Shown piece by piece: positions 1-64,000 of a DNA stretch of 64,000 nt. The notes beneath the pieces are model-generated. The model searched no databases, was not told the DNA's origin, and saw only the letters and a program-made list of their open reading frames with translations. The position numbers and the translations under genes are program-made. Source of the DNA: Salegentibacter echinorum (lineage in GTDB: Bacteria > Bacteroidota > Bacteroidia > Flavobacteriales > Flavobacteriaceae); the NCBI RefSeq assembly GCF_900129445.1, contig NZ_FQVT01000002.1:124001-188000 (forward strand), in the 5' to 3' direction. The number at the start of each line of letters is the position of its first letter. Positions within the stretch are counted from its first letter, which is position 1.

Positions 1-21
1 ATTTAATCCCATAAAGCATCT

Positions 22-29
22 TATTTTTG
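22..29 (+). promoter_or_regulatory. -7 promoter box of the thioesterase gene
   Basis: The sequence TATTTTTG matches the Bacteroidota -7 consensus TAnnTTTG. Transcription would start near position 36, about 10 bases before the ATG at 46. The matching -33 element would lie at or beyond the window edge, so it cannot be judged. Confidence 0.5.
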
Positions 30-45
30 CCAAAAACACATAGAG

Positions 46-555
46 ATGCAGGCAAAAAATCCTAAAGAATCCAGAACTATAGTAACCGATTTGGTTTTAC
101 CCAGTGAGACCAATCCGCTCAACAATTTATTTGGAGGAGAGTTATTAGCCCGTATGGATCGTGCCGCGAGTATTGCAGCCAGAAGACATAGCCGCAGGAT
201 TGTAGTTACTGCATCGGTTAACCACGTTGCTTTTAATAAAGTGATTCCTTTGGGAAGCGTAGTGACCGTTGAGGCTGCTGTTTCCCGAGCCTTTAAATCT
301 TCTATGGAAATAGTGTTAGACGTTTGGATAGAAGACCGGGAAAGCGGAAAACGCTCTAAAGCCAATGAAGCTATTTATACCTTTGTAGCGGTAGATGAAA
401 CCGGAGCTCCCGTGAGAGTACCGGGAATAGATCCAGAAACCGAGAAGGAAAAAGAGCGTTTTGAAGCTGCTCTAAGACGAAAGCAACTTAGCCTTGTGCT
501 TGCGGGTAAAATGCAACCTCAGGATGCTACCGAGCTAAAAGCAATTTTTGATTGA
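46..555 (+). CDS. acyl-CoA thioesterase, hotdog fold (YciA/ACOT-like)
   Basis: This 169-residue protein should hydrolyse acyl-CoA to free acid and CoA in the cytoplasm. A single hotdog domain covers roughly residues 8-125. It contains the family signature around NPLNNLFGGELLARMD (residues 23-38), where Asn23 and Asp38 fit the catalytic pair of the YciA/ACOT group. The length is normal for a one-domain bacterial enzyme. A basic and acidic tail of about 40 residues follows the hotdog core. It is transcribed alone, convergent to the envelope cluster that ends at 741. The family is clear, but the natural acyl chain length cannot be read from the sequence. Confidence 0.87.
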   Translation: MQAKNPKESRTIVTDLVLPSETNPLNNLFGGELLARMDRAASIAARRHSRRIVVTASVNHVAFNKVIPLGSVVTVEAAVSRAFKSSMEIVLDVWIEDRESGKRSKANEAIYTFVAVDETGAPVRVPGIDPETEKEKERFEAALRRKQLSLVLAGKMQPQDATELKAIFD

Positions 556-645
556 TGTGATGATGCGATAATGTGTTGATGGGGTGATCTGCTAATGTGT
601 TAATGCGAAGATGTAGCGATACGGTGATTCGTTAGCTCGTAAATT
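553..645. repeat. low-complexity GATG/GTGATG-rich intergenic tract
   Basis: Directly after the thioesterase stop there are about 90 bases of degenerate short units built on GATG, GTGAT and AATGTG, such as gatgtgatgatgcgataatg. The units do not repeat at a fixed length, so this is a decayed simple repeat rather than a clean tandem array. No ORF or hairpin explains it. Confidence 0.5.
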
Positions 646-740
646 AAAAAACTATCGACTAAAGTTAGAAATTAGCCAGTTTATATTCCCCTGCAAACTG
701 GGACTGCCCACTGCTTACTAAATAACTGCCTACTGAAACC

Positions 741-1961
741 CTACATTTCCAGAATCCAATCTGCAGGGTTCATTTTCTGCATATTTTTATAAACTAAAAA
801 GTGCAGGGTTGTTTTGCCGGTAGTACGGCTGGTGGCAACTTCTCCCAGTTCCTGGCCGGTGTTCACCACATCACCCCTGCGCACATATACATTGTCCAAA
901 TTATCATAAATAGTGATGTAGTCCCCGTGTCTCACCATGACCGCTTTATTAGCTCCTTTTAGTACCTGCACCTCACTTACCGTTCCACTAAAAACAGCAC
1001 GTGCTTTCCCACCGGGATCGGTATCGATATTTACCCCATTATTATTTATACTAATAGATTTTACCACCGGGTGCGGCTGTCGACCAAAACGAGAAGTCAC
1101 AACGCCAGATCGTACCGGCCATGGCAACCTACCTTTATTTTTGGCAAAATCGGCAGCAAGGGCTTTGGCTTCGGGGGTGAGCTTATAGACATTACGCTCA
1201 GTAGAACCGGTTTTTTCGTTAGACTTGGCAATAGACTCGCGAATCATCTTTTCAATTTGCCGGTTAATCTTGTCTATTTCCTGCTGTTTTTGCCTAATCT
1301 GACTGGCAAATTCCCCTTCTTTACTTCTTATATCCTGCATCAACTCCTGTTGTGCCTTTTTATTCCTTCTTAGTTGAGCCCTGGTTTCACGATTTTCGGC
1401 AATCAATTTATCCTTTGCTTCCTTTTGGTTAACAAGATCTTTGTTTAACTCCTGCAGTTTTTCGGTATTTTTTTTAATGGTCTCACCCTGTTGTTGCCTG
1501 TAGTTGGTATATTGTTTCATGTATTGCAAACGCTTATAAGCTTGTAAAAAGCTTTCAGAAGACATTAAAAACATAATCCGGCTTTGCGAAGACTTACTTT
1601 TATAAGATTTTTCTATCATCTGCGCGTAATCTTCTTTTAATTCTTCAAGCTCCTTCCTAAGCCGGGAAATTTTATTGGTGTTTGCACTTATTTGATTGGT
1701 CAATAAGTTGGCCTGTTGATTGGTAACCTTTATAAGGTTTTCTGTGCTTCTTATTTGTTGATCTAAATCTTCCACCTGGCTCAACACAGAGCGTTGTTTG
1801 TCTTTATTACTACTCCTAAGCTTGTTGATGCGCCTTATCTCGTTCCTAAGTTCTACGCGCTTTCTTTCCAATTTTTCACGGGTAGTTTGTGCTGTCGCCG
1901 ATAAAGAGCCCAGTGCAAACCCAATTATAAATACTATGCTACAGAGTTTCCTTAACTTCAT
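741..1961 (-). CDS. murein hydrolase activator, EnvC-like, degenerate LytM (M23) domain
   Basis: The protein has 406 residues: a signal peptide (about 1-24), a long charged coiled coil (about 25-250) and a C-terminal LytM/M23 domain (about 283-406). This is the architecture of EnvC, which activates cell-wall amidases at the division site without cutting peptidoglycan itself. Active M23 enzymes carry HxxxD and HxH zinc ligands. Here the first motif reads NNNGVNID and the second TLHFLVY, so the first histidine of each motif appears lost. I therefore infer an activator or scaffold rather than a peptidase. Its start overlaps the stop of the upstream DUF4292 gene by 4 bases, showing translational coupling. 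Confidence 0.82.
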   Translation of the reverse strand: MKLRKLCSIVFIIGFALGSLSATAQTTREKLERKRVELRNEIRRINKLRSSNKDKQRSVLSQVEDLDQQIRSTENLIKVTNQQANLLTNQISANTNKISRLRKELEELKEDYAQMIEKSYKSKSSQSRIMFLMSSESFLQAYKRLQYMKQYTNYRQQQGETIKKNTEKLQELNKDLVNQKEAKDKLIAENRETRAQLRRNKKAQQELMQDIRSKEGEFASQIRQKQQEIDKINRQIEKMIRESIAKSNEKTGSTERNVYKLTPEAKALAADFAKNKGRLPWPVRSGVVTSRFGRQPHPVVKSISINNNGVNIDTDPGGKARAVFSGTVSEVQVLKGANKAVMVRHGDYITIYDNLDNVYVRRGDVVNTGQELGEVATSRTTGKTTLHFLVYKNMQKMNPADWILEM

Positions 1962-2731
1962 TCTACGCTTATTTCATCATATCCCGAAGGAATATCAAAC
2001 GGAAAGTTTATATTATCCCTATCAAATTCCAGCGACCTGTAAGTAAGGTCAATATTGGTGCTGCTACTGCCTTCGTTTGCGATAATTTTTATGCTCTCCG
2101 GAAATATTCTTCCGTCCACTTTTTGGTAATCAGAGTAAGTAATCGTCACACTTTTATTCTGGCCGGTTTGCGCTAATTGTTGTGCCGATGCTTTTAAGTT
2201 TTCCGGATTCAGCAGAAACATTTTTTTTATAAAGTTTTCTTCGGAAGGGGCGAATTGGAAGCCCCTGGCCGTTTGTGAAAAGTCGTAAGACTCTTCCCTT
2301 AAATCGTAAATGGCCTGCCCTATGAGTAAATTTTGAAGTTTTTTAAAATCTAAAGGAGTACCCAAAAGATTACTTAACAGGGTGAAATCTCCATCAAAAT
2401 AAGTCTTGCTCACCTTCTCGTAATAACTCACACGCGAGGGGGTGATATACGCTTTTGCCACCTGAAACCCCAACACAGAGGCACTCATCCAAATGGCTTT
2501 ATCTTTTTCCATCCTAAAGCTTAACCCCACCGACTGGGTTCGCTCTTCATTTTGATAAACAGCGCGCAATTTCCCACTTACATTTTTAAAATCAAGCTCG
2601 TTGGCATAATGCTTTTTTATGATATTGGCTGCTTCTACATTTGCTGTAGGCAAGCCGGTAGTAGATTTTGGGGTTCCACAAGCCACAACAAAAAGGCTTA
2701 TAAACACCAATCCTATTATTTTCTTATACAT
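1958..2731 (-). CDS. DUF4292 lipoprotein
   Basis: A 257-residue lipoprotein. The signal peptide MYKKIIGLVFISLFVVAC ends in a lipobox with Cys18, so the mature protein is lipid-anchored. The rest is predicted soluble and beta-rich, matching the DUF4292 family of Bacteroidota, which has been compared with LolB/LolA-like outer-membrane lipoprotein carriers. The role is not proven. It sits between a TPR protein (0-base gap upstream) and the EnvC-like protein (4-base overlap downstream). This fixed cluster suggests a job in envelope assembly or maintenance. Confidence 0.78.
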   Translation of the reverse strand: MYKKIIGLVFISLFVVACGTPKSTTGLPTANVEAANIIKKHYANELDFKNVSGKLRAVYQNEERTQSVGLSFRMEKDKAIWMSASVLGFQVAKAYITPSRVSYYEKVSKTYFDGDFTLLSNLLGTPLDFKKLQNLLIGQAIYDLREESYDFSQTARGFQFAPSEENFIKKMFLLNPENLKASAQQLAQTGQNKSVTITYSDYQKVDGRIFPESIKIIANEGSSSTNIDLTYRSLEFDRDNINFPFDIPSGYDEISVE

Positions 2732-4108
2732 TTATTGTAATTCTTTAATTAACTGCTCAGCCTTAGTCTTGTAGGCTTGCGATTCTTTTACATTTCCCAA
2801 CTTTTGGTGAGCGAGCTCTAATTGAGTATAAAAATCAATCTCCATTCCAGGATTACCAATTAAATAATCCAGGCCAAATGTAAGTATTTCTATGGCTTCA
2901 TTAAACTCTTGCAGCTTATTTAAAGCAACTCCTTTAAACAAGTACAAAACCGGTTGTGTAGGGAAAACTTCAAGCATATCTTCGCTAAGGTCCCGGGCAT
3001 CTTTATATTTTTTCAATTCTAATTGCAGAAATAATGTATTTCTTAGCAGTTCGAAATCATTGGGATTATCTGCCAAACCTTCTTCAAGAAAGTTAAGCGC
3101 ATCTTCGTTTGCCCCTCGCTTCATATAATAAACGCCAAGCTGTTCATATAATTTGGGAAGATTTTCCTTTTCCCTAAGCGTTTTGCTAACCGACATAAGT
3201 TCATCTTCATAATTGGGATTATGATCTACAAATCTTAAAAAATCATTCAGTACTTTATATTTGGATTTTGCGTCTATTTCCTCACTTTTAAACACTGTTT
3301 TCATAGACTTTATAGCCTCTTCGGGCTGTTTCATTTCCAAATAAAATTTATACAATGCCAGGTGAACCAAACTTGATCCGGGTACATTTTCCTGCAATTT
3401 TAAAGCCGTTCTATAAGCTTCTTGCTCATTACCTCTATCGCTGTAGATATAAATAAGGTTGAGATAGTTTTTTTCATTTTTTGGTTGTTCATTTATCGCT
3501 TTTTCCAAATTGCTAATTTGCGCCCCAATGTTTCCCGTTCTGGCATAGATTTGCTGCCTTAGCTTATTACGGTATGAACTTGTCCCCCGTTCTTTATCCA
3601 CCTCCTCTATAGTTTGCAGCGCTTCATCGTACTGCTGATTCATTAAATAAAGATTTGCCAGTTCCTGCCTATAATCTTTATCGATTTCTATAAGTTTCTT
3701 AAGGCTCAAAATAGCTTCTGGATAACGTTTTGCGCGGGTGTAGGTTTTATAAAGCTCATGCAGCACATCTTCCCTCGCTGGAGCTAACTCGTGAGCTTTT
3801 TTAAGATTGGTAATCGCTTTATCATAATCTTCTAGAGCATTATAATTGCGCGCTTTTTCAAAATAGATCACCGCACTTTCCGGTTGCAGTTCTTCACATC
3901 TTTGTAAAGCCCGTAATGCCTTTTCATAATTTTCAATACCTTTTTGTTTTAGAGCTTCAAAAAAGTATTCCTGAAATTGATCTGTAACATTACCCAAATT
4001 ATCCTCGTTTACATCCTGAACTGCCAGGTCTTTCTCCTGTGCACAAAGATTCCCAGAGGGCAAAACAGCTCCAAAAACTAAAAGCATAAGAAAAAGCCTC
4101 TTTTTCAT
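2732..4108 (-). CDS. tetratricopeptide repeat protein, exported
   Basis: A 458-residue protein with an N-terminal signal peptide (about 1-23) followed almost entirely by TPR-type helix pairs; EKARNYNALEDYDKAITNLKK is one readable repeat and about ten can be counted. TPR proteins are protein-binding scaffolds, here probably in the periplasm. The stop codon abuts the DUF4292 start with no gap, so the two should be cotranscribed with the EnvC-like gene. A hairpin-rich spacer of 125 bases separates it from the upstream nucleotidyltransferase. No enzymatic motif is visible. Confidence 0.8.
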   Translation of the reverse strand: MKKRLFLMLLVFGAVLPSGNLCAQEKDLAVQDVNEDNLGNVTDQFQEYFFEALKQKGIENYEKALRALQRCEELQPESAVIYFEKARNYNALEDYDKAITNLKKAHELAPAREDVLHELYKTYTRAKRYPEAILSLKKLIEIDKDYRQELANLYLMNQQYDEALQTIEEVDKERGTSSYRNKLRQQIYARTGNIGAQISNLEKAINEQPKNEKNYLNLIYIYSDRGNEQEAYRTALKLQENVPGSSLVHLALYKFYLEMKQPEEAIKSMKTVFKSEEIDAKSKYKVLNDFLRFVDHNPNYEDELMSVSKTLREKENLPKLYEQLGVYYMKRGANEDALNFLEEGLADNPNDFELLRNTLFLQLELKKYKDARDLSEDMLEVFPTQPVLYLFKGVALNKLQEFNEAIEILTFGLDYLIGNPGMEIDFYTQLELAHQKLGNVKESQAYKTKAEQLIKELQ

Positions 4109-4137
4109 AAAGAATAATTACTGGGTAAAATTTTATA

Positions 4138-4230
4138 CAAAGACCGATTAAGGTTATTTAAATAGCTATAAAAGAAACCGAATAAACCGGTTTCATTGAA
4201 AATTTGAGAAATAATTAATCGGTCTTTGTG
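4138..4230 (-). terminator. nested hairpins between nucleotidyltransferase and TPR genes
   Basis: A perfect 15-base inverted repeat, ACAAAGACCGATTAA at 4138-4152 and its complement at 4216-4230, encloses an inner hairpin GAAACC/GGTTTC (4175-4180 and 4190-4195). On the minus strand the inner hairpin is followed by TTTT, so it can act as an intrinsic terminator for the nucleotidyltransferase mRNA. The outer arms are far apart and may form an alternative structure. Confidence 0.6.
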
Positions 4231-4233
4231 CAA

Positions 4234-5250
4234 TTATTTTAAGGTTGAATAATCGCCAATACTTATTTCAGTAAAATCGCCATTAAACTTAGCGAAATTC
4301 CCAATCATTGCATTATTTAATTTTGCGTTTTTTACTTCAGCAAAAGTTTGAATAAGGCTATTTTTAATTTCTGCATCTGTAATCTTTGTACCATCGCCAA
4401 TGGAAACATTAGGACCAATTTTAGCATTGGTTAGCTCAACATTTTCACCAATATAACAAGGCTCGGTAATTTCAGCATTAGCTATTTTTACTGAATCTGC
4501 GATTAATTTTTCACCGTCTTGATGTAAAAAATTAAGCATTCTTGCATTGGTATCTACGGTAACTTCTTTATTACCACAGTCCATCCATTCATCGACAGTG
4601 CCGGTTTTAAATACTCTGTCTTCGGCCATCATTTTCTTAATTCCGTCGTTGATCTGGTATTCGCCACCGTGCATAAGGTTTTCCTCCAACACTTCCTGCA
4701 ACTTCCCTTTTAGAACGGAAATATCTTTAAAATAGTAAATGCCAATAACTGCCTGGTCGCTTACAAATTTTTCTGGTTTTTCTACCAGCTCAATAATTTC
4801 GTCTTTCTCATTAAGGTTTACCACGCCAAAAGCCTCTGGGTTTTCAACTTTTTTAGTCCAAATTACCGCATCTGCTTCCTCATCCAGTTTAAAGTCGGCT
4901 TTAATAAGGGTATCGGCATAGGCCACCACCGCGGGGCCAGAAAGGGATTCTTTTGCACTCATGATCGCGTGACCGGTTCCCAAAGGTTGATCCTGCCTGT
5001 AAATTGTAGCTTTGGCATTTAAACTTTTTGCTAGGTCTTCCAGGCTTTTTACCACATCATCTCCAAAGAAAGCAGGGTCGCCCAAAATAAAAGCAATTTC
5101 ATCGATAGGTTGATCCAGAACTTTGGCAATATCTTCCACCAAACGATGTACAATTGGCTTACCGGCCACCGGAATTAATGGTTTTGGTACTGTTAAAGTA
5201 TGCGGACGAAGCCGTGAACCACGACCTGCCATAGGCACTATAATTTTCAT
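4234..5250 (-). CDS. sugar-phosphate nucleotidyltransferase (RmlA/GlmU-like)
   Basis: A 338-residue cytoplasmic enzyme expected to form an NDP-sugar from NTP and sugar 1-phosphate. The N-terminal nucleotidyltransferase signature PMAGRGSRLRPHT lies at residues 5-17, and Lys23 in the following TVPKPL matches the conserved lysine. Residues about 245-338 show hexapeptide-like repeats (IGENVELTNAKIGPNVSIG) forming a left-handed beta helix. Two-domain proteins of this type can also carry acyltransferase or allosteric roles. The sugar and nucleotide cannot be assigned. It lies between dut and the TPR gene in a conserved envelope cluster. Confidence 0.83.
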   Translation of the reverse strand: MKIIVPMAGRGSRLRPHTLTVPKPLIPVAGKPIVHRLVEDIAKVLDQPIDEIAFILGDPAFFGDDVVKSLEDLAKSLNAKATIYRQDQPLGTGHAIMSAKESLSGPAVVAYADTLIKADFKLDEEADAVIWTKKVENPEAFGVVNLNEKDEIIELVEKPEKFVSDQAVIGIYYFKDISVLKGKLQEVLEENLMHGGEYQINDGIKKMMAEDRVFKTGTVDEWMDCGNKEVTVDTNARMLNFLHQDGEKLIADSVKIANAEITEPCYIGENVELTNAKIGPNVSIGDGTKITDAEIKNSLIQTFAEVKNAKLNNAMIGNFAKFNGDFTEISIGDYSTLK

Positions 5251-5344
5251 AAGTTTAATTTGTCATTTTCGTAAACCGAAAATGTTGTTTATAATTAATT
5301 TTCTACGGGAAGCTTAAAACAAGCTTAGTATTATTATATCTTAG

Positions 5345-5776
5345 TTATTTTCCTGTACTGCCAAAGCCGCCTGCACCACGTGTGGTTTCTCCCAAAACTT
5401 CAACTTCTTGCCAGGAAATATGCTCGTGTTTGGCAATAACCATTTGGGCTATGCGCTCACCGTTTTCTATAGTATATTCTTCATTTGATAAATTTACCAG
5501 AATTATACCAATTTCCCCGCGGTAATCGGCATCTATGGTACCTGGGGAATTCAACACTGTTATTCCTTTTTTTGCTGCCAAACCGCTTCTGGGTCTTACT
5601 TGTGCTTCAAAACCCACCGGAAGCTCTATAAAAAGTCCGGTTTTCACAATAGCACGTTCTAAGGGTTTTAACGTTACAGCTTCAGAAATATTGGCTCGTA
5701 GATCCATTCCTGCAGAAGCTTCAGTTTCATAATTTGGTAAATTATGGGAGGATTTGTTGATAATCTTTACTTTCAT
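5345..5776 (-). CDS. dut: dUTP diphosphatase (dUTPase)
   Basis: This 143-residue enzyme hydrolyses dUTP to dUMP and diphosphate, which keeps uracil out of DNA and supplies dTMP synthesis. All five trimeric dUTPase motifs are visible: AGMDLRA near residue 22, RPRSGLA near 62, the [12 protein letters not shown] loop with the catalytic Asp near 80, ERIAQMVI near 107 and the C-terminal [10 protein letters not shown]. The length is standard. It lies 82 bases downstream of the flippase on the same strand and 94 bases before the nucleotidyltransferase. Confidence 0.97.
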
Positions 5777-5858
5777 TGCTTTCTAATTTTTATCGGATAA
5801 GTGTCTGACTTTTATAATTTTCATTTTATTCATTTCTGAATCTAAAATCGATAGTTTT

Positions 5859-7304
5859 TTATCCGGAATTAATTAATTGTCTAAGTTGTTTTTGTTCCAT
5901 AAAATATACAATTAGCAGGAACAAAAGTATAAATCCGGAAGCCACTATATAATTTTCCCTAAAAAACAGGAAGGAAATTATAGATAACCCCGAAGAGAGT
6001 ATTAAATAAAAACCTATTTTTTTAATATTATAAGGCACTGGATAGTATTTTCTTCCCAAAAAGTAAGAGATCATAACCATACTACCATAGGCAGCCAGGG
6101 TTGCCCAGGCCGCAGCCATAAAGCCTATTACCGGGATTAATAACAGGTTTAAGCCAATGGTTATTAATGCTCCAAATACCGAAATATACATACCCATTCG
6201 GGTTTTATCGGTTAACTTATACCATACCGAAAGATTGTGATAAATACCTAAAAAAAGATTTGCCAAAAGGACAACAGGTACTATCGCAATGGTAACCCAA
6301 TAATCATCATTTCTTATAATAAGTTCTTTAAAAAAGTCTAAGAAAGCCACCAAAAACAGTAAAATAAAACTTCCTGCAATCACGAAATAAGTTAGGATTA
6401 GCGCATAGGTTTGCCGGGCATTCTTTTTTTCTGCCTGGTTAAAGAAAAAAGGTTCAGCGCCTAGCTTAAAGGCCTGCACAAAAATGGTCATAAATACCGC
6501 CAGCTTATAACAGCCTGAATAAGCCCCCATAATCTCATCGGAAAGCATATCTTTTAAAAGCAGTTTGTCTAAATTTTCATTGATCACAAAGGCGAGACCG
6601 GCTACCATAATTGGCCAGGAATAACCAATCATTTTTTTAAAGACAGGAACGCTAAAATTAGCTTTCATCCTAAAAAAGTAGGGTAGTAAAATTAAAAATG
6701 TTACGGCACTGGCAGCGAGGTTAGCCAGGAAAATATACCCCACCTTATCAGCATCTGAATAATTGTCTAAAATAAATTGTGGGGTGGTTTGCGGGAATTT
6801 CGCAACCCACCACAAAAAATAGAAATTGAGTAAAACTACAATTCCTATATTAATAATTTTAACCAGTGCAAATTTCACAGGCCGGTTTGAAGCCCTTAAA
6901 TAGGCAAAAGGAATCACCACCAGGGCATCTAAAGCCAGGACACCCAAAAGTATATTGAAATAGAAAGGCTTTAAATCCAGCAGATCAAAAATATGTTCAC
7001 GGAAAATAAATACCAGTAAAAAGAAAATAATCGTACTGGCGGTTAGGGAAATAAAAGCAGTAGAAAACACCTTATTTTTTTCTTTACTCGTAGCAAAGAA
7101 TCTAAAAAAAGCAGTTTCCATCCCAAAGGAAAGCACCACATTAAAGAACGCCGCCCAAACGTAAAAAGTAGTATTTATGGAATAATTCCCTGTCGTTAAA
7201 GCGCTCACGTGCAAAGGCACCAGGATAAAGTTCATTAACCGTGGCAAAACCGTCGCAAAACCATAGATAATCGTATCCTGAAAAAAACGCTTTAGAGTAC
7301 TCAA
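5859..7304 (-). CDS. oligosaccharide flippase family protein (Wzx-like)
   Basis: A 481-residue integral membrane protein with about 12-14 hydrophobic segments and an N-terminal region (TLKRFFQDTIIYGFATVLPR) typical of MATE-like polysaccharide translocases. Such proteins move undecaprenyl-linked oligosaccharides across the inner membrane. The conserved position upstream of dut and a sugar nucleotidyltransferase fits surface glycan export. The translocated glycan is unknown. A lipid II flippase role is possible but less likely on the sequence seen. Confidence 0.85.
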   Translation of the reverse strand: MSTLKRFFQDTIIYGFATVLPRLMNFILVPLHVSALTTGNYSINTTFYVWAAFFNVVLSFGMETAFFRFFATSKEKNKVFSTAFISLTASTIIFFLLVFIFREHIFDLLDLKPFYFNILLGVLALDALVVIPFAYLRASNRPVKFALVKIINIGIVVLLNFYFLWWVAKFPQTTPQFILDNYSDADKVGYIFLANLAASAVTFLILLPYFFRMKANFSVPVFKKMIGYSWPIMVAGLAFVINENLDKLLLKDMLSDEIMGAYSGCYKLAVFMTIFVQAFKLGAEPFFFNQAEKKNARQTYALILTYFVIAGSFILLFLVAFLDFFKELIIRNDDYWVTIAIVPVVLLANLFLGIYHNLSVWYKLTDKTRMGMYISVFGALITIGLNLLLIPVIGFMAAAWATLAAYGSMVMISYFLGRKYYPVPYNIKKIGFYLILSSGLSIISFLFFRENYIVASGFILLFLLIVYFMEQKQLRQLINSG

Positions 7305-7331
7305 CTGTTGTTATAATTTAGCAACAAGTTA

Positions 7332-7778
7332 TTAATTCCGTTCTGCTATATTGGTTATTTTGTAGTACTTCGTTTTGCCTCCTTCTTTAAAAACAAGTAC
7401 GGCTTCGTCTTTATTAAGATCAAAAGGTGACTTTTCCGGCTTTTGCGGTGGGGTATTTTTGTTTTCCCCGGCAGGATCTGAACTCATTATTTTCATCCCG
7501 GCTGCTGTATTAAATTTAGCGGTATAAAGATTTTTTTGTTCTTTATCTTTAACCAAAGCAGAGCGCATTCCCCTAAAATAAACGCTATCGAGACTAACGC
7601 GTTGCTGCTGGATTACCGCTACGGGAATATTGAGATTTATTCCATTTTCATGCTGGCTAACATAGATTTCCTGGAACTGGGCGGGAGCACGTTCCTGCAA
7701 TTCTTTATTGCTGCCACAACTCGTAATAAGACTTAATACCAATACAACTCCAGAAAATAAAATAAAGTTTCTCATCAC
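7332..7778 (-). CDS. small lipoprotein, unknown function
   Basis: A 148-residue protein whose signal peptide ends with the lipobox LITSC, predicting a lipid-anchored periplasmic or surface protein. The mature part is hydrophilic with a proline-rich stretch (TPPQKPEKSP, about residues 109-118) and no recognised domain. It lies 27 bases upstream of the flippase on the same strand and could be its first cotranscribed gene. I do not recognise a family with confidence. Confidence 0.65.
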   Translation of the reverse strand: MMRNFILFSGVVLVLSLITSCGSNKELQERAPAQFQEIYVSQHENGINLNIPVAVIQQQRVSLDSVYFRGMRSALVKDKEQKNLYTAKFNTAAGMKIMSSDPAGENKNTPPQKPEKSPFDLNKDEAVLVFKEGGKTKYYKITNIAERN

Positions 7779-7859
7779 ATTAAATTTTTATATTCTAATT
7801 ATTACAGCAAGAGGATAAAAACCATTTTGCTAAAAGTACAAAACAAAATGCACGCCAAA

Positions 7860-7890
7860 CAAAAAACCCGCAGTATACTTACGGGTTTTA
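7860..7890 (-). terminator. terminator of the ATP synthase operon
   Basis: On the minus strand AAAACCCG and CGGGTTTT (7882-7889 and 7863-7870) pair across an 11-base loop, and T residues follow. The hairpin stands about 40 bases after the atpG stop, so it is a good intrinsic terminator for the operon. Confidence 0.8.
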
Positions 7891-7928
7891 TAAAACGGGA
7901 AAAATCCCTAAATATTTTAAGTAATAAT

Positions 7929-8789
7929 CTATCCGTTTAAGGCTTCGGCCCCACCAACAATTTCTAAGATCTCATTGGTAATAGAAGCCTGTCTTGCTTT
8001 GTTATAAGACAATTTAAGATCGTCTCTTAGCTCTTTAGCATTATCTGTGGCTTTGTGCATTGCCGTCATCCTGGCGCCGTGTTCTGAAGCAAAAGAATCC
8101 CTTAAAGCTTTAAATAATTGAGTTTTTAAAGATTTTGGAATAAGATCTTTTACAATTTCTATTTTTGAAGGTTCAAAAATATAATCCAGTTCCTTTTCTT
8201 CATCGGTATCTAATTGCTCGATAGGCAGGAATTGCTCGTGTTGTATGATTTGGTTACCGGCATTCTTAAACTGGTTGTAAACCAAAACAATTTTATCATA
8301 CTTTTCGTCCAAATACAATTCCATAAGCTCTTCGGCAATGGCTGCGGTATTCTCAAAAGAAAGCTCGTCATAAATATGAGTATCATTCTTATAGATACTA
8401 TACTCCTTTTTCAGCACATCATTAGCCTTTTTTCCAAGCGTATAAAGATCTAAATTGACATTTTTATAATCGTTCTTAGCTTTATATTTCACCGCTTTAA
8501 CAACGTTTGCATTAAAAGAACCCGCCAAGCCCTTATTGGAAGAAATAGCCACCATTAACACGTTTTTCACTTCGCGTTCCTGGGCATATTTATTATTGGC
8601 ATCATCATCCAGGCTTGCACTTAGATCCTGTAAAAGCTGGGTAAGCTTTTCAGAATAAGGTCTCATTTGCGTAATTGCATCCTGAGCCTTGTTCAACTTT
8701 GCCGCCGACACCATTTTCATAGCGCTGGTAATCTGCATCGTTGACGACACTGAAGTTATCCTGTTGCGTAAATCTTTTAAGTTTGCCAT
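7929..8789 (-). CDS. atpG: ATP synthase F1 gamma subunit
   Basis: A 286-residue central stalk subunit that rotates inside the alpha3beta3 ring and couples proton flow to ATP synthesis. The N-terminal coiled helix starts ANLKDLRNRITSVSSTMQITSAMKMVSAAKL, diagnostic for gamma, and the C-terminal helix contains RMTAMHKATDNA. It is the last gene of the operon, separated from atpA by 80 bases that hold a GC-rich palindrome. The length is normal. Confidence 0.97.
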   Translation of the reverse strand: MANLKDLRNRITSVSSTMQITSAMKMVSAAKLNKAQDAITQMRPYSEKLTQLLQDLSASLDDDANNKYAQEREVKNVLMVAISSNKGLAGSFNANVVKAVKYKAKNDYKNVNLDLYTLGKKANDVLKKEYSIYKNDTHIYDELSFENTAAIAEELMELYLDEKYDKIVLVYNQFKNAGNQIIQHEQFLPIEQLDTDEEKELDYIFEPSKIEIVKDLIPKSLKTQLFKALRDSFASEHGARMTAMHKATDNAKELRDDLKLSYNKARQASITNEILEIVGGAEALNG

Positions 8790-8834
8790 ACCTAAGCTCC
8801 CAAAAAGAGAGCAATTTTTAAATTATGCTATTCA

Positions 8835-8863
8835 CCCCTCCCCCTCGTAGAGGCTGGGAGGGG
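8835..8863. repeat. GC-rich palindrome between atpA and atpG
   Basis: CCCCTCCC (8835-8842) and GGGAGGGG (8856-8863) form a perfect 8-bp stem that continues as CCTC/GAGG around a GTA loop. Its base composition is far from that of the AT-rich surroundings, and there is no T-run after it. It reads like a short palindromic intergenic repeat that could slow RNases or ribosomes between atpA and atpG. Confidence 0.7.
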
Positions 8864-8869
8864 CGCCTA

Positions 8870-10450
8870 TTATTTCTTGTACTTTGCTGAAAGTTCTTTT
8901 GCTACAGAAACCAGGGTGTCGGTAACTTCATCTGTTAATTTCCCAGATTTCAACGTATCCAAATGGTCTCTATGTTTTGTGTTTAAGAACTCTAAGTAAT
9001 CCTTTTCAAATTCTTTTACCTTATCTACCGGTACATTTCTAAGTAGATTCTTTGAACCTGCATAGATAATCGCGATTTGATCTTCTACAGCATAAGGATC
9101 GTTCTCTGCCTGTTTTAGGATCTCTACGTTACGCTTACCTTTTTCAATTACGCTTAACGTGGTAGGATCCAGATCAGATCCAAACTTAGAGAAGGCTTCT
9201 AATTCCCTAAATTGTGCCTGGTCCAGTTTTAAAGTACCGGCAACTTTTTTCATCGATTTAATTTGGGCAGAACCACCAACACGGGATACAGAAATACCCA
9301 CATCAATAGCGGGACGTACCCCCGAGTTAAATAAATCTGAAGTTAAGAATATTTGCCCATCGGTAATCGAAATCACGTTGGTAGGAATATATGCTGAAAC
9401 GTCTCCCGCCTGGGTTTCGATAATTGGCAACGCAGTTAATGAACCGCCACCTTTCACTTTTCCCTGAAGCGATTCTGGCAAATCGTTCATTCCTTTTGCA
9501 ATCTCATCGTCGTTTATCACTTTAGCAGCTCGCTCCAATAATCTTGAATGCAGGAAGAAAACATCCCCAGGGTAAGCTTCACGTCCCGGTGGACGACGCA
9601 ATAACAAAGATACCTCACGGTAAGCTACCGCTTGTTTAGAAAGATCATCATAAATAATTAAAGCAGGACGACCGGTATCTCTAAAATACTCCCCAATTGC
9701 GGCTCCGGCAAAAGGTGCATAAACCTGCGTTGGCGCAGGGTCTGATGCATTTGCAGCTACAATAGTAGTATAAGCCATAGCTCCTTTTTCTTCAAGAGTA
9801 TTGGCAATTCCAGCTACAGTAGAGGCTTTTTGCCCAATAGCAACATATATACAATGCACAGGTTTCCCGGCGTCATAAAATTCTTTTTGGTTTAGAATAG
9901 TATCAATACAAACGGTAGTTTTACCAGTTTGGCGATCACCAATTACAAGCTCACGCTGTCCCCTTCCTACAGGAACCATGGCATCAATAGATTTAATTCC
10001 TGTTTGCAACGGCTCGGTTACCGGTTCCCTGTAAATAACCCCGGGAGCTTTTCGTTCTAATGGCATTTGAAAAGTTTCCCCTTCAATCTCACCTTTTCCA
10101 TCAATAGGATGTCCTAAAGTGTTTACCACACGACCAACAATGCCTTCCCCAACATCGATTGAAGAAATCCTTCCGGTTCGTTTTACTGTAGATCCCTCTT
10201 TAATACCTTCAGAAGGACCTAAAAGAACAACCCCAACATTATCTTCTTCCAGGTTGAGTACCATCGCTTCAAGACCGCTCTCAAACTGAACCAACTCTCC
10301 GTATTGTGCGTTAGCCAAACCGTAAACGTTGGCGATACCATCCCCAACAGTAAGCACGGTTCCCACCTCATCTAATGAGGCTCCGCTTTCAAAACCTGAT
10401 AATTGTTTCTTTAATATTGCTGATACTTCAGCAGGATTTACTTCTGCCAT
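8870..10450 (-). CDS. atpA: ATP synthase F1 alpha subunit
   Basis: A 526-residue alpha subunit of the F1 head, which carries the non-catalytic nucleotide sites. The Walker A sequence [13 protein letters not shown] lies near residues 171-183 and [11 protein letters not shown], the Walker B region, near residues 261-271. The N-terminal beta barrel and the C-terminal helical domain are complete. The gene follows atpH after a 151-base spacer and precedes atpG. The beta and epsilon genes are not adjacent. Confidence 0.98.
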
Positions 10451-10601
10451 AATTATTTAAGGTAAAATGTTGCATTAAATACGCAACGCTGTTTTAATTA
10501 AATTTCTTTTTAGCCTTTTAACCCACTTATACTAGCAAGTTATTTTAATAATTTAGACCAACTCAAAGCATTCTAAAACTTAAGGTCTCTGGTCTTTAAT
10601 A

Positions 10602-11156
10602 TTATATAGATGAAACGTATGTATTGTTTCTTAATTCTCTTTTCAACCTATTTAAATTTCTTGAAACACTGGCATCATATTGCAAATCTCCAATTCGCAA
10701 TATAAAACCTCCAAGAATATCTTTATCAACTACATTGTTTATTTTCGCACTTCCACCGGTAAGCTCTTTTATTTTCGCCTGTATTTTCATTTCCAAATCG
10801 GCAGTTAAAGGTACGGCTGAAGTTACCACAGCTTCCTGGGAACGATTCATATCATTGTAGCGTAATATATAATTCCTGGCTACCAGATCCAAAATATTGA
10901 TTCGCCCGTTTTCTATAAGAACATCAAAAGCACCAAAACTAACTTCATTGGCATTTTTAAAGATCTCTTTTAAACTCGCATTTTTAACCGAAGATTTCAC
11001 AACTGGACTGGAGAGCATATCTTTAAGATCCTTGCTTGCGTCAATGGTGTCTGAGATTTGCTGCATATCTGCAAAAACTGCATCTGCAGATTTCTTTTCT
11101 TTGGCCAGGTCTAAAATTGCCTTGGCATAGCGCTTTGCTGCCCGGGTTCCTTTCAT
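10602..11156 (-). CDS. atpH: ATP synthase F1 delta subunit
   Basis: A 184-residue peripheral stalk subunit (OSCP type) that joins the F1 head to the b-subunit stator. The N-terminal helical domain begins RAAKRYAKAILDLAKEK and the C-terminal part holds the conserved DKDILGGFILRIGD. The gene starts 5 bases after atpF in a tight stator pair, and the length is normal. Confidence 0.95.
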   Translation of the reverse strand: MKGTRAAKRYAKAILDLAKEKKSADAVFADMQQISDTIDASKDLKDMLSSPVVKSSVKNASLKEIFKNANEVSFGAFDVLIENGRINILDLVARNYILRYNDMNRSQEAVVTSAVPLTADLEMKIQAKIKELTGGSAKINNVVDKDILGGFILRIGDLQYDASVSRNLNRLKRELRNNTYVSSI

Positions 11157-11161
11157 TATAC

Positions 11162-11656
11162 TTAGTTTAAAGTAGCTTCTTTCAACATCTTGTCTATCAT
11201 TTGATGTTGTTTCTCCTCGGTAGATAACTCTTTCCCAATTACCTTTTCAGCAATTTCTACAGAAAGTGTAGCTACCTGATTTTTAATATCGGCCATTGCG
11301 GCACGCTTTTCTCTTTCAATGCTTTCTTTAGCCTTGCTCACAATAACATCGGCCTTTTGCTGCGCTTCTCCTTCTGCTTCAGCAATCATTTTTTGTTTTA
11401 ATTCGCGAGCTTCCTTTAGAATCTCATCTCTCTCGGCACGTGCTTCCTGTAAAGCCTTTTCGTTATCTGCTTTAAGGTTTTGCATTTCTTTACGTGCATC
11501 TTCAGCAGAATCCAGCGCCTGGTTAATTGAGTCTTCCCGTGTTCTTACCGCACCCAAAATAGGCTTCCAGGCAAACTTGGCAAGGATAATCATCAATATT
11601 AGAAAAACTATAGTTTGCCAAAAAATAAGACCAACTTCAGGAGTAATTAAATCCAT
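11162..11656 (-). CDS. atpF: ATP synthase Fo b subunit
   Basis: A 164-residue stator subunit with one N-terminal membrane helix (about residues 9-28, GLIFWQTIVFLILMIILAKF) followed by a long charged, alanine-rich coiled coil that dimerises and reaches up to delta and alpha. It sits between atpE and atpH in the usual a-c-b-delta order. The 86 bases between atpE and this start contain a strong hairpin. Confidence 0.96.
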   Translation of the reverse strand: MDLITPEVGLIFWQTIVFLILMIILAKFAWKPILGAVRTREDSINQALDSAEDARKEMQNLKADNEKALQEARAERDEILKEARELKQKMIAEAEGEAQQKADVIVSKAKESIEREKRAAMADIKNQVATLSVEIAEKVIGKELSTEEKQHQMIDKMLKEATLN

Positions 11657-11699
11657 AATTATTTATTTATAATACTTCTTAACATCATTTTTTTAAAAG

Positions 11700-11728
11700 C
11701 CCATTCGCAACCAACCGTTACGAATGGG
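11700..11728 (-). promoter_or_regulatory. stem-loop downstream of atpE
   Basis: CCCATTCG (11700-11707) and CGAATGGG (11721-11728) form a perfect 8-bp stem with a 13-base loop. On the minus strand it lies just after the atpE stop and is followed by CTTTTAAAAAAA. It can act as a leaky terminator or as an mRNA 3' stabiliser, raising c-subunit output over the downstream genes. This role is inferred. Confidence 0.6.
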
Positions 11729-11742
11729 TTTTTTGAATTTTA

Positions 11743-11967
11743 TTAGGTAGTTAAAACCCCTAATAATGCAGCTACAACTCCAAAAAGAGCAACCCCTTCT
11801 ACAAGAGCAGCTGCAATAATCATTGCAGTCTGGATTTTCCCAGAAGCCTCTGGCTGACGTGCAATAGCGTCCATTGCTGAACCACCTATTTTACCAACGC
11901 CATAAGCGGCTCCAATAACTGCCAATCCAGCTCCTAAAGCTGCAAGACCTACGTGTAATAATTCCAT
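11743..11967 (-). CDS. atpE: ATP synthase Fo c subunit
   Basis: A 74-residue, two-helix proteolipid that forms the rotating c-ring. Helix 1 is glycine-rich (GLAALGAGLAVIGAAYGVG) and the polar loop holds ARQPEA. Helix 2 carries the ion-binding carboxylate Glu in ALVEGVALFG (about residue 57). The glutamate without an evident sodium-site signature suggests a proton-driven enzyme. It lies 23 bases after atpB. Confidence 0.97.
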   Translation of the reverse strand: MELLHVGLAALGAGLAVIGAAYGVGKIGGSAMDAIARQPEASGKIQTAMIIAAALVEGVALFGVVAALLGVLTT

Positions 11968-11990
11968 AGTAAAAAAATTAAAAATTAAAA

Positions 11991-13076
11991 TTAATGATGT
12001 TCATGTTCCGCAACCGCAGCCCCAATAAATAAGGCCGACAGCATTGTAAAAATAAACGCTTGCAGGAATGCTACTAACAATTCCAGTACTGTAATGAAAA
12101 GGGCAAAAGGAACCGATATCCCGGCAACTCCGTGACTTTCCAGTATAAATATTAATGCTAATAAACTTAAAATAATAATATGACCCGCCGTTATATTGGC
12201 GAATAAACGTATCATTAATGCAATGGGCTTTATCATTAGGCCCAGCAATTCCACTACTGCTAAAATAGGTTTAACAAAGGTAGGAATGCCCGGCATCCAT
12301 AGCGTATGCTTCCAAAAATCTTTATTTCCATTAAGAAGAATAAGAGCGAGGGTAAACAAGCCTAATGAAACGGTAACTGCAATATTCCCTGTTACGTTTG
12401 CCGCTCCCGGCAATAAACCTAAAAGGTTGGTAATCCAGATAAAGAAAAACACGGTTAAAAGAAACGGCATAAATTTCATATATTTCTTCTCCCCTATTTG
12501 CGGCCTCGCAATTTCATCCCTCACAAAAAGCACTAAGGTTTCCAATATATTATTGAATCCAGCCGGAGCTTTTTCACTTTTTTTATGATGCGTAGCTAAG
12601 CCAAAGAAGAAAATAAGCATTAAGATTACCGTTAAAAACATGGCCGCCACGTTTTTGGTAATCGAGAAATCCCAGGGCTTACTAGCGTTTAAAGGAGTGT
12701 GTTCTTCATCGAACTCTACTGTTTCTGCTCCGGCGTTAAGCCTGTAAATATCTTCGTGATAGTTTACAAAACGCATCCCGTCCTTTTCCACCACGTGCTT
12801 ACCTTCGGTATCATGGTGAAAAGCGCTGGACATAAAACTTACCAGCCCATTTTCTGTATAAAGAATAACAGGAAGTGGTAAAGTGAAAGAATCTTCACCT
12901 TCTCCAAAAAAATGCCAACCGTGAGAGTCACCAATATGGTGCATGATCATTTCGGTAGGGTTGAACTCGTCTTTTGATTCCTCTACCGTATCTGCTATGG
13001 CAAAAGTCTTAAAAGGGAATAAAGCTAAGGTTAGTGTAAGCGTCACTATAATCTTTAAAGATTTATGTGCTGTCAT
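11991..13076 (-). CDS. atpB: ATP synthase Fo a subunit
   Basis: The 361-residue a subunit forms the proton half-channels next to the c-ring. A signal-like segment and a roughly 120-residue acidic periplasmic region precede 5-6 membrane helices; this long N-terminal extension is typical of Bacteroidota. The essential arginine is in the helix around LMIRLFANITAGH. I chose the ATG at 13076 because a TAnnTTTG box lies at 13119-13126. A longer reading frame back to 13172 would start upstream of that promoter and lacks the signal-peptide look (MTAHKSLKIIVTLTLTLAL). Confidence 0.95.
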   Translation of the reverse strand: MTAHKSLKIIVTLTLTLALFPFKTFAIADTVEESKDEFNPTEMIMHHIGDSHGWHFFGEGEDSFTLPLPVILYTENGLVSFMSSAFHHDTEGKHVVEKDGMRFVNYHEDIYRLNAGAETVEFDEEHTPLNASKPWDFSITKNVAAMFLTVILMLIFFFGLATHHKKSEKAPAGFNNILETLVLFVRDEIARPQIGEKKYMKFMPFLLTVFFFIWITNLLGLLPGAANVTGNIAVTVSLGLFTLALILLNGNKDFWKHTLWMPGIPTFVKPILAVVELLGLMIKPIALMIRLFANITAGHIIILSLLALIFILESHGVAGISVPFALFITVLELLVAFLQAFIFTMLSALFIGAAVAEHEHH

Positions 13077-13118
13077 AGTACCTGTTCTACTTAAAATTAT
13101 GGGCTCTAAATTTGGCTG

Positions 13119-13126
13119 CAAAGGTA
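13119..13126 (-). promoter_or_regulatory. -7 box of the atpB operon
   Basis: On the minus strand TACCTTTG matches TAnnTTTG. Transcription would start near 13112, leaving about 35 leader bases before the atpB ATG at 13076. This lets the core ATP synthase genes be transcribed independently of the upstream AtpZ-like and DUF6168 genes. Confidence 0.6.
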
Positions 13127-13210
13127 AACTTTTAATTTTTATTTGAAAGCACCCTAACGAAAATTTTAGCAAATGTGTTATTTTTGTTTGTATTACTGAT
13201 AAACAAGGCT

Positions 13211-13594
13211 TTATGTTCTGTTTATTAGTTTTACTGCATACAGCGTTTCCAATACTAAAAACAGGAAATAAGGAATAAAAAATATTAAAATATTTGCAAA
13301 AATAGCATTTGCCTCACTTAGCACCAGCGGAAGTAAAAACAAAACTGCTGCCAGCATTTTTAACAGGCTTAATCCCATAAAAGCAAATCCCGTTTTATCC
13401 TTAAAGTTTCGATACACTAAAACTAAAATTCCATAAATTATAGATGTGGCTACACCATGAAAGATATAGATGCTATAAGCGCTGTAGAAAAAATCTATGT
13501 TAAATACATAATGTTGTAGTAAAGATTGAATTAACCAGAGGCTAATACTAAAGGGAAGCAAAATCTTTAAGAAAGCAAGGATATCATTTTTCAT
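13211..13594 (-). CDS. small membrane protein, DUF6168/AtpI-like
   Basis: A 127-residue protein with four predicted membrane helices: about 10-28, 35-60, 70-90 and 95-118. Its place directly before atpB and its size fit the flavobacterial DUF6168 group, which occupies the AtpI position. AtpI/UncI proteins help c-ring assembly or ion uptake; whether this one does so is inference from position. Its start overlaps the end of the AtpZ-like gene by 11 bases, indicating coupled translation. Confidence 0.62.
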   Translation of the reverse strand: MKNDILAFLKILLPFSISLWLIQSLLQHYVFNIDFFYSAYSIYIFHGVATSIIYGILVLVYRNFKDKTGFAFMGLSLLKMLAAVLFLLPLVLSEANAIFANILIFFIPYFLFLVLETLYAVKLINRT

Positions 13595-13814
13595 TTTCTT
13601 CGTCTTCTTGGCTCATTTTAGTTACGGCTCTATAAACCTGGTATAAAGAAATAAAAACTCCCAGCAAAGATAGAGAGATAGTGAATGCCGAGTATTTATT
13701 TGGAAATTTCCCATCCAACCAAATCCCCAGCAACACCCCGCCGGCAATAATTATACCCATTTGAAAAGCAATGTTTACAAATCCCAGGTATTTATTTATT
13801 TCGTTCTTTTTCAT
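13584..13814 (-). CDS. AtpZ/AtpI family protein
   Basis: A 76-residue protein with two membrane helices (about 13-33 and 42-62), including MGIIIAGGVLLGIWLDGKFP. The G-x3-G-x2-LD pattern is the signature of AtpZ/AtpI proteins found ahead of ATP synthase operons. AtpZ is linked to magnesium or calcium uptake and AtpI to c-ring assembly in other bacteria. It lies 29 bases after the SprE/PorW-like gene and overlaps the next gene. Confidence 0.8.
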   Translation of the reverse strand: MKKNEINKYLGFVNIAFQMGIIIAGGVLLGIWLDGKFPNKYSAFTISLSLLGVFISLYQVYRAVTKMSQEDEENEK

Positions 13815-13843
13815 AGTTTCTTTGGGTGCAAAGTGCTATAAGG

Positions 13844-16357
13844 TTATTTTATAGGTTCCGGAAATTCATCCAGGTTCTTTTTAATTTGTACAATCCTATA
13901 ATTTTCAGAAGAAATTACAAGCGGTTCTTTCTTTACCAAATAATCTTCATTAATTGCCAATAATTCAGCAAAACCCAGGGCTCGTTTTTTATTTTCCAGT
14001 CCGTGAACCATCAAAAACAGCTTCTCGGGATTATAAACATCTACTGAAACCGATAAATGCCCATAGCCTACTTCAAAAATCGCTTCTTTTATTGTTTTCT
14101 CTAAATTTAAAGCCGCTTCTTTATCTTCAAGTTTAAAATCATACAGTAATTTATAATTCTTCTGAAGGGAATCTGTATTGAATTTTAAATCTTTTAACTG
14201 CGGAATGGTTGTATTTAGCGTGTTTTGAGCTTTTTTTCCTTCAGCAGTTTGTGGATAAGTTAATGCCACGTAATTTAATGCGGTTTTATAAGCTTTTAAA
14301 CCTAATAACCTACCACTGGCCTGCGCTTTTAGAAGTTCCAGCTTGGGCACAATAGGATCTCCGTTAAATTCTGAAATATATCGATTGGTTTCTGTAATAA
14401 CCTCATCGAAATTTTGATGTTCAAATTTAAGGTAAAGACTATCGTAAACTACTTCTGGCGAGTTTTTTTGGGTGCTAAACTTCCCCGGGTTTTCTATATA
14501 AGCTGCATAACGTGAATCTGGATATTCCTGTAAAATCTCCTGTTTCATCGCTTCGGCTTTACGGTGATCCCCGGTGGTTTCATATAGTTCATAAAGGTTA
14601 TATTTTGCCGGCAGAATTAAACGTTCTTCCGAAGAATTTGTGACCAAAGTTTCCAATTTATCCTTGGCCATCGCATATTCCCCATAATTCTCCTTATAAA
14701 TTACCCCCAATTGATAATAAGCAAAATCCCTATCGCGAATAAGAGTATCTAAGACCGATTTCTCAGTTGGGATTTTATTGATATAAGTATTGGGATCTAA
14801 GCGCGGGTCATTATCTAAAATTTCTTCAGATAGTCCTACATTATCAGCAACCTCATTATCCTGCTCGAAACTTACCTGGGCCCACCGCCAATTATCGGCA
14901 AGAGGACGTTCACCCCACCTGTTTAAAAACTCCTGTTTTCCACGTTGCACCCGTGCTTCGCTATAAAAATAAAATTTACGCGCACTCCCGGCAGCTGGCT
15001 GGTTATTGATCTCTGGTAAATTAAACGGAACAGTAGCTGCATCTACCTCCATTTTATTTCGCAAGCCGGTTGTATAATCTTCAAAATAATCCAACTGCTC
15101 AGCCGGGGTCATTTGGCTAAGTTGCAGAATACTATCATTTTTATAGGCGATGCCTTCATATTTAATGACATCCTCCAGGTTGTCCCTCTTCTTTTTAATC
15201 GTTCGAAATTCCCTTAACCGCGGATCCATTTCGGTGAGCGTACTGTCGTAATATTTGCTGGCCAGGGTGTAATTGCTGCGGTCAAAATTAATATTGGCCA
15301 GAATTTCGTAATTAATAGATTTCAAATAAAGATCACTGGCCGGTTGTCGTAATGATTGTTTATAGTAGCTTATCGCAGTGTCTGTAGAATCTATCCTATT
15401 GTAATATTCACCAATCTGAAAATAAATTTTATCCAAAAAAGGGCGGTTTTCTCGGTCCTCCTCCAATTCTTCAAGTAATTCTCTTAGCTTATAGTTTTCT
15501 CCCTGGGCATAATCGAAATTTCGCGCTTTTTGCACATAAGCATTTATCATATAGACTCGTGGCGATTTCCTGTTTAGGGCTATCACCTCATCAAAAGCCT
15601 TATTGGCCGCTTCTGTTTCAGCTAATCTATTGTGTAACTGCCCAAGAATATAAAAATAGCGGCCTTTTTCTGCTTTTTTCCTGGTAAACTCTGCCGCCTG
15701 CTGCAAAGGTGTGATCGCACTATCTAAATGTCTAAGGTTAATGTAAGCCTGTGCCATAGTCGCGCTGGCATCTGCAATATCCTGCTCTTCTAAATATTTA
15801 AGCTTCAGCACATTTTTTAGGTTATTTACCGCTAACCGATTATTATCTAATCGCATATGGGTTTTTTCCCGCCATACCCGGGCGTGAATAATATTATTGC
15901 TGGCCGGATACCTTCTCAAAATATAATTGAAGGCTTCTAAAGCGGGGATAAATCGTTGTTCATAATACCGGGCTTTTCCAAGCAACAAATAGGCTTCATC
16001 AATTTGCGGATTGCGCTCTTTTCCCTCTATTAACATGGAGTGCCGTTGAATGGCTTTTACGGCTTTTTCTTCAGCATAACCAAAATTTTGATTTCGCACA
16101 CTATCTGGCAAAATAATGTTCTCATCAACTTGAAGCCGCTCTATAGGCAAAAGGTCCCAATAATTGTCGGCGTAGTTTTGATGCAGTTCTTCTTTCCCAC
16201 GCTCCAGGCCAAGATTTCCATTGTAAAGGGTATTGTATTCTGTAGTCACCGCATGCCAGTTGCGGTTAAGAAAAGTATTCTTTTTTCTGGAACAGCCGGT
16301 AATGCTTCCAGCCAGGATTAAGAAGAAAATAAGTCTGCTGAATATGTTCAAAATCAA
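13844..16357 (-). CDS. TPR lipoprotein of gliding/type IX secretion (SprE/PorW-like)
   Basis: An 837-residue lipoprotein (lipobox ITGC, Cys22) with many TPR-like helix pairs through about residue 650 and a conserved start RKKNTFLNRNWHAVTTEYNTLYNG. This pattern and length fit SprE of Flavobacterium and PorW of Porphyromonas. These are periplasm-facing lipoproteins needed for type IX secretion and, where present, gliding. The gene precedes the ATP synthase genes, which may aid coordinated expression but does not imply shared function. Whether this strain glides cannot be told here. The assignment is by recognition, not alignment. Confidence 0.8.
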   Translation of the reverse strand: MILNIFSRLIFFLILAGSITGCSRKKNTFLNRNWHAVTTEYNTLYNGNLGLERGKEELHQNYADNYWDLLPIERLQVDENIILPDSVRNQNFGYAEEKAVKAIQRHSMLIEGKERNPQIDEAYLLLGKARYYEQRFIPALEAFNYILRRYPASNNIIHARVWREKTHMRLDNNRLAVNNLKNVLKLKYLEEQDIADASATMAQAYINLRHLDSAITPLQQAAEFTRKKAEKGRYFYILGQLHNRLAETEAANKAFDEVIALNRKSPRVYMINAYVQKARNFDYAQGENYKLRELLEELEEDRENRPFLDKIYFQIGEYYNRIDSTDTAISYYKQSLRQPASDLYLKSINYEILANINFDRSNYTLASKYYDSTLTEMDPRLREFRTIKKKRDNLEDVIKYEGIAYKNDSILQLSQMTPAEQLDYFEDYTTGLRNKMEVDAATVPFNLPEINNQPAAGSARKFYFYSEARVQRGKQEFLNRWGERPLADNWRWAQVSFEQDNEVADNVGLSEEILDNDPRLDPNTYINKIPTEKSVLDTLIRDRDFAYYQLGVIYKENYGEYAMAKDKLETLVTNSSEERLILPAKYNLYELYETTGDHRKAEAMKQEILQEYPDSRYAAYIENPGKFSTQKNSPEVVYDSLYLKFEHQNFDEVITETNRYISEFNGDPIVPKLELLKAQASGRLLGLKAYKTALNYVALTYPQTAEGKKAQNTLNTTIPQLKDLKFNTDSLQKNYKLLYDFKLEDKEAALNLEKTIKEAIFEVGYGHLSVSVDVYNPEKLFLMVHGLENKKRALGFAELLAINEDYLVKKEPLVISSENYRIVQIKKNLDEFPEPIK

Positions 16358-16486
16358 CCGGTTCTTAATGAACTCGTTTAAACCTTCTCCATTAGCTCAA
16401 AGTTTAAATGAGTTCGACTCTATAACTTAAAAAGTCATTATTTAGTGCGTAAAAATACGCTTCTTTTTACAACTGCAAACAAAATA

Positions 16487-17212
16487 CTAGAGTTCCTGTG
16501 GCTCCCCAACATTCACGTCCTGTGAAAAATAACTTTCTAATTCCTTTAAAGTAGCTTCTGAAGTTTTAATGTCTTTCACCAGGTGTCCTTTGTCTAAAAC
16601 CACAATGCGCTCGCAAACTTCAGTCACGTGAATTAGATCGTGACTGGAAACAAGTACGGTGGTTTCCCGCTTTTCGGTTAATTCTTTAATGATCTTTTTT
16701 AACCGAATTTGCGTGGTGGGATCTAAATTAGCAAAAGGTTCATCTAAAATAACCACTTTGGGACTGCCTATAAAAGCAGCTACAATCCCCACCTTTTTTT
16801 GATTCCCCTTAGAGAGATCGCGTAAATATTTTCTTCGGCCTAAAATCTCATCGTGAAAAAAATCTTCAAATTGAGCGAGGTAGGTATCGATATCGGCTTT
16901 ATTCTCACCGCGCAATTCCCCAACAAAATAAAAATATTCCTCGGGCGTGAGATAACCAATTAGAAAACTTTCATCTATAAAAGAAGCGGTAAAAGGTTTC
17001 CAGGCTTCACTTTGACTTACGGTGATTTCGTGGTTAAAAATATTACCGGTGGTTGGCTGAATAAGATCCAGCAGAAGACTAAAAAACGTGGTTTTCCCCG
17101 CACCGTTATTGCCTACAAGGCCAAAACTTTGTCCCGGGGGAATATCCAAATGTGCTATATTTAGAACTTCTACACCTTTATATGCTTTTGAAAGATTAGT
17201 TGCTGTTATCAT
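16487..17212 (-). CDS. ABC transporter ATP-binding protein
   Basis: A 241-residue cytoplasmic ATPase. Visible motifs are Walker A GNNGAGKTT (about residues 34-42), the ABC signature as LSKGNQKKVG (about 131), Walker B KVVILDEPFANLDP (about 151-164) and the switch histidine in SSHD. The LSKGNQ-type signature is common in ABC-2 exporters. It lies 14 bases after the DUF5687 membrane protein, which should be its permease. The substrate is unknown. Confidence 0.92.
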   Translation of the reverse strand: MITATNLSKAYKGVEVLNIAHLDIPPGQSFGLVGNNGAGKTTFFSLLLDLIQPTTGNIFNHEITVSQSEAWKPFTASFIDESFLIGYLTPEEYFYFVGELRGENKADIDTYLAQFEDFFHDEILGRRKYLRDLSKGNQKKVGIVAAFIGSPKVVILDEPFANLDPTTQIRLKKIIKELTEKRETTVLVSSHDLIHVTEVCERIVVLDKGHLVKDIKTSEATLKELESYFSQDVNVGEPQEL

Positions 17213-17226
17213 AATTTGGTTAAGTT

Positions 17227-18711
17227 TTATTCTCCAGATTGTTTAAATCCATTAATCATCGCGTATTTCCTTTTTTGGTAAGCCCCGGCAATAAAATTAA
17301 GTAAGCTAGAGCGTAACAATATTCCAATTATTCCCAGTACTGCCAGGATAATGAGCGCCGCTTCAAAATTTATAAAGGTTTGAAAAAGCCAAAAAAAGAA
17401 TACCGGTAGAATCATTAAAGGTAAGCCTACCAGCCACTGTGCTGCACCGGCGCCCTGGTAATTCATAAACGGACTTTTATCTAAATCTATTCTTTTCTTA
17501 TTGAAGGAACCGGCGTAAAGAAGTATAGGGACATTTACACCAATATTATATAAAGCAGCTACCACATTGATCAATAAAATATTCCAGCCAAAATATACAT
17601 AAGGTGTAGTAAGAATGCCCAATACCACGATGCTAAAGGTGATAAGCCCCGCTTTTGATGCCAGGTACTGTTTAAGCGGAATGTTTTGCGCCATAATCAT
17701 GGAATAGTAAGAAGCATCCCAGGCAGGCACAAACTGCCCAAAGTTCATCATAAAAATACCTGTCATAAAAATACCTGCAAATACATAAAATGCCTCGAAT
17801 TCCTGGTAAACATCATTGGTATAAAAAAAGAAGCCATAAGCCAGCAGGATAAAAGACATATAAATTGTGGTTTTGGGTCTTTTATTGCGCCAAATAAGCT
17901 TTAGATCCAGTTGAAGGAATGGTGCAATCCCACCAAATTTCTTAGTCCACACAAAATCCCTGGTATCGGCGTCTTTTTGTTTTTGTTTTAAGCCAGCGTC
18001 CAGGTAAAATTTACGTTCCAGGTTTATTTGGTTCCATTTAAACAAAGCAAGGAATATGGCAATAGGTACAATAACGAGGTAAGGATGCGCTACAAGGAAA
18101 TCCATCATCTTTCCAAACCAAAAACTAATTTCAAAAATCTCAAAATACTCTAATGCTGCAAAAGCAAGTACCACCAAAATTGCCGGTATAAGGGCTTTTA
18201 AATTTTCGGTGAATTTCTTTTTAATTATAAAATTCAGGAAGTTAACGCACTGGGTTATCGCAAGCATGGCCAACATCCAGCCCAGGATCCCCCAGGTATT
18301 GTACTGGCCTTTATAAATGCAGAAAATTCCGAAGGGAATTACTATAAATAACGGTAGAAAATTAAAAAACGAGTACATCGCTTTTACGAGCACATAATTT
18401 ACCGCTTTACGCCGGCCAACCGGTAGGTTTAAAAGTGGTTTTATATCTAAAACCGGAAGGGTTTGCAGCATAAAACGCATACCCAGTTCAAAAACCAACC
18501 ACAATAAAACAAAACGATTTACAAGTTGCAGCGGATCTTCTCCCGGGAAAAACTTCTGAATTAGCGGATAAAGTCCTATCCCAAACATTAAAAATGCCGC
18601 CGAAAAATAAATGGCTAAAAAGATAAGCAGCACTTTTAAGCCCAGGCTTTTCCCTAAACTGGCCGATCTAAAGAAAGATTTGTACTCCAGCCATAAAAAT
18701 CGTTTAAACAT
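17227..18711 (-). CDS. DUF5687 family membrane protein, ABC permease partner
   Basis: A 494-residue protein with about 10-12 hydrophobic helices and a soluble loop near residues 230-270. The start MFKRFLWLEYKSFFRSASLGKSL is typical of DUF5687, a Bacteroidota group that pairs with an ABC ATPase. The adjacent ATPase supports an ABC-2-like exporter. No substrate can be inferred. The length is normal for the family. Confidence 0.82.
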   Translation of the reverse strand: MFKRFLWLEYKSFFRSASLGKSLGLKVLLIFLAIYFSAAFLMFGIGLYPLIQKFFPGEDPLQLVNRFVLLWLVFELGMRFMLQTLPVLDIKPLLNLPVGRRKAVNYVLVKAMYSFFNFLPLFIVIPFGIFCIYKGQYNTWGILGWMLAMLAITQCVNFLNFIIKKKFTENLKALIPAILVVLAFAALEYFEIFEISFWFGKMMDFLVAHPYLVIVPIAIFLALFKWNQINLERKFYLDAGLKQKQKDADTRDFVWTKKFGGIAPFLQLDLKLIWRNKRPKTTIYMSFILLAYGFFFYTNDVYQEFEAFYVFAGIFMTGIFMMNFGQFVPAWDASYYSMIMAQNIPLKQYLASKAGLITFSIVVLGILTTPYVYFGWNILLINVVAALYNIGVNVPILLYAGSFNKKRIDLDKSPFMNYQGAGAAQWLVGLPLMILPVFFFWLFQTFINFEAALIILAVLGIIGILLRSSLLNFIAGAYQKRKYAMINGFKQSGE

Positions 18712-18882
18712 AATTTTAAGGTGTTTTTCCGCGGGGCGGGATTTTCAAAATTGTCACTTCCTGTATTTAAAAACTAAGCCGATATCGCTTAAAATCTTTT
18801 CCTTCTTGGTTTTTATCTAAGCTTTACCATACAAGTATAAAAAATTAGCGCTTTGTTACAGTTTTTAAATTCACGTACTTTG

Positions 18883-18890
18883 TATTTTTG
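18883..18890 (+). promoter_or_regulatory. -7 box of the ferredoxin reductase gene
   Basis: TATTTTTG matches TAnnTTTG. The predicted transcription start near 18897 is 12 bases before the ATG at 18909. A TTTG upstream at 18852-18855 is farther away than ideal for a -33 element. Confidence 0.5.
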
Positions 18891-18908
18891 TACTAAAATA
18901 TACTTTTG

Positions 18909-19955
18909 ATGAATCAGTTTTTTCCGTTAGAGATAAAAGAAGTGATTAGGGAAACCCCGCAGGCAGTGAGTTTATCATTTAATATCCCCGCTAATCTAAA
19001 AGAAACTTTTCAATTTGAAGCGGGTCAATATATTACGATAAAAATTAAGCCGGGTGACGAAGAAATTAGGCGTGCCTATTCGCTTTGCTCTGCTCCAAAT
19101 TCTGGAGAATTTAAGGTAACGGTAAAAGAGGTAAAAGACGGTAAATTTTCTGTCATTGCGAACAATAAACTTAATGCCGGTGATATTTTGGAAGTACACC
19201 CCCCGGAAGGTAAGTTTATTCTAAAACCCGGTGATACCCCTAAAAGTTATGCTGCTTTTGCTGCGGGTAGTGGAATTACCCCGGTACTTTCTATTATTAA
19301 AACGGTTTTAAACGAAGAACCAAAAAGCAGATTTGTACTTACCTACGGAAACAAATCTGTCGAAGAAACCATTTTCTTTAAAGAACTGTTGGAATTACAG
19401 GCAAAATACCCCGACCGACTTTTTGTTGAATTTGTTTACAGCCGGGCGCGGGAAGACAATTCTCACTTTGGCCGCATTGAAACCAGCACGGTAAATTATG
19501 TGCTAAAAAATAAATTTAAAGACCATAATTTTGATGCTTTTTACCTCTGCGGCCCCGAAGAAATGATAGATCACGTGAGTGGGGTGTTGCAAGACAATGG
19601 CGTGGAGAAAGAAAAGATCTTTTTTGAACTTTTCACTACGGAAGAAGCGGAAGAAATCGATACAAATATTGAAGGGCAAAGCCAGCTTACAGTATTGGTA
19701 GATGATGAAGAAACCACCTTTGCGATGAATACGAAAGATGTTGTTTTAGACGCCATATTAGAAAAAGATATCGATGTACCTTATTCTTGCCAGGGCGGAA
19801 TTTGCAGTAGCTGTATTGCCAGGATTAAGGAAGGAAAAGCCGAAATGCGCAAAAACCAAATCCTTACCGAAGAAGAGATTGAAGAAGGACTTATTTTAAC
19901 TTGCCAGGCCCAACCGCTTACACCAACGCTAAAAGTAGATTATGATGATGTGTAA
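18909..19955 (+). CDS. ferredoxin-NAD(P)H reductase with C-terminal 2Fe-2S domain (PaaE-like)
   Basis: A 348-residue electron-transfer flavoprotein. An FAD domain with RRAYSLCSAP (about residues 57-66) is followed by an NAD(P) domain (AAGSGITPVLS, about 119). A plant-type 2Fe-2S ferredoxin domain at the C-terminus has cysteines in CQGGICSSC and LTCQAQP. This is the layout of PaaE, the reductase of ring-hydroxylating phenylacetyl-CoA epoxidase, but no paa genes are nearby, so the partner is unknown. I use the ATG at 18909; a TTG three bases earlier is also open. Confidence 0.88.
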   Translation: MNQFFPLEIKEVIRETPQAVSLSFNIPANLKETFQFEAGQYITIKIKPGDEEIRRAYSLCSAPNSGEFKVTVKEVKDGKFSVIANNKLNAGDILEVHPPEGKFILKPGDTPKSYAAFAAGSGITPVLSIIKTVLNEEPKSRFVLTYGNKSVEETIFFKELLELQAKYPDRLFVEFVYSRAREDNSHFGRIETSTVNYVLKNKFKDHNFDAFYLCGPEEMIDHVSGVLQDNGVEKEKIFFELFTTEEAEEIDTNIEGQSQLTVLVDDEETTFAMNTKDVVLDAILEKDIDVPYSCQGGICSSCIARIKEGKAEMRKNQILTEEEIEEGLILTCQAQPLTPTLKVDYDDV

Positions 19956-20352
19956 GCTTTTTTAGAAGTTAAAGAAATAAGACTGAACCATAATAATTGA
20001 AAATAAGTTATTTTTCGAAAATCATGTCAGTTGGATAGCACTTTTAAAACGGCACAATAAACGTTTCAAAGCAGCGCTTTGGAATCTTTTTGCGCAGTAT
20101 AAGTTTTGTTTTGCGTTAAAAAATCTTGAATCCCTGGAAAGATTTTAGCAAAACAAAACTGGTTTTCAGCTATGCTGAAAAATACCTCGGAAAAAGCGCC
20201 TTTTCTTTTGTTTCGTTTTCTTTGGGCAAGCAAAGAAAATGAAAAATTACTCCAGGTGGCGATCTTTGCGTGAAAACAATAAAATGCTAATCATTCGAAT
20301 TTGCATAATAATCACTTACAAGATGCTAGCTCCAAAGGAATGGTATCTTCTT
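19956..20352. other. gene-free region with a series of strong inverted repeats
   Basis: No credible gene is seen. The centre holds AGTTTTGTTTTGC (20102-20114) and its exact complement (20148-20160), with a nested AAAATCTT/AAGATTTT pair inside (20120-20127 and 20139-20146). It is followed by TTTTCAGC/GCTGAAAA (20164-20181) and by a 14-base stem with one mismatch (20211-20224 and 20231-20244, loop GGCAAG). The structured block spans about 20050-20250. It looks like a repeat family or structured RNA remnant rather than a simple terminator. Confidence 0.6.
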
Positions 20353-21438
20353 TCAGGAGAATAAAACCTCATTAATTTTAGCTACTACCATTGTTGGTGT
20401 AATACTGCGAATAGCTTCGTTATAACCTTCCGGAAATTTATTTCCATATACGGAAGTAGGAATTTTAGGGTATTTCTGTAGACTGGGCAACAAACTATTT
20501 TCTTTAGGCTGTTGAAAAGGTGAGAATCCCGCATAAGGATGGGTCACGCCCCATATCGTTATAACCGGTACACCATACATCGCCGCCATGTGTCCGTTAC
20601 CACTATCCATAGAAAGCATGGCGTCCAGGTTGGAGATTAACTCCAATTCTTCAGTAAAATTAAGTTTTCCAACAATGCTTGTTGCATTGGAGAACTTATT
20701 AGCCCAGGCTTCCAGCTTTTCTTTTTCAGCTTCCCCCCCTCCAAATAATAGGACTTCAATATTTGAGGTTTTAGCCAATTCAACTAAAACTTTTTCCATA
20801 AGATCTTCGGGATAAGCCTTAGCATCGTGCTGGGCAAATGGTGCAATACCCAGGAATTTTTTCGAATCATTTGCTAATAATTGCCCCGCATTTTTAGAAA
20901 GTGCTAGTTTTTTAGGAAAACGATGATTTACAAGATCTAATGGGTAACCCAAAGCTTTAAAAACATCGGCATAGCGTTGTACCGTTGGCTTTAGTTGTTT
21001 AAACACCTTATTATTTTCCCTGGTAAGCGCCTTTTTCTCGCTTCTGCCCTTATCAATTTGCTTCACCGGAATTCCAAACATATAGAAAACCGATTTTAAA
21101 ACATTGCTGCGCAATACATTGTGAAGATCGGCAACTTTATCAATGCCAATATCCCTAAGTTCTTTAGCGAGGCTTCCCAGGCCTAAAACGCCACTATGTA
21201 CTCCGTTAATATCGGCTTTATAAACCGAAACATGTGGGATTTCTTTAAACATAGGTTCAAAAAAACCACGGGTTAACACACTTATTTTAAGATGTGGATA
21301 AGTACTGGTTAAAACCCGTAACACAGGAACGCACATCGCCACATCACCCATAGCCGACAAACGAATCACCAAAATATGTGTCGCTTCCCTGGAAGAAGCA
21401 GAAGCGTCACTTTTTTTATTTGGGTGATTTTTTGCCAT
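20353..21438 (-). CDS. glycosyltransferase family 9 (heptosyltransferase-like)
   Basis: A 361-residue enzyme resembling LPS heptosyltransferases, transferring a sugar from a nucleotide donor to lipopolysaccharide or a related glycan at the inner membrane face. The N-terminal ILVIRLSAMGDVAMCVPVLR and the C-terminal SMDSGNGHMAAMYGVPVITIWGVTHP segments are the family hallmarks. It follows DUF4254, a frequent flavobacterial partner, with a 69-base spacer. The acceptor sugar is unknown. Confidence 0.9.
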   Translation of the reverse strand: MAKNHPNKKSDASASSREATHILVIRLSAMGDVAMCVPVLRVLTSTYPHLKISVLTRGFFEPMFKEIPHVSVYKADINGVHSGVLGLGSLAKELRDIGIDKVADLHNVLRSNVLKSVFYMFGIPVKQIDKGRSEKKALTRENNKVFKQLKPTVQRYADVFKALGYPLDLVNHRFPKKLALSKNAGQLLANDSKKFLGIAPFAQHDAKAYPEDLMEKVLVELAKTSNIEVLLFGGGEAEKEKLEAWANKFSNATSIVGKLNFTEELELISNLDAMLSMDSGNGHMAAMYGVPVITIWGVTHPYAGFSPFQQPKENSLLPSLQKYPKIPTSVYGNKFPEGYNEAIRSITPTMVVAKINEVLFS

Positions 21439-21507
21439 TATTTTTAATGATCAGTCCTCACAGGTCTCTAAGACCTGCGAGGACTTGGATTTTAGCCAAA
21501 AACAGGC

Positions 21508-22113
21508 TTATTTCTTTCTTAAAACCGGGTTTAACTCATCGTCATTATACATCTTCATTTGCTTGTACACCTTCATATATTTGTTTCCAGCAGCAATATC
21601 CTCAAGTAATTGATTAATCGCGGTAGAAAGATCTACACGTTGCTCCAGCAGTACATCTAACTTAGCTTTACACTTCATTTGATGTTCTTGTGAGGCATCT
21701 TTCCGCTGGGCTTCCTCGTTCATATGATAAATTTTTAACGCCAAAATAGAAAGTCTATCTATTGCCCACGCCGGACTTTCAGAGTTAATAGTTGCTGATT
21801 CCTTAACCTCAACGGCCTTAAATTTTTCAAGAAAATAACTGTCAATATATTCTACGGTGTCGGTTCTATCCTGGTTTGAGGCATCAATTTGGCGTTTTAG
21901 CGCCAAAGCATCTACCGGGTCTATATGTTTATCGCGAATAATATCTTCATAATGCCACTGCACCGTGTCTATCCAACATTTCCTGTACAACAGGTGGGAA
22001 ATTAACTCTTCTTCACTGTTATAAGGATTCGTAAACGGCTGTTCTACCGAGTCTTTTTCGTGGTATTTTTCAATTACTTCCTGAAAAATTGCGTTTGCTT
22101 TATCTGAAAACAT
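21508..22113 (-). CDS. DUF4254 protein
   Basis: A 201-residue soluble, mainly helical protein with no signal peptide. The sequence (DKANAIFQEVIEKYHEKD at the start, QWHYEDIIRDKHIDP about residues 52-66) matches DUF4254, which is commonly found beside GT9 glycosyltransferases. It may assist glycan or LPS core synthesis, but no activity is known. It is 3 bases downstream of the DNA methyltransferase. Confidence 0.83.
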   Translation of the reverse strand: MFSDKANAIFQEVIEKYHEKDSVEQPFTNPYNSEEELISHLLYRKCWIDTVQWHYEDIIRDKHIDPVDALALKRQIDASNQDRTDTVEYIDSYFLEKFKAVEVKESATINSESPAWAIDRLSILALKIYHMNEEAQRKDASQEHQMKCKAKLDVLLEQRVDLSTAINQLLEDIAAGNKYMKVYKQMKMYNDDELNPVLRKK

Positions 22114-22116
22114 AGT

Positions 22117-23115
22117 TTATCGTTTTTCTAAAATGTGTAGATATTCTTTTGTTTTATTGGCTTTATGGTTTCTGCTTTCGGTTTTATCGGCTTTAAAACG
22201 CTGATAGTCTTTGGTCGCCAGGTCATAATGACCAAATTGGCTCATTATTTTTTTTATGTCTGAAGCCGGCATTAAACCCTCGTTATTATAGCTTAAAAAT
22301 ATGTACTTAAAATTAGCTTTAGCTATCAATTCCAAAAAAGATGCTTTTACGCGCTCCTGGCTGCAATATGATGACCTGTAATACTCCCGCAAACCGGTTT
22401 TACCTTTAGGCACAAAGGTATCATATTTTGCAATGGTATTGAGAATATGATAATTCGCGCCGTATTGCCGGCGGTTATACGGCGGATCTAGATATAAAAT
22501 CTCCCCTTCAATCCTTTTAATTAAGGCATTGGCATCTTCCTGAAATACCTGATGCTCATTTTCTGTTTCCTGAAAAACTGCCGGTTTCAGAAGTAATTCT
22601 TTTTGTGCTGAAACTTTTACTTTTTTAAGAAAAGCTCCATAAACCGAAGCCGTATTGGCCACCTTATCGGCACTTTCCAACAAGGAAGCCAAAAGGAAAA
22701 AATACTGGTTTTCCCCTATTTGATTATTCACTTTCCAACTTTCTATCTGTTGTCTAATCGCATCTATCTTCCTGCCATTAGCTTCAGAAAAATACAGCCT
22801 TCCGGCTTTTCCATTTTCGCTGTAATGCTGAAATATAAATCCGTCTTTGCCTTTTAAATTGTTTAATTCTGAAAATAATACATCGGCTTCCAGTTCTTGA
22901 TGATTTTCAATATAGTTTTTAAGTAAAACATAACTATAAAACTCAACATCATTGGCAATAATGGATTTTACTGAAGTTTTAAAATTTCTTCCCACACTTC
23001 CCGTACCTGCAAAAAGATCACAAAAAACCTGGGAATTTAGCTCTTCTGAAACTACCTCTTCTATTGTAGCCTTTATAAAGCTGCCCAGTTTATGTTTAGA
23101 ACCTATATAATTCAT
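22117..23115 (-). CDS. DNA adenine methyltransferase (type II modification)
   Basis: A 332-residue N6-adenine methyltransferase. The N-terminal MNYIGSKHKLGSFI is characteristic of the D12/Dam-like class. The AdoMet-binding motif DLFAGTGSVG is near residue 33, and the catalytic DPPYNRRQYGANYH is near 210. The enzyme would protect a specific DNA sequence from the adjacent putative restriction enzyme, with which it overlaps by 4 bases (ATGA). The DPPYNxRQY form resembles methylases of type IIS systems, but the recognition sequence cannot be told. Confidence 0.9.
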   Translation of the reverse strand: MNYIGSKHKLGSFIKATIEEVVSEELNSQVFCDLFAGTGSVGRNFKTSVKSIIANDVEFYSYVLLKNYIENHQELEADVLFSELNNLKGKDGFIFQHYSENGKAGRLYFSEANGRKIDAIRQQIESWKVNNQIGENQYFFLLASLLESADKVANTASVYGAFLKKVKVSAQKELLLKPAVFQETENEHQVFQEDANALIKRIEGEILYLDPPYNRRQYGANYHILNTIAKYDTFVPKGKTGLREYYRSSYCSQERVKASFLELIAKANFKYIFLSYNNEGLMPASDIKKIMSQFGHYDLATKDYQRFKADKTESRNHKANKTKEYLHILEKR

Positions 23116-23747
23116 TTAATTGCCCAAATAATATCAGAAAATGTAGTTGTTCCTTTTTGAAAACGAAATTTTCTTAATTGTGAAGCTTCAAAATTAGCAA
23201 CATATTCTTCAACTACTCCTTTTAACCACGAAATTTCTGCTTTTAGTTTCCAATGTTCAGCATTACTGGCATAAACTATTAAAAATAGGCGGTTTTTTAA
23301 ATGAAACCGGCCTTGCTTACTTTGATTTTGATACAACCAATTAATCAAAACAGCGGGGTTGTTTTTCGCAAATTCCAAATCACGTCCAAAACTTGCGGGA
23401 AAGACACTGGTTTTAAGATCAAAATCCCTTCCGAAGAAATTAAAATCACTAAGCCGATCCTTAAGATTTTGGTTTGGGATTATCCCATTTATTTCAGTAA
23501 AAACCTGTTCTATCGCCCTGGCACTCCAGAAGTTATACCATCGATTACAGCAATAATGGAAAAACTGCTTTTTATCAAGATTTAGGGTAAGTATGCGTAA
23601 AGCAATTTGCTCGTTTAATTCTTCCCAATCTAAAGTGGTGTAGATAAAATTGGAATTTTTATCCCAGGCATTATTTTGTTTTCTAAACCATACATAGTTG
23701 TAGGGCCAGCGCTTTTTTAATTGCCGCTCAACAGTTTGTAAATTCAT
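23112..23747 (-). CDS. putative type II restriction endonuclease
   Basis: A 211-residue cytoplasmic protein with no close family I can name. The region GRDFDLKTSVFP (about residues 105-116) resembles a PD-(D/E)xK nuclease core, in which Asp and Lys of DLK would be catalytic. The pairing with a modification methylase (4-base overlap) supports a restriction role. It starts on the base next to the DUF6427 stop, so translation is coupled. The call rests on context plus this motif; another DNA-linked role remains possible. Confidence 0.62.
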   Translation of the reverse strand: MNLQTVERQLKKRWPYNYVWFRKQNNAWDKNSNFIYTTLDWEELNEQIALRILTLNLDKKQFFHYCCNRWYNFWSARAIEQVFTEINGIIPNQNLKDRLSDFNFFGRDFDLKTSVFPASFGRDLEFAKNNPAVLINWLYQNQSKQGRFHLKNRLFLIVYASNAEHWKLKAEISWLKGVVEEYVANFEASQLRKFRFQKGTTTFSDIIWAIK

Positions 23748-24671
23748 TTAAAAAATAAAAGGAATGCTTAAGGGCATTAAGATAAGCAAAACCAATAATA
23801 CCTCCCGAAATATCTTATCCCGTTTTTGATCAAAATAAATAGACGTGATGATACTAAGCGGGACAAAAAAGAAAATAAGCTCGCTCCCATCTTTTGTGGG
23901 CGCTAATACCGCCACGGCAATTGCGGTAAGTAAACTTAACAATATTAGGTTTAATGAAGCTTTTAAAGAAACACTTACTTTTCGCACTACCGAAAGAAAA
24001 TTAGTGAGTGTCCATAAAGTTAGAGCCAGGATAATACTTATAGGAATTAAGATATCGAGGTTTTGATAGCTGGAAAAATCTAAATTACTTTCCTGAAACC
24101 ATTGAAAAAAAGTGTACCATTCGTCATAAGCCACAATATGAAAACTAAGACATAGAAACATTACACACAAAAAGGCTAGTGGCGGGATAAACCAGTTTTT
24201 AAATGCCGGTAAATAATATAGAATCCCCGCATATACCACTACCACAAAAAGGATGGTCCAAAAATAAAACAAAGAGGCAATGCAAATCCAAAATGTAGCA
24301 TCAAAAATCTTTTTTTGAGTTACTTTTTTTGATTTTAAACTAAGTATTCTTCTAAAGGCAAAGAGTAAACATAAATTGGCAAAAATTGCCTGGTGGTTTC
24401 GCAAGAGCGCAAAAAAACTAATGGAGAATAATACAAAGAATAGCATTTTGTAGGCGCTCCTACGGGTAAGCTCATTCTTCTTAGCAATAAAATTAAGGAT
24501 AAAAACACTTAAAATCAAGCTAAGTAAGACCGCGATCTTCTCCAGGAAAACAAGAATTTTAAAATCTGTAAACCATTCATTAAAATTGGCAATTATAAAA
24601 AATATGCTCAGTAATATGCTAATCGCTATACCATTTACCGGTTTAGATTTGCTAAAAAAGCTTGTTAACAT
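23748..24671 (-). CDS. DUF6427 membrane protein
   Basis: A 307-residue protein with about 8-9 hydrophobic helices and no recognised catalytic motif. The sequence (MLTSFFSKSKPVNGIAISILL) matches the DUF6427 group, found in flavobacteria near purD and DUF4254. It is the first gene of the operon that now includes the restriction-modification pair. Its function is unknown. Confidence 0.75.
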   Translation of the reverse strand: MLTSFFSKSKPVNGIAISILLSIFFIIANFNEWFTDFKILVFLEKIAVLLSLILSVFILNFIAKKNELTRRSAYKMLFFVLFSISFFALLRNHQAIFANLCLLFAFRRILSLKSKKVTQKKIFDATFWICIASLFYFWTILFVVVVYAGILYYLPAFKNWFIPPLAFLCVMFLCLSFHIVAYDEWYTFFQWFQESNLDFSSYQNLDILIPISIILALTLWTLTNFLSVVRKVSVSLKASLNLILLSLLTAIAVAVLAPTKDGSELIFFFVPLSIITSIYFDQKRDKIFREVLLVLLILMPLSIPFIF

Positions 24672-24706
24672 TGTGGTTTTTTATAATTTAGTGGTTTTAA
24701 AGATAG

Positions 24707-24714
24707 CAAAGTTA
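24707..24714 (-). promoter_or_regulatory. -7 box for the DUF6427 operon
   Basis: On the minus strand TAACTTTG matches TAnnTTTG, about 36 bases before the DUF6427 start. An identical box points the other way at 24746-24753, so the 108-base spacer is a divergent promoter region. Confidence 0.55.
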
Positions 24715-24745
24715 TTTAGGGAACGGCTTTAAAGTTAATTTTGTA

Positions 24746-24753
24746 TAACTTTG
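24746..24753 (+). promoter_or_regulatory. -7 box for the DUF6341 gene
   Basis: TAACTTTG matches TAnnTTTG. Transcription would begin near 24760, 20 bases before the ATG at 24780, which argues against a start upstream at 24741. Confidence 0.6.
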
Positions 24754-24779
24754 CAAAACAGATTTTAAAATTCATTAGC

Positions 24780-25013
24780 ATGTTAAGAGATATATTTGAA
24801 GGTATTGCCTACCTTTTTGAAGAGATTTTATTTTACCCTTTAGATCTTTTAAGAGAACTCGAATTGGATACCTGGTGGGGCGCCAATGCGATAAACTTTA
24901 TTTTTGTTTTAGTAGCCATCGCTGCTTTTGCCTACTGGATGAAACAGCTGAAGCACTTTCACGATACTCACGAAGATGAACGCAAAGATGCTCCAGACAG
25001 TTATTTAGGTTAG
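24780..25013 (+). CDS. DUF6341 small membrane protein
   Basis: A 77-residue protein with one clear hydrophobic helix (about residues 35-53, [15 protein letters not shown]) and an acidic, hydrophilic tail. It matches the short DUF6341 proteins that accompany DUF6427 and purD. I chose the ATG at 24780 ([16 protein letters not shown]) because an upstream ATG falls inside the promoter box. Its last bases overlap the purD stop on the other strand. The role is unknown. Confidence 0.75.
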
Positions 25014-26284
25014 GATAAATCGAATCCTAAATCTTTTCTATAATACATCTTATCAAAATGTAACTTTTTCGCATTTTGATAAGATTTTTTTAATGCTTCT
25101 TTGTAATCTTCTCCAAAAGAAGTCACCGCGATTACCCTACCACCACTGGTTAATACTTTTTCATCTTCTGCTTGTGTACCGGCGTGAAAGACCAGGGAAT
25201 CCTCAATTTTATCCAGCCCGGTAATTTCTTTTCCTTTTTTATAAGCCTCTGGATATCCTCCCGAAACCAACATTACAGTTGTTGCCGCCCTTTCATCAAT
25301 TTCTAAAGTAGCTTCATTTAAATTCCCTTCAGCAACCTTTTCAAAAAGTTCCACAAGATCAGATTTAATTCTGGGTAGCACCACTTCGGTCTCGGGATCA
25401 CCCATACGCACATTATACTCTATCACATAAGGCTCCTCCCCTACTTTTATAAGCCCTATGAAAATAAATCCCTTATAGTCAATTTTTTCTTTCAGAAGTC
25501 CGTTTACGGTTGGTTTTACCACGCGTTCTTCAATTTTATTCATCAGTTGTTCATCGGCAAATGGTACGGGAGAGATAGCACCCATTCCGCCGGTATTTAA
25601 ACCGGTATCCCCTTCTCCAATTCGTTTATAATCTTTGGCAGTTGGTAAAATTTTATAATTCTTCCCGTCGGTAAGCACAAAAACGCTAAGTTCAATCCCG
25701 TCTAAAAATTCCTCGATCACCACTTTTTCGCTAGCAGCGCCAAATTTTTTATCGGCCAACATTTTATGAAGCTCTGTTTTGGCTTCTTCCAAATCATTTA
25801 AGATCAACACACCTTTACCGGCAGCCAAACCATCGGCTTTTAAAACATAAGGTGGTTTAAGGGTTTCCAGAAACTTTTTTCCCGCCTCCAGGCTTTCTTT
25901 GGTGAAACTTTCATAGGCAGCGGTAGGAATATTATGCATCGCCATAAATTCTTTAGCTCTTTCCTTACTGCCTTCCAGTAAAGCGCCTCGTTTAGACGGG
26001 CCAATTAGTTTTATAGTTTTCAGCTTATCGTCTTCAGCAAAAAAATCGGTAATACCTTCTACCAGTGGATCTTCTGGACCAACCACCAGCATTTCTATAT
26101 TTTCATTCAGTACAAAATCTTTAATAGCCTCAAAATCGGTCACTTTAAGTGCTATATTCTTTGCAATTTTAGCCGTTCCTGCATTTCCAGGCGCTACAAA
26201 AAGTTCGGTACATTTAGCACTTTGGGCTAATTTGTAAGCAAAAGTATGTTCGCGTCCGCCGCCGCCAAGAATTAAGATTTTCAT
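25010..26284 (-). CDS. purD: phosphoribosylamine-glycine ligase
   Basis: This 424-residue enzyme catalyses the second step of purine synthesis, joining glycine to phosphoribosylamine with ATP. The start [20 protein letters not shown], the ATP-grasp region [13 protein letters not shown] (about 147-159) and the [15 protein letters not shown] and [13 protein letters not shown] segments are all present. The length is normal. It converges with the DUF6341 gene, overlapping by 4 bases, and has its own -7 box at 26309-26316. Confidence 0.98.
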
Positions 26285-26308
26285 CCTGAAGTGATTTTAG
26301 TTATGCAC

Positions 26309-26316
26309 CAAAAATA
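26309..26316 (-). promoter_or_regulatory. -7 box of purD
   Basis: On the minus strand TATTTTTG matches TAnnTTTG. A start near 26302 leaves about 18 leader bases before the purD ATG. I see no purine-responsive riboswitch in the 84-base spacer. Confidence 0.5.
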
Positions 26317-26368
26317 ATTGTTTGTAAATTGAAGCGCCAATTATTTCTTATAAAAATGTGCCTGCCCT

Positions 26369-27676
26369 TTGAACTGGTTTAAACTTTCGCTACAGCTTAA
26401 TAGATTTCCCATTTCCCGGGCGCAAAAAACTTTGCAAAAAATACAGGAAATTTCTTCGGAAAAATATGAAAGCTATCTCAACGATCGTAAAGCAGAAATT
26501 GTAAACCATCATTTGCAAAATAATGCGTTTTATAAAGATTTCTCCAAAGAAGATAGCTATACAACCTGGACCAAGCTGCCCATCATGACCAAAAAAGACT
26601 TGCAACGGGGTTTACAAAAGCGTCTTAGCACGGGCTTTTCAAGAAACAACATCTACCTGGGGAAAACCTCTGGCAGCAGCGGAACGCCTTTTATTTTTGC
26701 TAAAGACAGGTTTGCCCACGCTCTTACCTGGGCGGTATTTCAGGAGCGATATTTATGGCACGGGATAGACCTCAACAAGTCTATACAAGCCAGGTTCTAT
26801 GGTATTCCTATGGATTTCTACGGAAATATACAGGAACGTTTTAAAGATAGGATAAGTCTTCGCAGAAGATTCCCTGTATTTAATCTTAGTGAAAAGACTA
26901 TGAAGGACTTTTTAAGGCGTTTTCAACATTCAGATTTTGATTATATAAATGGTTATACCAGTGCTATTCTGCTCTTTGCCAAGTTTTTAAATGAAAAAAA
27001 ACTGAACCTTAAAAAAGTTTGTCCCAGTTTAAAACTATGTATTGTTACTTCTGAAGTTTTATTTGAAACCGACAAAAACCTGATGCAAAAAGCTTTTGGC
27101 GTGCCGGTAATAAACGAGTATGGAGCGAGTGAGGTGGGACTTATCGCTTTCGAAAATAAAGAAAACGAGTGGCTGGTAAATGCCGAAGATCTTTTTGTAG
27201 AAATTGTAGATAAAAATAATAATCCGCTTCCTTATGGCGAGGAAGGCAGAATTCTTGTCACTTCCCTTTATAATAAAGCCCATCCTGTAATTCGCTATGA
27301 AATTGGCGATACGGGAATACTTTCTAAAAAAAGCACCCCAAAACGACCCATTCTTCAAAACCTGACTGGTCGTAACAATGATTTTGCCAAATTAAAAAAT
27401 GGAAAAATTATACCGGGATTAACCTTTTACTATGTCACCAAAAGTATAATTGAAGATACAGGGAGTATAAAAGAGTTTGTCGTTGTGCAAACGGGGCTTG
27501 ATACTTTCGAGATCATTTATGTAAGTTCTTCTGAACTTTCTTCAAATCAACAAAAAGAAATTTTAAAAGCTATTTCCAGGTATGTAGATAAGGATCTTGA
27601 AATAATTTTTGATAGAAAAGATCAATTACAACGGACTAAAAGCGGGAAATTAAAACAATTTGTTTCGAAGATTTAG
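26369..27676 (+). CDS. phenylacetate-CoA ligase family / CapK-like adenylate-forming protein
   Basis: A 435-residue member of the adenylate-forming superfamily. The ATP loop GKTSGSSGTPFIF is near residue 98 and NEYGASEVGLIAFE near 248. CapK-like members of this family sit in capsule loci, and their reactions are mostly unproven. The start appears to be TTG at 26369. The only nearby ATG (26356) is out of frame, an in-frame stop lies at 26351-26353, and MNWFKLSLQLNRFPI is the expected family N-terminus. It diverges from purD. Confidence 0.82.
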   Translation: MNWFKLSLQLNRFPISRAQKTLQKIQEISSEKYESYLNDRKAEIVNHHLQNNAFYKDFSKEDSYTTWTKLPIMTKKDLQRGLQKRLSTGFSRNNIYLGKTSGSSGTPFIFAKDRFAHALTWAVFQERYLWHGIDLNKSIQARFYGIPMDFYGNIQERFKDRISLRRRFPVFNLSEKTMKDFLRRFQHSDFDYINGYTSAILLFAKFLNEKKLNLKKVCPSLKLCIVTSEVLFETDKNLMQKAFGVPVINEYGASEVGLIAFENKENEWLVNAEDLFVEIVDKNNNPLPYGEEGRILVTSLYNKAHPVIRYEIGDTGILSKKSTPKRPILQNLTGRNNDFAKLKNGKIIPGLTFYYVTKSIIEDTGSIKEFVVVQTGLDTFEIIYVSSSELSSNQQKEILKAISRYVDKDLEIIFDRKDQLQRTKSGKLKQFVSKI

Positions 27677-27826
27677 GTTAAAAAAAACACAAGATATTCA
27701 CTATATTTTATTAATTGCAAGTAGTTTCTCTTATTCCCTGCAAATTTAGCAATTTGAACAGGTGAAAAGTAACTTGTCTTCCTGGATGTATTGATAAATT
27801 TGTATCTCTTAAAAAATTAAAATGAC

Positions 27827-28096
27827 CTAAGGAAATAACTTATAAATGTCATTTCTTTTAACGAATCTTTGTAGTCGAAGCGATCGAGCTCCCTCAACAA
27901 AAAATCCCAATCTATAATTCCCAATTCGCATCCGATAAGCCGTAGGATGGTTTTTTAATTTTTTAATCCCAAGAATTTCTTCAATATTTGAGCAATCCTT
28001 AAGGTTTTGAATCTTGTCCAGTAGTGATTTTCTTAGTTTTTCGTCCTTGATTTTTTGGATATCCTTTTTAAACTTGGAATGATAGGTTATGATCAT
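27827..28096 (-). CDS. type II toxin, RelE/ParE superfamily
   Basis: An 89-residue basic protein of the usual toxin size. Residues YRMRIGNYRLGFFVEG (about 54-69) and RFVKRNDIYKLFP at the end match the RelE/ParE core, in which relatives cut ribosome-bound mRNA or poison gyrase. Which applies is unclear. It overlaps the upstream antitoxin by 4 bases (ATGA), a standard toxin-antitoxin layout. Confidence 0.82.
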   Translation of the reverse strand: MIITYHSKFKKDIQKIKDEKLRKSLLDKIQNLKDCSNIEEILGIKKLKNHPTAYRMRIGNYRLGFFVEGARSLRLQRFVKRNDIYKLFP

Positions 28097-28344
28097 TCCT
28101 GCAATATTTTCAGGATATCTTCTTCAGGAACTGTATCCGTTGGTTCGCCTTCCTGCATCAATACTAAAAGTCCTATATCCTCCTTTTCTTCATCAGTGAG
28201 CGAAGCATATTTTTCAACTTCTTTGCTTTTAACAAACAATTGCACGGCTTTTTCTATAAGCGCTTTTACACTCATTTTTTCATGTGCAGAAATTAATTTC
28301 ATTTTTTTTAAAGTCAGTTCGTCAATATCGATATTTTTTCTCAT
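28093..28344 (-). CDS. cognate antitoxin of the RelE/ParE-type pair
   Basis: An 83-residue acidic protein. The N-terminal part (MRKNIDIDELTLKKMKLISAHEKMSVKALIEKAVQLF) resembles a ribbon-helix-helix DNA-binding fold. The acidic C-terminus would wrap the toxin. Its order before the toxin and the palindrome overlapping its promoter fit an autoregulating antitoxin. I do not recognise a specific named family. Confidence 0.75.
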   Translation of the reverse strand: MRKNIDIDELTLKKMKLISAHEKMSVKALIEKAVQLFVKSKEVEKYASLTDEEKEDIGLLVLMQEGEPTDTVPEEDILKILQE

Positions 28345-28354
28345 AGCTAAAAAA

Positions 28355-28384
28355 TGTATATAATATATATAGTATACAAATATA
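28355..28384 (-). promoter_or_regulatory. toxin-antitoxin promoter and candidate operator
   Basis: On the minus strand a TATATTTG -7 box occupies 28377-28384. An imperfect palindrome with TGTATA and TATACA arms (28355-28360 and 28373-28378) touches the box and covers the expected transcription start. This is the expected place for antitoxin binding. Confidence 0.55.
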
Positions 28385-28734
28385 ATGTATTATTAATTAA
28401 CGAGTTACTATAGACAAAATTCTCATAGAGATTGTGACGCTTCTTTGAGTTTGAAAAAACAATTAAGATGATTGATTATTAAATCGCTTTACAGCTTTGT
28501 GGTAATGATGTCTATTTATACTATTTTATTAGTCACAAGAACTTCAAAACACGAAGAACTTCTTTATGTTTTCCTGTCTTAGCGGCAAAAGTAAGCAAGA
28601 CGTGCTTTTCAATGAGGACAAGTAAAAAAGAAATCCCGATTACATTAATAGAAAAATATTTGTGACATTTTTTCCACTTTCAATTAAAATCCATTAATTC
28701 AATACCACCGATTTTAAACTTGTTGTCAGAAATT
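28385..28734. other. gene-free region with an imperfect palindromic repeat
   Basis: No ORF of substance lies between the toxin-antitoxin promoter and the GT2 gene. At about 28529-28589 there is an imperfect palindrome in which AAAACACGAAGAA pairs with TTCTTTATGTTTT (11 of 13). Flanking CACAAGAA and CTTAGCGGC segments resemble palindromic extragenic repeats of the CACGAAGAA type common in bacteria. The remainder is plain AT-rich sequence. Confidence 0.5.
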
Positions 28735-29505
28735 TTATAATGGTTTTTTTTGTTTACTTTTTACAAAAAAATGCTCTTTCAAAAAAATAAGTAGCCACCA
28801 ACTACTTTTTAAAAAACTGAATTTTAAAACCTGGCGATAAATATTAAAATTATACCTAAGCATTTTAAACTTGTTTCGGGAAATAGAACCCTTTCTCACC
28901 CGGTATTCGGCCAGGGGCTGTTGCACTCCAATAGCAGCACCATCTTTTTTTAAGGCTTCCAACCAAAGCGCCCAATCCTGGCGTTTTCTAATATTAGGAG
29001 CGTATATTTTTCCAATTTTTTCAACATTGTAAATTCCTGTAAGATTCCCCAAATAGTTGGACTTTAAAAGCTTTTTATAAGTCAACACGGGTAGAGCCTC
29101 AATAAGTTCGTGGCGTGAAGTGCCCTGTTCATCAATTTGCACATAGCTGGAAAAGCAAACGGCTGCGGACTGCTCTTGCATTATTTTTAACTGAATTTCC
29201 AGCTTCTTTGGTTTCCACAAATCGTCGGCATCCAAGAAAGCGATATAATCGCCCCGGGCGGCTTTAATTCCTTTGTTTCGGCTTACGCCCGCACCACAAT
29301 TTTCGTTGTTCCGAAGAATTTTAATCCTGGCATCCTCTGTAGATAAAGTTTCAATGATTTGAAAGGTTTTATCGTTGGAAGCATCTTCAATGATAAAAAG
29401 TTCCCAGTTTGAATAGCTCTGGGAAATCACAGAAGTTACCGCAGCCTCAATAAATCCTGCTGCATTAAATGCAGGCATAATTACTGAAACCAACGGCTTT
29501 TTCAT
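28735..29505 (-). CDS. glycosyltransferase family 2
   Basis: A 256-residue GT-A fold enzyme. It opens with VSVIMPAFNAAGFIEAAVTS and has FLDADDLW (about residues 91-98), with the DAD motif binding the nucleotide-sugar metal. It is membrane-associated at most through its C-terminal hydrophobic patch. It lies 31 bases downstream of rmlD, so it may transfer rhamnose or another sugar in surface polysaccharide assembly. The acceptor is unknown. Confidence 0.9.
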   Translation of the reverse strand: MKKPLVSVIMPAFNAAGFIEAAVTSVISQSYSNWELFIIEDASNDKTFQIIETLSTEDARIKILRNNENCGAGVSRNKGIKAARGDYIAFLDADDLWKPKKLEIQLKIMQEQSAAVCFSSYVQIDEQGTSRHELIEALPVLTYKKLLKSNYLGNLTGIYNVEKIGKIYAPNIRKRQDWALWLEALKKDGAAIGVQQPLAEYRVRKGSISRNKFKMLRYNFNIYRQVLKFSFLKSSWWLLIFLKEHFFVKSKQKKPL

Positions 29506-29536
29506 AAAATTCCTTTTATTAGAAAAACTTCAAATC

Positions 29537-30394
29537 TTACGAAGCTTTAGCATTGATAAGGTTCTCGAGGCTTTTTTCCCAATTTTGGATAGTAATATCA
29601 AAATTCTTTTTACACCTGGTTTTATCCAATACACTGTAAGCAGGCCTGGCTGCCAGGGTTTTAAAATTATCACTTTTTTGTAGCTTAATTTCTTCGGAAT
29701 TTCCTGTAAACTCCAAAATTGCTTTGGCAAAATCGTACCAGGTGCCCTGCCCGGCGTTACTATAATGATAAAGCCCATATTTTGTTTCTTCTGAAGCAAT
29801 TAACCTCAAGACGAAGTCGGCTAAATCATTGGCATTTGTTGGTGTTCCCAGCTGCGAGCTTGTGATATTCAATTCGGCTTTTTCGTCAATTTTCCTTAGG
29901 ATGGTTTTATAGAAATTATGACCAAATTCTGAATACAACCAGGAAGTCCTAAAAATAAAATAAGCGGTAAGCGTCTCTTCGATATATTTTTCTCCTTTCA
30001 ATTTTGAAGCGCCGTAAACGTTGATAGGATTGGTTTTATTTGTTTCTGAATAAGGTTTCCTAGCTTGCCCATCAAAAACATAATCTGTCGAAAAATGTAT
30101 TAATTTTGCTCCTGAAATTCTACAAGTCTCAGCGAGGTTTTTAACAGCTTCAGCATTTATTTTAAAGGCTTTCTCTTGCTCAGCTTCTGCTTTTTCAACA
30201 TTGGTATAGGCCGCACAATTAATAACCCAATCAAAATTTTCTTCAGCAAAAACCTTTTTTAAAGCAACATTATCACAAATATCCAGCGTTGAAGCCGATT
30301 TAAAAGAGCAGTCTAAAGTTTTGTAATTTTGTGCTATCTTTTTAAAACAAGACCCCAATTGTCCATCGCCACCGGTAATAAGAACATTTTTCAT
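29537..30394 (-). CDS. rmlD: dTDP-4-dehydrorhamnose reductase
   Basis: This 285-residue enzyme reduces dTDP-4-dehydro-L-rhamnose with NAD(P)H to dTDP-L-rhamnose. The Rossmann motif is VLITGGDGQLGS (residues 4-15), FSTDYVFDG is near 101 and the catalytic Tyr and Lys are in VYGASKLKGE (about 126-135). The length is normal. It lies 49 bases after rmlC. RmlA and RmlB are not adjacent, so the rhamnose pathway is split or completed elsewhere. Confidence 0.92.
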   Translation of the reverse strand: MKNVLITGGDGQLGSCFKKIAQNYKTLDCSFKSASTLDICDNVALKKVFAEENFDWVINCAAYTNVEKAEAEQEKAFKINAEAVKNLAETCRISGAKLIHFSTDYVFDGQARKPYSETNKTNPINVYGASKLKGEKYIEETLTAYFIFRTSWLYSEFGHNFYKTILRKIDEKAELNITSSQLGTPTNANDLADFVLRLIASEETKYGLYHYSNAGQGTWYDFAKAILEFTGNSEEIKLQKSDNFKTLAARPAYSVLDKTRCKKNFDITIQNWEKSLENLINAKAS

Positions 30395-30443
30395 CTGTTT
30401 ATATTTTAAATTACTAGCTTAAAAACTTTTAGCAATATTAATT

Positions 30444-30989
30444 TCAACTAAAAACCTCCTTGAAACGTGGTTGTCTCCGGTCCTTATCTGAAATAATCAT
30501 TTCCGCTTCCGGGAATTCCCAATCTATCGCCAAATCTGGGTCGTTGTAAATAATACCGGCTTCATAACCGGGATAATAATATTGGTCACATTTATAGGCA
30601 AAAACAGAGGTTTCTGAAAGCGTTACAAACCCATGTCCAAAACCTTTAGGAATATAGAGTTGATAAAGATTTTTGTCGTCCAGAATTATCTTAAAACTCT
30701 TTTTAAAAGTAGGGGAATCTGGTCGCAGATCTACGACAACGTCAAGGACTTTTCCATAAATAGCACGCACCAGTTTTGTTTGGCCAAATTCGCCAATTTG
30801 ATAATGCAATCCACGCAACACACCTCTCTTGGAGATAGATTGGTTATCCTGAACAAATTCCCTTTCTATCCCGGTAAGCTCTATAAACTTTTTTTTGTGG
30901 TAGCTCTCCAAAAAAAGACCGCGTTTATCCTTAAAAATATCGGGTTTTATGATAAAACAATCTTTTAATGGCGTCTCTTCAACCTGCAT
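30444..30989 (-). CDS. rmlC: dTDP-4-dehydrorhamnose 3,5-epimerase
   Basis: A 181-residue cupin-fold enzyme converting dTDP-4-dehydro-6-deoxyglucose to the L-rhamno form. Signatures are FVQDNQSISKRGVLRGLHYQ (about residues 41-60, with the catalytic His) and YIPKGFGHGFVTLSE (about 112-126). It lies 3 bases downstream of the DUF6909 gene and feeds the neighbouring rmlD. The length is normal. Confidence 0.95.
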   Translation of the reverse strand: MQVEETPLKDCFIIKPDIFKDKRGLFLESYHKKKFIELTGIEREFVQDNQSISKRGVLRGLHYQIGEFGQTKLVRAIYGKVLDVVVDLRPDSPTFKKSFKIILDDKNLYQLYIPKGFGHGFVTLSETSVFAYKCDQYYYPGYEAGIIYNDPDLAIDWEFPEAEMIISDKDRRQPRFKEVFS

Positions 30990-30992
30990 TTA

Positions 30993-32675
30993 TTAAGATT
31001 TAAAAATTTGTTCGAGAATTTTTTCGGTAATAAGATAAGTTGGTTTTACACCACTGGTACCCAAACCTCCCGAAGCAAGAGTACTACCCGTTTCCAACGG
31101 ATTATCTGAGGCGTAATACGCATATCTAACCTTTACATCTTTCTTTATACTACCGCGCAGTTTAGAGGCGGCCTGTATGGCTTTTTGATAATGGGCACCC
31201 TCCATTTCAAGCCCGCTCACATTCCAGGTAGAATCGTGGAAAAACTTTAAAATATCCCGGTTTTGCAGGGAAGTTCCCAAAACGGTAATCATAGCACCAT
31301 CTACCACATTCATCCCGTGTCCTTCAAGATCATCCCTTGTCAATTCATTTTTAAACGGATAATTATCTGCCGTACCTTCAAAAAGGTGGGCTGAAGGAAT
31401 CATAATATCTCCTTTTCCGCCTTCCAAAATACCGGCTTTTCCCATAATGGAGATCGATTCTACGTTTATTTTAATTTCATCCCCTTCAAAAGTATAAGGT
31501 TTTAAAAGCTCATCTAAAGTTTCGTAGGCCTGTTCCCCAAAAGCGTAGTCCATCACAATAATTACAGGTGCTTCTTCTTTGGTTTTAATATCTTTATCTC
31601 CATATTTCCCTTCCAGTTTAGCCGTATCAAATATTTGTACGTCAATATTGGTTCCACTTTGATCGCCCAGAAAAGTCATTCCATTATCCAGCGCAGCTTT
31701 CATTACCTTAGTCCTTAATTTGCCATTGGCATTATTACTAAGCGCCTCATAAATTTGCAGCGGTTTTTGTTTCTTCAACTCTGTTTCTAAAGCCAAAGGA
31801 GTGTAAAGCGTATTCATCACACTATGCATATTGGCACTTATTATGTGTAAAGGCCGGTGCATAAGGTTTTCTTTAATAAGATGCTGCTTGATATTATCTG
31901 CCCAAATTTCGCCGTGAATATGATGTCCAAGTCGTTCGCGAAGCACGGGACTAAAGGTAATAATACGTTTTTTGTTCTCTAAGACTTCAGAAATTGCCAG
32001 TTTTCCCAACCAGTAAATTATAAGTAAAAAACGTTCGGGACTATCGGCCTGGGCGAACTTTTTATGTATTTCTGAAACTTCAAAGAAAGTCCTACCCAAA
32101 ATATTTGCCGTGTGGGTTAAGGCAACTTCTCGCTGCGTTTTATCTAAGGGTTCTTCCTGTAAAACTGCTTTTTCCAGTTTTTGCCAATCGCGGGTCACCT
32201 GCCCTTCTTCATCTATCACGACGCTACGCATAATTTTATGTGATTCAACAAAGAGAAAAGTGAGGTGCGTAAGGATATCATAAATTTCTGAACGCCCCCT
32301 GGTGATCTCAATATTCATTTGCTCCTCGTCTATCCTATAACAATTACGGCGTCTTTTTGGCGGAACGATCGCTTTAAAATGTGAATTTCCGTAGCCTTCG
32401 TCACTGGTAAGGTTAATAAACCGGCATTCTTCAATTCCTTTAGGCAACCTGTCTATAACATATAACAAACCACTAAGCTCTGCTTTATCACCCGAAATAG
32501 AACCATAAATTTCTGGCCTTAAAATAAGTAAGGATTCTCTAAGCGTTTCGCCAGAGACTCCCATGGGTTTATAAAATCCGCGGTTAAAAAGATGTCTCAT
32601 GGTAATATACATACGCTCTATGGCGTGAGTGCTTTCTTGCGCACGGGTGCGACCCAGCAGTTTTAAGTTTATCAT
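30993..32675 (-). CDS. DUF6909 protein with a nucleosidase-like C-terminal motif
   Basis: A 560-residue cytoplasmic protein matching, as far as I recall, DUF6909. The N-terminal half (starting INLKLLGRTRAQESTHAIER) has no clear motif. In the C-terminal half, MGKAGILEGGKGDIMIPSAH (about 419-438) and GLEMEGAHYQKA (about 496-507) resemble glycine-rich and MEGA segments of purine nucleoside phosphorylase/MTA-SAH nucleosidase proteins. A nucleoside or base-sugar reaction is therefore a hypothesis. It is wedged between the GH3 gene (7-base gap) and rmlC (3 bases). Confidence 0.6.
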   Translation of the reverse strand: MINLKLLGRTRAQESTHAIERMYITMRHLFNRGFYKPMGVSGETLRESLLILRPEIYGSISGDKAELSGLLYVIDRLPKGIEECRFINLTSDEGYGNSHFKAIVPPKRRRNCYRIDEEQMNIEITRGRSEIYDILTHLTFLFVESHKIMRSVVIDEEGQVTRDWQKLEKAVLQEEPLDKTQREVALTHTANILGRTFFEVSEIHKKFAQADSPERFLLIIYWLGKLAISEVLENKKRIITFSPVLRERLGHHIHGEIWADNIKQHLIKENLMHRPLHIISANMHSVMNTLYTPLALETELKKQKPLQIYEALSNNANGKLRTKVMKAALDNGMTFLGDQSGTNIDVQIFDTAKLEGKYGDKDIKTKEEAPVIIVMDYAFGEQAYETLDELLKPYTFEGDEIKINVESISIMGKAGILEGGKGDIMIPSAHLFEGTADNYPFKNELTRDDLEGHGMNVVDGAMITVLGTSLQNRDILKFFHDSTWNVSGLEMEGAHYQKAIQAASKLRGSIKKDVKVRYAYYASDNPLETGSTLASGGLGTSGVKPTYLITEKILEQIFKS

Positions 32676-32682
32676 TTGTTAA

Positions 32683-34182
32683 TTATGAATTAATTATTTT
32701 CTCCAGAACTTCGGCTATTTTTCTATCGTTTGCCAGTCTGGGCAGTTTATTTTGTCCGCCTAATTTTCCAATGGATTTCATATACTGTTGAAAACCATTC
32801 TGCGGAACCCGGCTTATTTTTAAAGGCTGAAGGATTTTACCTTCAATTAAATCGAAATAATAAGAATTTTGACGTTGTAAATTTTCGTCTAAAATATTAC
32901 TGAATTTAGACAAGTCTTCGGGAACTTTTTCAAATTCTATAAACCATTCGTGGTATGGTAATTCGTTGTTTGCAGGAGTGATATTTGGTGCCACGGTAAA
33001 TTCACTAATCTGCGCATTAGTTTTACTCACGGCCAATTGCATGGCTTCTTCCACTTCTTTGGCTATCACATGTTCTCCAAAGGCCGAAATAAAATGTTTA
33101 ATCCTGCCAGAAACGATCACGCGATAAGGTTTTGTACCGGTAAATTGTACTGTATCGCCAATGTTATAGGCCCAAAGCCCGGCATTGGAGGAAACCAACA
33201 TCACATAATTAACATCCGTTTCTACCTCTCCAATGGTGAGCCTTTTAGGGTTTTCATCAAAAAACTCATCGGCTTTTATAAATTCATAGAACATGCCGGC
33301 ATCCAGTTGCAGTAGCATTCCCCTTTCATTTTGTTTATCCTGAAAGGCAAAAAAGCCTTCTGAAGCGGGATATAACTCAATACTATCTACTTTTCTGCCA
33401 ATAAGGTTTTCAAATTTAGATCTGTAAGGCTCATAATTTACTCCACCATAAATAAACAACTCAAAATCAGGAAACAGGTCTCCTACTTTTTTCCCGGTTT
33501 TTTGTTGTAATCTTTCAAAATACATCTGCACCCAGGAAGGAATTCCGCTAATCACACTCATATTTTCCTTAAGTGTTTCTTCTACTATAGCATCTACTTT
33601 TGTTTCCCAATCTTCAATGCAATTGGTTTCCCAAGTGGGCATCCTGTTCTTTTGCAAATAGGAAGGCACGTAGTGGGCTACAATCCCAGATAATCTACCG
33701 AGTTTTACGCCGTTTTTCTCTTCCATCTCGGGACTGCCCTGTAGAAAAATCATTTTTCCATCTACAAATTTGGCATTTCCTGTTTCGGCGATATAACACA
33801 GAATGGCGTTTCTAGCAGCATTGATATGGGAAGGCATGGATTCTTTTGTAAGTGGAATATATTTTGCACCGCTGGTTGTTCCAGATGTTTTGGCATAATA
33901 TAAAGGTTTCCCCGGCCACAAAACATCGGGTTCACCGGCTACCATTTTATCAACATAAGTGCGAAGCTGCTCATAATCCCGCACGGGAACGTTTTTTGCA
34001 AAATCTGAATAGGTTTTTATGTTTTTAAAGTCGTGATCTCTACCAAATTGGGTATTGCTGGCTTTTGCTAAAAGCTCTAAAAAAACCTTTTGCTGGGTTT
34101 CTTCCGGTTGAGAAGCCCATTTATCAATTTTATTCCTGATGTGTTTAGCAAAAATTTTTGCTCCAAAAGATTTTAAAGACAT
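32683..34182 (-). CDS. GH3 auxin-responsive promoter family protein (acyl-adenylate amidosynthetase-like)
   Basis: A 499-residue member of the GH3 family, plant relatives of which couple amino acids to acyl acids through adenylates. The ATP motif YYAKTSGTTSGAKYIPLT (about residues 91-108) and the motif-2 region ELYPASEGFFAFQ (about 283) are clear. The substrate in bacteria is unknown. I start at 34182 (MSLKSFGAKIFAKHI), a typical flavobacterial N-terminus; a frame 18 codons longer is open but looks non-native. It precedes DUF6909 by 7 bases. Confidence 0.87.
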   Translation of the reverse strand: MSLKSFGAKIFAKHIRNKIDKWASQPEETQQKVFLELLAKASNTQFGRDHDFKNIKTYSDFAKNVPVRDYEQLRTYVDKMVAGEPDVLWPGKPLYYAKTSGTTSGAKYIPLTKESMPSHINAARNAILCYIAETGNAKFVDGKMIFLQGSPEMEEKNGVKLGRLSGIVAHYVPSYLQKNRMPTWETNCIEDWETKVDAIVEETLKENMSVISGIPSWVQMYFERLQQKTGKKVGDLFPDFELFIYGGVNYEPYRSKFENLIGRKVDSIELYPASEGFFAFQDKQNERGMLLQLDAGMFYEFIKADEFFDENPKRLTIGEVETDVNYVMLVSSNAGLWAYNIGDTVQFTGTKPYRVIVSGRIKHFISAFGEHVIAKEVEEAMQLAVSKTNAQISEFTVAPNITPANNELPYHEWFIEFEKVPEDLSKFSNILDENLQRQNSYYFDLIEGKILQPLKISRVPQNGFQQYMKSIGKLGGQNKLPRLANDRKIAEVLEKIINS

Positions 34183-34350
34183 AGTGTACTTTAGAAATTT
34201 AAAGATGGTTTTTTCTCCCATCCTGCTCTTTGGCAACTTAATTGGAAACCAGCCTAAATAAGGCTTTAAGCGCTTCCGAAGAACATTTTAATGATTCAAA
34301 AACCTCATTAAGTTCCAATAGAACTTATTTTCGGGTAAAGGTCGTAATTT

Positions 34351-35220
34351 TTAATCAAAATCAATATAATCTTCAGGATCTACCGGCACGGCTTCGTTCC
34401 AAAGCTCGAAATGCAAATGCGGCCCGGTGGTATATTCCCCCGTAGAACCGGCGGTTGCAATCACCTCGCCCCTTAGCACGCTTTCCCCCTGTTCTTTGGT
34501 TAGAGATGCATTGTGTTTATACACTGATAGCAAACCGTATTGATGTTTCACGATAATCACATAACCCGTTTCGGCCGTCCATTCAGAAAAAATAACGCGT
34601 CCATCTGCCACAGATTTTACCGGTGTATTTTTGGGTACGACAATATCTATGGCATAATGTTTTTCCCCGGCATCAAAAGTTTCAGAAATACTTCCTTTTA
34701 CAGGGGGAAAAAGAGAGAAATCTATATTATCTGTCGCGGCAGGCAAAACATTGTATTTGTCTTCCTGCGCCACCTCTTCCCTTAACAGCGAATCGGCCCG
34801 GGAAGGTTCTATAGGTTCAATTTCTTCACCCATTATAGGGTTTTGAAATATCGAATCCCTGCTTAGGCCCGTTGTATCTGCCCTGCCGCTCAAAACATCT
34901 TTTATAGCACTTAAATATTGATTATTGATCTTAAGTACCTGTTGTAAAGAATCTGACTTATAGGCCAATTCTGTGGCCTGCCGCTTTAAGTGCGCCGAAG
35001 AATAACCCGGAATATATTCCCTTAAAGGCGTGAAAGCAATAATAATCGTGGTTGCGGCAATAAGTATAATTGCACTTAAAGTTAAGCTTACAAAGAGGTT
35101 GAGCCTGGTGAGCTTAAAGGAAAGTCGTTCTTCAAAAGTATCTTCATTTAAAATAACCAGCCGATATTTATGAAGCAGCTTTCGGGTAAATTTTTTTCTT
35201 TTTAGATTATTTTTAGCCAT
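34351..35220 (-). CDS. M23 peptidoglycan metallopeptidase
   Basis: A 289-residue envelope protein with one membrane anchor (about residues 37-60) and a C-terminal LytM domain (about 185-289). Both zinc motifs are intact: HYAID (HxxxD) and HLHFE (HxH). It should cut peptide crosslinks in peptidoglycan, in contrast with the degenerate EnvC-like protein at the left end. The anchor and short linker fit a periplasmic hydrolase. It stands alone after the GH3 gene. Confidence 0.9.
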   Translation of the reverse strand: MAKNNLKRKKFTRKLLHKYRLVILNEDTFEERLSFKLTRLNLFVSLTLSAIILIAATTIIIAFTPLREYIPGYSSAHLKRQATELAYKSDSLQQVLKINNQYLSAIKDVLSGRADTTGLSRDSIFQNPIMGEEIEPIEPSRADSLLREEVAQEDKYNVLPAATDNIDFSLFPPVKGSISETFDAGEKHYAIDIVVPKNTPVKSVADGRVIFSEWTAETGYVIIVKHQYGLLSVYKHNASLTKEQGESVLRGEVIATAGSTGEYTTGPHLHFELWNEAVPVDPEDYIDFD

Positions 35221-35672
35221 AACTAATACAAAGATAAATTAAAAAATTTCTGAAATGCAGATGCTTTCAATCCAGATTATTCATAAAACTATTAATATGG
35301 CCTAAAGCAATTAATCTTGAATATTCACGAGATTGACCTCAACACTTTACTGCAACTAAATAGCACTTCGCTTGCAAGATTAATATAACGTAAAATTAAG
35401 CGCTTTTAAACTGAGCAACTATCCAGCCAGATGTTAATTTCCTACAATAAGTTCTAAAACTGATTTTAGTAGTTAAGCTAACCCCAGTTATAAAGAACAT
35501 TCTCAAAAAATAAACAAAACATCAGAGGGTACTTTATAGCATGATTATTTGGATTTCAAGGCAGAACACAGAGCATCTAAATCTCGATTATCGAGTAATA
35601 TCTTAAATTTTAGCTATAATAAGGTTCGTTTTCTTTTATTCTTAGTAAATTTGTGTTATTAAACTTGAAATT
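35221..35672. other. gene-free AT-rich spacer with the tatA promoter
   Basis: I see no gene. A 9-base inverted repeat TTAATCTTG/CAAGATTAA (35311-35319 and 35375-35383) is present but spaced widely and without a T-run. The right end holds the tatA promoter. Confidence 0.45.
35646..35653 (+). promoter_or_regulatory. -7 box of tatA
   Basis: TAAATTTG matches TAnnTTTG. Transcription would start near 35660, 13 bases before the ATG. Confidence 0.5.
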
Positions 35673-35885
35673 ATGAACGCATTTATTTTACCCTTAGCAA
35701 TTGGTGCCCCACAAATTATTTTAATTGTGGTAGTAATATTGTTACTATTTGGAGGACGAAAAATTCCGGAATTAATGAGAGGCTTAGGTAGCGGTATCAA
35801 AGAATTTAAGGACGCGTCTAACGACGATAGCGATAAAAAAGTCACTACAGATGATGATAAGAATTTCTCTGAAGAGAAAAAATAA
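35673..35885 (+). CDS. tatA: Sec-independent translocase TatA/TatE-type protein
   Basis: A 70-residue protein with one membrane helix (about residues 12-27), the [14 protein letters not shown] hinge and an amphipathic helix, then a charged tail. TatA multimers form the pore for folded proteins exported by the twin-arginine route. The FGGRKIPE motif and size are classical. tatC is not in the window. A bidirectional terminator follows at 35905-35930. Confidence 0.92.
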
Positions 35886-35904
35886 CATCATTTAAATAAA
35901 GTAG

Positions 35905-35930
35905 AAAACCCCGATTTAATCGGGGTTTTT
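35905..35930. terminator. bidirectional intrinsic terminator of tatA and the DUF4837 gene
   Basis: AAAACCCCGATT and AATCGGGGTTTT pair almost without a loop and have A-runs and T-runs on both sides. The hairpin sits between the convergent tatA and DUF4837 genes, so it can end both transcripts. Confidence 0.88.
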
Positions 35931-35935
35931 ACTTC

Positions 35936-36925
35936 TTATTCTTTATTGCTCTTTATCCTGGCAGATTGTAAAATAGCATCTATCTCAAAGACATTGTCCC
36001 TTTTGCTTTGCGAAGGTGAAAATACAAAACCTTCAACTATCAGGAATCGATCATTTGCTTCATCTTTTATAGCATAATTTACAAAAGGACCCGCCATAAA
36101 AGCATTTTTCACTTCCCAGGTGCCTCGTGTTTCGTAAGCAAATTTCCCGTCTATTTTAGTTTCAAATAAATATGGAGCGTAGGCCTCTTCGGTAATCATA
36201 TAACTGCCCTCGGTAGGACCGGGAATATGGGCTTTACCAATAGAATCCCGCATTTTAATAATATTTCCAACAATATTTGTATCGGCTTCAATAGTTTTTA
36301 TAGGAACTTCATAAATAAGAATCTCCATATTTCCCTTCGGAATTTCCTTTCTTATCCACACAAAATCATCTTCAACTTTAGCATACCGATAAGCCGTTGG
36401 AAACTTTAGTGAAAGATTGAATTTTTCCTGAAGCTGCTCATCAGATGCTAAAGATTTACGCATTCTACGTTGCTTTTCCTTTAGCTCGGTATTCTTAAAT
36501 CTCTTTACCAGTTCTTCAGAATTCTCGTTTATTTCTTTAATTAATTCATCCTGGTTTTTCCCGGTAATGATTACCCCCGTCTGTGGCCTTGCATAAAGGT
36601 TTTCTACTACTCTTTTGCCGGCTTCCCCTTTTTGGATAGAAATAAAAGAACGATTCTTACGGGCGAATCCGGTAAAGGTTTCCGGTGGAATCTGGCTAAG
36701 TGAAAACATTGGCTCTTCCTGCGGTAAACCATTTACGGCAGCGGCAAAATTATCCCTTATTGCCTCCCCTACTTTACCTTCCCATAAACTGTTTTTAATT
36801 ACCAACGTAATTTGATTGATATTTCCTGAAGAGTCTGAGAGTATTCGCTTTTCTTCTTTGTCCTCATTACTTTTACAAGCTACCAAAAGAGCAAGACTAA
36901 AGAAGAGAATAAGTACTTTTTTCAT
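35936..36925 (-). CDS. DUF4837 lipoprotein
   Basis: A 329-residue lipoprotein with lipobox LVAC (Cys17), followed by a soluble body rich in charged residues. The segment around residues 38-75 (IKNSLWEGKVGEAIRDNFAA) matches DUF4837, common in Bacteroidota envelopes. Its function is unknown. It lies 25 bases downstream of the LysM lytic transglycosylase gene, so a cell-wall or envelope link is plausible. Confidence 0.85.
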   Translation of the reverse strand: MKKVLILFFSLALLVACKSNEDKEEKRILSDSSGNINQITLVIKNSLWEGKVGEAIRDNFAAAVNGLPQEEPMFSLSQIPPETFTGFARKNRSFISIQKGEAGKRVVENLYARPQTGVIITGKNQDELIKEINENSEELVKRFKNTELKEKQRRMRKSLASDEQLQEKFNLSLKFPTAYRYAKVEDDFVWIRKEIPKGNMEILIYEVPIKTIEADTNIVGNIIKMRDSIGKAHIPGPTEGSYMITEEAYAPYLFETKIDGKFAYETRGTWEVKNAFMAGPFVNYAIKDEANDRFLIVEGFVFSPSQSKRDNVFEIDAILQSARIKSNKE

Positions 36926-36950
36926 ATTTATTAATTTGGTTTAGAGATGA

Positions 36951-38531
36951 TTAACCTTTAGAAAGTTTTAATTTCATACCAGGTCTCAGGCTTTTATTGC
37001 CCATATCATTCCAAACCCTCAAATTTTGTACCGTAACCCCAGGAAACTTACGAGAAATACTCCAAAGCGAGTCTCCTTTTCTTACTATATAGGTTTTCTG
37101 AGCTGCTTTTTGGCTCTTTTTAGTAGTATTTTGAACCGTTGCACTCGGTTTACGGGGATAAATAGTTAGGTATTGCCCTATGCGTATATTATTACTTCTT
37201 AAGTTATTCCAGCGCTTAATACTGCTTACCCGCACTCCATGCTTCTCGGCAACCTTTCCCAAATAATCTCCACTCCTAACCCGGTATCTAATTTTATCTT
37301 CGGCTTTTGTATATCTTGGTAGTTCATCTTCTTTTTCAGCCAAATCCTTTTCAGCATAATTATAGATCGCTGCTTCATTAGCTACAAAAGCACCACTGGC
37401 TTTATGAGGTAGCCTAATCATATAATCCTCATCTTCTACAAAGGGAATAATATCGAGTTTGTAACTAGGGTTAAGAAACTGAAGCATTTCTTTATCCACA
37501 CCGGTAACTTTTGAAATTTGATCGAAAGTAATCAAGTCTTTTACCTTAATGGTATCGGTTTCAAAAAAAGCAATTTCCGGTTTTGGAGGCTGAAAATTAT
37601 GCTCTTCGGCATATTCAAAAATGTATAAAGTAGCCAGGAAAGCTGGTACATAACCCGCTGTTTCACGTGGTAAGTACCTTCTCAATTCCCAATAGTTATT
37701 AGATCCACCGCTTCGTCTTATAGCCTTAGAAACATTCCCCGGCCCAGAGTTGTATGAAGCCAAAACCAGGTCCCAATCTTTAAAGGACCTATAAAGATTT
37801 GCAAGGTATTTCGCTGCGGCCTCGGTGGACATTTGTGGGTCCATACGCTCATCTACATAACTGCTTATATCCAGCCCGTGAGCCTTTCCCGTTCTGTACA
37901 TAAATTGCCAAAGTCCTGTTGCCCCCACCCAGGATTTTGCTCTTGGGTTTAGAGCAGATTCTACAATAGCCAGGTATTTAATTTCTAACGGAATATCATA
38001 CCTGTCTAACTGCTGCTCAAACATTGGAAAATAATATTCACTTAACGCCATAAGCCTTTCCATAGCGCCTTTATTTCTCTTAAGATAAGAGTTAATCACG
38101 CTTTCTAAAATAGGATTATACTCCACATTAAAAGGGGTACGGGCATTGAGTTTTGCCAATCTTGCCTTTAGTGTATCGGTGGGAAGTTGTTTTATTACTT
38201 CTTTTTCATAATTCTGCTCTCTAATATTTTTATAAATAGAATCATAAAGATTAGAATTTGTAAGCTGTGCTTTCCAAACAGAGTCGATTTCTGCAGCTCT
38301 GGGAAGATCTTTAAGGGAGACTTTGGAAGAGTCTCTTATCACGGCAGAAATTGGTAATCTATCCCTAAATTCGGGATCTGGTTGTGTGAGAATAATTTCG
38401 GTACTGTCTACTTTTTGAAATACCTGTACTCTAAAATTCGCCTTTTCTTCTTGTTTTTCTTTTGCTTCTTCCTGCCCGTGCATACCAAGGCCCAAAAGAA
38501 AAATAAAAGATGAAATTATCTGCTTAACCAT
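36951..38531 (-). CDS. lytic transglycosylase with LysM repeats (MltD-like)
   Basis: A 526-residue exported protein with a signal peptide (MVKQIISSFIFLLGLGMHGQ). The SLT domain has its catalytic Glu in IVESALNPRAKSWVGATGLWQFM (about residues 190-212). Two C-terminal LysM domains (RYRVRSGDYLGKVAEKHGV and TYIVRKGDSLWSISRKFPGV) bind peptidoglycan. It cleaves glycan strands with 1,6-anhydro ends. I place the start at 38531 because a longer frame would run into the pgk terminator. Confidence 0.88.
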   Translation of the reverse strand: MVKQIISSFIFLLGLGMHGQEEAKEKQEEKANFRVQVFQKVDSTEIILTQPDPEFRDRLPISAVIRDSSKVSLKDLPRAAEIDSVWKAQLTNSNLYDSIYKNIREQNYEKEVIKQLPTDTLKARLAKLNARTPFNVEYNPILESVINSYLKRNKGAMERLMALSEYYFPMFEQQLDRYDIPLEIKYLAIVESALNPRAKSWVGATGLWQFMYRTGKAHGLDISSYVDERMDPQMSTEAAAKYLANLYRSFKDWDLVLASYNSGPGNVSKAIRRSGGSNNYWELRRYLPRETAGYVPAFLATLYIFEYAEEHNFQPPKPEIAFFETDTIKVKDLITFDQISKVTGVDKEMLQFLNPSYKLDIIPFVEDEDYMIRLPHKASGAFVANEAAIYNYAEKDLAEKEDELPRYTKAEDKIRYRVRSGDYLGKVAEKHGVRVSSIKRWNNLRSNNIRIGQYLTIYPRKPSATVQNTTKKSQKAAQKTYIVRKGDSLWSISRKFPGVTVQNLRVWNDMGNKSLRPGMKLKLSKG

Positions 38532-38547
38532 AATTTTATAAAATTTA

Positions 38548-38597
38548 AAAAGAGCTTGTTTAATTAAAAAGTTTAATCTGTATTTAAACAAGCTCTT
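38548..38597 (-). terminator. pgk terminator
   Basis: AAGAGCTTGTTTAA and TTAAACAAGCTCTT (14-base perfect arms at 38549-38562 and 38584-38597 or nearly so) form a hairpin about 30 bases after pgk. On the minus strand a short T-run follows. This is a convincing terminator and separates pgk from the LysM gene. Confidence 0.8.
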
Positions 38598-38627
38598 AAA
38601 GAACGTAAAAATAAAGGTTTTCTTGCT

Positions 38628-39812
38628 TTATTTTTCGATTGCCTGGATTCCCGGTAAAGATTTACCTTCTAACATCTCCAACATCGCACCACCACCGGTT
38701 GAAACGTAGCTTACTTTATTTTCAAAACCAAACTTCTTCACAGCGGCAACAGAATCTCCTCCACCTACAAGAGAGAAAGCGCCGTTTTTAGTAGCTTCGG
38801 CAATAGAATTTCCTAAGGCAATGGTACCTTTCGAAAAAGTGTCCATTTCAAAAACACCCAGGGGTCCATTCCAAAGGATAATTTTAGATTTCTGGATAAC
38901 CTCATCAAAGTTTTTAATACTATCTGGCCCGGCATCAAGTCCCATCCAATCATCGGGAATTTGGTCTATTTTTGAAGTTTGAGTCTTAGCCTCTTCAGAA
39001 AAACTATCGGCAATTATAGAATCTACCGGTAAATGTACTTCCACATTTTTTTCTTTGGCTTGTTTTAAAATATCAAGCGCCAATTCTTGTTTATCTTTTT
39101 CTACCAGGGAATCGCCAATCTTACCACCCCGGGCAAGAATAAAGGTATAGGCCATTCCACCGCCAATAATCAAATGATCAATTTTATCAAGGATGTTTTC
39201 GATCACCGTTATTTTTGAAGAAACTTTTGCCCCACCTAATACCGCAGTTACCGGTTTCTCTTTGCTATTTAATACTTTGTCAAGGTTTTTTATTTCTTTC
39301 TCTAATAGGAAGCCAAAACATTTATTTTCAAAATATTTAGCTACGATAGTCGTAGAAGCATGGGCGCGGTGCGCGGTACCAAAAGCATCATTTACATAAA
39401 TATCGCCCATTTGTGATAATTCTTTGGCAAAAGCTTCGTCGCCAGCTTTTTCTTCTTTGTGAAACCTTAGGTTTTCTAAAAGTAAGATTTCCCCGGGTTG
39501 GAGCTCATCGGCAGCTTTTCTAGCTTCTTCGCCTACACAGTCATTCACAAATTTTGGCTCTACCCCAATAATTTCTGCTACTTTCTGTACAATATGTTTT
39601 AGGGAGTACTTTTCTTCTTTTCCATCTGGTCTTCCCAGGTGCGACATTAAAACCACACTGCCACCGTCCTCCAGTATTTTTAGTATAGTTGGTTTTGCCG
39701 CTTCAATTCGGTTAGCATCGGTTACCTTTCCTTCTTTATCTAATGGCACATTAAAATCTACTCTAATTAATGCCTGTTTTTCTTTAAAATTAAAATCGTT
39801 TAAAGTCTTCAT
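38628..39812 (-). CDS. pgk: phosphoglycerate kinase
   Basis: This 394-residue glycolytic enzyme transfers phosphate between 1,3-bisphosphoglycerate and [12 protein letters not shown] (residues 17-25), SHLGRPDG (about 59-66), the hinge region GGAKVSSKI and the C-terminal [13 protein letters not shown] are all present, so both domains are complete. The length matches the family. It is monocistronic, with its own terminator. Confidence 0.98.
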
Positions 39813-40037
39813 TATAACTATACATTTTAGTGGCCATCGCTTATCGATATCATTAAAATAGGAAATCCCGGCCGTTTTTACTAATTCCTATATCAATCCT
39901 AATTTTTCCTATATTTAAATTGTAAATTATCTAAAGGAAATACTAAGAAAGATTCATAATTCTACTGAAGCACTTCGCTTCAGCCCATGTTAACCACAAA
40001 TATAATTTTTTCCGAAGAAATTAAAGTCTATAAATTT

Positions 40038-40045
40038 TATATTTG
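40038..40045 (+). promoter_or_regulatory. possible -7 box of the delta' gene
   Basis: TATATTTG matches TAnnTTTG but ends only 3 bases before the ATG at 40049. If real, the transcript would be essentially leaderless; otherwise it is a chance match. Confidence 0.35.
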
Positions 40046-40048
40046 CCT

Positions 40049-41203
40049 ATGCTTTTTGAAGAAATAATAGGATTACATCATCTAAAGAAACACCTCACCA
40101 CCACGGCAGATAGAGGTAGAATTCCGCACGCACAACTTTTTGTAGGTAACAGCGGTAGTGGAACCCTGCCATTAGCGATTGCTTATGCGCAATATGTGCT
40201 CTGCTCCAATACTAACGGGGAGAATTTAAACGGAAACGATTCCTGCAACCAACGATTTAAAAATCTGGGACATCCAGATTTACATTTTGCTTTTCCCGTA
40301 GCAGGAAATCAAAAGGTAAAAAAACACCCGGTTTCTTCTCATTTTTTGGAAGAATGGCGCGAATTTATAAAAACCAATCCTTACGGAAATTTGTACGAAT
40401 GGTATCAAAAATTGGGGATCGAGAATAAACAGGGACAAATTGGGGTAGATGAGGCACAGGATGTAGTAAAATCGCTTTCTCTAAAATCTTATGAAGGCGG
40501 CTTTAAAATTATGATTATTTGGATGGCTGAAAAAATGAATATTTCTGCCGCAAATAAATTACTAAAGCTTATAGAAGAGCCGCCAAAAGACACCTTATTT
40601 ATTCTTATTACTGAAGATGAAGAACAAATAATTCAAACCATAAGATCGCGATGCCAAACGCTGTATTTTCCTCCTTTACCAATGGAAGAGATCGCAAGGT
40701 TTCTAGAAGAAAAAGAAGCTTGTGAAAAAGCGGAAGCATTAAAAATTGCCCATCAGGCTAATGGGAGTTATACCAAAGCTTTGCAATTGTTTAAAAAAGA
40801 CTCGGGCGATGAACAATTTGAAACCTGGTTTATTACCTGGGTACGTGCCGCTTTTAAAGCTAAAGGCAACAAAGCTACCGTACTGGAGCTCATCTCCTGG
40901 AGTGAAGAAATAGCAGGAAAAGGTCGTGAAACGCAAAAGAGCTTTTTACGTTATTGTCTCGATTTTTTTAGACAGGCGTTGGTGCTAAATTATAAAGCTG
41001 AAAAATTGGTTTATCTGGAGCCTAAAACTGCGGGATTTAAATTAGAAAAGTTTGCCCCCTTTGTTCATGGCAACAATATTAAGGATATTACCGAAGCTTT
41101 AGAAAATTCAATTTACCATATAGAACGAAACGGAAATGCTAAAATTATTCTTACAGACCTTTCCATAAAATTAACCCGATTTTTACATAAAAAAGCCGCC
41201 TAA
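40049..41203 (+). CDS. holB: DNA polymerase III delta' subunit
   Basis: A 384-residue clamp-loader AAA+ protein that helps load the sliding clamp. The P-loop is degenerate (GNSGSGTLPLA), as usual in delta', which does not hydrolyse ATP. The SRC motif is in RSRCQTLYFPP (about residues 201-211). The zinc-type cysteines appear in the insert around residues 54-68. I use ATG 40049 (MLFEEIIGLHHLKKHL); a TTG two codons earlier is not needed. It sits 2 bases before the DoxX-like gene. Confidence 0.85.
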   Translation: MLFEEIIGLHHLKKHLTTTADRGRIPHAQLFVGNSGSGTLPLAIAYAQYVLCSNTNGENLNGNDSCNQRFKNLGHPDLHFAFPVAGNQKVKKHPVSSHFLEEWREFIKTNPYGNLYEWYQKLGIENKQGQIGVDEAQDVVKSLSLKSYEGGFKIMIIWMAEKMNISAANKLLKLIEEPPKDTLFILITEDEEQIIQTIRSRCQTLYFPPLPMEEIARFLEEKEACEKAEALKIAHQANGSYTKALQLFKKDSGDEQFETWFITWVRAAFKAKGNKATVLELISWSEEIAGKGRETQKSFLRYCLDFFRQALVLNYKAEKLVYLEPKTAGFKLEKFAPFVHGNNIKDITEALENSIYHIERNGNAKIILTDLSIKLTRFLHKKAA

Positions 41204-41205
41204 AA

Positions 41206-41601
41206 ATGAATTATTTTACCACTTATATAGCCGAAATTCTTATTCTCATTTTTATTTTAATCACCTTTTTACAGTCTGGAATTGATAAGGCTATGGATTG
41301 GAAAGGAAATACAGGTTGGCTTAAGGAACATTTTGCCAACACCTTCCTTGCAAACCAGGTACCTTTAATGGTAGGTATTTTAATGATTATTGAAGTAATC
41401 ACCGGGATACTGGCGATCTTGGGTATTATTTGGTTTATCGCTTATGGGGAGAGTTCCTTTGGATTATATGCCTGTGTATTAGCCGCTATTACACTTCTCA
41501 TGTTACTCTTTGGACAAAGGGTCGCTAAAGATTACGCCGGGGCTTTTACCATAACCGGATACTTTGTGGTGGTTATTTTTGGAGTTTATATTATGTCTTA
41601 A
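41206..41601 (+). CDS. DoxX-like four-helix membrane protein
   Basis: A 131-residue inner-membrane protein with four hydrophobic helices (about 6-26, 48-70, 76-100 and 106-128) and the pattern LQSGIDKAMDWKGNTGWLKEHF at about 21-42 that recalls DoxX/DoxD proteins. The role is uncertain. The two-base gap after holB indicates cotranscription. A terminator follows at about 41650. Confidence 0.75.
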   Translation: MNYFTTYIAEILILIFILITFLQSGIDKAMDWKGNTGWLKEHFANTFLANQVPLMVGILMIIEVITGILAILGIIWFIAYGESSFGLYACVLAAITLLMLLFGQRVAKDYAGAFTITGYFVVVIFGVYIMS

Positions 41602-41646
41602 ATTCGTCTTGCCGGTTAAAGAAAATTGTAGAATATCCTAAAAATA

Positions 41647-41688
41647 AAAAGAGCTGCCTCAAAACATAGTTTAAGACAGCTCCTTTTA
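41647..41688 (+). terminator. terminator of the holB-DoxX operon
   Basis: GAGCTG (41651-41656) and CAGCTC (41677-41682) pair, with extended A and T flanks, and CTTTTATT follows. It lies about 50 bases after the DoxX-like stop. Confidence 0.75.
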
Positions 41689-41764
41689 TTCTAGAAATAG
41701 GAATCTAATTAACCCGCATAATTCACGTGATTAATGAAAAGTGCCTCTTGGTGCGGGTTAACCC

Positions 41765-41817
41765 CGACTTAGTTGTACCCATTTTTGAGTATCAAAAATG
41801 TTGGTGAAACTTAGTCG
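41765..41817. repeat. long structured palindrome between DoxX and OmpH-like genes
   Basis: The outer arms CGACTTAGTT (41765-41774) and AACTTAGTCG (41808-41817) pair at 9 of 10 positions. The inner arms CATTTTTGA (41780-41788) and TCAAAAATG (41792-41800) pair perfectly around a GTA loop. This two-tier cruciform lies between convergent genes. It is not a typical terminator because there is no flanking T-run. Confidence 0.65.
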
Positions 41818-41855
41818 CAGTATAGCTCTGAGATTCTTCTCTTGAATATTTTGGG

Positions 41856-42368
41856 TTAATTCTTTTTATAATCTTTATTTAATTCCGTAAGAATTTCATC
41901 GGTAAGATCGCGTCCATCTTCTGCATACATAATATTGGCCGATTCGTTAGAGCCAAAGATATAGGTATATCCATTTTCCTTTCCATACTCCCCAACATAA
42001 TCCTTAACTTTTTCTACAATAGAATCTATCACAGCGTCGCTTTCTTTTCTTAATTGATTTCCCTGCATTTGCTGCTGCTGCTGAATTCTTTGTTGTTTCT
42101 GCATTAGCTCCTGCTCCTTCTCTTTTCGCTTAGCCTGAGACATTTTATCCATTTCAGATTGGTAAGCTTGAACTTCTTCCTGAAATTCCTTAGCCATAGC
42201 ATCTAATTGCTTCCTCACAGAATCTGATTTTGTAGAGAACTCGGCTTCTACATCTTTCATCTCTTTGTATTCCTGAATTAATTGGGTAGTGTCAACATAA
42301 GCCGTTTTTTCCTGGTTACAGGAAGTTAGAAAAACAGCTAACACTAAAATCATTAAAAATTTCTTCAT
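41856..42368 (-). CDS. OmpH/Skp-like lipoprotein
   Basis: A 170-residue lipoprotein (lipobox LTSC, Cys17) with a long charged coiled-coil middle (about residues 35-115) and a short folded C-terminal part. The Q/E-rich coil and TAYVDTTQL start resemble OmpH/Skp periplasmic chaperones that carry outer-membrane proteins. The lipid anchor differs from classic soluble Skp. It stands alone after a long upstream AT-rich region. Confidence 0.8.
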   Translation of the reverse strand: MKKFLMILVLAVFLTSCNQEKTAYVDTTQLIQEYKEMKDVEAEFSTKSDSVRKQLDAMAKEFQEEVQAYQSEMDKMSQAKRKEKEQELMQKQQRIQQQQQMQGNQLRKESDAVIDSIVEKVKDYVGEYGKENGYTYIFGSNESANIMYAEDGRDLTDEILTELNKDYKKN

Positions 42369-42765
42369 TGTCTTTTGAATTTGTTTGCGGCAAATGTATG
42401 AAAGTTAAGCGGTATTATTCAAACCCGAATAAATCAAATACTAAGCTTTTTTAGTCACAGAAGAATAAGATATTCATGGTCACAGGGCACCTAGTTTTGA
42501 ATAATCAATATTCTAAATAAATACAAAAACAATTTAGAGCTTTTCTCAAGTTAAAAATAAAGAAGTGTTCAGTTGAGAATTTAACCCGTTTTATTTTGAG
42601 AAATAGATCACCATAAGGATTTCTTATAAGAAAACTTCATTCGATAATTAATAAATATAAAAAATGACTTAAATGGCTTTGTTTTTACTTCATAAAAGAC
42701 AAAAGACAACACTAACCTCTATTATGTATAAGAAAACGTCTTAAACGGCTTTAAAATGGGTTTTC
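42369..42765. other. gene-free AT-rich spacer
   Basis: No ORF, RNA or strong repeat is seen between the OmpH-like start and the methyltransferase end. The sequence is very AT-rich, with the motif ATAAGAAAAC present twice (in 42625-42740). The upstream promoter of the OmpH-like gene should lie near its left end but has no clear TAnnTTTG box. Confidence 0.4.
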
Positions 42766-43599
42766 TTAGTCTTTTTGAAAGAAATAAGTCAATGAAGAGT
42801 ATTCTGAAGTATGTCGGGCTTTTAAATTTGACTTCCCTCCTATTTTAAGTGCTTTTAAAAAATTCGATTTACCAGATCTATTTTTTTCTGAAAGCAAGCT
42901 TACATAAAATGCATCAAAAATAAGTGGCCTTGTTTCTACTTTCTTAAAATTATAAGATTCAAATAATTTGGTAATGCCAGCTTGTGAGAAATGCCATAAA
43001 TGTCTAGGCACATCATAAGCCGCCCAAAATTCCTGGTAATAGGCTGCATCAAAACTTTTAAAATTCGGTACGGCAATTACTGCAATTCCCCCCGGTTTTA
43101 ATAATCTATTTAATTCTTCTATTTGAATATCTAAATTTGGCACGTGTTCTAATACATGCCACATAGAAATAACATCGAAAGAATTTTCTTTAAAATTAGC
43201 GGAATCCTTTTGTAATTCAATTCCTTTTTCCAGTGCCAATTTTCTTGCCTGGGTATTTGGTTCAACTCCTGCAACGATCCAGTTTTGTTTTTTAGCTGAA
43301 AATAGAAAATCCCCGGTTCCTGCACCAATGTCTAAAATTTTATTTCCTTCAGCAATTGAATTTATCCACTTCAATTTTTGTTGAAGCATATAATTTTTTA
43401 CGCCCTGGTATATTTTATCGGTAAGAGATTTTTTAGCATCGGTATGCGAAATATAATTTTCACTTTCGTAATAAATTGCTAAATTTTCAGGTTTGGGGAG
43501 CGTTTCTAAAATCTCAAAATCATTAAGCAAACGAAGCTGAAATTCTTCCTTAGAAACTAAATAATCTTTACAAATGATTTGAAAATCTCTACTGGGCAT
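42766..43599 (-). CDS. class I SAM-dependent methyltransferase
   Basis: A 277-residue cytoplasmic methyltransferase with the AdoMet motif ILDIGAGTGDFL (about residues 89-100) and motif-4 region VISMWHVLEHVPNL (about 144-157). The family includes enzymes acting on quinones, sugars and small metabolites, and the substrate is not evident. It is separated from mnmG by a 497-base AT-rich gap and appears monocistronic. Confidence 0.83.
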   Translation of the reverse strand: MPSRDFQIICKDYLVSKEEFQLRLLNDFEILETLPKPENLAIYYESENYISHTDAKKSLTDKIYQGVKNYMLQQKLKWINSIAEGNKILDIGAGTGDFLFSAKKQNWIVAGVEPNTQARKLALEKGIELQKDSANFKENSFDVISMWHVLEHVPNLDIQIEELNRLLKPGGIAVIAVPNFKSFDAAYYQEFWAAYDVPRHLWHFSQAGITKLFESYNFKKVETRPLIFDAFYVSLLSEKNRSGKSNFLKALKIGGKSNLKARHTSEYSSLTYFFQKD

Positions 43600-44096
43600 A
43601 AAAGAATTTTTGATCTGGATTTTTACTAATAGACGCTTTAAATTTTTAAACGAATATTTAATTTATCAATATTGGTTATTGTAAATGAATTAATATTAGC
43701 ATTCTCAGGTAATGATTTTTCAGACATATTTGGATGAATTTTTTCCCTCAAACCTATATTATTTCTAAACAAGTTATGTCATTTTTCGAGTTTTGATGTT
43801 TATCAAAATCAGACTATATTCTTTAAAATTCGCTTTGAAATTTTAGTTTCGTGATAATCTACACTGCAACATAATTCACGAATTTTACAAAATCTACAAG
43901 TCAAGAACTCTAACTCTCTTAAAGAATATTTTAATGATTAATTCAAACTTTTTTTAAACCATAGATTAGGCAAAATACTTCTTCAAAACATTAAAATGGG
44001 CTGAATTTTATTTCTAAAATCCAACCCAATATTTACTACTAATATTCAAAAATAATACTTTAAACTTATTGATGTTCCACGTGGAACGTTAGATAT
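43600..44096. other. AT-rich spacer holding a parS site
   Basis: There is no gene. The right end (44073-44088) holds the parS palindrome. The remainder is AT-rich and lacks good hairpins. Confidence 0.5.
44073..44088. promoter_or_regulatory. parS centromere site, left copy
   Basis: TGTTCCACGTGGAACG contains the 14-base palindrome GTTCCACGTGGAAC at 44074-44087, a form of the ParB-binding parS sequence TGTTNCACGTGNAACA. Only the last base differs from the full site. It lies just after the mnmG stop. Confidence 0.82.
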
Positions 44097-45968
44097 TTAT
44101 CTTCCCAGATAAACCAGTAAAACCGAAATATCATTAGGGCTCACTCCACTAATTCTTGAGGCTTGTGAAATAGAAGTTGGCTGAATTTTATTCAGCTTTT
44201 CCCGTGCTTCAAAAGACATTGATTTTATCTTCGAATAATCAAAACCTGAAGGGATTTTTACATCTTCCAATCTATTCAATTTATCGGCATTATTCTTTTC
44301 CTTCTGAATATAACCCGAATATTTTACCTGAATTTCGGTTTGCTCCAGCATTTCGGTATTCAAATTATGTTCTGTTATGTACTCCTCTACCCCAGGAAAA
44401 TTCCGAATATCTTTCATCGTAATATTTGGTCTCGAAAATACTTTAAAAATCTTATCGCATTGTTTCATTAAAGAAGAATTATTGGCTTCTAAAATGGGGT
44501 TCGCATCATTATGGGAAACACTTTTATTCCGAAGAAACTCAACAAAAGCCTCTGACTTTTCTTTCTTTTCTTCCATCTTTTTCATTCTCTTTTCAGATGC
44601 TAAACCAATTTTATAGGAACGTTCCGTTAACCTAAAGTCGGCATTATCCTGTCGCAATAAAGTACGATACTCGGCACGCGAAGTGAACATCCTGTAAGGC
44701 TCTTCGGTACCTTTAGTAATCAAATCATCAATTAAAACACCAATATATGCCTCATTCCGTTTTATAATAAACTCTTCCTTCTCCTGTACTTTCAAGGCCG
44801 CATTTACACCTGCCATTAAACCCTGGCAAGCCGCTTCTTCATAACCCGTGGTCCCATTAATTTGCCCAGCGAAATAAAGACCTTCAACCAATTTAGTTTC
44901 CAGGGTATGCTTTAATTGTGTTGGTGGAAAATAATCGTATTCAATTGCATAACCGGGTCTAAAGAACTTCACATTTTCAAAACCGGCGACAGAACGCAAA
45001 GCTTTAAATTGAACATCTTCGGGTAGTGAGGTAGAAAACCCATTCACATAAACTTCTACCGTATTCCAACCTTCAGGTTCAACAAATAGTTGATGCCTAT
45101 CTTTATCGGCAAACCGATTAATTTTATCTTCTATACTGGGACAATATCTAGGCCCAATACTTTTAATTCTCCCATTAAACATGGGCGATCTTTCAAAACC
45201 TTCTTTCAAGACCTCATGCACCTCTGGTGAGGTGTAGGTCATATAACAAGAGCGTTGTTTTTCTAAAGGTTTGGTTTCATCTAGAAAAGAGAATTTTGCG
45301 GGTTCTTCATCCCCGGGCTGCTCAATCATTTTAGAGTAATCTAAAGATCTCCCATCTACCCGCGGTGGTGTACCTGTTTTCATTCTACCAGATTCAAAAC
45401 CTACATCCTGCAGGTCTTTGGTAATTCCGGTAGCAGCCCTTTCCCCTGCTCTACCACCACCAAAGTTTTTATCGCCAATATGAATCAAACCATTTAAAAA
45501 AGTACCATTGGTCAAGACTACGGTTTTAGCTCTTATTTCCAAACCTAAAGAAGTTTTCACTCCTTTAAGTTCGTCCCCTTCTAAAATAAGCCCCGCGACC
45601 ATCTCCTGATAAAAATCGAGGTTTGGCGTTTGCTCTAATCTAAGTCGCCAATGTTCAGAAAACATCATACGGTCGCTTTGCACCCTGGGGCTCCACATGG
45701 CAGGTCCTTTAGATTGATTAAGCATTTTAAATTGTATCGCACTGGTATCACTTACCATTGCGCTATAGCCGCCCAAAGCATCAATTTCACGTAATATTTG
45801 TCCTTTCGCAATTCCTCCCATAGCGGGATTACAGCTCATTTGAGCAATATTTTGCAGGTTCATGGTAACCAACAAGGTTTTACAACCCAAATTTGCGGCT
45901 GCAGCGGCAGCTTCGCTTCCTGCGTGCCCCGCTCCAACTACAATTACATCATATTCATTCTCGAACAT
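44097..45968 (-). CDS. mnmG: tRNA uridine-5-carboxymethylaminomethyl modification enzyme MnmG
   Basis: A 623-residue FAD enzyme that, with MnmE, modifies U34 of tRNAs reading split codon boxes. The FAD motif VVGAGHAGSEAAAAAANLG is at residues 10-28. GIAKGQILREIDALGG is near 52 and the conserved ARISG-type C-terminal region appears as ASRISGVSPNDIS. The length is standard. Flanking parS palindromes are of chromosomal interest: this gene (formerly gidA) sits near oriC in many bacteria. Confidence 0.97.
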   Translation of the reverse strand: MFENEYDVIVVGAGHAGSEAAAAAANLGCKTLLVTMNLQNIAQMSCNPAMGGIAKGQILREIDALGGYSAMVSDTSAIQFKMLNQSKGPAMWSPRVQSDRMMFSEHWRLRLEQTPNLDFYQEMVAGLILEGDELKGVKTSLGLEIRAKTVVLTNGTFLNGLIHIGDKNFGGGRAGERAATGITKDLQDVGFESGRMKTGTPPRVDGRSLDYSKMIEQPGDEEPAKFSFLDETKPLEKQRSCYMTYTSPEVHEVLKEGFERSPMFNGRIKSIGPRYCPSIEDKINRFADKDRHQLFVEPEGWNTVEVYVNGFSTSLPEDVQFKALRSVAGFENVKFFRPGYAIEYDYFPPTQLKHTLETKLVEGLYFAGQINGTTGYEEAACQGLMAGVNAALKVQEKEEFIIKRNEAYIGVLIDDLITKGTEEPYRMFTSRAEYRTLLRQDNADFRLTERSYKIGLASEKRMKKMEEKKEKSEAFVEFLRNKSVSHNDANPILEANNSSLMKQCDKIFKVFSRPNITMKDIRNFPGVEEYITEHNLNTEMLEQTEIQVKYSGYIQKEKNNADKLNRLEDVKIPSGFDYSKIKSMSFEAREKLNKIQPTSISQASRISGVSPNDISVLLVYLGR

Positions 45969-45986
45969 AAATTCTCTCTTTCATAT

Positions 45987-46418
45987 TTATTGTTCCACGT
46001 GGAACAATGCAATTTTTTCGTCTTCCTTTTGTCGCATTAAAGTGGCTTCACTTTCAGTTTTATCTTTATAACCACATAAATGTAAAATCCCGTGTATAAT
46101 CACTCGTTTTAGTTCTTCAGAAAAATCAACATTATATTCCCTGGCATTTTCTGTCACACGATCTGTGCTTATAAAAATATCCCCGTGTAATTCATCTTCC
46201 TGCGAATTATCAAAAGAAATAATATCGGTATATGTATCGTGTTTTAAAAAGCGTAAATTAATCTTGTATAAATAATCATCGTCACAAAAAATATAATTGA
46301 TCTCACCCAGGCTTTTTCCTTCCGATGAGATGACCTTTTTAATCCAGGCGCTTATAGCCTCCTCATGCTCCAACTCAAAATCATTCTCACTGTGAAAATT
46401 AATTATCCTTTCGTTCAA
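45987..46418 (-). CDS. ybeY: rRNA maturation endoribonuclease YbeY
   Basis: A 143-residue metalloprotein needed for 16S rRNA 3'-end processing and 70S quality control. The metal motif reads HGILHLCGYKDKTESE, matching H-x3-H-x5-H except that the third ligand position holds Asp in place of His. The gene overlaps the upstream DUF4175 gene by 20 bases. Its final codons (FHVEQ stop) are formed by the right parS palindrome. Confidence 0.93.
   Translation of the reverse strand: MNERIINFHSENDFELEHEEAISAWIKKVISSEGKSLGEINYIFCDDDYLYKINLRFLKHDTYTDIISFDNSQEDELHGDIFISTDRVTENAREYNVDFSEELKRVIIHGILHLCGYKDKTESEATLMRQKEDEKIALFHVEQ
45991..46006. promoter_or_regulatory. parS centromere site, right copy
   Basis: TGTTCCACGTGGAACA is a full 16-base palindromic ParB site. 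It overlaps the end of the ybeY coding sequence, where it supplies the codons for FHVEQ. It lies 22 bases before mnmG. Confidence 0.87.
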
Positions 46419-49400
46419 AATAAGATTTTACTTTTTGTTTATAAATTTCGCGCAAAGGTAAGCTTTGTCTGTTTAAAATTTCAAGCGAATTGAAATATTC
46501 TTTTGCCTTAATACTTTGATCTTTAGTAGTATTCTTAAAGTCCCGTTTATTAGTTTGGGACTCACGTTTCTCATTTTTGCCCTGCTCAATTTGTGCTTCA
46601 TCATATTCCATAAGATCGTGGGCTAATTTCTGTAATCGTTCCTGGTTTTTAGGATCAAAACCTTTATCTAAAAGCTCCTCTTCAGTTCGCCTCATTTCTT
46701 CAGCAAGTTGATCTCCTTTAGCATCCCTTTTATTTTTGTTTAATTCCTGAAGCTTTTGTCGTAATTCCTGTTGTTGCTTATAAATCTCAAATAATTCTCC
46801 CATTTCCCCGTCGGTCATGGATTCTCCTTTCGTTCTTCCGCTTTCGTTCTGCTGGTCTTTAGCATTTTTCTCGAATTCCTTATTTAATTCCTGCTGTTTC
46901 TTAATAATATCCTGTAACTGAAAATCGGCATTTTCTCCCTGTCCTTTTCCCATTTGTGGATTAGCTTGCCTTTGCATGGAAGAGAGTATTTTACTTAAAA
47001 GATAAGCTAAATCATTTGCACCGGTCACTACATATTGCTGACTCGAGGTTCCTCTACTCACTTTATTTTGCGCAAGACGTTCTAAAGATTTTTCAAGATC
47101 AAACTCAATATCCGTAAGTTTTTTGGTAATCTCTTCGCTAATCATACTATTACTTAAGGCCAGCGAATAAAGACTATCATCTACGTGTTTAAAGTTTTCT
47201 TTTAAGATATTTTGTCTTCGCAATTTCGAAGCATACAAAGCATTATTCACTTCCATCTCATTAAAGTCTTCCAGAAGATCTTCCTGCTCAAAACTAAACG
47301 TAACCAAATTATCCAATATTTGTCGTAAACTTTCAATATTTGCTTTAAGTTGCCGGGTACTTTGTTGCGCAGCTTTTTGTTGCATTTTACGACTCATTTC
47401 TTTCATTTCCTGAGCTGCGTTTTGTTGTTTCTCCTTTGCACCTTCCGGCTTTTTATTTTGTAAATCTTTCTCGGCATCACGCAAATCTTTTTCTATACGT
47501 TCTTCTGAAATTTTATCCCGCTCAAGTTCTTTTGGTTGCTTAAGAGCTTTATTATCTTCTCCCAACTCCTCCATTTGCTCCTGAAAATCCTTAAATTCTT
47601 CGGCTATTTTCTTCTGATTTTCCAGCGAATTTCTTGTCTCCTCTTCTGAAACTTGTTCTTGTTTTTCTGAAAGTCTTTTTAAATCCCTGGCTAATTTTTG
47701 AAGCTTTTCTTCTACATAATAAGCTTTGGTCAACTCCAATAGCTGCTCTAAATTACGTTCTTCATTTTGATTCTTTTTGGAAAGTTCTTCCAGTTTATTT
47801 CCCAGCTCTTCCCGGTTAATCTTATCGGCTACTTTTTTTAATTCCTCCAGTAAAGCTTCGTTTTCTTTTAAGCGTTCTTCATTGCGCTCCAACCTATTTT
47901 TTAATTCTTCTTTTTGTGCTGCATCCTTAGTATTATTTTCTGACTCATCTTCTAAGGTTCTTTTTAATTTATCGGCATAATTGCGCATCATTTTAGATTG
48001 CTCTTGTTGACGCTGAATAAAATTATTCAACTTTTTACGCTGATTATAATCCAGGTTCTTTTGCTCCTTCTGCAACCTGTTTAATTCATCCAATTCTTCC
48101 TCTGAAGCTTTGATGTTTTCTAAACTTTTATTCAAATCTTTTATGGATTCTCCTTGCTGGTTTAATTTTTCTTCTTCGATTTCCTCAATAGTTTTCCTAC
48201 GGAAGTTAAAACTTCGGCTTTCTACAGCTTTAACACCATTAACCGCGTCATTATCCCATACCTTGAAATAAAATGTATAATTTACTCCCGGCCTTAATTC
48301 TAAATTTCCCGGGAATGTATAATGAAATTGTTCAAAATTTCCTTTAGAAATACTAATTCGTTCACTTTTTACGCTATCAATTTCATTTTCAGGGTAATAA
48401 ACCAAATTTAAGCGCGATAAACCGTGATCATCAGATATTTTCCCATAGAAATATTGCGTAACCTCATCTATACTATCCAGTTTTTGCTTTACCTCCATTT
48501 CCGGTAATTCGTCCTTAATTACCCTTATGTTATAATCTAAAGCTTCAAAATCTTTGATATTCTTATTGGTCGTACTTAAGCGGTAAGCTATATTTTTATA
48601 AACGGTTTTAGAAAATTGAAGGTTTTTATCTTCAACTTTCAGTTTATGCAGACTGTCTTCCGTAGAAAAATTAAGGATATCGGTATTTATGGTATTAAAA
48701 TCCCACATAATTTTGGTGCCCTCAGGTACTCTCACAGATCCCGTTCCAGATAAACTGTCATTTATTTTTCCGAGGTATTTGGGATAATTAAACTTCATCA
48801 TAAAGTTTAATAATTTAGGAACCTTAATGACATTTAACCGATAGTTCCTGGAAGAAACACCATTGCCGATAAGCATAAAATCCACGTCGGTTTTAAGCTT
48901 GCTAAAAGTATATTCAAATTTTCCGGGAGCAATTTTTTTTAAAAAATAACGCTGATTGTTATAATGTATTTCGGGTCTTTCTGGAGTTATTGTTCCTTCC
49001 GAAGCAATTAAAATCTTATAGTCGGTATTCTCACGGGCACTTAGGGAATCATTCAAAATTAAAAACCGAAATGGCGCTGGTGCCTCAAAACGCACATCGT
49101 GTTTTGCTAAACGATCTAAAGGGGAAGTGATAAGAGTTATATTACCCGTGATTAAAAATCCTAAGATTAAAATAACCGGAAACAGTAGATATTTAAGGTA
49201 TTTAGTATTGGTTTTGTAGGTAACGGCAGCGGTAAAAGGAACCGCCTTAAGCTTTGCAGATTTTTGGGCTATCCCAGCCAGCAATAATTCAGATTGTTGG
49301 GGATCGTTTTTTAATTGAAGTATATTGAGTAAACTGTCGTTTACTTCTGGAAAATGAATTCCTATAATTTTGGCTGCTTCCTCTGCAGTGATCCCGTTAG

Positions 49401-49653
49401 TTAGTTTAAATAGTTTAGCGAGGGGAATTAAAATAAAAAATATAAACAGCACTCCTCCTACCCCTACCAAAAGCCAAAACAGGAAAGTTCGCCAGGTAGA
49501 ATTTAGCCAAAGAAAATGTTCTACAAGCAAATTAACGAGCAAATAGATAAGACCGGTGGCACAAAATAAAATGACGCCTTTTAGAAGTTTATTCAGATAA
49601 AATTTCCTAATAAAGGCTTCCAGCTTTTTTTTAACCTGTTTGTAACTATCCAT
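46399..49653 (-). CDS. DUF4175 large membrane coiled-coil protein
   Basis: A 1084-residue protein with three N-terminal membrane segments (about 20-40, 55-78 and 155-175), a beta-rich periplasmic region to about residue 480 and a very long Glu/Lys/Gln coiled coil from about 490 to 1000. It fits the DUF4175 family of Bacteroidota, whose role is unknown. Its end overlaps ybeY by 20 bases. No catalytic motif is visible. Coil repeats could confuse low-complexity filters. Confidence 0.86.
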   Translation of the reverse strand: MDSYKQVKKKLEAFIRKFYLNKLLKGVILFCATGLIYLLVNLLVEHFLWLNSTWRTFLFWLLVGVGGVLFIFFILIPLAKLFKLTNGITAEEAAKIIGIHFPEVNDSLLNILQLKNDPQQSELLLAGIAQKSAKLKAVPFTAAVTYKTNTKYLKYLLFPVILILGFLITGNITLITSPLDRLAKHDVRFEAPAPFRFLILNDSLSARENTDYKILIASEGTITPERPEIHYNNQRYFLKKIAPGKFEYTFSKLKTDVDFMLIGNGVSSRNYRLNVIKVPKLLNFMMKFNYPKYLGKINDSLSGTGSVRVPEGTKIMWDFNTINTDILNFSTEDSLHKLKVEDKNLQFSKTVYKNIAYRLSTTNKNIKDFEALDYNIRVIKDELPEMEVKQKLDSIDEVTQYFYGKISDDHGLSRLNLVYYPENEIDSVKSERISISKGNFEQFHYTFPGNLELRPGVNYTFYFKVWDNDAVNGVKAVESRSFNFRRKTIEEIEEEKLNQQGESIKDLNKSLENIKASEEELDELNRLQKEQKNLDYNQRKKLNNFIQRQQEQSKMMRNYADKLKRTLEDESENNTKDAAQKEELKNRLERNEERLKENEALLEELKKVADKINREELGNKLEELSKKNQNEERNLEQLLELTKAYYVEEKLQKLARDLKRLSEKQEQVSEEETRNSLENQKKIAEEFKDFQEQMEELGEDNKALKQPKELERDKISEERIEKDLRDAEKDLQNKKPEGAKEKQQNAAQEMKEMSRKMQQKAAQQSTRQLKANIESLRQILDNLVTFSFEQEDLLEDFNEMEVNNALYASKLRRQNILKENFKHVDDSLYSLALSNSMISEEITKKLTDIEFDLEKSLERLAQNKVSRGTSSQQYVVTGANDLAYLLSKILSSMQRQANPQMGKGQGENADFQLQDIIKKQQELNKEFEKNAKDQQNESGRTKGESMTDGEMGELFEIYKQQQELRQKLQELNKNKRDAKGDQLAEEMRRTEEELLDKGFDPKNQERLQKLAHDLMEYDEAQIEQGKNEKRESQTNKRDFKNTTKDQSIKAKEYFNSLEILNRQSLPLREIYKQKVKSYFERKDN

Positions 49654-49751
49654 CCTACATCATAATTCGAGCTTAAAAATACAATAATTTTAATGGAGTG
49701 AAATTACACAGTATTGCACTTACAGCCATTGGGTTTCCTTACAGAAGGTTG

Positions 49752-49759
49752 TATCTTTG
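49752..49759 (+). promoter_or_regulatory. -7 box of gltX
   Basis: TATCTTTG matches TAnnTTTG, with a TTG at 49729-49731 as -33 element and a 20-base spacer. Transcription should begin near 49766, which places the gltX start at the ATG 49778 and rules out a TTG at 49757. Confidence 0.65.
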
Positions 49760-49777
49760 TGCTCAAAACAAGATAAT

Positions 49778-51295
49778 ATGTCTGCTAAAGTCCGCGTGCG
49801 ATTTGCACCTAGTCCAACCGGCCCTTTACATATTGGAGGGGTAAGAACTGCTTTATATAATTATTTATTCGCCAAAAAACACCAGGGCGATTTTGTACTT
49901 CGCATAGAAGATACCGATCAAAACCGGTATGTAGAAGGTGCAGAAAAATATATTATTGATGCGCTAAATTGGTGCGGAATTGGTTTTGACGAAGGTCCCG
50001 GGAAAGAAGGAAATTATGGTCCCTATCGCCAAAGCGAACGTAAAACCAGTTATAAACAATACGCAGAACAACTTATAAATAGCGGTGATGCCTATTATGC
50101 TTTTGATACCGCCGAGGAGTTAGATGCCTATAGGAAAGATCACGAAGCAAAAGGAAAAACCTTTATTTACAATTGGCATAATCGCCAGAAATTGCAGAAT
50201 TCTCTTTCACTTTCAGAAGAACAAGTAAAGGAAAAACTGGAAAAAGAGGATAATTATGTAATTCGTTTTAAGTCTCCCGCCCAGGAACATTTGTTGATCA
50301 AAGACGAAATTAGGGGTGCGATGGAGATTGATACCAGTACTTTAGACGATAAAGTTCTATTTAAAAGCGATGGGATGCCTACCTATCACCTGGCTAATAT
50401 CGTTGATGATCATTTAATGGAAATTACCCATGTAATTCGTGGCGAAGAATGGTTGCCTTCCCTGGCCTTGCATTTTATGTTATATCGAGCGTTTGGCTGG
50501 AATGCCCCAAAATTTGCTCATTTACCACTTATTTTAAAACCACAGGGAAAGGGAAAATTAAGTAAACGTGACGGGGATAAATTAGGATTTCCGGTATTTC
50601 CTTTAGAATGGCAAGATCCTGAATCTGGTGAAATATCCAGCGGATATCGCGAAGAAGGTTATTTCCCAGAAGCAGTTACCAATATGCTGGCTTTTCTAGG
50701 TTGGAATCCCGGTACCGAAGAAGAATTTTTTAAGCTGCAAGAATTAGTGGAAGCTTTTGAATTGGATCGCGTTCACAAAGGAGGCGCTAAATTTGATCCC
50801 GAAAAAACTAAATGGTTCCAACAGCATTATATGCAGGAAGCAAATGATAAAATTATTGCTGAAAAATTAGAAGAAATCCTTCAGCATAAAGAAATAAAAA
50901 CTTCTTCAGAATATGTTTTAAAAGTGGTTAAGCTTATGAAAGAGCGCGCCATTTTTGTTGACGATATTTGGGAGCAGGGCTATTTCTTTTTCGTTGCTCC
51001 TACTTCCTACAACCCTAAAAACGCAAAGAAAGCCTGGAAAGTAAATACCGCCACCTTAATGCAGGAACTTACAGAAGTTTTAGAAAAACAAGAAGAGTTT
51101 AAAGCTGAAGTGGTGCAAAACAATGTAAAAGCCTGGATCCAGGCAAAAGAGGTTGGGTTTGGAAAAGTAATGCAACCCTTTAGACTGGCGCTTGTAGGCG
51201 CTATGCAGGGTCCAGACCTTTATGAAATAGCTGAAATGATAGGAAAAAAGGAAACTATTTCTCGTTTAAATAAAGCCATAGAGATATTGGGGTAA
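49778..51295 (+). CDS. gltX: glutamyl-tRNA synthetase
   Basis: A 505-residue class I synthetase that charges tRNA-Glu. The HIGH motif occurs as PLHIGG in SPTGPLHIGGVRTALYN (about residues 11-27) and KMSKS as GKLSKRDGDKLG (about 265). I chose ATG 49778 (MSAKVRVRFAPSPTGPL) because the gene's promoter lies just upstream. A strong terminator follows at 51315. It coexists with glnS at 53.6 kb, so the cell charges tRNA-Gln directly. Confidence 0.97.
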   Translation: MSAKVRVRFAPSPTGPLHIGGVRTALYNYLFAKKHQGDFVLRIEDTDQNRYVEGAEKYIIDALNWCGIGFDEGPGKEGNYGPYRQSERKTSYKQYAEQLINSGDAYYAFDTAEELDAYRKDHEAKGKTFIYNWHNRQKLQNSLSLSEEQVKEKLEKEDNYVIRFKSPAQEHLLIKDEIRGAMEIDTSTLDDKVLFKSDGMPTYHLANIVDDHLMEITHVIRGEEWLPSLALHFMLYRAFGWNAPKFAHLPLILKPQGKGKLSKRDGDKLGFPVFPLEWQDPESGEISSGYREEGYFPEAVTNMLAFLGWNPGTEEEFFKLQELVEAFELDRVHKGGAKFDPEKTKWFQQHYMQEANDKIIAEKLEEILQHKEIKTSSEYVLKVVKLMKERAIFVDDIWEQGYFFFVAPTSYNPKNAKKAWKVNTATLMQELTEVLEKQEEFKAEVVQNNVKAWIQAKEVGFGKVMQPFRLALVGAMQGPDLYEIAEMIGKKETISRLNKAIEILG

Positions 51296-51314
51296 TTTTA
51301 GTCTATACCGTATT

Positions 51315-51352
51315 AAAAAAGCTGTCTTGAATTATTTCGAGACGGCTTTTTT
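51315..51352 (+). terminator. gltX terminator
   Basis: AAAAAAGCTGTCTTG and CGAGACGGCTTTTTT pair with one or two mismatches and end in a T-run, about 20 bases after the gltX stop. Confidence 0.82.
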
Positions 51353-51425
51353 AATTTTCAATAAAATCTTCTGTCTAATAAAAGTTTCAGTATCTTGTTG
51401 AACAATTTTCAATAAATATTCAACT

Positions 51426-52367
51426 ATGATTAGCTACGTTTTTCTGCCCATTATTATCATTCTAGGTCTTGTAATTTTATTCAGCGGAATTTTTACCGTA
51501 AGACAACAAAAGGCGGCTATTATTGAGCGCTTTGGTAAATTTAGAAGAATAAGTAATTCAGGCTTACATTTAAAAGTGCCAATAATAGACCAAATTGCCG
51601 GGCGAATTAATTTAAAAGTGCAGCAATTAGATGTTTTGGTAGAGACTAAAACCAAAGATAATGTTTTTGTAAAACTAAAAATTTCGGTGCAGTTCCAGGT
51701 AATTAGGAATAACATTTACGATGCTTTCTATAAGTTAGAAAGCCCATCTGACCAGATTACCTCCTATGTTTTTGATGTTGTTCGAGCCGAAGTTCCTAAA
51801 ATGATCTTAGATGACGTGTTTGAGCGTAAGGACGACATCGCTATTGCCGTTAATCGAGAACTAAATGAATCTATGCAGGATTATGGTTATGACATCATTA
51901 AAACGCTTGTAACAGACATTGATCCCGATGAACAGGTAAAACAGGCTATGAACAGAATAAACTCGGCAGAACGCGAGAAAGTAGCCGCAGAATACGAAGG
52001 AGAAGCCGAAAGAATACGCATTGTGGCCAAAGCACGTGCTGAAGCCGAAAGTAAACGCTTACAGGGACAGGGTATTGCCGATCAAAGACGTGAAATTGCC
52101 CGTGGTCTTGAGGAAAGTGTAGATGTACTGAACAATGTTGGTATCAATTCACAGGAGGCTTCAGCTTTAATCGTAGTAACGCAGCACTATGATACTTTAC
52201 AAGCGGTTGGCGAAGAGACCAATAGCAATCTTATTTTACTACCAAACTCACCACAAGCCGGGAGCGAAATGCTGAATAATATGGTAGCTTCGTTTACTGC
52301 ATCAAATCAAATTGGGGAAGCGATGCGCAAGAAAAATGAAGAAATAGAAAAGAAGAAAAATAAATAA
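51426..52367 (+). CDS. SPFH/stomatin-like membrane protein
   Basis: A 313-residue protein with one N-terminal membrane helix (about 4-22) and an SPFH domain (about 25-190) starting RQQKAAIIERFGKFRRI. A coiled, charged helical tail follows (EYEGEAERIRIVAKARAEAESKR). Such proteins form oligomeric membrane scaffolds and can anchor proteases such as FtsH or NfeD partners, but no partner gene adjoins. It lies alone between two hairpins. Confidence 0.9.
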   Translation: MISYVFLPIIIILGLVILFSGIFTVRQQKAAIIERFGKFRRISNSGLHLKVPIIDQIAGRINLKVQQLDVLVETKTKDNVFVKLKISVQFQVIRNNIYDAFYKLESPSDQITSYVFDVVRAEVPKMILDDVFERKDDIAIAVNRELNESMQDYGYDIIKTLVTDIDPDEQVKQAMNRINSAEREKVAAEYEGEAERIRIVAKARAEAESKRLQGQGIADQRREIARGLEESVDVLNNVGINSQEASALIVVTQHYDTLQAVGEETNSNLILLPNSPQAGSEMLNNMVASFTASNQIGEAMRKKNEEIEKKKNK

Positions 52368-52398
52368 GATATCTTAAGTTATTTACGCAAAATAAGAA

Positions 52399-52459
52399 AA
52401 GGTTTGAAATCTTGATTGTATGCTGTAATAGCAAATACGCTCAGAAGATTTCAAACCTT
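52399..52459 (-). terminator. perfect 15-base inverted repeat, probable terminator
   Basis: AAGGTTTGAAATCTT (52399-52413) and its exact complement (52445-52459) flank a 31-base loop. On the minus strand TTTTCTTATTTTG follows, so it can end transcription of the stress cassette. It also lies at the end of the convergent SPFH gene. The long loop is unusual for a simple terminator. Confidence 0.65.
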
Positions 52460-52483
52460 AACTTAGTTGTTATAAAAAATACG

Positions 52484-52711
52484 CTATCTCTTAACCATTA
52501 CCTTTTTAAGCCCGGTAAGCTTGGCCACTGCTTTAAAAATTAAAGCTTTTTGCAGGACTGATCCCACCATATTACCAGCGATAGTCACTGGTGAAACTGC
52601 ACTCTTTGTCTTAGCCAAACTTAACTTCATTTCTTCTTTATCGATATCTGTTTGAAGTTTAAGAATTTCAAGATCACGATCTATTTCTTCGTAAGAACTA
52701 TATTGCTTCAT
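52484..52711 (-). CDS. small protein, DUF6327-like
   Basis: A 75-residue basic protein beginning MKQYSSYEEIDRDLEILKLQ. A short helical region is followed by a moderately hydrophobic C-terminus (residues 40-65). The name DUF6327 is my best recollection and is not certain. It is the third gene of the YtxH/holin-like set, 3 bases after its neighbour. Confidence 0.6.
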   Translation of the reverse strand: MKQYSSYEEIDRDLEILKLQTDIDKEEMKLSLAKTKSAVSPVTIAGNMVGSVLQKALIFKAVAKLTGLKKVMVKR

Positions 52712-52714
52712 GAC

Positions 52715-53065
52715 CTACTTATTAAATATTTTTCTGGATAACTTTACCAATAAAAATTTTTGAAGTGGTTTCTTACCAAATAGCAATACTAAAATGAATA
52801 GCAAAACATAGAAACCGCCTACAATAAAATATCCTGCACTTGGTACATCTAATGCATTACTAATGGCAATAGCTACAGCGACAGAAAGAATAATTAGAGC
52901 AAATAGCAAAAATAAGCCCATAAGCACACCCAGTATAACGGCTGTAAGACCTTTAGTGGCCTGCTTAAAAATTTTGAGCTTATAATATTCAGCATTACTG
53001 TCTGCGTAAGCTTTTAAATGCCTATTTAACTCCTCTATACTGTCCGATAGTTTTTCAAATGCCAT
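52715..53065 (-). CDS. phage holin family/competence-like membrane protein (YqjK-type)
   Basis: A 116-residue protein with two hydrophobic helices (about 36-60 and 75-97) and charged flanks. Proteins of this kind are labelled phage holin or competence proteins in flavobacteria but are not phage-derived here. The position with a YtxH protein suggests a stress-responsive envelope role. There is no neighbouring lysis gene. Confidence 0.7.
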   Translation of the reverse strand: MAFEKLSDSIEELNRHLKAYADSNAEYYKLKIFKQATKGLTAVILGVLMGLFLLFALIILSVAVAIAISNALDVPSAGYFIVGGFYVLLFILVLLFGKKPLQKFLLVKLSRKIFNK

Positions 53066-53074
53066 AGAAATGCC

Positions 53075-53461
53075 TTATACTACTGCTTTATTTGGTTTAT
53101 CACTATCTTTATTATCCTTCACCGCTTTTTTAGCGTCTTTAGTTAATTTTGCGTTTTGCTTTCTTAGCTCTTCCAGCTTAGCTTCCATTGCAGTAAGCAC
53201 ATCATCTGCTTTATGACTGGCAGATGAAAGAGTTTCTTCTAAACGATTTTCAAAATCCTGTCTGGCTTTTTTAGCCTTCTCAGTTAGATTAGATGAAGTT
53301 TCATTATATTGCTTATTAAGCTTGTCCTGAGCCTTTTTAGACTCACTTTTAATTTTTTTGCGGGTTTTTTCTCCGCTATCTGGGGCATATAATAGTCCAA
53401 TTCCTGCACCAATTGCTGCGCCAGTAATTAAAGCTAAAAATGTATTTCCTGAATTTGCCAT
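53075..53461 (-). CDS. YtxH domain protein
   Basis: A 128-residue protein with one membrane segment near the N-terminus (TFLALITGAAIGAGIGLLYAPDSG, with the signature APDSGEKTR). It is followed by a lysine- and alanine-rich helical region. YtxH proteins are small stress-induced envelope proteins. It leads a three-gene operon and has a -7 box at 53496-53503. Confidence 0.85.
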   Translation of the reverse strand: MANSGNTFLALITGAAIGAGIGLLYAPDSGEKTRKKIKSESKKAQDKLNKQYNETSSNLTEKAKKARQDFENRLEETLSSASHKADDVLTAMEAKLEELRKQNAKLTKDAKKAVKDNKDSDKPNKAVV

Positions 53462-53495
53462 AATAGTTTTCGTTAGTTTAAGTTATTACAATATC

Positions 53496-53503
53496 CAAAT
53501 ATA
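53496..53503 (-). promoter_or_regulatory. -7 box of the YtxH operon
   Basis: On the minus strand TATATTTG matches TAnnTTTG, with transcription expected near 53489, 28 bases before the YtxH start. Confidence 0.5.
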
Positions 53504-53600
53504 CAGTTTGGTACGAATGTTTGTTGTTAATAACCGGTTAATATGTTAAAATGCTTTACTAAAGTATTCTTAAAAAGCAACTTAAGCAAATCTTAGTTCT

Positions 53601-55277
53601 TTATTTCTTCTTTGCCCAGGAATCTCTTAAGGTTACCGTGCGATTAAAAATAGGTTCCCCGTCTTTAGATTCCTTATCTACACAAAAATACCCAATTCGT
53701 TGAAACTGAAATTTATCCTGTACCGCTGCCGATTTTAAACTTGGTTCTACAAAACCTGTAATAGTCTCAAGGGAATTTGGATTTACAAATTGCATAAAAT
53801 CTTTTTCCTTATCACCATCTGGATTTTCTACGGTAAATAACCTGTCATAAAGCCTAATTTCAGCCTTTAAGGCATGCTTCACAGACACCCAATGCAAGGT
53901 TCCTTTTACTTTTCGTAAAGATTCTTCACTACCACTTCCACTCTTACTTTTAGGATCGTAGGTACAGTGAATTTCGGTAATATTTCCTTCAGCATCCTTT
54001 ACTACATCTTCCCCTTTTATAATATAGGCGCTTTTTAATCGTACCTCCTTGCCTAAGGTAAGCCTAAAGAATTTTCTATTCGCACTTTCTTTAAAGTCTT
54101 CCCGTTCTATATATAATTCTCTCGAAAATGGAATATTCCTGGTCCCCGCAGTTTCATCTTCAGGATTATTTTCAGTCTCTAAAAACTCTTCCTTATCTTC
54201 ATCATAATTAGTAATCACTAATTTAACGGGATTTAAAACACCCATAACCCTGGGAGCCGTTTTATTGAGATCTTCTCTTGCACAAAATTCCAAATGTGAT
54301 GCGTCTATGATATTTTCACGTTTTCCAACTCCTATAGATTCTGCGAATTTCCTAATGGAATTTGGGGTATAACCGCGTCTTCTAAGTCCCGAGATCGTGG
54401 GCATTCTAGGATCATCCCAGGAATTTACCACACCCTGCTCCACCAGCTGCATTAATTTACGTTTGCTTACCACGGTATGGCTTAAATTTCGCCTGGCAAA
54501 TTCCCGCTGTTTGGGTTTTAACTCACCACGCTGTGCCACTTTTTCCAAGAACCAATTGTACAATTCACGGTGCGGTAAAAATTCTAACGTACAAAATGAA
54601 TGGGAAATACTTTCTATAAAATCACTCTCCCCGTGCGCCCAATCGTACATAGGGTAAATCTTCCAGTTATCTTTAGTACGATGATGATTTTTATGTAAAC
54701 AACGATACATCACAGGATCCCGCATCAACATATTTTTGGCAGCCATGTCTATTTTAGCCCTTAATACGTGACCTCTTTCTGGAGTATCCCCGTTTTTCAT
54801 TTTTTCAAAAAGTTCCAAATTTTCAGCTACAGCACGATTTCTATATGGACTTTCTTTACCGGCTTCGGTTGGAGTTCCTTTTTGTTCGGCTATTTCTTCT
54901 GAAGTTTGGCTGTCAACATAGGCATCCCCATTTTTAATGAGTTCTACCGCCCAATCGTATAACTGTTGAAAATAATCTGAAGCATAACATTCCTTCTCCC
55001 ACTTAAACCCTAACCATAAAACATCGTTTTTTATGGCATCTACGTACTCCTGCTCCTCTTTGATAGGATTTGTGTCATCAAAACGAAGGTTTACCGGTGC
55101 ACCATAACGTTCTCCCAGGCCAAAATTAAGACAAATGGAAGAGGCGTGACCAATATGTAAATACCCGTTAGGTTCTGGCGGAAATCTAAATTTAAGCGAC
55201 TCCCGGCTATGGGTTGATTGTAAATCTTCTTCTATGATTTGCTCAATAAAGTTGAGCGATTTTTTTTCTTCAGTCAT
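53601..55277 (-). CDS. glnS: glutaminyl-tRNA synthetase
   Basis: A 558-residue class I synthetase charging tRNA-Gln. HIGH is in NGYLHIGHASSICLNFG (about residues 37-53) and KMSKS appears as VVSKRKLMQLV (about 271-281). The C-terminal beta-barrel anticodon-binding domain is complete. It has its own -7 box at 55295-55302. With gltX nearby, charging does not need the GatCAB route for Gln. Confidence 0.97.
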   Translation of the reverse strand: MTEEKKSLNFIEQIIEEDLQSTHSRESLKFRFPPEPNGYLHIGHASSICLNFGLGERYGAPVNLRFDDTNPIKEEQEYVDAIKNDVLWLGFKWEKECYASDYFQQLYDWAVELIKNGDAYVDSQTSEEIAEQKGTPTEAGKESPYRNRAVAENLELFEKMKNGDTPERGHVLRAKIDMAAKNMLMRDPVMYRCLHKNHHRTKDNWKIYPMYDWAHGESDFIESISHSFCTLEFLPHRELYNWFLEKVAQRGELKPKQREFARRNLSHTVVSKRKLMQLVEQGVVNSWDDPRMPTISGLRRRGYTPNSIRKFAESIGVGKRENIIDASHLEFCAREDLNKTAPRVMGVLNPVKLVITNYDEDKEEFLETENNPEDETAGTRNIPFSRELYIEREDFKESANRKFFRLTLGKEVRLKSAYIIKGEDVVKDAEGNITEIHCTYDPKSKSGSGSEESLRKVKGTLHWVSVKHALKAEIRLYDRLFTVENPDGDKEKDFMQFVNPNSLETITGFVEPSLKSAAVQDKFQFQRIGYFCVDKESKDGEPIFNRTVTLRDSWAKKK

Positions 55278-55294
55278 AATTAAATTCTAAGCTT

Positions 55295-55302
55295 CAAAGT
55301 TA
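55295..55302 (-). promoter_or_regulatory. -7 box of glnS
   Basis: On the minus strand TAACTTTG matches TAnnTTTG, 18 bases from the glnS start. Confidence 0.5.
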
Positions 55303-55546
55303 TAAAAATTAAAAAGCCTACCACATTAGCTTTTTATAAAGCTTAAGTTTTTTATTGGTTTTTTCTGATTATTGTCCTATTTGGAATATCTTACAGAATA
55401 TACTCGCTTTAATGCTCAAAAAAACCTTTAGAACCCCTGGAATTATTGCTTAATTTTTAAAAGGATTGAGAGGCATTTCACAAATAAAAATAGGGTGCTC
55501 TCAAGAAACTAAGACGCAAATAGATAGGAAAATCTCACAGCCGACT

Positions 55547-55554
55547 TATATTTG
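55547..55554 (+). promoter_or_regulatory. -7 box of folB
   Basis: TATATTTG matches TAnnTTTG, giving a transcription start near 55561. A second match (TAACTTTG, 55564-55571) overlaps the TTG codon and would start transcription inside the gene, so I prefer the upstream one. Confidence 0.5.
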
Positions 55555-55568
55555 TAAAAAAATTAACT

Positions 55569-55925
55569 TTGGGAAGCATAAAATTGAAAAACATCAAGGT
55601 ATTTGCCTATCACGGCTGCCTAGATGAAGAAGGAAAAATAGGGAGTGATTACCGGGTAGATCTTAAAGTGAAGGGAGATTTATCACATTCAGCAAAAACC
55701 GATGCCCTTGCAGATACCATAGATTACGTGCATTTAAATAAGATTGTAAAGGAAGAGATGGCTATTCGCTCCAAGCTTCTGGAAACTGTCGCAGAACGAA
55801 TTTTAAACCGGGTTCTGGAAGAGATAACATTGGTTAAGAAAGTAAAGATTGAAGTTTCTAAGATAAATCCACCAATTGGAGGAAATGTGGCGATGGTTAG
55901 CGTAATAAGAACTAAATCACGCTAA
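55569..55925 (+). CDS. folB: dihydroneopterin aldolase
   Basis: A 118-residue folate-pathway enzyme converting dihydroneopterin to hydroxymethyl-dihydropterin. The family markers are FAYHGCLDEEGKIGSDYRVDL (about residues 12-32), TIDYVHLNK near 47 and VKIEVSKINPPIGG near the C-terminus. The only plausible start is TTG (MGSIKLKNIKVFAYHG); a second TTG five codons later is an alternative. tRNA-Cys follows 52 bases later. Confidence 0.92.
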   Translation: MGSIKLKNIKVFAYHGCLDEEGKIGSDYRVDLKVKGDLSHSAKTDALADTIDYVHLNKIVKEEMAIRSKLLETVAERILNRVLEEITLVKKVKIEVSKINPPIGGNVAMVSVIRTKSR

Positions 55926-55954
55926 TTTTTTGTTTTAAAACTTAAAAAATTTGT

Positions 55955-55962
55955 TACATTTG
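55955..55962 (+). promoter_or_regulatory. -7 box of tRNA-Cys
   Basis: TACATTTG matches TAnnTTTG, with a TTTG (55929-55932) about 22 bases upstream as -33 element. Transcription would start near 55969, 9 bases before the tRNA. Confidence 0.55.
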
Positions 55963-55977
55963 CCAAGCCTAACAAAA

Positions 55978-56048
55978 GGCATCGTGGCCGAGTGGCTAGG
56001 CAGAGGTCTGCAAAACCTTGTACAGCGGTTCGAATCCGCTCGATGCCT
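55978..56048 (+). tRNA. tRNA-Cys (GCA anticodon)
   Basis: A 71-base tRNA ending at the discriminator T (U73, typical for Cys), without encoded CCA. The acceptor arms GGCATCG and CGATGCC pair perfectly. The D-loop holds GTGGCTAGG, the anticodon stem AGGTC/ACCTT encloses CTGCAAA with anticodon GCA, and the T arm is GCGGTTCGAATCCGC. A terminator follows at 56051. Confidence 0.95.
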
Positions 56049-56050
56049 CA

Positions 56051-56079
56051 AAAAGCTCCTTTTTTAAGGGGCTTTTTTT
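56051..56079 (+). terminator. tRNA-Cys terminator
   Basis: AAAAGCTCCTT and AAGGGGCTTTT pair with one mismatch around a TTTT loop and end in a T-run just after the tRNA. Confidence 0.85.
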
Positions 56080-56120
56080 ATGGGCAAAAGTAAGATGGGA
56101 AAGTGTATGGAATGGAATGG

Positions 56121-56189
56121 TGCAGCGGTTCCCCCGAAGCCTCGCGAAACTCGATGCCTCAAAAAGCTTCTTTTTACAAGCTTTTTTTA
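56121..56189 (+). pseudogene. partial copy of tRNA-Cys 3' end with a second terminator
   Basis: AGCGGTTC (56124-56131) and the 19-base CTCGATGCCTCAAAAAGCT (56150-56168) repeat the T-arm start and the acceptor end plus downstream sequence of the real tRNA (AGCGGTTC and 56039-56057). The intervening bases are divergent, so no tRNA can fold. A second hairpin, AAAAAGCTT/AAGCTTTTT, follows at 56161-56189. The layout is like an attachment-site remnant after loss of an integrated element. Confidence 0.7.
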
Positions 56190-56357
56190 TGCTTAAAATT
56201 AAATCTGAAAGGCTTAAATTATTATTTCATATAGTCGTTCATTCATTCCCGGGCGCATACTAATAAAAAAACCAAATCTTTAGGTTCCAATACTTATCTA
56301 TACTAATTGAATAATTATGAGCAAAATAGACAGAAAAGGAAAATACTTAACTACCTT
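56190..56357. other. spacer between tRNA remnant and LysE gene
   Basis: With the tRNA remnant this gene-free stretch runs from 56049 to 56357. Beyond the remnant I see no ORF, repeat or terminator worth naming. Confidence 0.4.
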
Positions 56358-57074
56358 TTAAGAAGCATAGTCATTTAAATTCACATCTACGTTACTTATA
56401 GTTTCAATTTGCTCTTTGATTTCTTTCACCTGGGAAGGAAAAAGCCCCTGAAATATTAATACACCTCCAAAAACAATCAATAGAATACTAATACCTTTTT
56501 TCAACAAGTAAATACGCGTTGGGGTAAGCTTACGTTTTAATTTTTTAGCCAATAAAATTTTAAAAATATCCAGGATAAAATAAGTTCCTAAAACCGATGC
56601 AAAAAAGACCATAATACGATCCTGTTGCATATCTAATTTTGGACCAAATACAATTATTAATCCCAGCCAAAAGCCTAAAACGCCTATATTTATAAAGTTG
56701 AGCAAAAAACCTTTTCCAGCAAGCCCAAAATAACCGCTTTTGCTGAGTTTTTTAACTTCGGGTACTTCTTTATTTTTCTTTTTCTTTATTGTTTTTCTGG
56801 TCTTAATAAAACTCATCACCCCATAAGTGGTGAGAATAACACCACCAAAAATAAACAGGGCAGGATCATCCTTAATGCTATTGAGCAGTTTAGTGGTACT
56901 TAAGTATGCAATACATAAGAAAACGATATCGGCCAGGATTACACCTGCATCAAATGCAAGTGCAGCCCGAAAACCTTTAATAGCAGCGGTTTCCAGTAAT
57001 ACGAAAAACACCGGACCAAGTAAAAAAGCCAGAAAAAGCCCCAAAGGCAGGGCTGCTAATACATCCTGAAACAT
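56358..57074 (-). CDS. LysE family exporter
   Basis: A 238-residue inner-membrane protein with six hydrophobic helices (about 5-28, 35-58, 70-90, 115-140, 148-170 and 180-205). The N-terminus ALPLGLFLAFLLGPVFFVLLETA carries the G-x-GP pattern of LysE/RhtB amino-acid exporters. The substrate is unknown. It has its own -7 box at 57091-57098, just after the head-GIN stop. Confidence 0.87.
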   Translation of the reverse strand: MFQDVLAALPLGLFLAFLLGPVFFVLLETAAIKGFRAALAFDAGVILADIVFLCIAYLSTTKLLNSIKDDPALFIFGGVILTTYGVMSFIKTRKTIKKKKNKEVPEVKKLSKSGYFGLAGKGFLLNFINIGVLGFWLGLIIVFGPKLDMQQDRIMVFFASVLGTYFILDIFKILLAKKLKRKLTPTRIYLLKKGISILLIVFGGVLIFQGLFPSQVKEIKEQIETISNVDVNLNDYAS

Positions 57075-57090
57075 TCAGCTCAAGTTTTTA

Positions 57091-57098
57091 CAAAGGTA
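57091..57098 (-). promoter_or_regulatory. -7 box of the LysE gene
   Basis: On the minus strand TACCTTTG matches TAnnTTTG, giving a start near 57084, 10 bases before the LysE ATG. Confidence 0.5.
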
Positions 57099-57103
57099 GG
57101 CTT

Positions 57104-57775
57104 TTAGTTTTTTCTAATAACTTTTCCGCCAAAGAGTGTATTCTCATCAATGGTTTTAGGATTCCCATAGACATTCACAGTTCCTCCGGCCCTTACCCGA
57201 GCTTTAACCTGTTCACTGGCAGTAATATCTGCAGCACCACCGGCTTTTATTTTAATATCTACATGCTCAGACCTTAAATTTTTTGCATAAAACTTACCAC
57301 CGGTATTGATAGCAATTTCCTGGTTTCTAGTTTTACCTTCAGCTTCAACCACTCCCCCGGTATTACTGTCAACATACAAATTATCTAATTTGACATTGGC
57401 AAAAACATCGGCTCCTTCTGAAGCATTTAGGTATAAATTATCCTGTTTTAATTTAGATTTTACTTCAATAGAAGCATTTTGCCTGGCATCTATCCTTTCA
57501 AGGTTTTTAAACTGAATCCTAATCTTTGTATTGTCGTTATCCAGGATTTCATCAATACTCATCCTCACCTTTAGAATCCCATTTTTAATTTTGAATTTCA
57601 CATCGGTTCGGTTTCTACCGGTAATATAAGCCTTGTTAGAATTAGCTTGTTCTAAAACCACATCTAAGCCGTTATAGACCTTTATTTCATTAAAATCTTC
57701 TAAATCCTGCGTCAATTCCTGAGCGTTGATAAAACCAAAGCCCAAAAAGAATAAAATGAATATATACTTTTTCAT
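57104..57775 (-). CDS. head GIN domain (DUF2807) exported protein
   Basis: A 223-residue secreted protein with signal peptide (about 1-18) and a beta-helix-like body of repeated short strands. It begins DLEDFNEIKVYNGLDVVLEQ, the usual head-GIN start. The family is widespread in Bacteroidota envelopes with no known function, and putative autotransporter-like adhesive roles have been suggested. The regular pattern of valine, aspartate and alanine fits a right-handed beta helix. It is monocistronic. Confidence 0.85.
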   Translation of the reverse strand: MKKYIFILFFLGFGFINAQELTQDLEDFNEIKVYNGLDVVLEQANSNKAYITGRNRTDVKFKIKNGILKVRMSIDEILDNDNTKIRIQFKNLERIDARQNASIEVKSKLKQDNLYLNASEGADVFANVKLDNLYVDSNTGGVVEAEGKTRNQEIAINTGGKFYAKNLRSEHVDIKIKAGGAADITASEQVKARVRAGGTVNVYGNPKTIDENTLFGGKVIRKN

Positions 57776-57888
57776 GTTTTTACTCGATAATCGATATTTA
57801 TCCTGATCCCTATTGTAAGCTCCAAGGCTTACCTCGAAATCAAATTAGTACTCCTTTATACTGCCTCGTGAGCTTATCCAGAGGTCAT

Positions 57889-60081
57889 TTATTCGTTATT
57901 TTTCTTTTTCCCAATAAGTGTAAAATCCAGATGCCTTTTTACTAAATCGGCATTTTTAACCTTTACCACAACATCGTCTCCCAACTGATAGGTTTTCCCT
58001 GTTTTGCGGCCTACAACTGCATAATTATCGGCATCAAAATCATAATGATCACCACTTATATCACGCAAACGAATCATTCCTTCACATTTATTTTCTACTA
58101 TTTCCACAAAAATGCCAAAATCTGTTACTCCAGATATTACTCCCAAAAACTCCTTGTTTTCGTGGTCTTGCATAAACTTTACCTGCATATATTTTATAGA
58201 ATCTCTTTCGGCATTAGAAGAAAGGTTTTCCATTTCGCTGGTATGATGGCATTTTTCATCATACTCGTCTTCTTTGACTGATGGTTTATCCTCTAAATAA
58301 CGCTGCAACAAACGATGCACCATCACATCGGGGTATCGTCTAATTGGTGAAGTAAAATGCGTGTAATAATCGAAAGCAAGGCCATAATGGCCAATATTTT
58401 CTGTGCCGTAATAAGCTTTACTCATCGTTCTTATCGCCAGGGTATCTACCAGGTTTTGTTCTTTTTTTCCCTGTACATCCTGTAGTAATTTATTAAGGGA
58501 GGAGGTTACCGTTTTACGGTTTTTTAAGTTTAATCCATGACCAAATCGAGATACTAAATTGTTTAAAGAAACCAGTTTTTCCTCATCGGGTTCATCGTGA
58601 CAACGATAAACAAAAGTTTTCTTTTTCTCTTGTTTTCCAATGAATTCGGCTACCATTCTATTTGCCAAAAGCATAAACTCTTCAATAAGTTTATTGGCTT
58701 CTTTGGCCGTTTTAAAATAAACCCCAACCGGATCGTTATCTTTATCCAATTTAAATTTCACCTCTACTTTATCAAATGAAATAGCACCCTGGCGCATCCT
58801 TACAGCGCGCATTTTTCTCGCCATTCTATTTAAAGTAAGTACAGCTTCAACAATTTCCGGTTGCACCGTATAAGCTTTCTCCTGAATGGAAATATCTTTT
58901 GGAATCTCATCTTTTTCAGTTTCAATTATATGTTGTGCTTCTTCATAAGCAAAGCGGGCATCAGAATAAGTTACCGTTCTACCAAACCATTCTTTAACCA
59001 CTTTTGCGTTCTTATCTAACTCGAAAACAGCAGAAAAAGTATATTTTTCTTCATTAGGTCGCAAGGAACAGGCATTGTTAGAAAGAACTTCTGGCAACAT
59101 AGGTACTACCCTATCTACCAGATAAACCGAAGTTGCGCGCTCATAGGCCTCTTCATCTAAAATATTACCCGGCTGTACATAGTGGGAAACATCGGCAATG
59201 TGAATGCCTATTTCCACATTTCCGTTCTCCAATTTTTCGAAACTAAGAGCATCGTCAAAATCTTTGGCATCGGCGGGATCTATGGTAAAAGTAAGTGCAT
59301 CCCGCATATCCCTACGCTTTTTTACCTCTTCGGGTTGAATGGAAGTATCTAATTTATTGGCAAAATCTTCCACTTCTTCCGGAAATTCATAAGGCAAACC
59401 ATATTGTGCCAGGATTGCGTGGATTTCGGTATGATGTTCTCCCGGAGCTCCCAGTACTTTTTTAATACTACCAAAGGGAGAATCGGCTTTTTCAGGCCAA
59501 TCTTCCAGGCTCACTACTACTTTCTCTCCGTCTTTCGCATCTTTCATCCTGTTCTTCTGAACAAAAATATCAGTGTACATTTTGGGATTATCGATAACTA
59601 CAAAACCAAAATCTTTCTGCATTTCTAAAATGCCCACAAATTCTGTGCGCTTCCTATTAAGGATTTTGGTTACCTCACCTTCAGATTTTTTATTCCTGCG
59701 GCGTTTATAGATATAAATTTCCACCTCATCACCATCGAATGCGGTATTTAAGTTATTTGGAGATATAAAAATATCGTCGTCAAGATCTTCCACTACTGCA
59801 TAGGCATAGCCCTTGGTAGTCATATCTATTTTTGCAGTATAATAATCTTTTCCTTTATTAATTTTGAATTTACCACGTTCAACCTGTTCTATCTGCTTTT
59901 TTCCCGCTAAATGGGCTAACTTTTTAATAATATTATTGCGACTTGTAGCATCATTTACGCCAAGTTTTGCGGCAATTTGTTTATGGTTAAAGTTTTTTCC
60001 CGGCTCTTTTCTCAAGATATCGAGAATACTTTTGGAAAGATCTCCTTTAATGGGAGATTTATTTTTTTTCTTTTTACTCAT
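57889..60081 (-). CDS. rnr: ribonuclease R
   Basis: A 730-residue 3'-5' exoribonuclease that degrades structured RNA. It has an N-terminal helix-turn-helix-like region, cold-shock OB domains, the RNB catalytic domain (DPADAKDFDDALSFEKLENG, about residues 273-292, with acidic metal ligands) and a C-terminal S1 domain. The length is slightly short of E. coli RNase R but complete. Its -7 box is at 60114-60121. Confidence 0.95.
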   Translation of the reverse strand: MSKKKKNKSPIKGDLSKSILDILRKEPGKNFNHKQIAAKLGVNDATSRNNIIKKLAHLAGKKQIEQVERGKFKINKGKDYYTAKIDMTTKGYAYAVVEDLDDDIFISPNNLNTAFDGDEVEIYIYKRRRNKKSEGEVTKILNRKRTEFVGILEMQKDFGFVVIDNPKMYTDIFVQKNRMKDAKDGEKVVVSLEDWPEKADSPFGSIKKVLGAPGEHHTEIHAILAQYGLPYEFPEEVEDFANKLDTSIQPEEVKKRRDMRDALTFTIDPADAKDFDDALSFEKLENGNVEIGIHIADVSHYVQPGNILDEEAYERATSVYLVDRVVPMLPEVLSNNACSLRPNEEKYTFSAVFELDKNAKVVKEWFGRTVTYSDARFAYEEAQHIIETEKDEIPKDISIQEKAYTVQPEIVEAVLTLNRMARKMRAVRMRQGAISFDKVEVKFKLDKDNDPVGVYFKTAKEANKLIEEFMLLANRMVAEFIGKQEKKKTFVYRCHDEPDEEKLVSLNNLVSRFGHGLNLKNRKTVTSSLNKLLQDVQGKKEQNLVDTLAIRTMSKAYYGTENIGHYGLAFDYYTHFTSPIRRYPDVMVHRLLQRYLEDKPSVKEDEYDEKCHHTSEMENLSSNAERDSIKYMQVKFMQDHENKEFLGVISGVTDFGIFVEIVENKCEGMIRLRDISGDHYDFDADNYAVVGRKTGKTYQLGDDVVVKVKNADLVKRHLDFTLIGKKKNNE

Positions 60082-60113
60082 TTCGATAATTAAAAGATAA
60101 AATTACGGCTTCT

Positions 60114-60121
60114 CAAATATA
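60114..60121 (-). promoter_or_regulatory. -7 box of rnr
   Basis: On the minus strand TATATTTG matches TAnnTTTG, placing the start near 60107, 26 bases from the rnr ATG. Confidence 0.5.
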
Positions 60122-61229
60122 TTAGCCAGATTTCACATTAAAGTTTTGTTAAGTAGCTTAAAATAAGCTTTACCTAAATTTAATTTAACTTCAAAAATGA
60201 GCTCAATTTTCTATTTATTACTCTTCTATCCAAGCTTTAAAATTTAAGTTTGAATTATTCTGAAATAAAATAAAACCCCGATTTTATTTTAATATTTTAT
60301 TAATAAAAAATAATCAAATCACGAATTTATATTTTCTTGTTTTTCCAATTAATTTTTGAAGTTCTTCTGCATCAGAAACATACAAATTTCAATTAAATAA
60401 TTAGTAGTATATTTTAGTAATCGCCATCTTTTAATTTTAGAAAATTATTATTGAAACTTCCATTCCTAAACTATTTTTATTCCAAGGCTATTTTAAAAAT
60501 TTCCCTTTTTAAAAATCTTTAAATTTAAGTTTTACAAAAGCTTGATGTTCAATCACTCAGGCTAAATGGGCCTTATTTGAATTCAAAGTAGCGAGGTATT
60601 TTAAATTTTAAAACCCCTAATTTTAAGTAAGTTATACTATTTTTTAAGGTAAATCTGTTTTTGAAAAGGGAAATTAGCTCAATAACAAAACTAAGAAGTT
60701 TTCTATTTCAAAATCAATTTTTATAAAACATCTCATTCGGTTATTAACAATATATACTATTATTATTATTTCTTCTTTTTTAAAAAATTAAAACTAATGG
60801 TTATTATAGGCTGTTAATTTGTAGCACAATTATTTTGAACTTTATTTGGTATTTCAGGAAGCTCTTTTTTATACCGGGTTATCAACATCTATATTGAAAC
60901 TTAAGCATCTGACATTCTTATACTTTTAATACTTTCTTAACAAAAGTTAATAACTACCATCCCGGAATTATTCTTTAAAATTTTAAAAAATATTCCTGTT
61001 CACAACCTGTTTTTATATGCTGATAACTTTTCTAAAAATAGCCGACTTATAATTTGATTTTGAAGAATAAAAAATCCATTTGAAATTTTAATTGAAACCT
61101 GCAAATAAGTTTCTCAGTTTCTCATCAAAGCTTATTCACAATTATATGTTTATTGTAAACACCTGATTTCTAAAGAAACCAAAAAAGTAATTAACAATTG
61201 ATAATAACCCTGTTAGTAAGCGGTTTTTT
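60122..61229. other. long AT-rich intergenic region, candidate replication origin
   Basis: About 1.1 kb without a gene is unusual in this compact window. It holds one perfect DnaA box TTATTCACA (61132-61140), and TTATTAACA (60741-60749) and TTATCAACA (60879-60887), each one base from TTATNCACA. CTGTTCACA at 60996-61004 is a weaker match. There are long A/T-only runs suited to unwinding. parS sites lie about 14-16 kb to the left, and genes to the left run mostly leftwards. Origin function is inferred, not proven. Confidence 0.6.
61132..61140 (+). promoter_or_regulatory. DnaA box (TTATTCACA)
   Basis: This is a full match to the DnaA-box consensus TTATNCACA. It is the best of several box-like sites in the AT-rich gap between rnr and rpiB. 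Confidence 0.55.
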
Positions 61230-61237
61230 TACCTTTG
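61230..61237 (+). promoter_or_regulatory. -7 box of rpiB
   Basis: TACCTTTG matches TAnnTTTG. Transcription would start near 61244, 13 bases before the ATG. Confidence 0.6.
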
Positions 61238-61256
61238 TAACTTAAAATATATATAG

Positions 61257-61685
61257 ATGAAAATAGCAATTGGAAACGATCACGCCGGTACTTCTTATAA
61301 GAAAACGGTTGTTGAACATTTGAAAAACAAGGGAATAGAAGTTATTAACTATGGTACTAACAGTGAGGAAAGTGTAGATTATCCAGATTTTGTGCATCCG
61401 GTGGCAAACGATGTGGAAAACAATACTGTAGATTTTGGTATCATAATTTGCGGAAGTGGAAATGGTGCTAATATGACCGCTAATAAACACCAGGGAGTTC
61501 GTTCGGCGCTTTGTTGGACAGGAGAAATCACTAAACTGGCCCGGGAGCATAACAATGCCAATGTATTAAGTATTCCCGCCAGGTTTGTTTCAGAACATCA
61601 AGCTGTAGGAATGGTAGATTTGTTTTTGCAAACCGCTTTTGAAGGTGGCAGACATCAAAACAGGATTAATAAAATTCCTGTATGA
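61257..61685 (+). CDS. rpiB: ribose 5-phosphate isomerase B
   Basis: This 142-residue enzyme interconverts ribose 5-phosphate and ribulose 5-phosphate in the pentose phosphate pathway. The start MKIAIGNDHAGTSYKKTVVEHL, the active-site segment IIICGSGNGANMTANK (about residues 61-76, with the catalytic Cys64) and the C-terminal HQNRINKI are typical. The length is normal. It borders the candidate origin gap. Confidence 0.95.
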   Translation: MKIAIGNDHAGTSYKKTVVEHLKNKGIEVINYGTNSEESVDYPDFVHPVANDVENNTVDFGIIICGSGNGANMTANKHQGVRSALCWTGEITKLAREHNNANVLSIPARFVSEHQAVGMVDLFLQTAFEGGRHQNRINKIPV

Positions 61686-61731
61686 GAGTAATTGTTTCCA
61701 GAAGAGGATTTTTAAAAATTAAAACGATTAT

Positions 61732-62169
61732 ATGGTGCTTTTAATCAAAACGTTTAGGGAGCTCAGTTTGGAAGAATTGTATGAATTGCTCCAATTGCGT
61801 TCTCAAATATTTGTGGTAGAACAGGATTGCGTTTACCAGGATATTGATGGAAAAGATGCCGATGCGCTGCATATTATTGGAAAAAAGGACGGAAAAATAG
61901 TGGGATATGCCCGCTGTTTTCCGCCTAAATATTATTTTGAAGAGGCCGCAATTGGTCGGGTTTTAGTAAAGGAATCCCAGCGCAAATATGGCTATGGGCA
62001 CCTTATTCTTAAGGCGTCAATTAATGCCATTGCAAAACACTATAAAACACAGGAAATTAAGCTTTCTGCACAACAATATCTAACCGCATTTTATGAAAGC
62101 CACGGCTTTATGCAAATAGGCGAAGGTTACCTGGAAGATGGTATTCCCCATATTGCGATGCTGAAATAA
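61732..62169 (+). CDS. GNAT acetyltransferase, ElaA-like
   Basis: A 145-residue GNAT protein. The N-terminal LYELLQLRSQIFVVEQDCVYQDIDG (about 17-41) and the acetyl-CoA region IGRVLVKESQRKYGYGHLI (about 76-94) match the ElaA group. The substrate is unknown. It lies 46 bases after rpiB and may be cotranscribed. A short hydrophobic C-terminus follows. Confidence 0.9.
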   Translation: MVLLIKTFRELSLEELYELLQLRSQIFVVEQDCVYQDIDGKDADALHIIGKKDGKIVGYARCFPPKYYFEEAAIGRVLVKESQRKYGYGHLILKASINAIAKHYKTQEIKLSAQQYLTAFYESHGFMQIGEGYLEDGIPHIAMLK

Positions 62170-62238
62170 AGTTATAAATGGAATAATACCTTTTATTATG
62201 AAGTTTAGAGTATGTTTTTATTCAGCTAAAAAATTAAT

Positions 62239-63873
62239 CTATCTAAGTATTTCAGCATAACGTGAATTGTCGTTTAAAATAGACTTTGCTTTTGTGATTT
62301 CGGGATTGTGGTTTACGTAGTAATCATACAAACCTTCTTTATAGAAATAGCGCTTAATGATTTCATCGGTCAATAGGCTAACTATTTCGTGTTTTTTATC
62401 CTCCAGTGCTTTCTTTTTTTCAGAATTAATTTCCGAAGAAATACTTTTATAATTCGTTAAAATGTCTTTTTCATAACCTTCTTTGGAAGCTGTGGCAAGT
62501 AAATCTTCCAATTGCTTTTCTGTTTCGGTTTTATATTCAAAACCAGAAGTTTTTAAATAATCTTTAAAATCTTTAAAATCGGCATCGGTGAATGTAAAAG
62601 CATCGGGACTATTCAGGGAATTTTTGTAGTAATACTTCGTAGCGTAGTCAAAAATCGCATCCTGGGCAAGCAAAGCGTTGGTAACACTACTGTACTCTGA
62701 AGTTTCCAATTTCACATCGGGAGAAATCCCGCCACCATCAAAAACTTTTCTTCCGTTTTTAGTAGTGAATTCATTGTGTTCTTCTATTCCCGTGGTCAAT
62801 GCTTTTCCACTCTCGTCCCTTTTGCTGTAATCAAGCGCCTGGATACACCTTCCGCTGGGCGTATAATACCTGGAAATTGTGATCTTTAGTTGGGTGCCAT
62901 AAGCCAGTTCTTTAGGACGCTGTACCAGGCCTTTGCCATAACTGCGGGCACCTACCACTACTCCCCTATCTAAATCCTGAATGGCTCCTGCCACAATTTC
63001 ACTCGCAGAGGCGCTACGCCCATTTATCAAAACCACTAAGGGAATTTGCGTATCTATGGGCTCTTTTTTGGTATGATAGCGTTTATTGTACTTCTTAATT
63101 ACAGATTTTGTGCTGGTAATTAATTCATTTCTAGGCAGGAAAATATTGCTCACATTAATGGCTTCAGTGAGAAGTCCGCCGGGATTGCCACGCAGGTCTA
63201 AAATTATCTTTTCTGCTCCTTTATTTTTTAGGTCTTTTAAGGCACTAGTAGTTTCCCGGGAAGCTTTGGCATTAAAACGGGAAAGCACAATATAACCGGT
63301 TTTATTATCTAAAAGTTTATAAAAAGGAACAGCTTTTAAATTAATAGATGTTCTTTTGAGCCTGGTTTCTTTTATTTCGCCCTGGCGTTTGTAAATGATA
63401 TCTATTTTAGAATTTGGAGATCCATTTAAGAGTTCTCCCACCTCTTCTTTAAAATTAGCTACTTCTACCCCATCAATTTTTATAATCCTGTCTCCGGCTT
63501 TTAATCCGGCTTTGTCTGCAGGATAACCTTTATAGGGTTCCATAATAATTAAGGCATCTTTGCCTACTTTTACCGTGGCGCCAATCCCACTGTACTCTCC
63601 AGAGTTATTGATCCTGGCGGCTTCTACATCCTGCTCGTTCCAATAATTGGTATAGGGATCTAAATCGGCAAGCATGGCCGTGATCGCGGTATCCATAAGG
63701 GCGGCAGGATTGGTTTCTTCAACATAATTCATGTTGATTTCCTTAAAAAGCGTGGTGAAAATTTCAATTTGTTTGGCGATTTCAAAAAAATCAGATTTAA
63801 AACCAAAACTGCTAAATATGAGCATGCCACCAAGACTTAAAAGGGCAATCTTTTTAATGAATTTATTTTTCAT
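62239..63873 (-). CDS. carboxy-terminal processing protease (S41, CtpA-type)
   Basis: A 544-residue exported serine protease. It has a signal peptide or anchor (about 1-24), a PDZ domain (about 88-170) and an S41 core. The catalytic Ser is in GRSASASEIVAGAIQD (about residues 279-294) and the catalytic Lys in YGKGLVQ. It trims or degrades envelope proteins with exposed C-termini. It lies 68 bases after the upstream gene, which fits the common rnpA-ctpA order in flavobacteria. Confidence 0.93.
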   Translation of the reverse strand: MKNKFIKKIALLSLGGMLIFSSFGFKSDFFEIAKQIEIFTTLFKEINMNYVEETNPAALMDTAITAMLADLDPYTNYWNEQDVEAARINNSGEYSGIGATVKVGKDALIIMEPYKGYPADKAGLKAGDRIIKIDGVEVANFKEEVGELLNGSPNSKIDIIYKRQGEIKETRLKRTSINLKAVPFYKLLDNKTGYIVLSRFNAKASRETTSALKDLKNKGAEKIILDLRGNPGGLLTEAINVSNIFLPRNELITSTKSVIKKYNKRYHTKKEPIDTQIPLVVLINGRSASASEIVAGAIQDLDRGVVVGARSYGKGLVQRPKELAYGTQLKITISRYYTPSGRCIQALDYSKRDESGKALTTGIEEHNEFTTKNGRKVFDGGGISPDVKLETSEYSSVTNALLAQDAIFDYATKYYYKNSLNSPDAFTFTDADFKDFKDYLKTSGFEYKTETEKQLEDLLATASKEGYEKDILTNYKSISSEINSEKKKALEDKKHEIVSLLTDEIIKRYFYKEGLYDYYVNHNPEITKAKSILNDNSRYAEILR

Positions 63874-63941
63874 CTATTTATATTTTGCGAGGAATCTTAC
63901 GTTCTTTTTAAAAGTATTTATTTTTAAAGCTAATCTTGTAA

Positions 63942-64000
63942 TTATCCCTTAAAATCTTCCTGTTTTTTAAATTTCTCCAGCAGTTTAAGCATAGCTTTGG
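63942..64000 (-). CDS. 3' end of an upstream gene, possibly rnpA
   Basis: The minus strand reads a short open frame encoding KAMLKLLEKFKKQEDFKG and a TAA stop at 63942-63944. The frame continues past the window edge. The basic tail and the position directly upstream of an S41 protease fit the ribonuclease P protein (RnpA), but only the last residues are visible. Confidence 0.4.
   Translation of the reverse strand, partial: KAMLKLLEKFKKQEDFKG

Follow-up and report, generated by a model that had tools for sequence, protein, structure and literature searches.

Whether the long intergenic gap between rnr and rpiB is the place at which chromosomal replication begins is the question raised by this locus, which lies within a window of 64,000 nt (the whole stretch of DNA analysed; C29 124001–188000, from a genome of 3.96 Mb in 40 contigs). 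An origin between these two genes had been put forward in a preliminary description, and that placement is now supported by a module found in most of the family genomes examined and by a change in skew sign around it. Judged from sequence, the chromosomal replication origin (oriC) is very probably the half of the gap on the rpiB side, since this half harbours a nearly single-copy conserved module located at the sign change in strand composition. The gap, its neighbours and the individual boxes are as follows.

60082–61256, no strand assigned: rnr–rpiB intergenic gap, the right ~550 bp being the proposed oriC
57889–60081, minus strand: rnr, left neighbour (Pfam RNB)
61257–61685, plus strand: rpiB, right neighbour (Pfam LacAB_rpiB)
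60741–60749, plus strand: box A, TTATTAACA, DnaA-like and pointing into an AT-rich tract
60879–60887, plus strand: box B, TTATCAACA
60945–60953, minus strand: candidate box C, AGTTAATAA, weak, with one mismatch to inverted TTATTAACA
60996–61005, no strand assigned: candidate box D, CTGTTCACAA, in the conserved block TGTTCACAACCTG, with CTGTTCACA at 60996–61004
61132–61140, plus strand: box E, TTATTCACA, which is TTATCCACA in most same-genus relatives
61230–61237, plus strand: TACCTTTG, probable −7 element of the rpiB promoter, outside the origin

The genes rnr and rpiB are divergent, with the gap between them, and the best named relatives of RpiB are from the Flavobacteriaceae (77–79 % identity). 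TACCTTTG is read as a −7 element by the Bacteroidota consensus TAnnTTTG. Long A/T-only runs had been described for the gap, and the longest such run of the window (34 bases, starting at 60281) does indeed sit inside it. A search with RpiB of 14 same-genus relatives returned 13 loci, with none from G007 (61 % complete), and across these and the present genome the gap measures 1110–1211 bp. The rnr-side half harbours an ORF of 56–65 aa in all 13 relatives (L018–L030), and of 54–65 aa when L036, which also contains it, is counted; the ORF resembles MNKAKKISLLFF... and has a single hydrophobic stretch near its start. This ORF is absent from the present genome, where AT-rich debris occupies the same place (60082–60700). 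As the rnr-side half is thus occupied by a small ORF in the relatives, the conserved part of the origin is taken to be the right ~550 bp. A further small ORF of 80 aa is present in the gaps of L029 and L036, with a shorter relative of 43 aa in L037.

Within the genus, the spacing of the boxes relative to rpiB is largely retained. Box E is found at −125 to −128 in all 14 loci, whilst box B (−378 to −380) and box A (−516 to −518) each hold their position in 12, the deviating loci at both being L028 and L029. Conservation of the boxes in close relatives, on which the earlier proposal depended, is therefore evident, with those at 60741 and 60879 keeping their distance from rpiB in 11 of 13 relatives and that at 61132 in 13 of 13. 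Much of the same box arrangement is also seen in L036, from another genus; an exact box C occurs in L030 and L036 only.

The four boxes of the preliminary description are present where they had been placed (TTATTCACA at 61132–61140, TTATTAACA at 60741–60749, TTATCAACA at 60879–60887 and CTGTTCACA at 60996–61004), but their number is not significant, and it is comparison between genomes that carries the case. Allowing up to one mismatch, the gap contains three boxes against 1.72 expected, and three or more arise in 124 of 500 shuffles; with density in the gap at chance level, the box count was dropped as evidence for an origin. Exact TTATNCACA occurs in the gap once (equalled by 22 of 500 shuffles) and exact TTATNNACA three times against 0.41 expected (equalled by 3 of 500), and the entire window holds 90 boxes against 73.0 ± 8.2 expected. 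The origin reading therefore stands, but its core differs from the box cluster originally described, being instead a stretch of ~100 bp closed by an inverted second box, the elements of which are given below.

60738–60839, plus strand: conserved module, proposed unwinding core (match to model R1, E 7.5e-18, this sequence being one of the 24 used to train the model)
60750–60794, no strand assigned: AT-rich tract, proposed DNA unwinding element
60795–60809, plus strand: triplet-periodic element, TAATGGTTATTATAG in the present genome
60812–60820, minus strand: box A′, TGTTAATTT, inverted and DnaA-like

The order of elements in the module is box A, AT-rich tract, triplet-periodic element and inverted box A′, and alignment of the 24 loci displays box A and the AT-rich tract followed by approximately TGRTGNTTATKATRGNNTGTTAATA. 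For scoring, 131 module sequences were reduced to 120 distinct ones, 116 of which have room for box A. Exact TTATNNACA occupies the box A position in 91 of the 116, and the remaining 25 depart from it by at most one mismatch; after one shuffle per module only five exact examples were obtained. In 113 of 116 modules, the distance from the start of box A to box A′ is 70–73 bp, such that it is conserved DnaA boxes at fixed spacing, though not box density in this one genome, that characterize the locus. Box A′ itself is degenerate in this genus and reads TGTTAATAA/G/T in most others. The AT-rich element adjoining the boxes is of low stability, with the 50 bp from 60741 forming the second least stable non-overlapping stretch of the window in terms of duplex stability. 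The least stable 50-bp stretch is at 28350–28400, outside the gap. Beside A′, a T occupies each third position in 115, 109, 111, 118 and 119 of the 120 modules, and the chance that five T columns should share one phase across 15 is about 1 in 1000 by post hoc arithmetic. DnaA-trios can also be read from box A into the T-rich tract; this is a visual impression from the window and is not relied upon, because runs of A easily satisfy such a pattern.

With regard to distribution, an HMM made from the last 540 bp of the gap has matches in other genera, and a module model was accordingly assessed more broadly. This model is built from the module sequence alone, using 24 loci that match by construction. 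Amongst 149 family genomes (148 genera), several of which had supplied training loci, the module is present in 134 at E ≤ 0.01 and in 130 at E ≤ 0.001; the 15 genomes with no match to the model include 7 of the 125 that are of good quality. There is generally one strong match per genome, as would be anticipated for an element present once per chromosome, and the weaker second matches in some genomes are partly the same near-palindrome read on the opposite strand. Similarly, of 80 named loci retrieved with RpiB (Gillisia, Maribacter, Zobellia, Formosa, Flavobacterium and others), 77 possess the module, which is missing from L217, L262 and L264. When 119 genomes were drawn from the order, 40 matches at E ≤ 0.01 were obtained, comprising 12 from the same family and 28, many of them weak, from other families, whilst three genomes of the same family, all of genus g146, had no module match. 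In those other families rpiB is beside the module in 9 of 18 excised loci (f7, f14 and f15), and the module model includes no rpiB sequence. A class-wide draw of 60 genomes yielded four matches at E ≤ 0.001, namely the genome under study and three weak examples from other families. From these draws the module would appear to extend no further than the order, within the reach of the model.

The constant company of rpiB raises the possibility that the module serves rnr or rpiB as a promoter, operator or leader and is no origin at all. In keeping with such a role, 119 of the 134 genomes with a module have it on the rpiB strand and 265–637 bp upstream of that gene, and a tiny in-frame reading from ATG to a TGT-stop end can be found in 95 of 120 modules. 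The association is not obligatory, however. The module is 1.7–2.75 kb upstream of rpiB in five genomes and 18 kb upstream in one, and the two are on different contigs in 5 of 134, one of these, G163, having a further match close to rpiB. In three of the 134 rpiB is undetected; two of these (G116 and G180, 99–100 % complete) have clear module matches, and the third (G094, 80 % complete) a weak one. As the module can occur without rpiB, or distant from it, it is more than a control region for rpiB, and the skew flip located at the module of G116 also argues against that role. Also against such a role is the Rfam search, which at gathering thresholds places no family in the gap (its sole match in the window is a tRNA at 55978–56048). 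The tiny leader ORF, which falls in the triplet element, was rejected because its pattern of variation is unlike that of coding sequence, a second codon position being free (T39, C38, G29, A14) and a third position fixed in 119 of 120. A role solely in controlling rnr or rpiB is thus extremely improbable. Two further observations concern individual genomes. In G060 and G091 the rpiB matches contain an in-frame TAA, and both genomes are without a module match. In the single-contig genome G178, rpiB is at 2498042 and the sole module match, a weak one, is 2.2 Mb away; the origin of this genome may have diverged or moved.

If the module marks the origin, GC skew should change sign there. The raw cumulative minimum (over C29 1–308000, 308 kb) is 16.4 kb to the right of the gap, where the minus strand carries most of the genes as far as ~77 kb, and it is to this run of genes that the displacement is attributed. 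The raw minimum, displaced by 16 kb here and by 10 kb in G009 (a single-contig genome of the same genus), was therefore not accepted as the origin. A breakpoint was instead fitted by least squares to the G and C of fourfold-degenerate and intergenic sites, with terms for gene strand and for a single breakpoint, moved in steps of 500 bp. The strand-corrected breakpoint falls at window position 61500, with 61000–63000 within 2 lnL units, and so its support is 0.2–2.2 kb to the right of the module and not on it. For G009, the best position is 1.8 kb to the right of the module, with an interval from −36 to +3.8 kb. Both intervals are optimistic, as the fit assumes that sites are independent, which they are not.

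At the scale of the chromosome, samples of 20 kb from G009 have mainly negative skew between 1.4 and 2.4 Mb, whilst those running from 2.8 Mb past the end of the sequence to 0.6 Mb are mainly positive; the flip is at the homologous place, with a local minimum 10 kb to the right of the gap. Five single-contig genomes of other genera (G028, G035, G097, G136 and G107), sampled at 5, 15, 25, 35 and 45 % of the chromosome on each side of the module, are negative on the left in 24 of 25 samples and positive on the right in 22 of 25, the exceptions belonging to G136 and G107. In G116 (three contigs, rpiB undetected), sampled to 1.2 Mb per side, positive values are seen in 5 of 5 samples and negative in 4 of 5. 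Outside the family, G218 has the expected sign in 5 of 5 and 5 of 5 samples, whilst G272, from the same family as G218, is negative in 5 of 5 but positive in only 2 of 5. The module thus lies at a change in GC-skew sign, with mixed or weak skew in G136, G107 and G272, and such samples place the origin within roughly 5–15 % of chromosome length of the module and no finer. Once gene strand is corrected for, the breakpoint is thus close to the gap in which the preliminary description anticipated a skew minimum, and the relatives flip around the module. Further along the contig, at C29 252001–308000 (65–120 kb to the right of the gap), skew is mostly negative again, and this may be a rearranged segment.

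A second candidate for the origin is the mnmG neighbourhood of the window, at ~44–46 kb, in which case the rnr–rpiB gap would merely be nearby. Its features are as follows.

45991–46006, no strand assigned: perfect parS, beside and just upstream of mnmG, 14.1 kb left of the gap
44073–44088, no strand assigned: parS with a single mismatch, 16.0 kb left of the gap
44775–45950 (C29:168775–169950), minus strand: mnmG (PF01134 match)

The parS sites, for which 0.13 per shuffle would be expected, are at the 14–16 kb from the gap previously reported, but they belong to the neighbourhood of mnmG. That neighbourhood is near the module in all 11 genomes checked (the module position in G009 and G010 being taken from their rpiB loci), and nine of the 11 contain perfect parS, as a single cluster beside mnmG that is 13–55 kb from the module and always on its box-A side. 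In the two without perfect parS (G218 and G272, from another family), 19 and 42 kb separate mnmG from the module, again on the box-A side. An origin at mnmG would be consistent with this proximity, and one report places the origin of Algorimicrobium, a member of the family, at mnmG using Ori-Finder 2022 (PMC12843772), a prediction that fits the neighbourhood of the module yet points away from the module itself. The distance between module and parS is variable, however (13 to 55 kb, with ~54 kb between module and mnmG in G097 and G107), and exact TTATNCACA is absent from several kb around mnmG in the window. Moreover, shifting the skew breakpoint to the vicinity of mnmG, 15.8 kb to the left, lowers 2lnL by 20.5 in the present genome (17.9 when a shorter stretch is fitted) and by 9.1 in G009. 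An origin at mnmG is accordingly considered very unlikely, and that within the rpiB-side half of the gap is preferred.

An origin beside dnaA is a common arrangement in bacteria, and might be looked for here. No point in support of this location was found, and its probability is close to negligible. As already indicated in the preliminary description, dnaA is not adjacent to the gap, being located on another contig; the dnaA of G009, at 1.55 Mb, is more than 1 Mb from the flip, and the samples flanking it (1.4 and 1.6 Mb) both have negative skew. In addition, a Prevotella study describes oriC as commonly distant from dnaA in Bacteroidetes (PMC4755523), which also counts against this location.

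The module invites comparison with the basal unwinding system (BUS) of Bacillus subtilis, which, in the sections of the reports considered here, comprises DnaA boxes, DnaA-trios and an AT-rich tract (PMC8287927; PMC10721633). As in that description, a box with its TGT end facing inward is followed in order by a short spacer, a triplet-periodic array and an AT-rich tract, the array adjoins a box, and the arrangement is nearly single-copy. Unlike the BUS so described, the locus has triplets that differ from the 3′-GAT-5′ repeat, is bounded beyond its tract by another inward-facing box and is not adjacent to dnaA; in DnaA, the residues that contact guanine are not conserved. From A′, in the 3′ to 5′ direction, the array gives TA[T/G], TAT, TNG, TRG and TAA after 4 bases, or GRT, AKT, ATT, NGT and AGT after 2 bases, neither frame being a GAT repeat. 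Adenine is central in 118, 118, 41 and 77 of 120 modules in one frame, whilst only the first triplet of the other is GAT-like.

For the protein, DnaA of this genome (L002:973–2400, minus strand) was aligned to 8btg_A, taken to be from B. subtilis by the numbering in the paper. Residues N187, R202 and E228 of B. subtilis correspond to Q216, I231 and V257. Amongst 30 aligned loci, including that under study, equivalents of Q216, I231 and V257 are identical in all three further members of the family. The two guanine positions are V and I in f17, I and A in f18 (two loci) and A and S in f5 of the order; the other 22 loci of the phylum, from other classes, have Ser or Thr at the first in all 22 cases and keep Glu at the second in 16. 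Given this wide variation, any link between pocket and triplets is hypothetical. One tentative, and on balance unlikely, suggestion is that Flavobacteriales have changed the single-strand code, with an array of 3′-TAN-5′ and not 3′-GAT-5′ and a DnaA pocket altered in concert. Hydrophobic I231 and V257, in place of the guanine-holding R202 and E228, might then suit the methyl group of thymine, and Gln216 would hypothetically stand in for the adenine-binding Asn187.

If replication does start in the rpiB-side half of the gap, DnaA would bind the inward-facing A and A′, together with B, E and perhaps C and D downstream. A filament could then grow from A′ across the triplet array on one strand, opening the AT-rich tract between A′ and A, where the helicase would be loaded. 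Two forks would depart, one via rnr towards mnmG and parS, and the other via rpiB, with parS, ~15 kb away, presumably serving ParB-dependent segregation of the new origins.

In oriC of Escherichia coli, DnaA boxes are beside an AT-rich unwinding element, with the nearest box pointing at it. The present locus is similar in that boxes adjoin an AT-rich element that the nearest box faces, and different in its neighbouring genes and box array. Closer in lineage, a 649-bp oriC was predicted in Elizabethkingia meningoseptica by Ori-Finder (PMC8994065), and this, too, is not beside dnaA. In the parts of the reports available, Ori-Finder predictions for Flavobacteriales describe neither a conserved core nor an rnr–rpiB position. 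A search of open-access PubMed Central returned no paper on the module or on an rnr–rpiB origin; the position may already be recorded in DoriC.

For the family, the significance of the module is that a signature of ~100 bp locates the probable oriC from sequence in most of the genomes examined, drafts included, and does so where adjacency to dnaA fails and raw skew misleads. It is, in addition, a candidate origin for plasmids and for estimates of replication rate in this group, and offers a route to asking whether DnaA and its single-strand code co-evolve.
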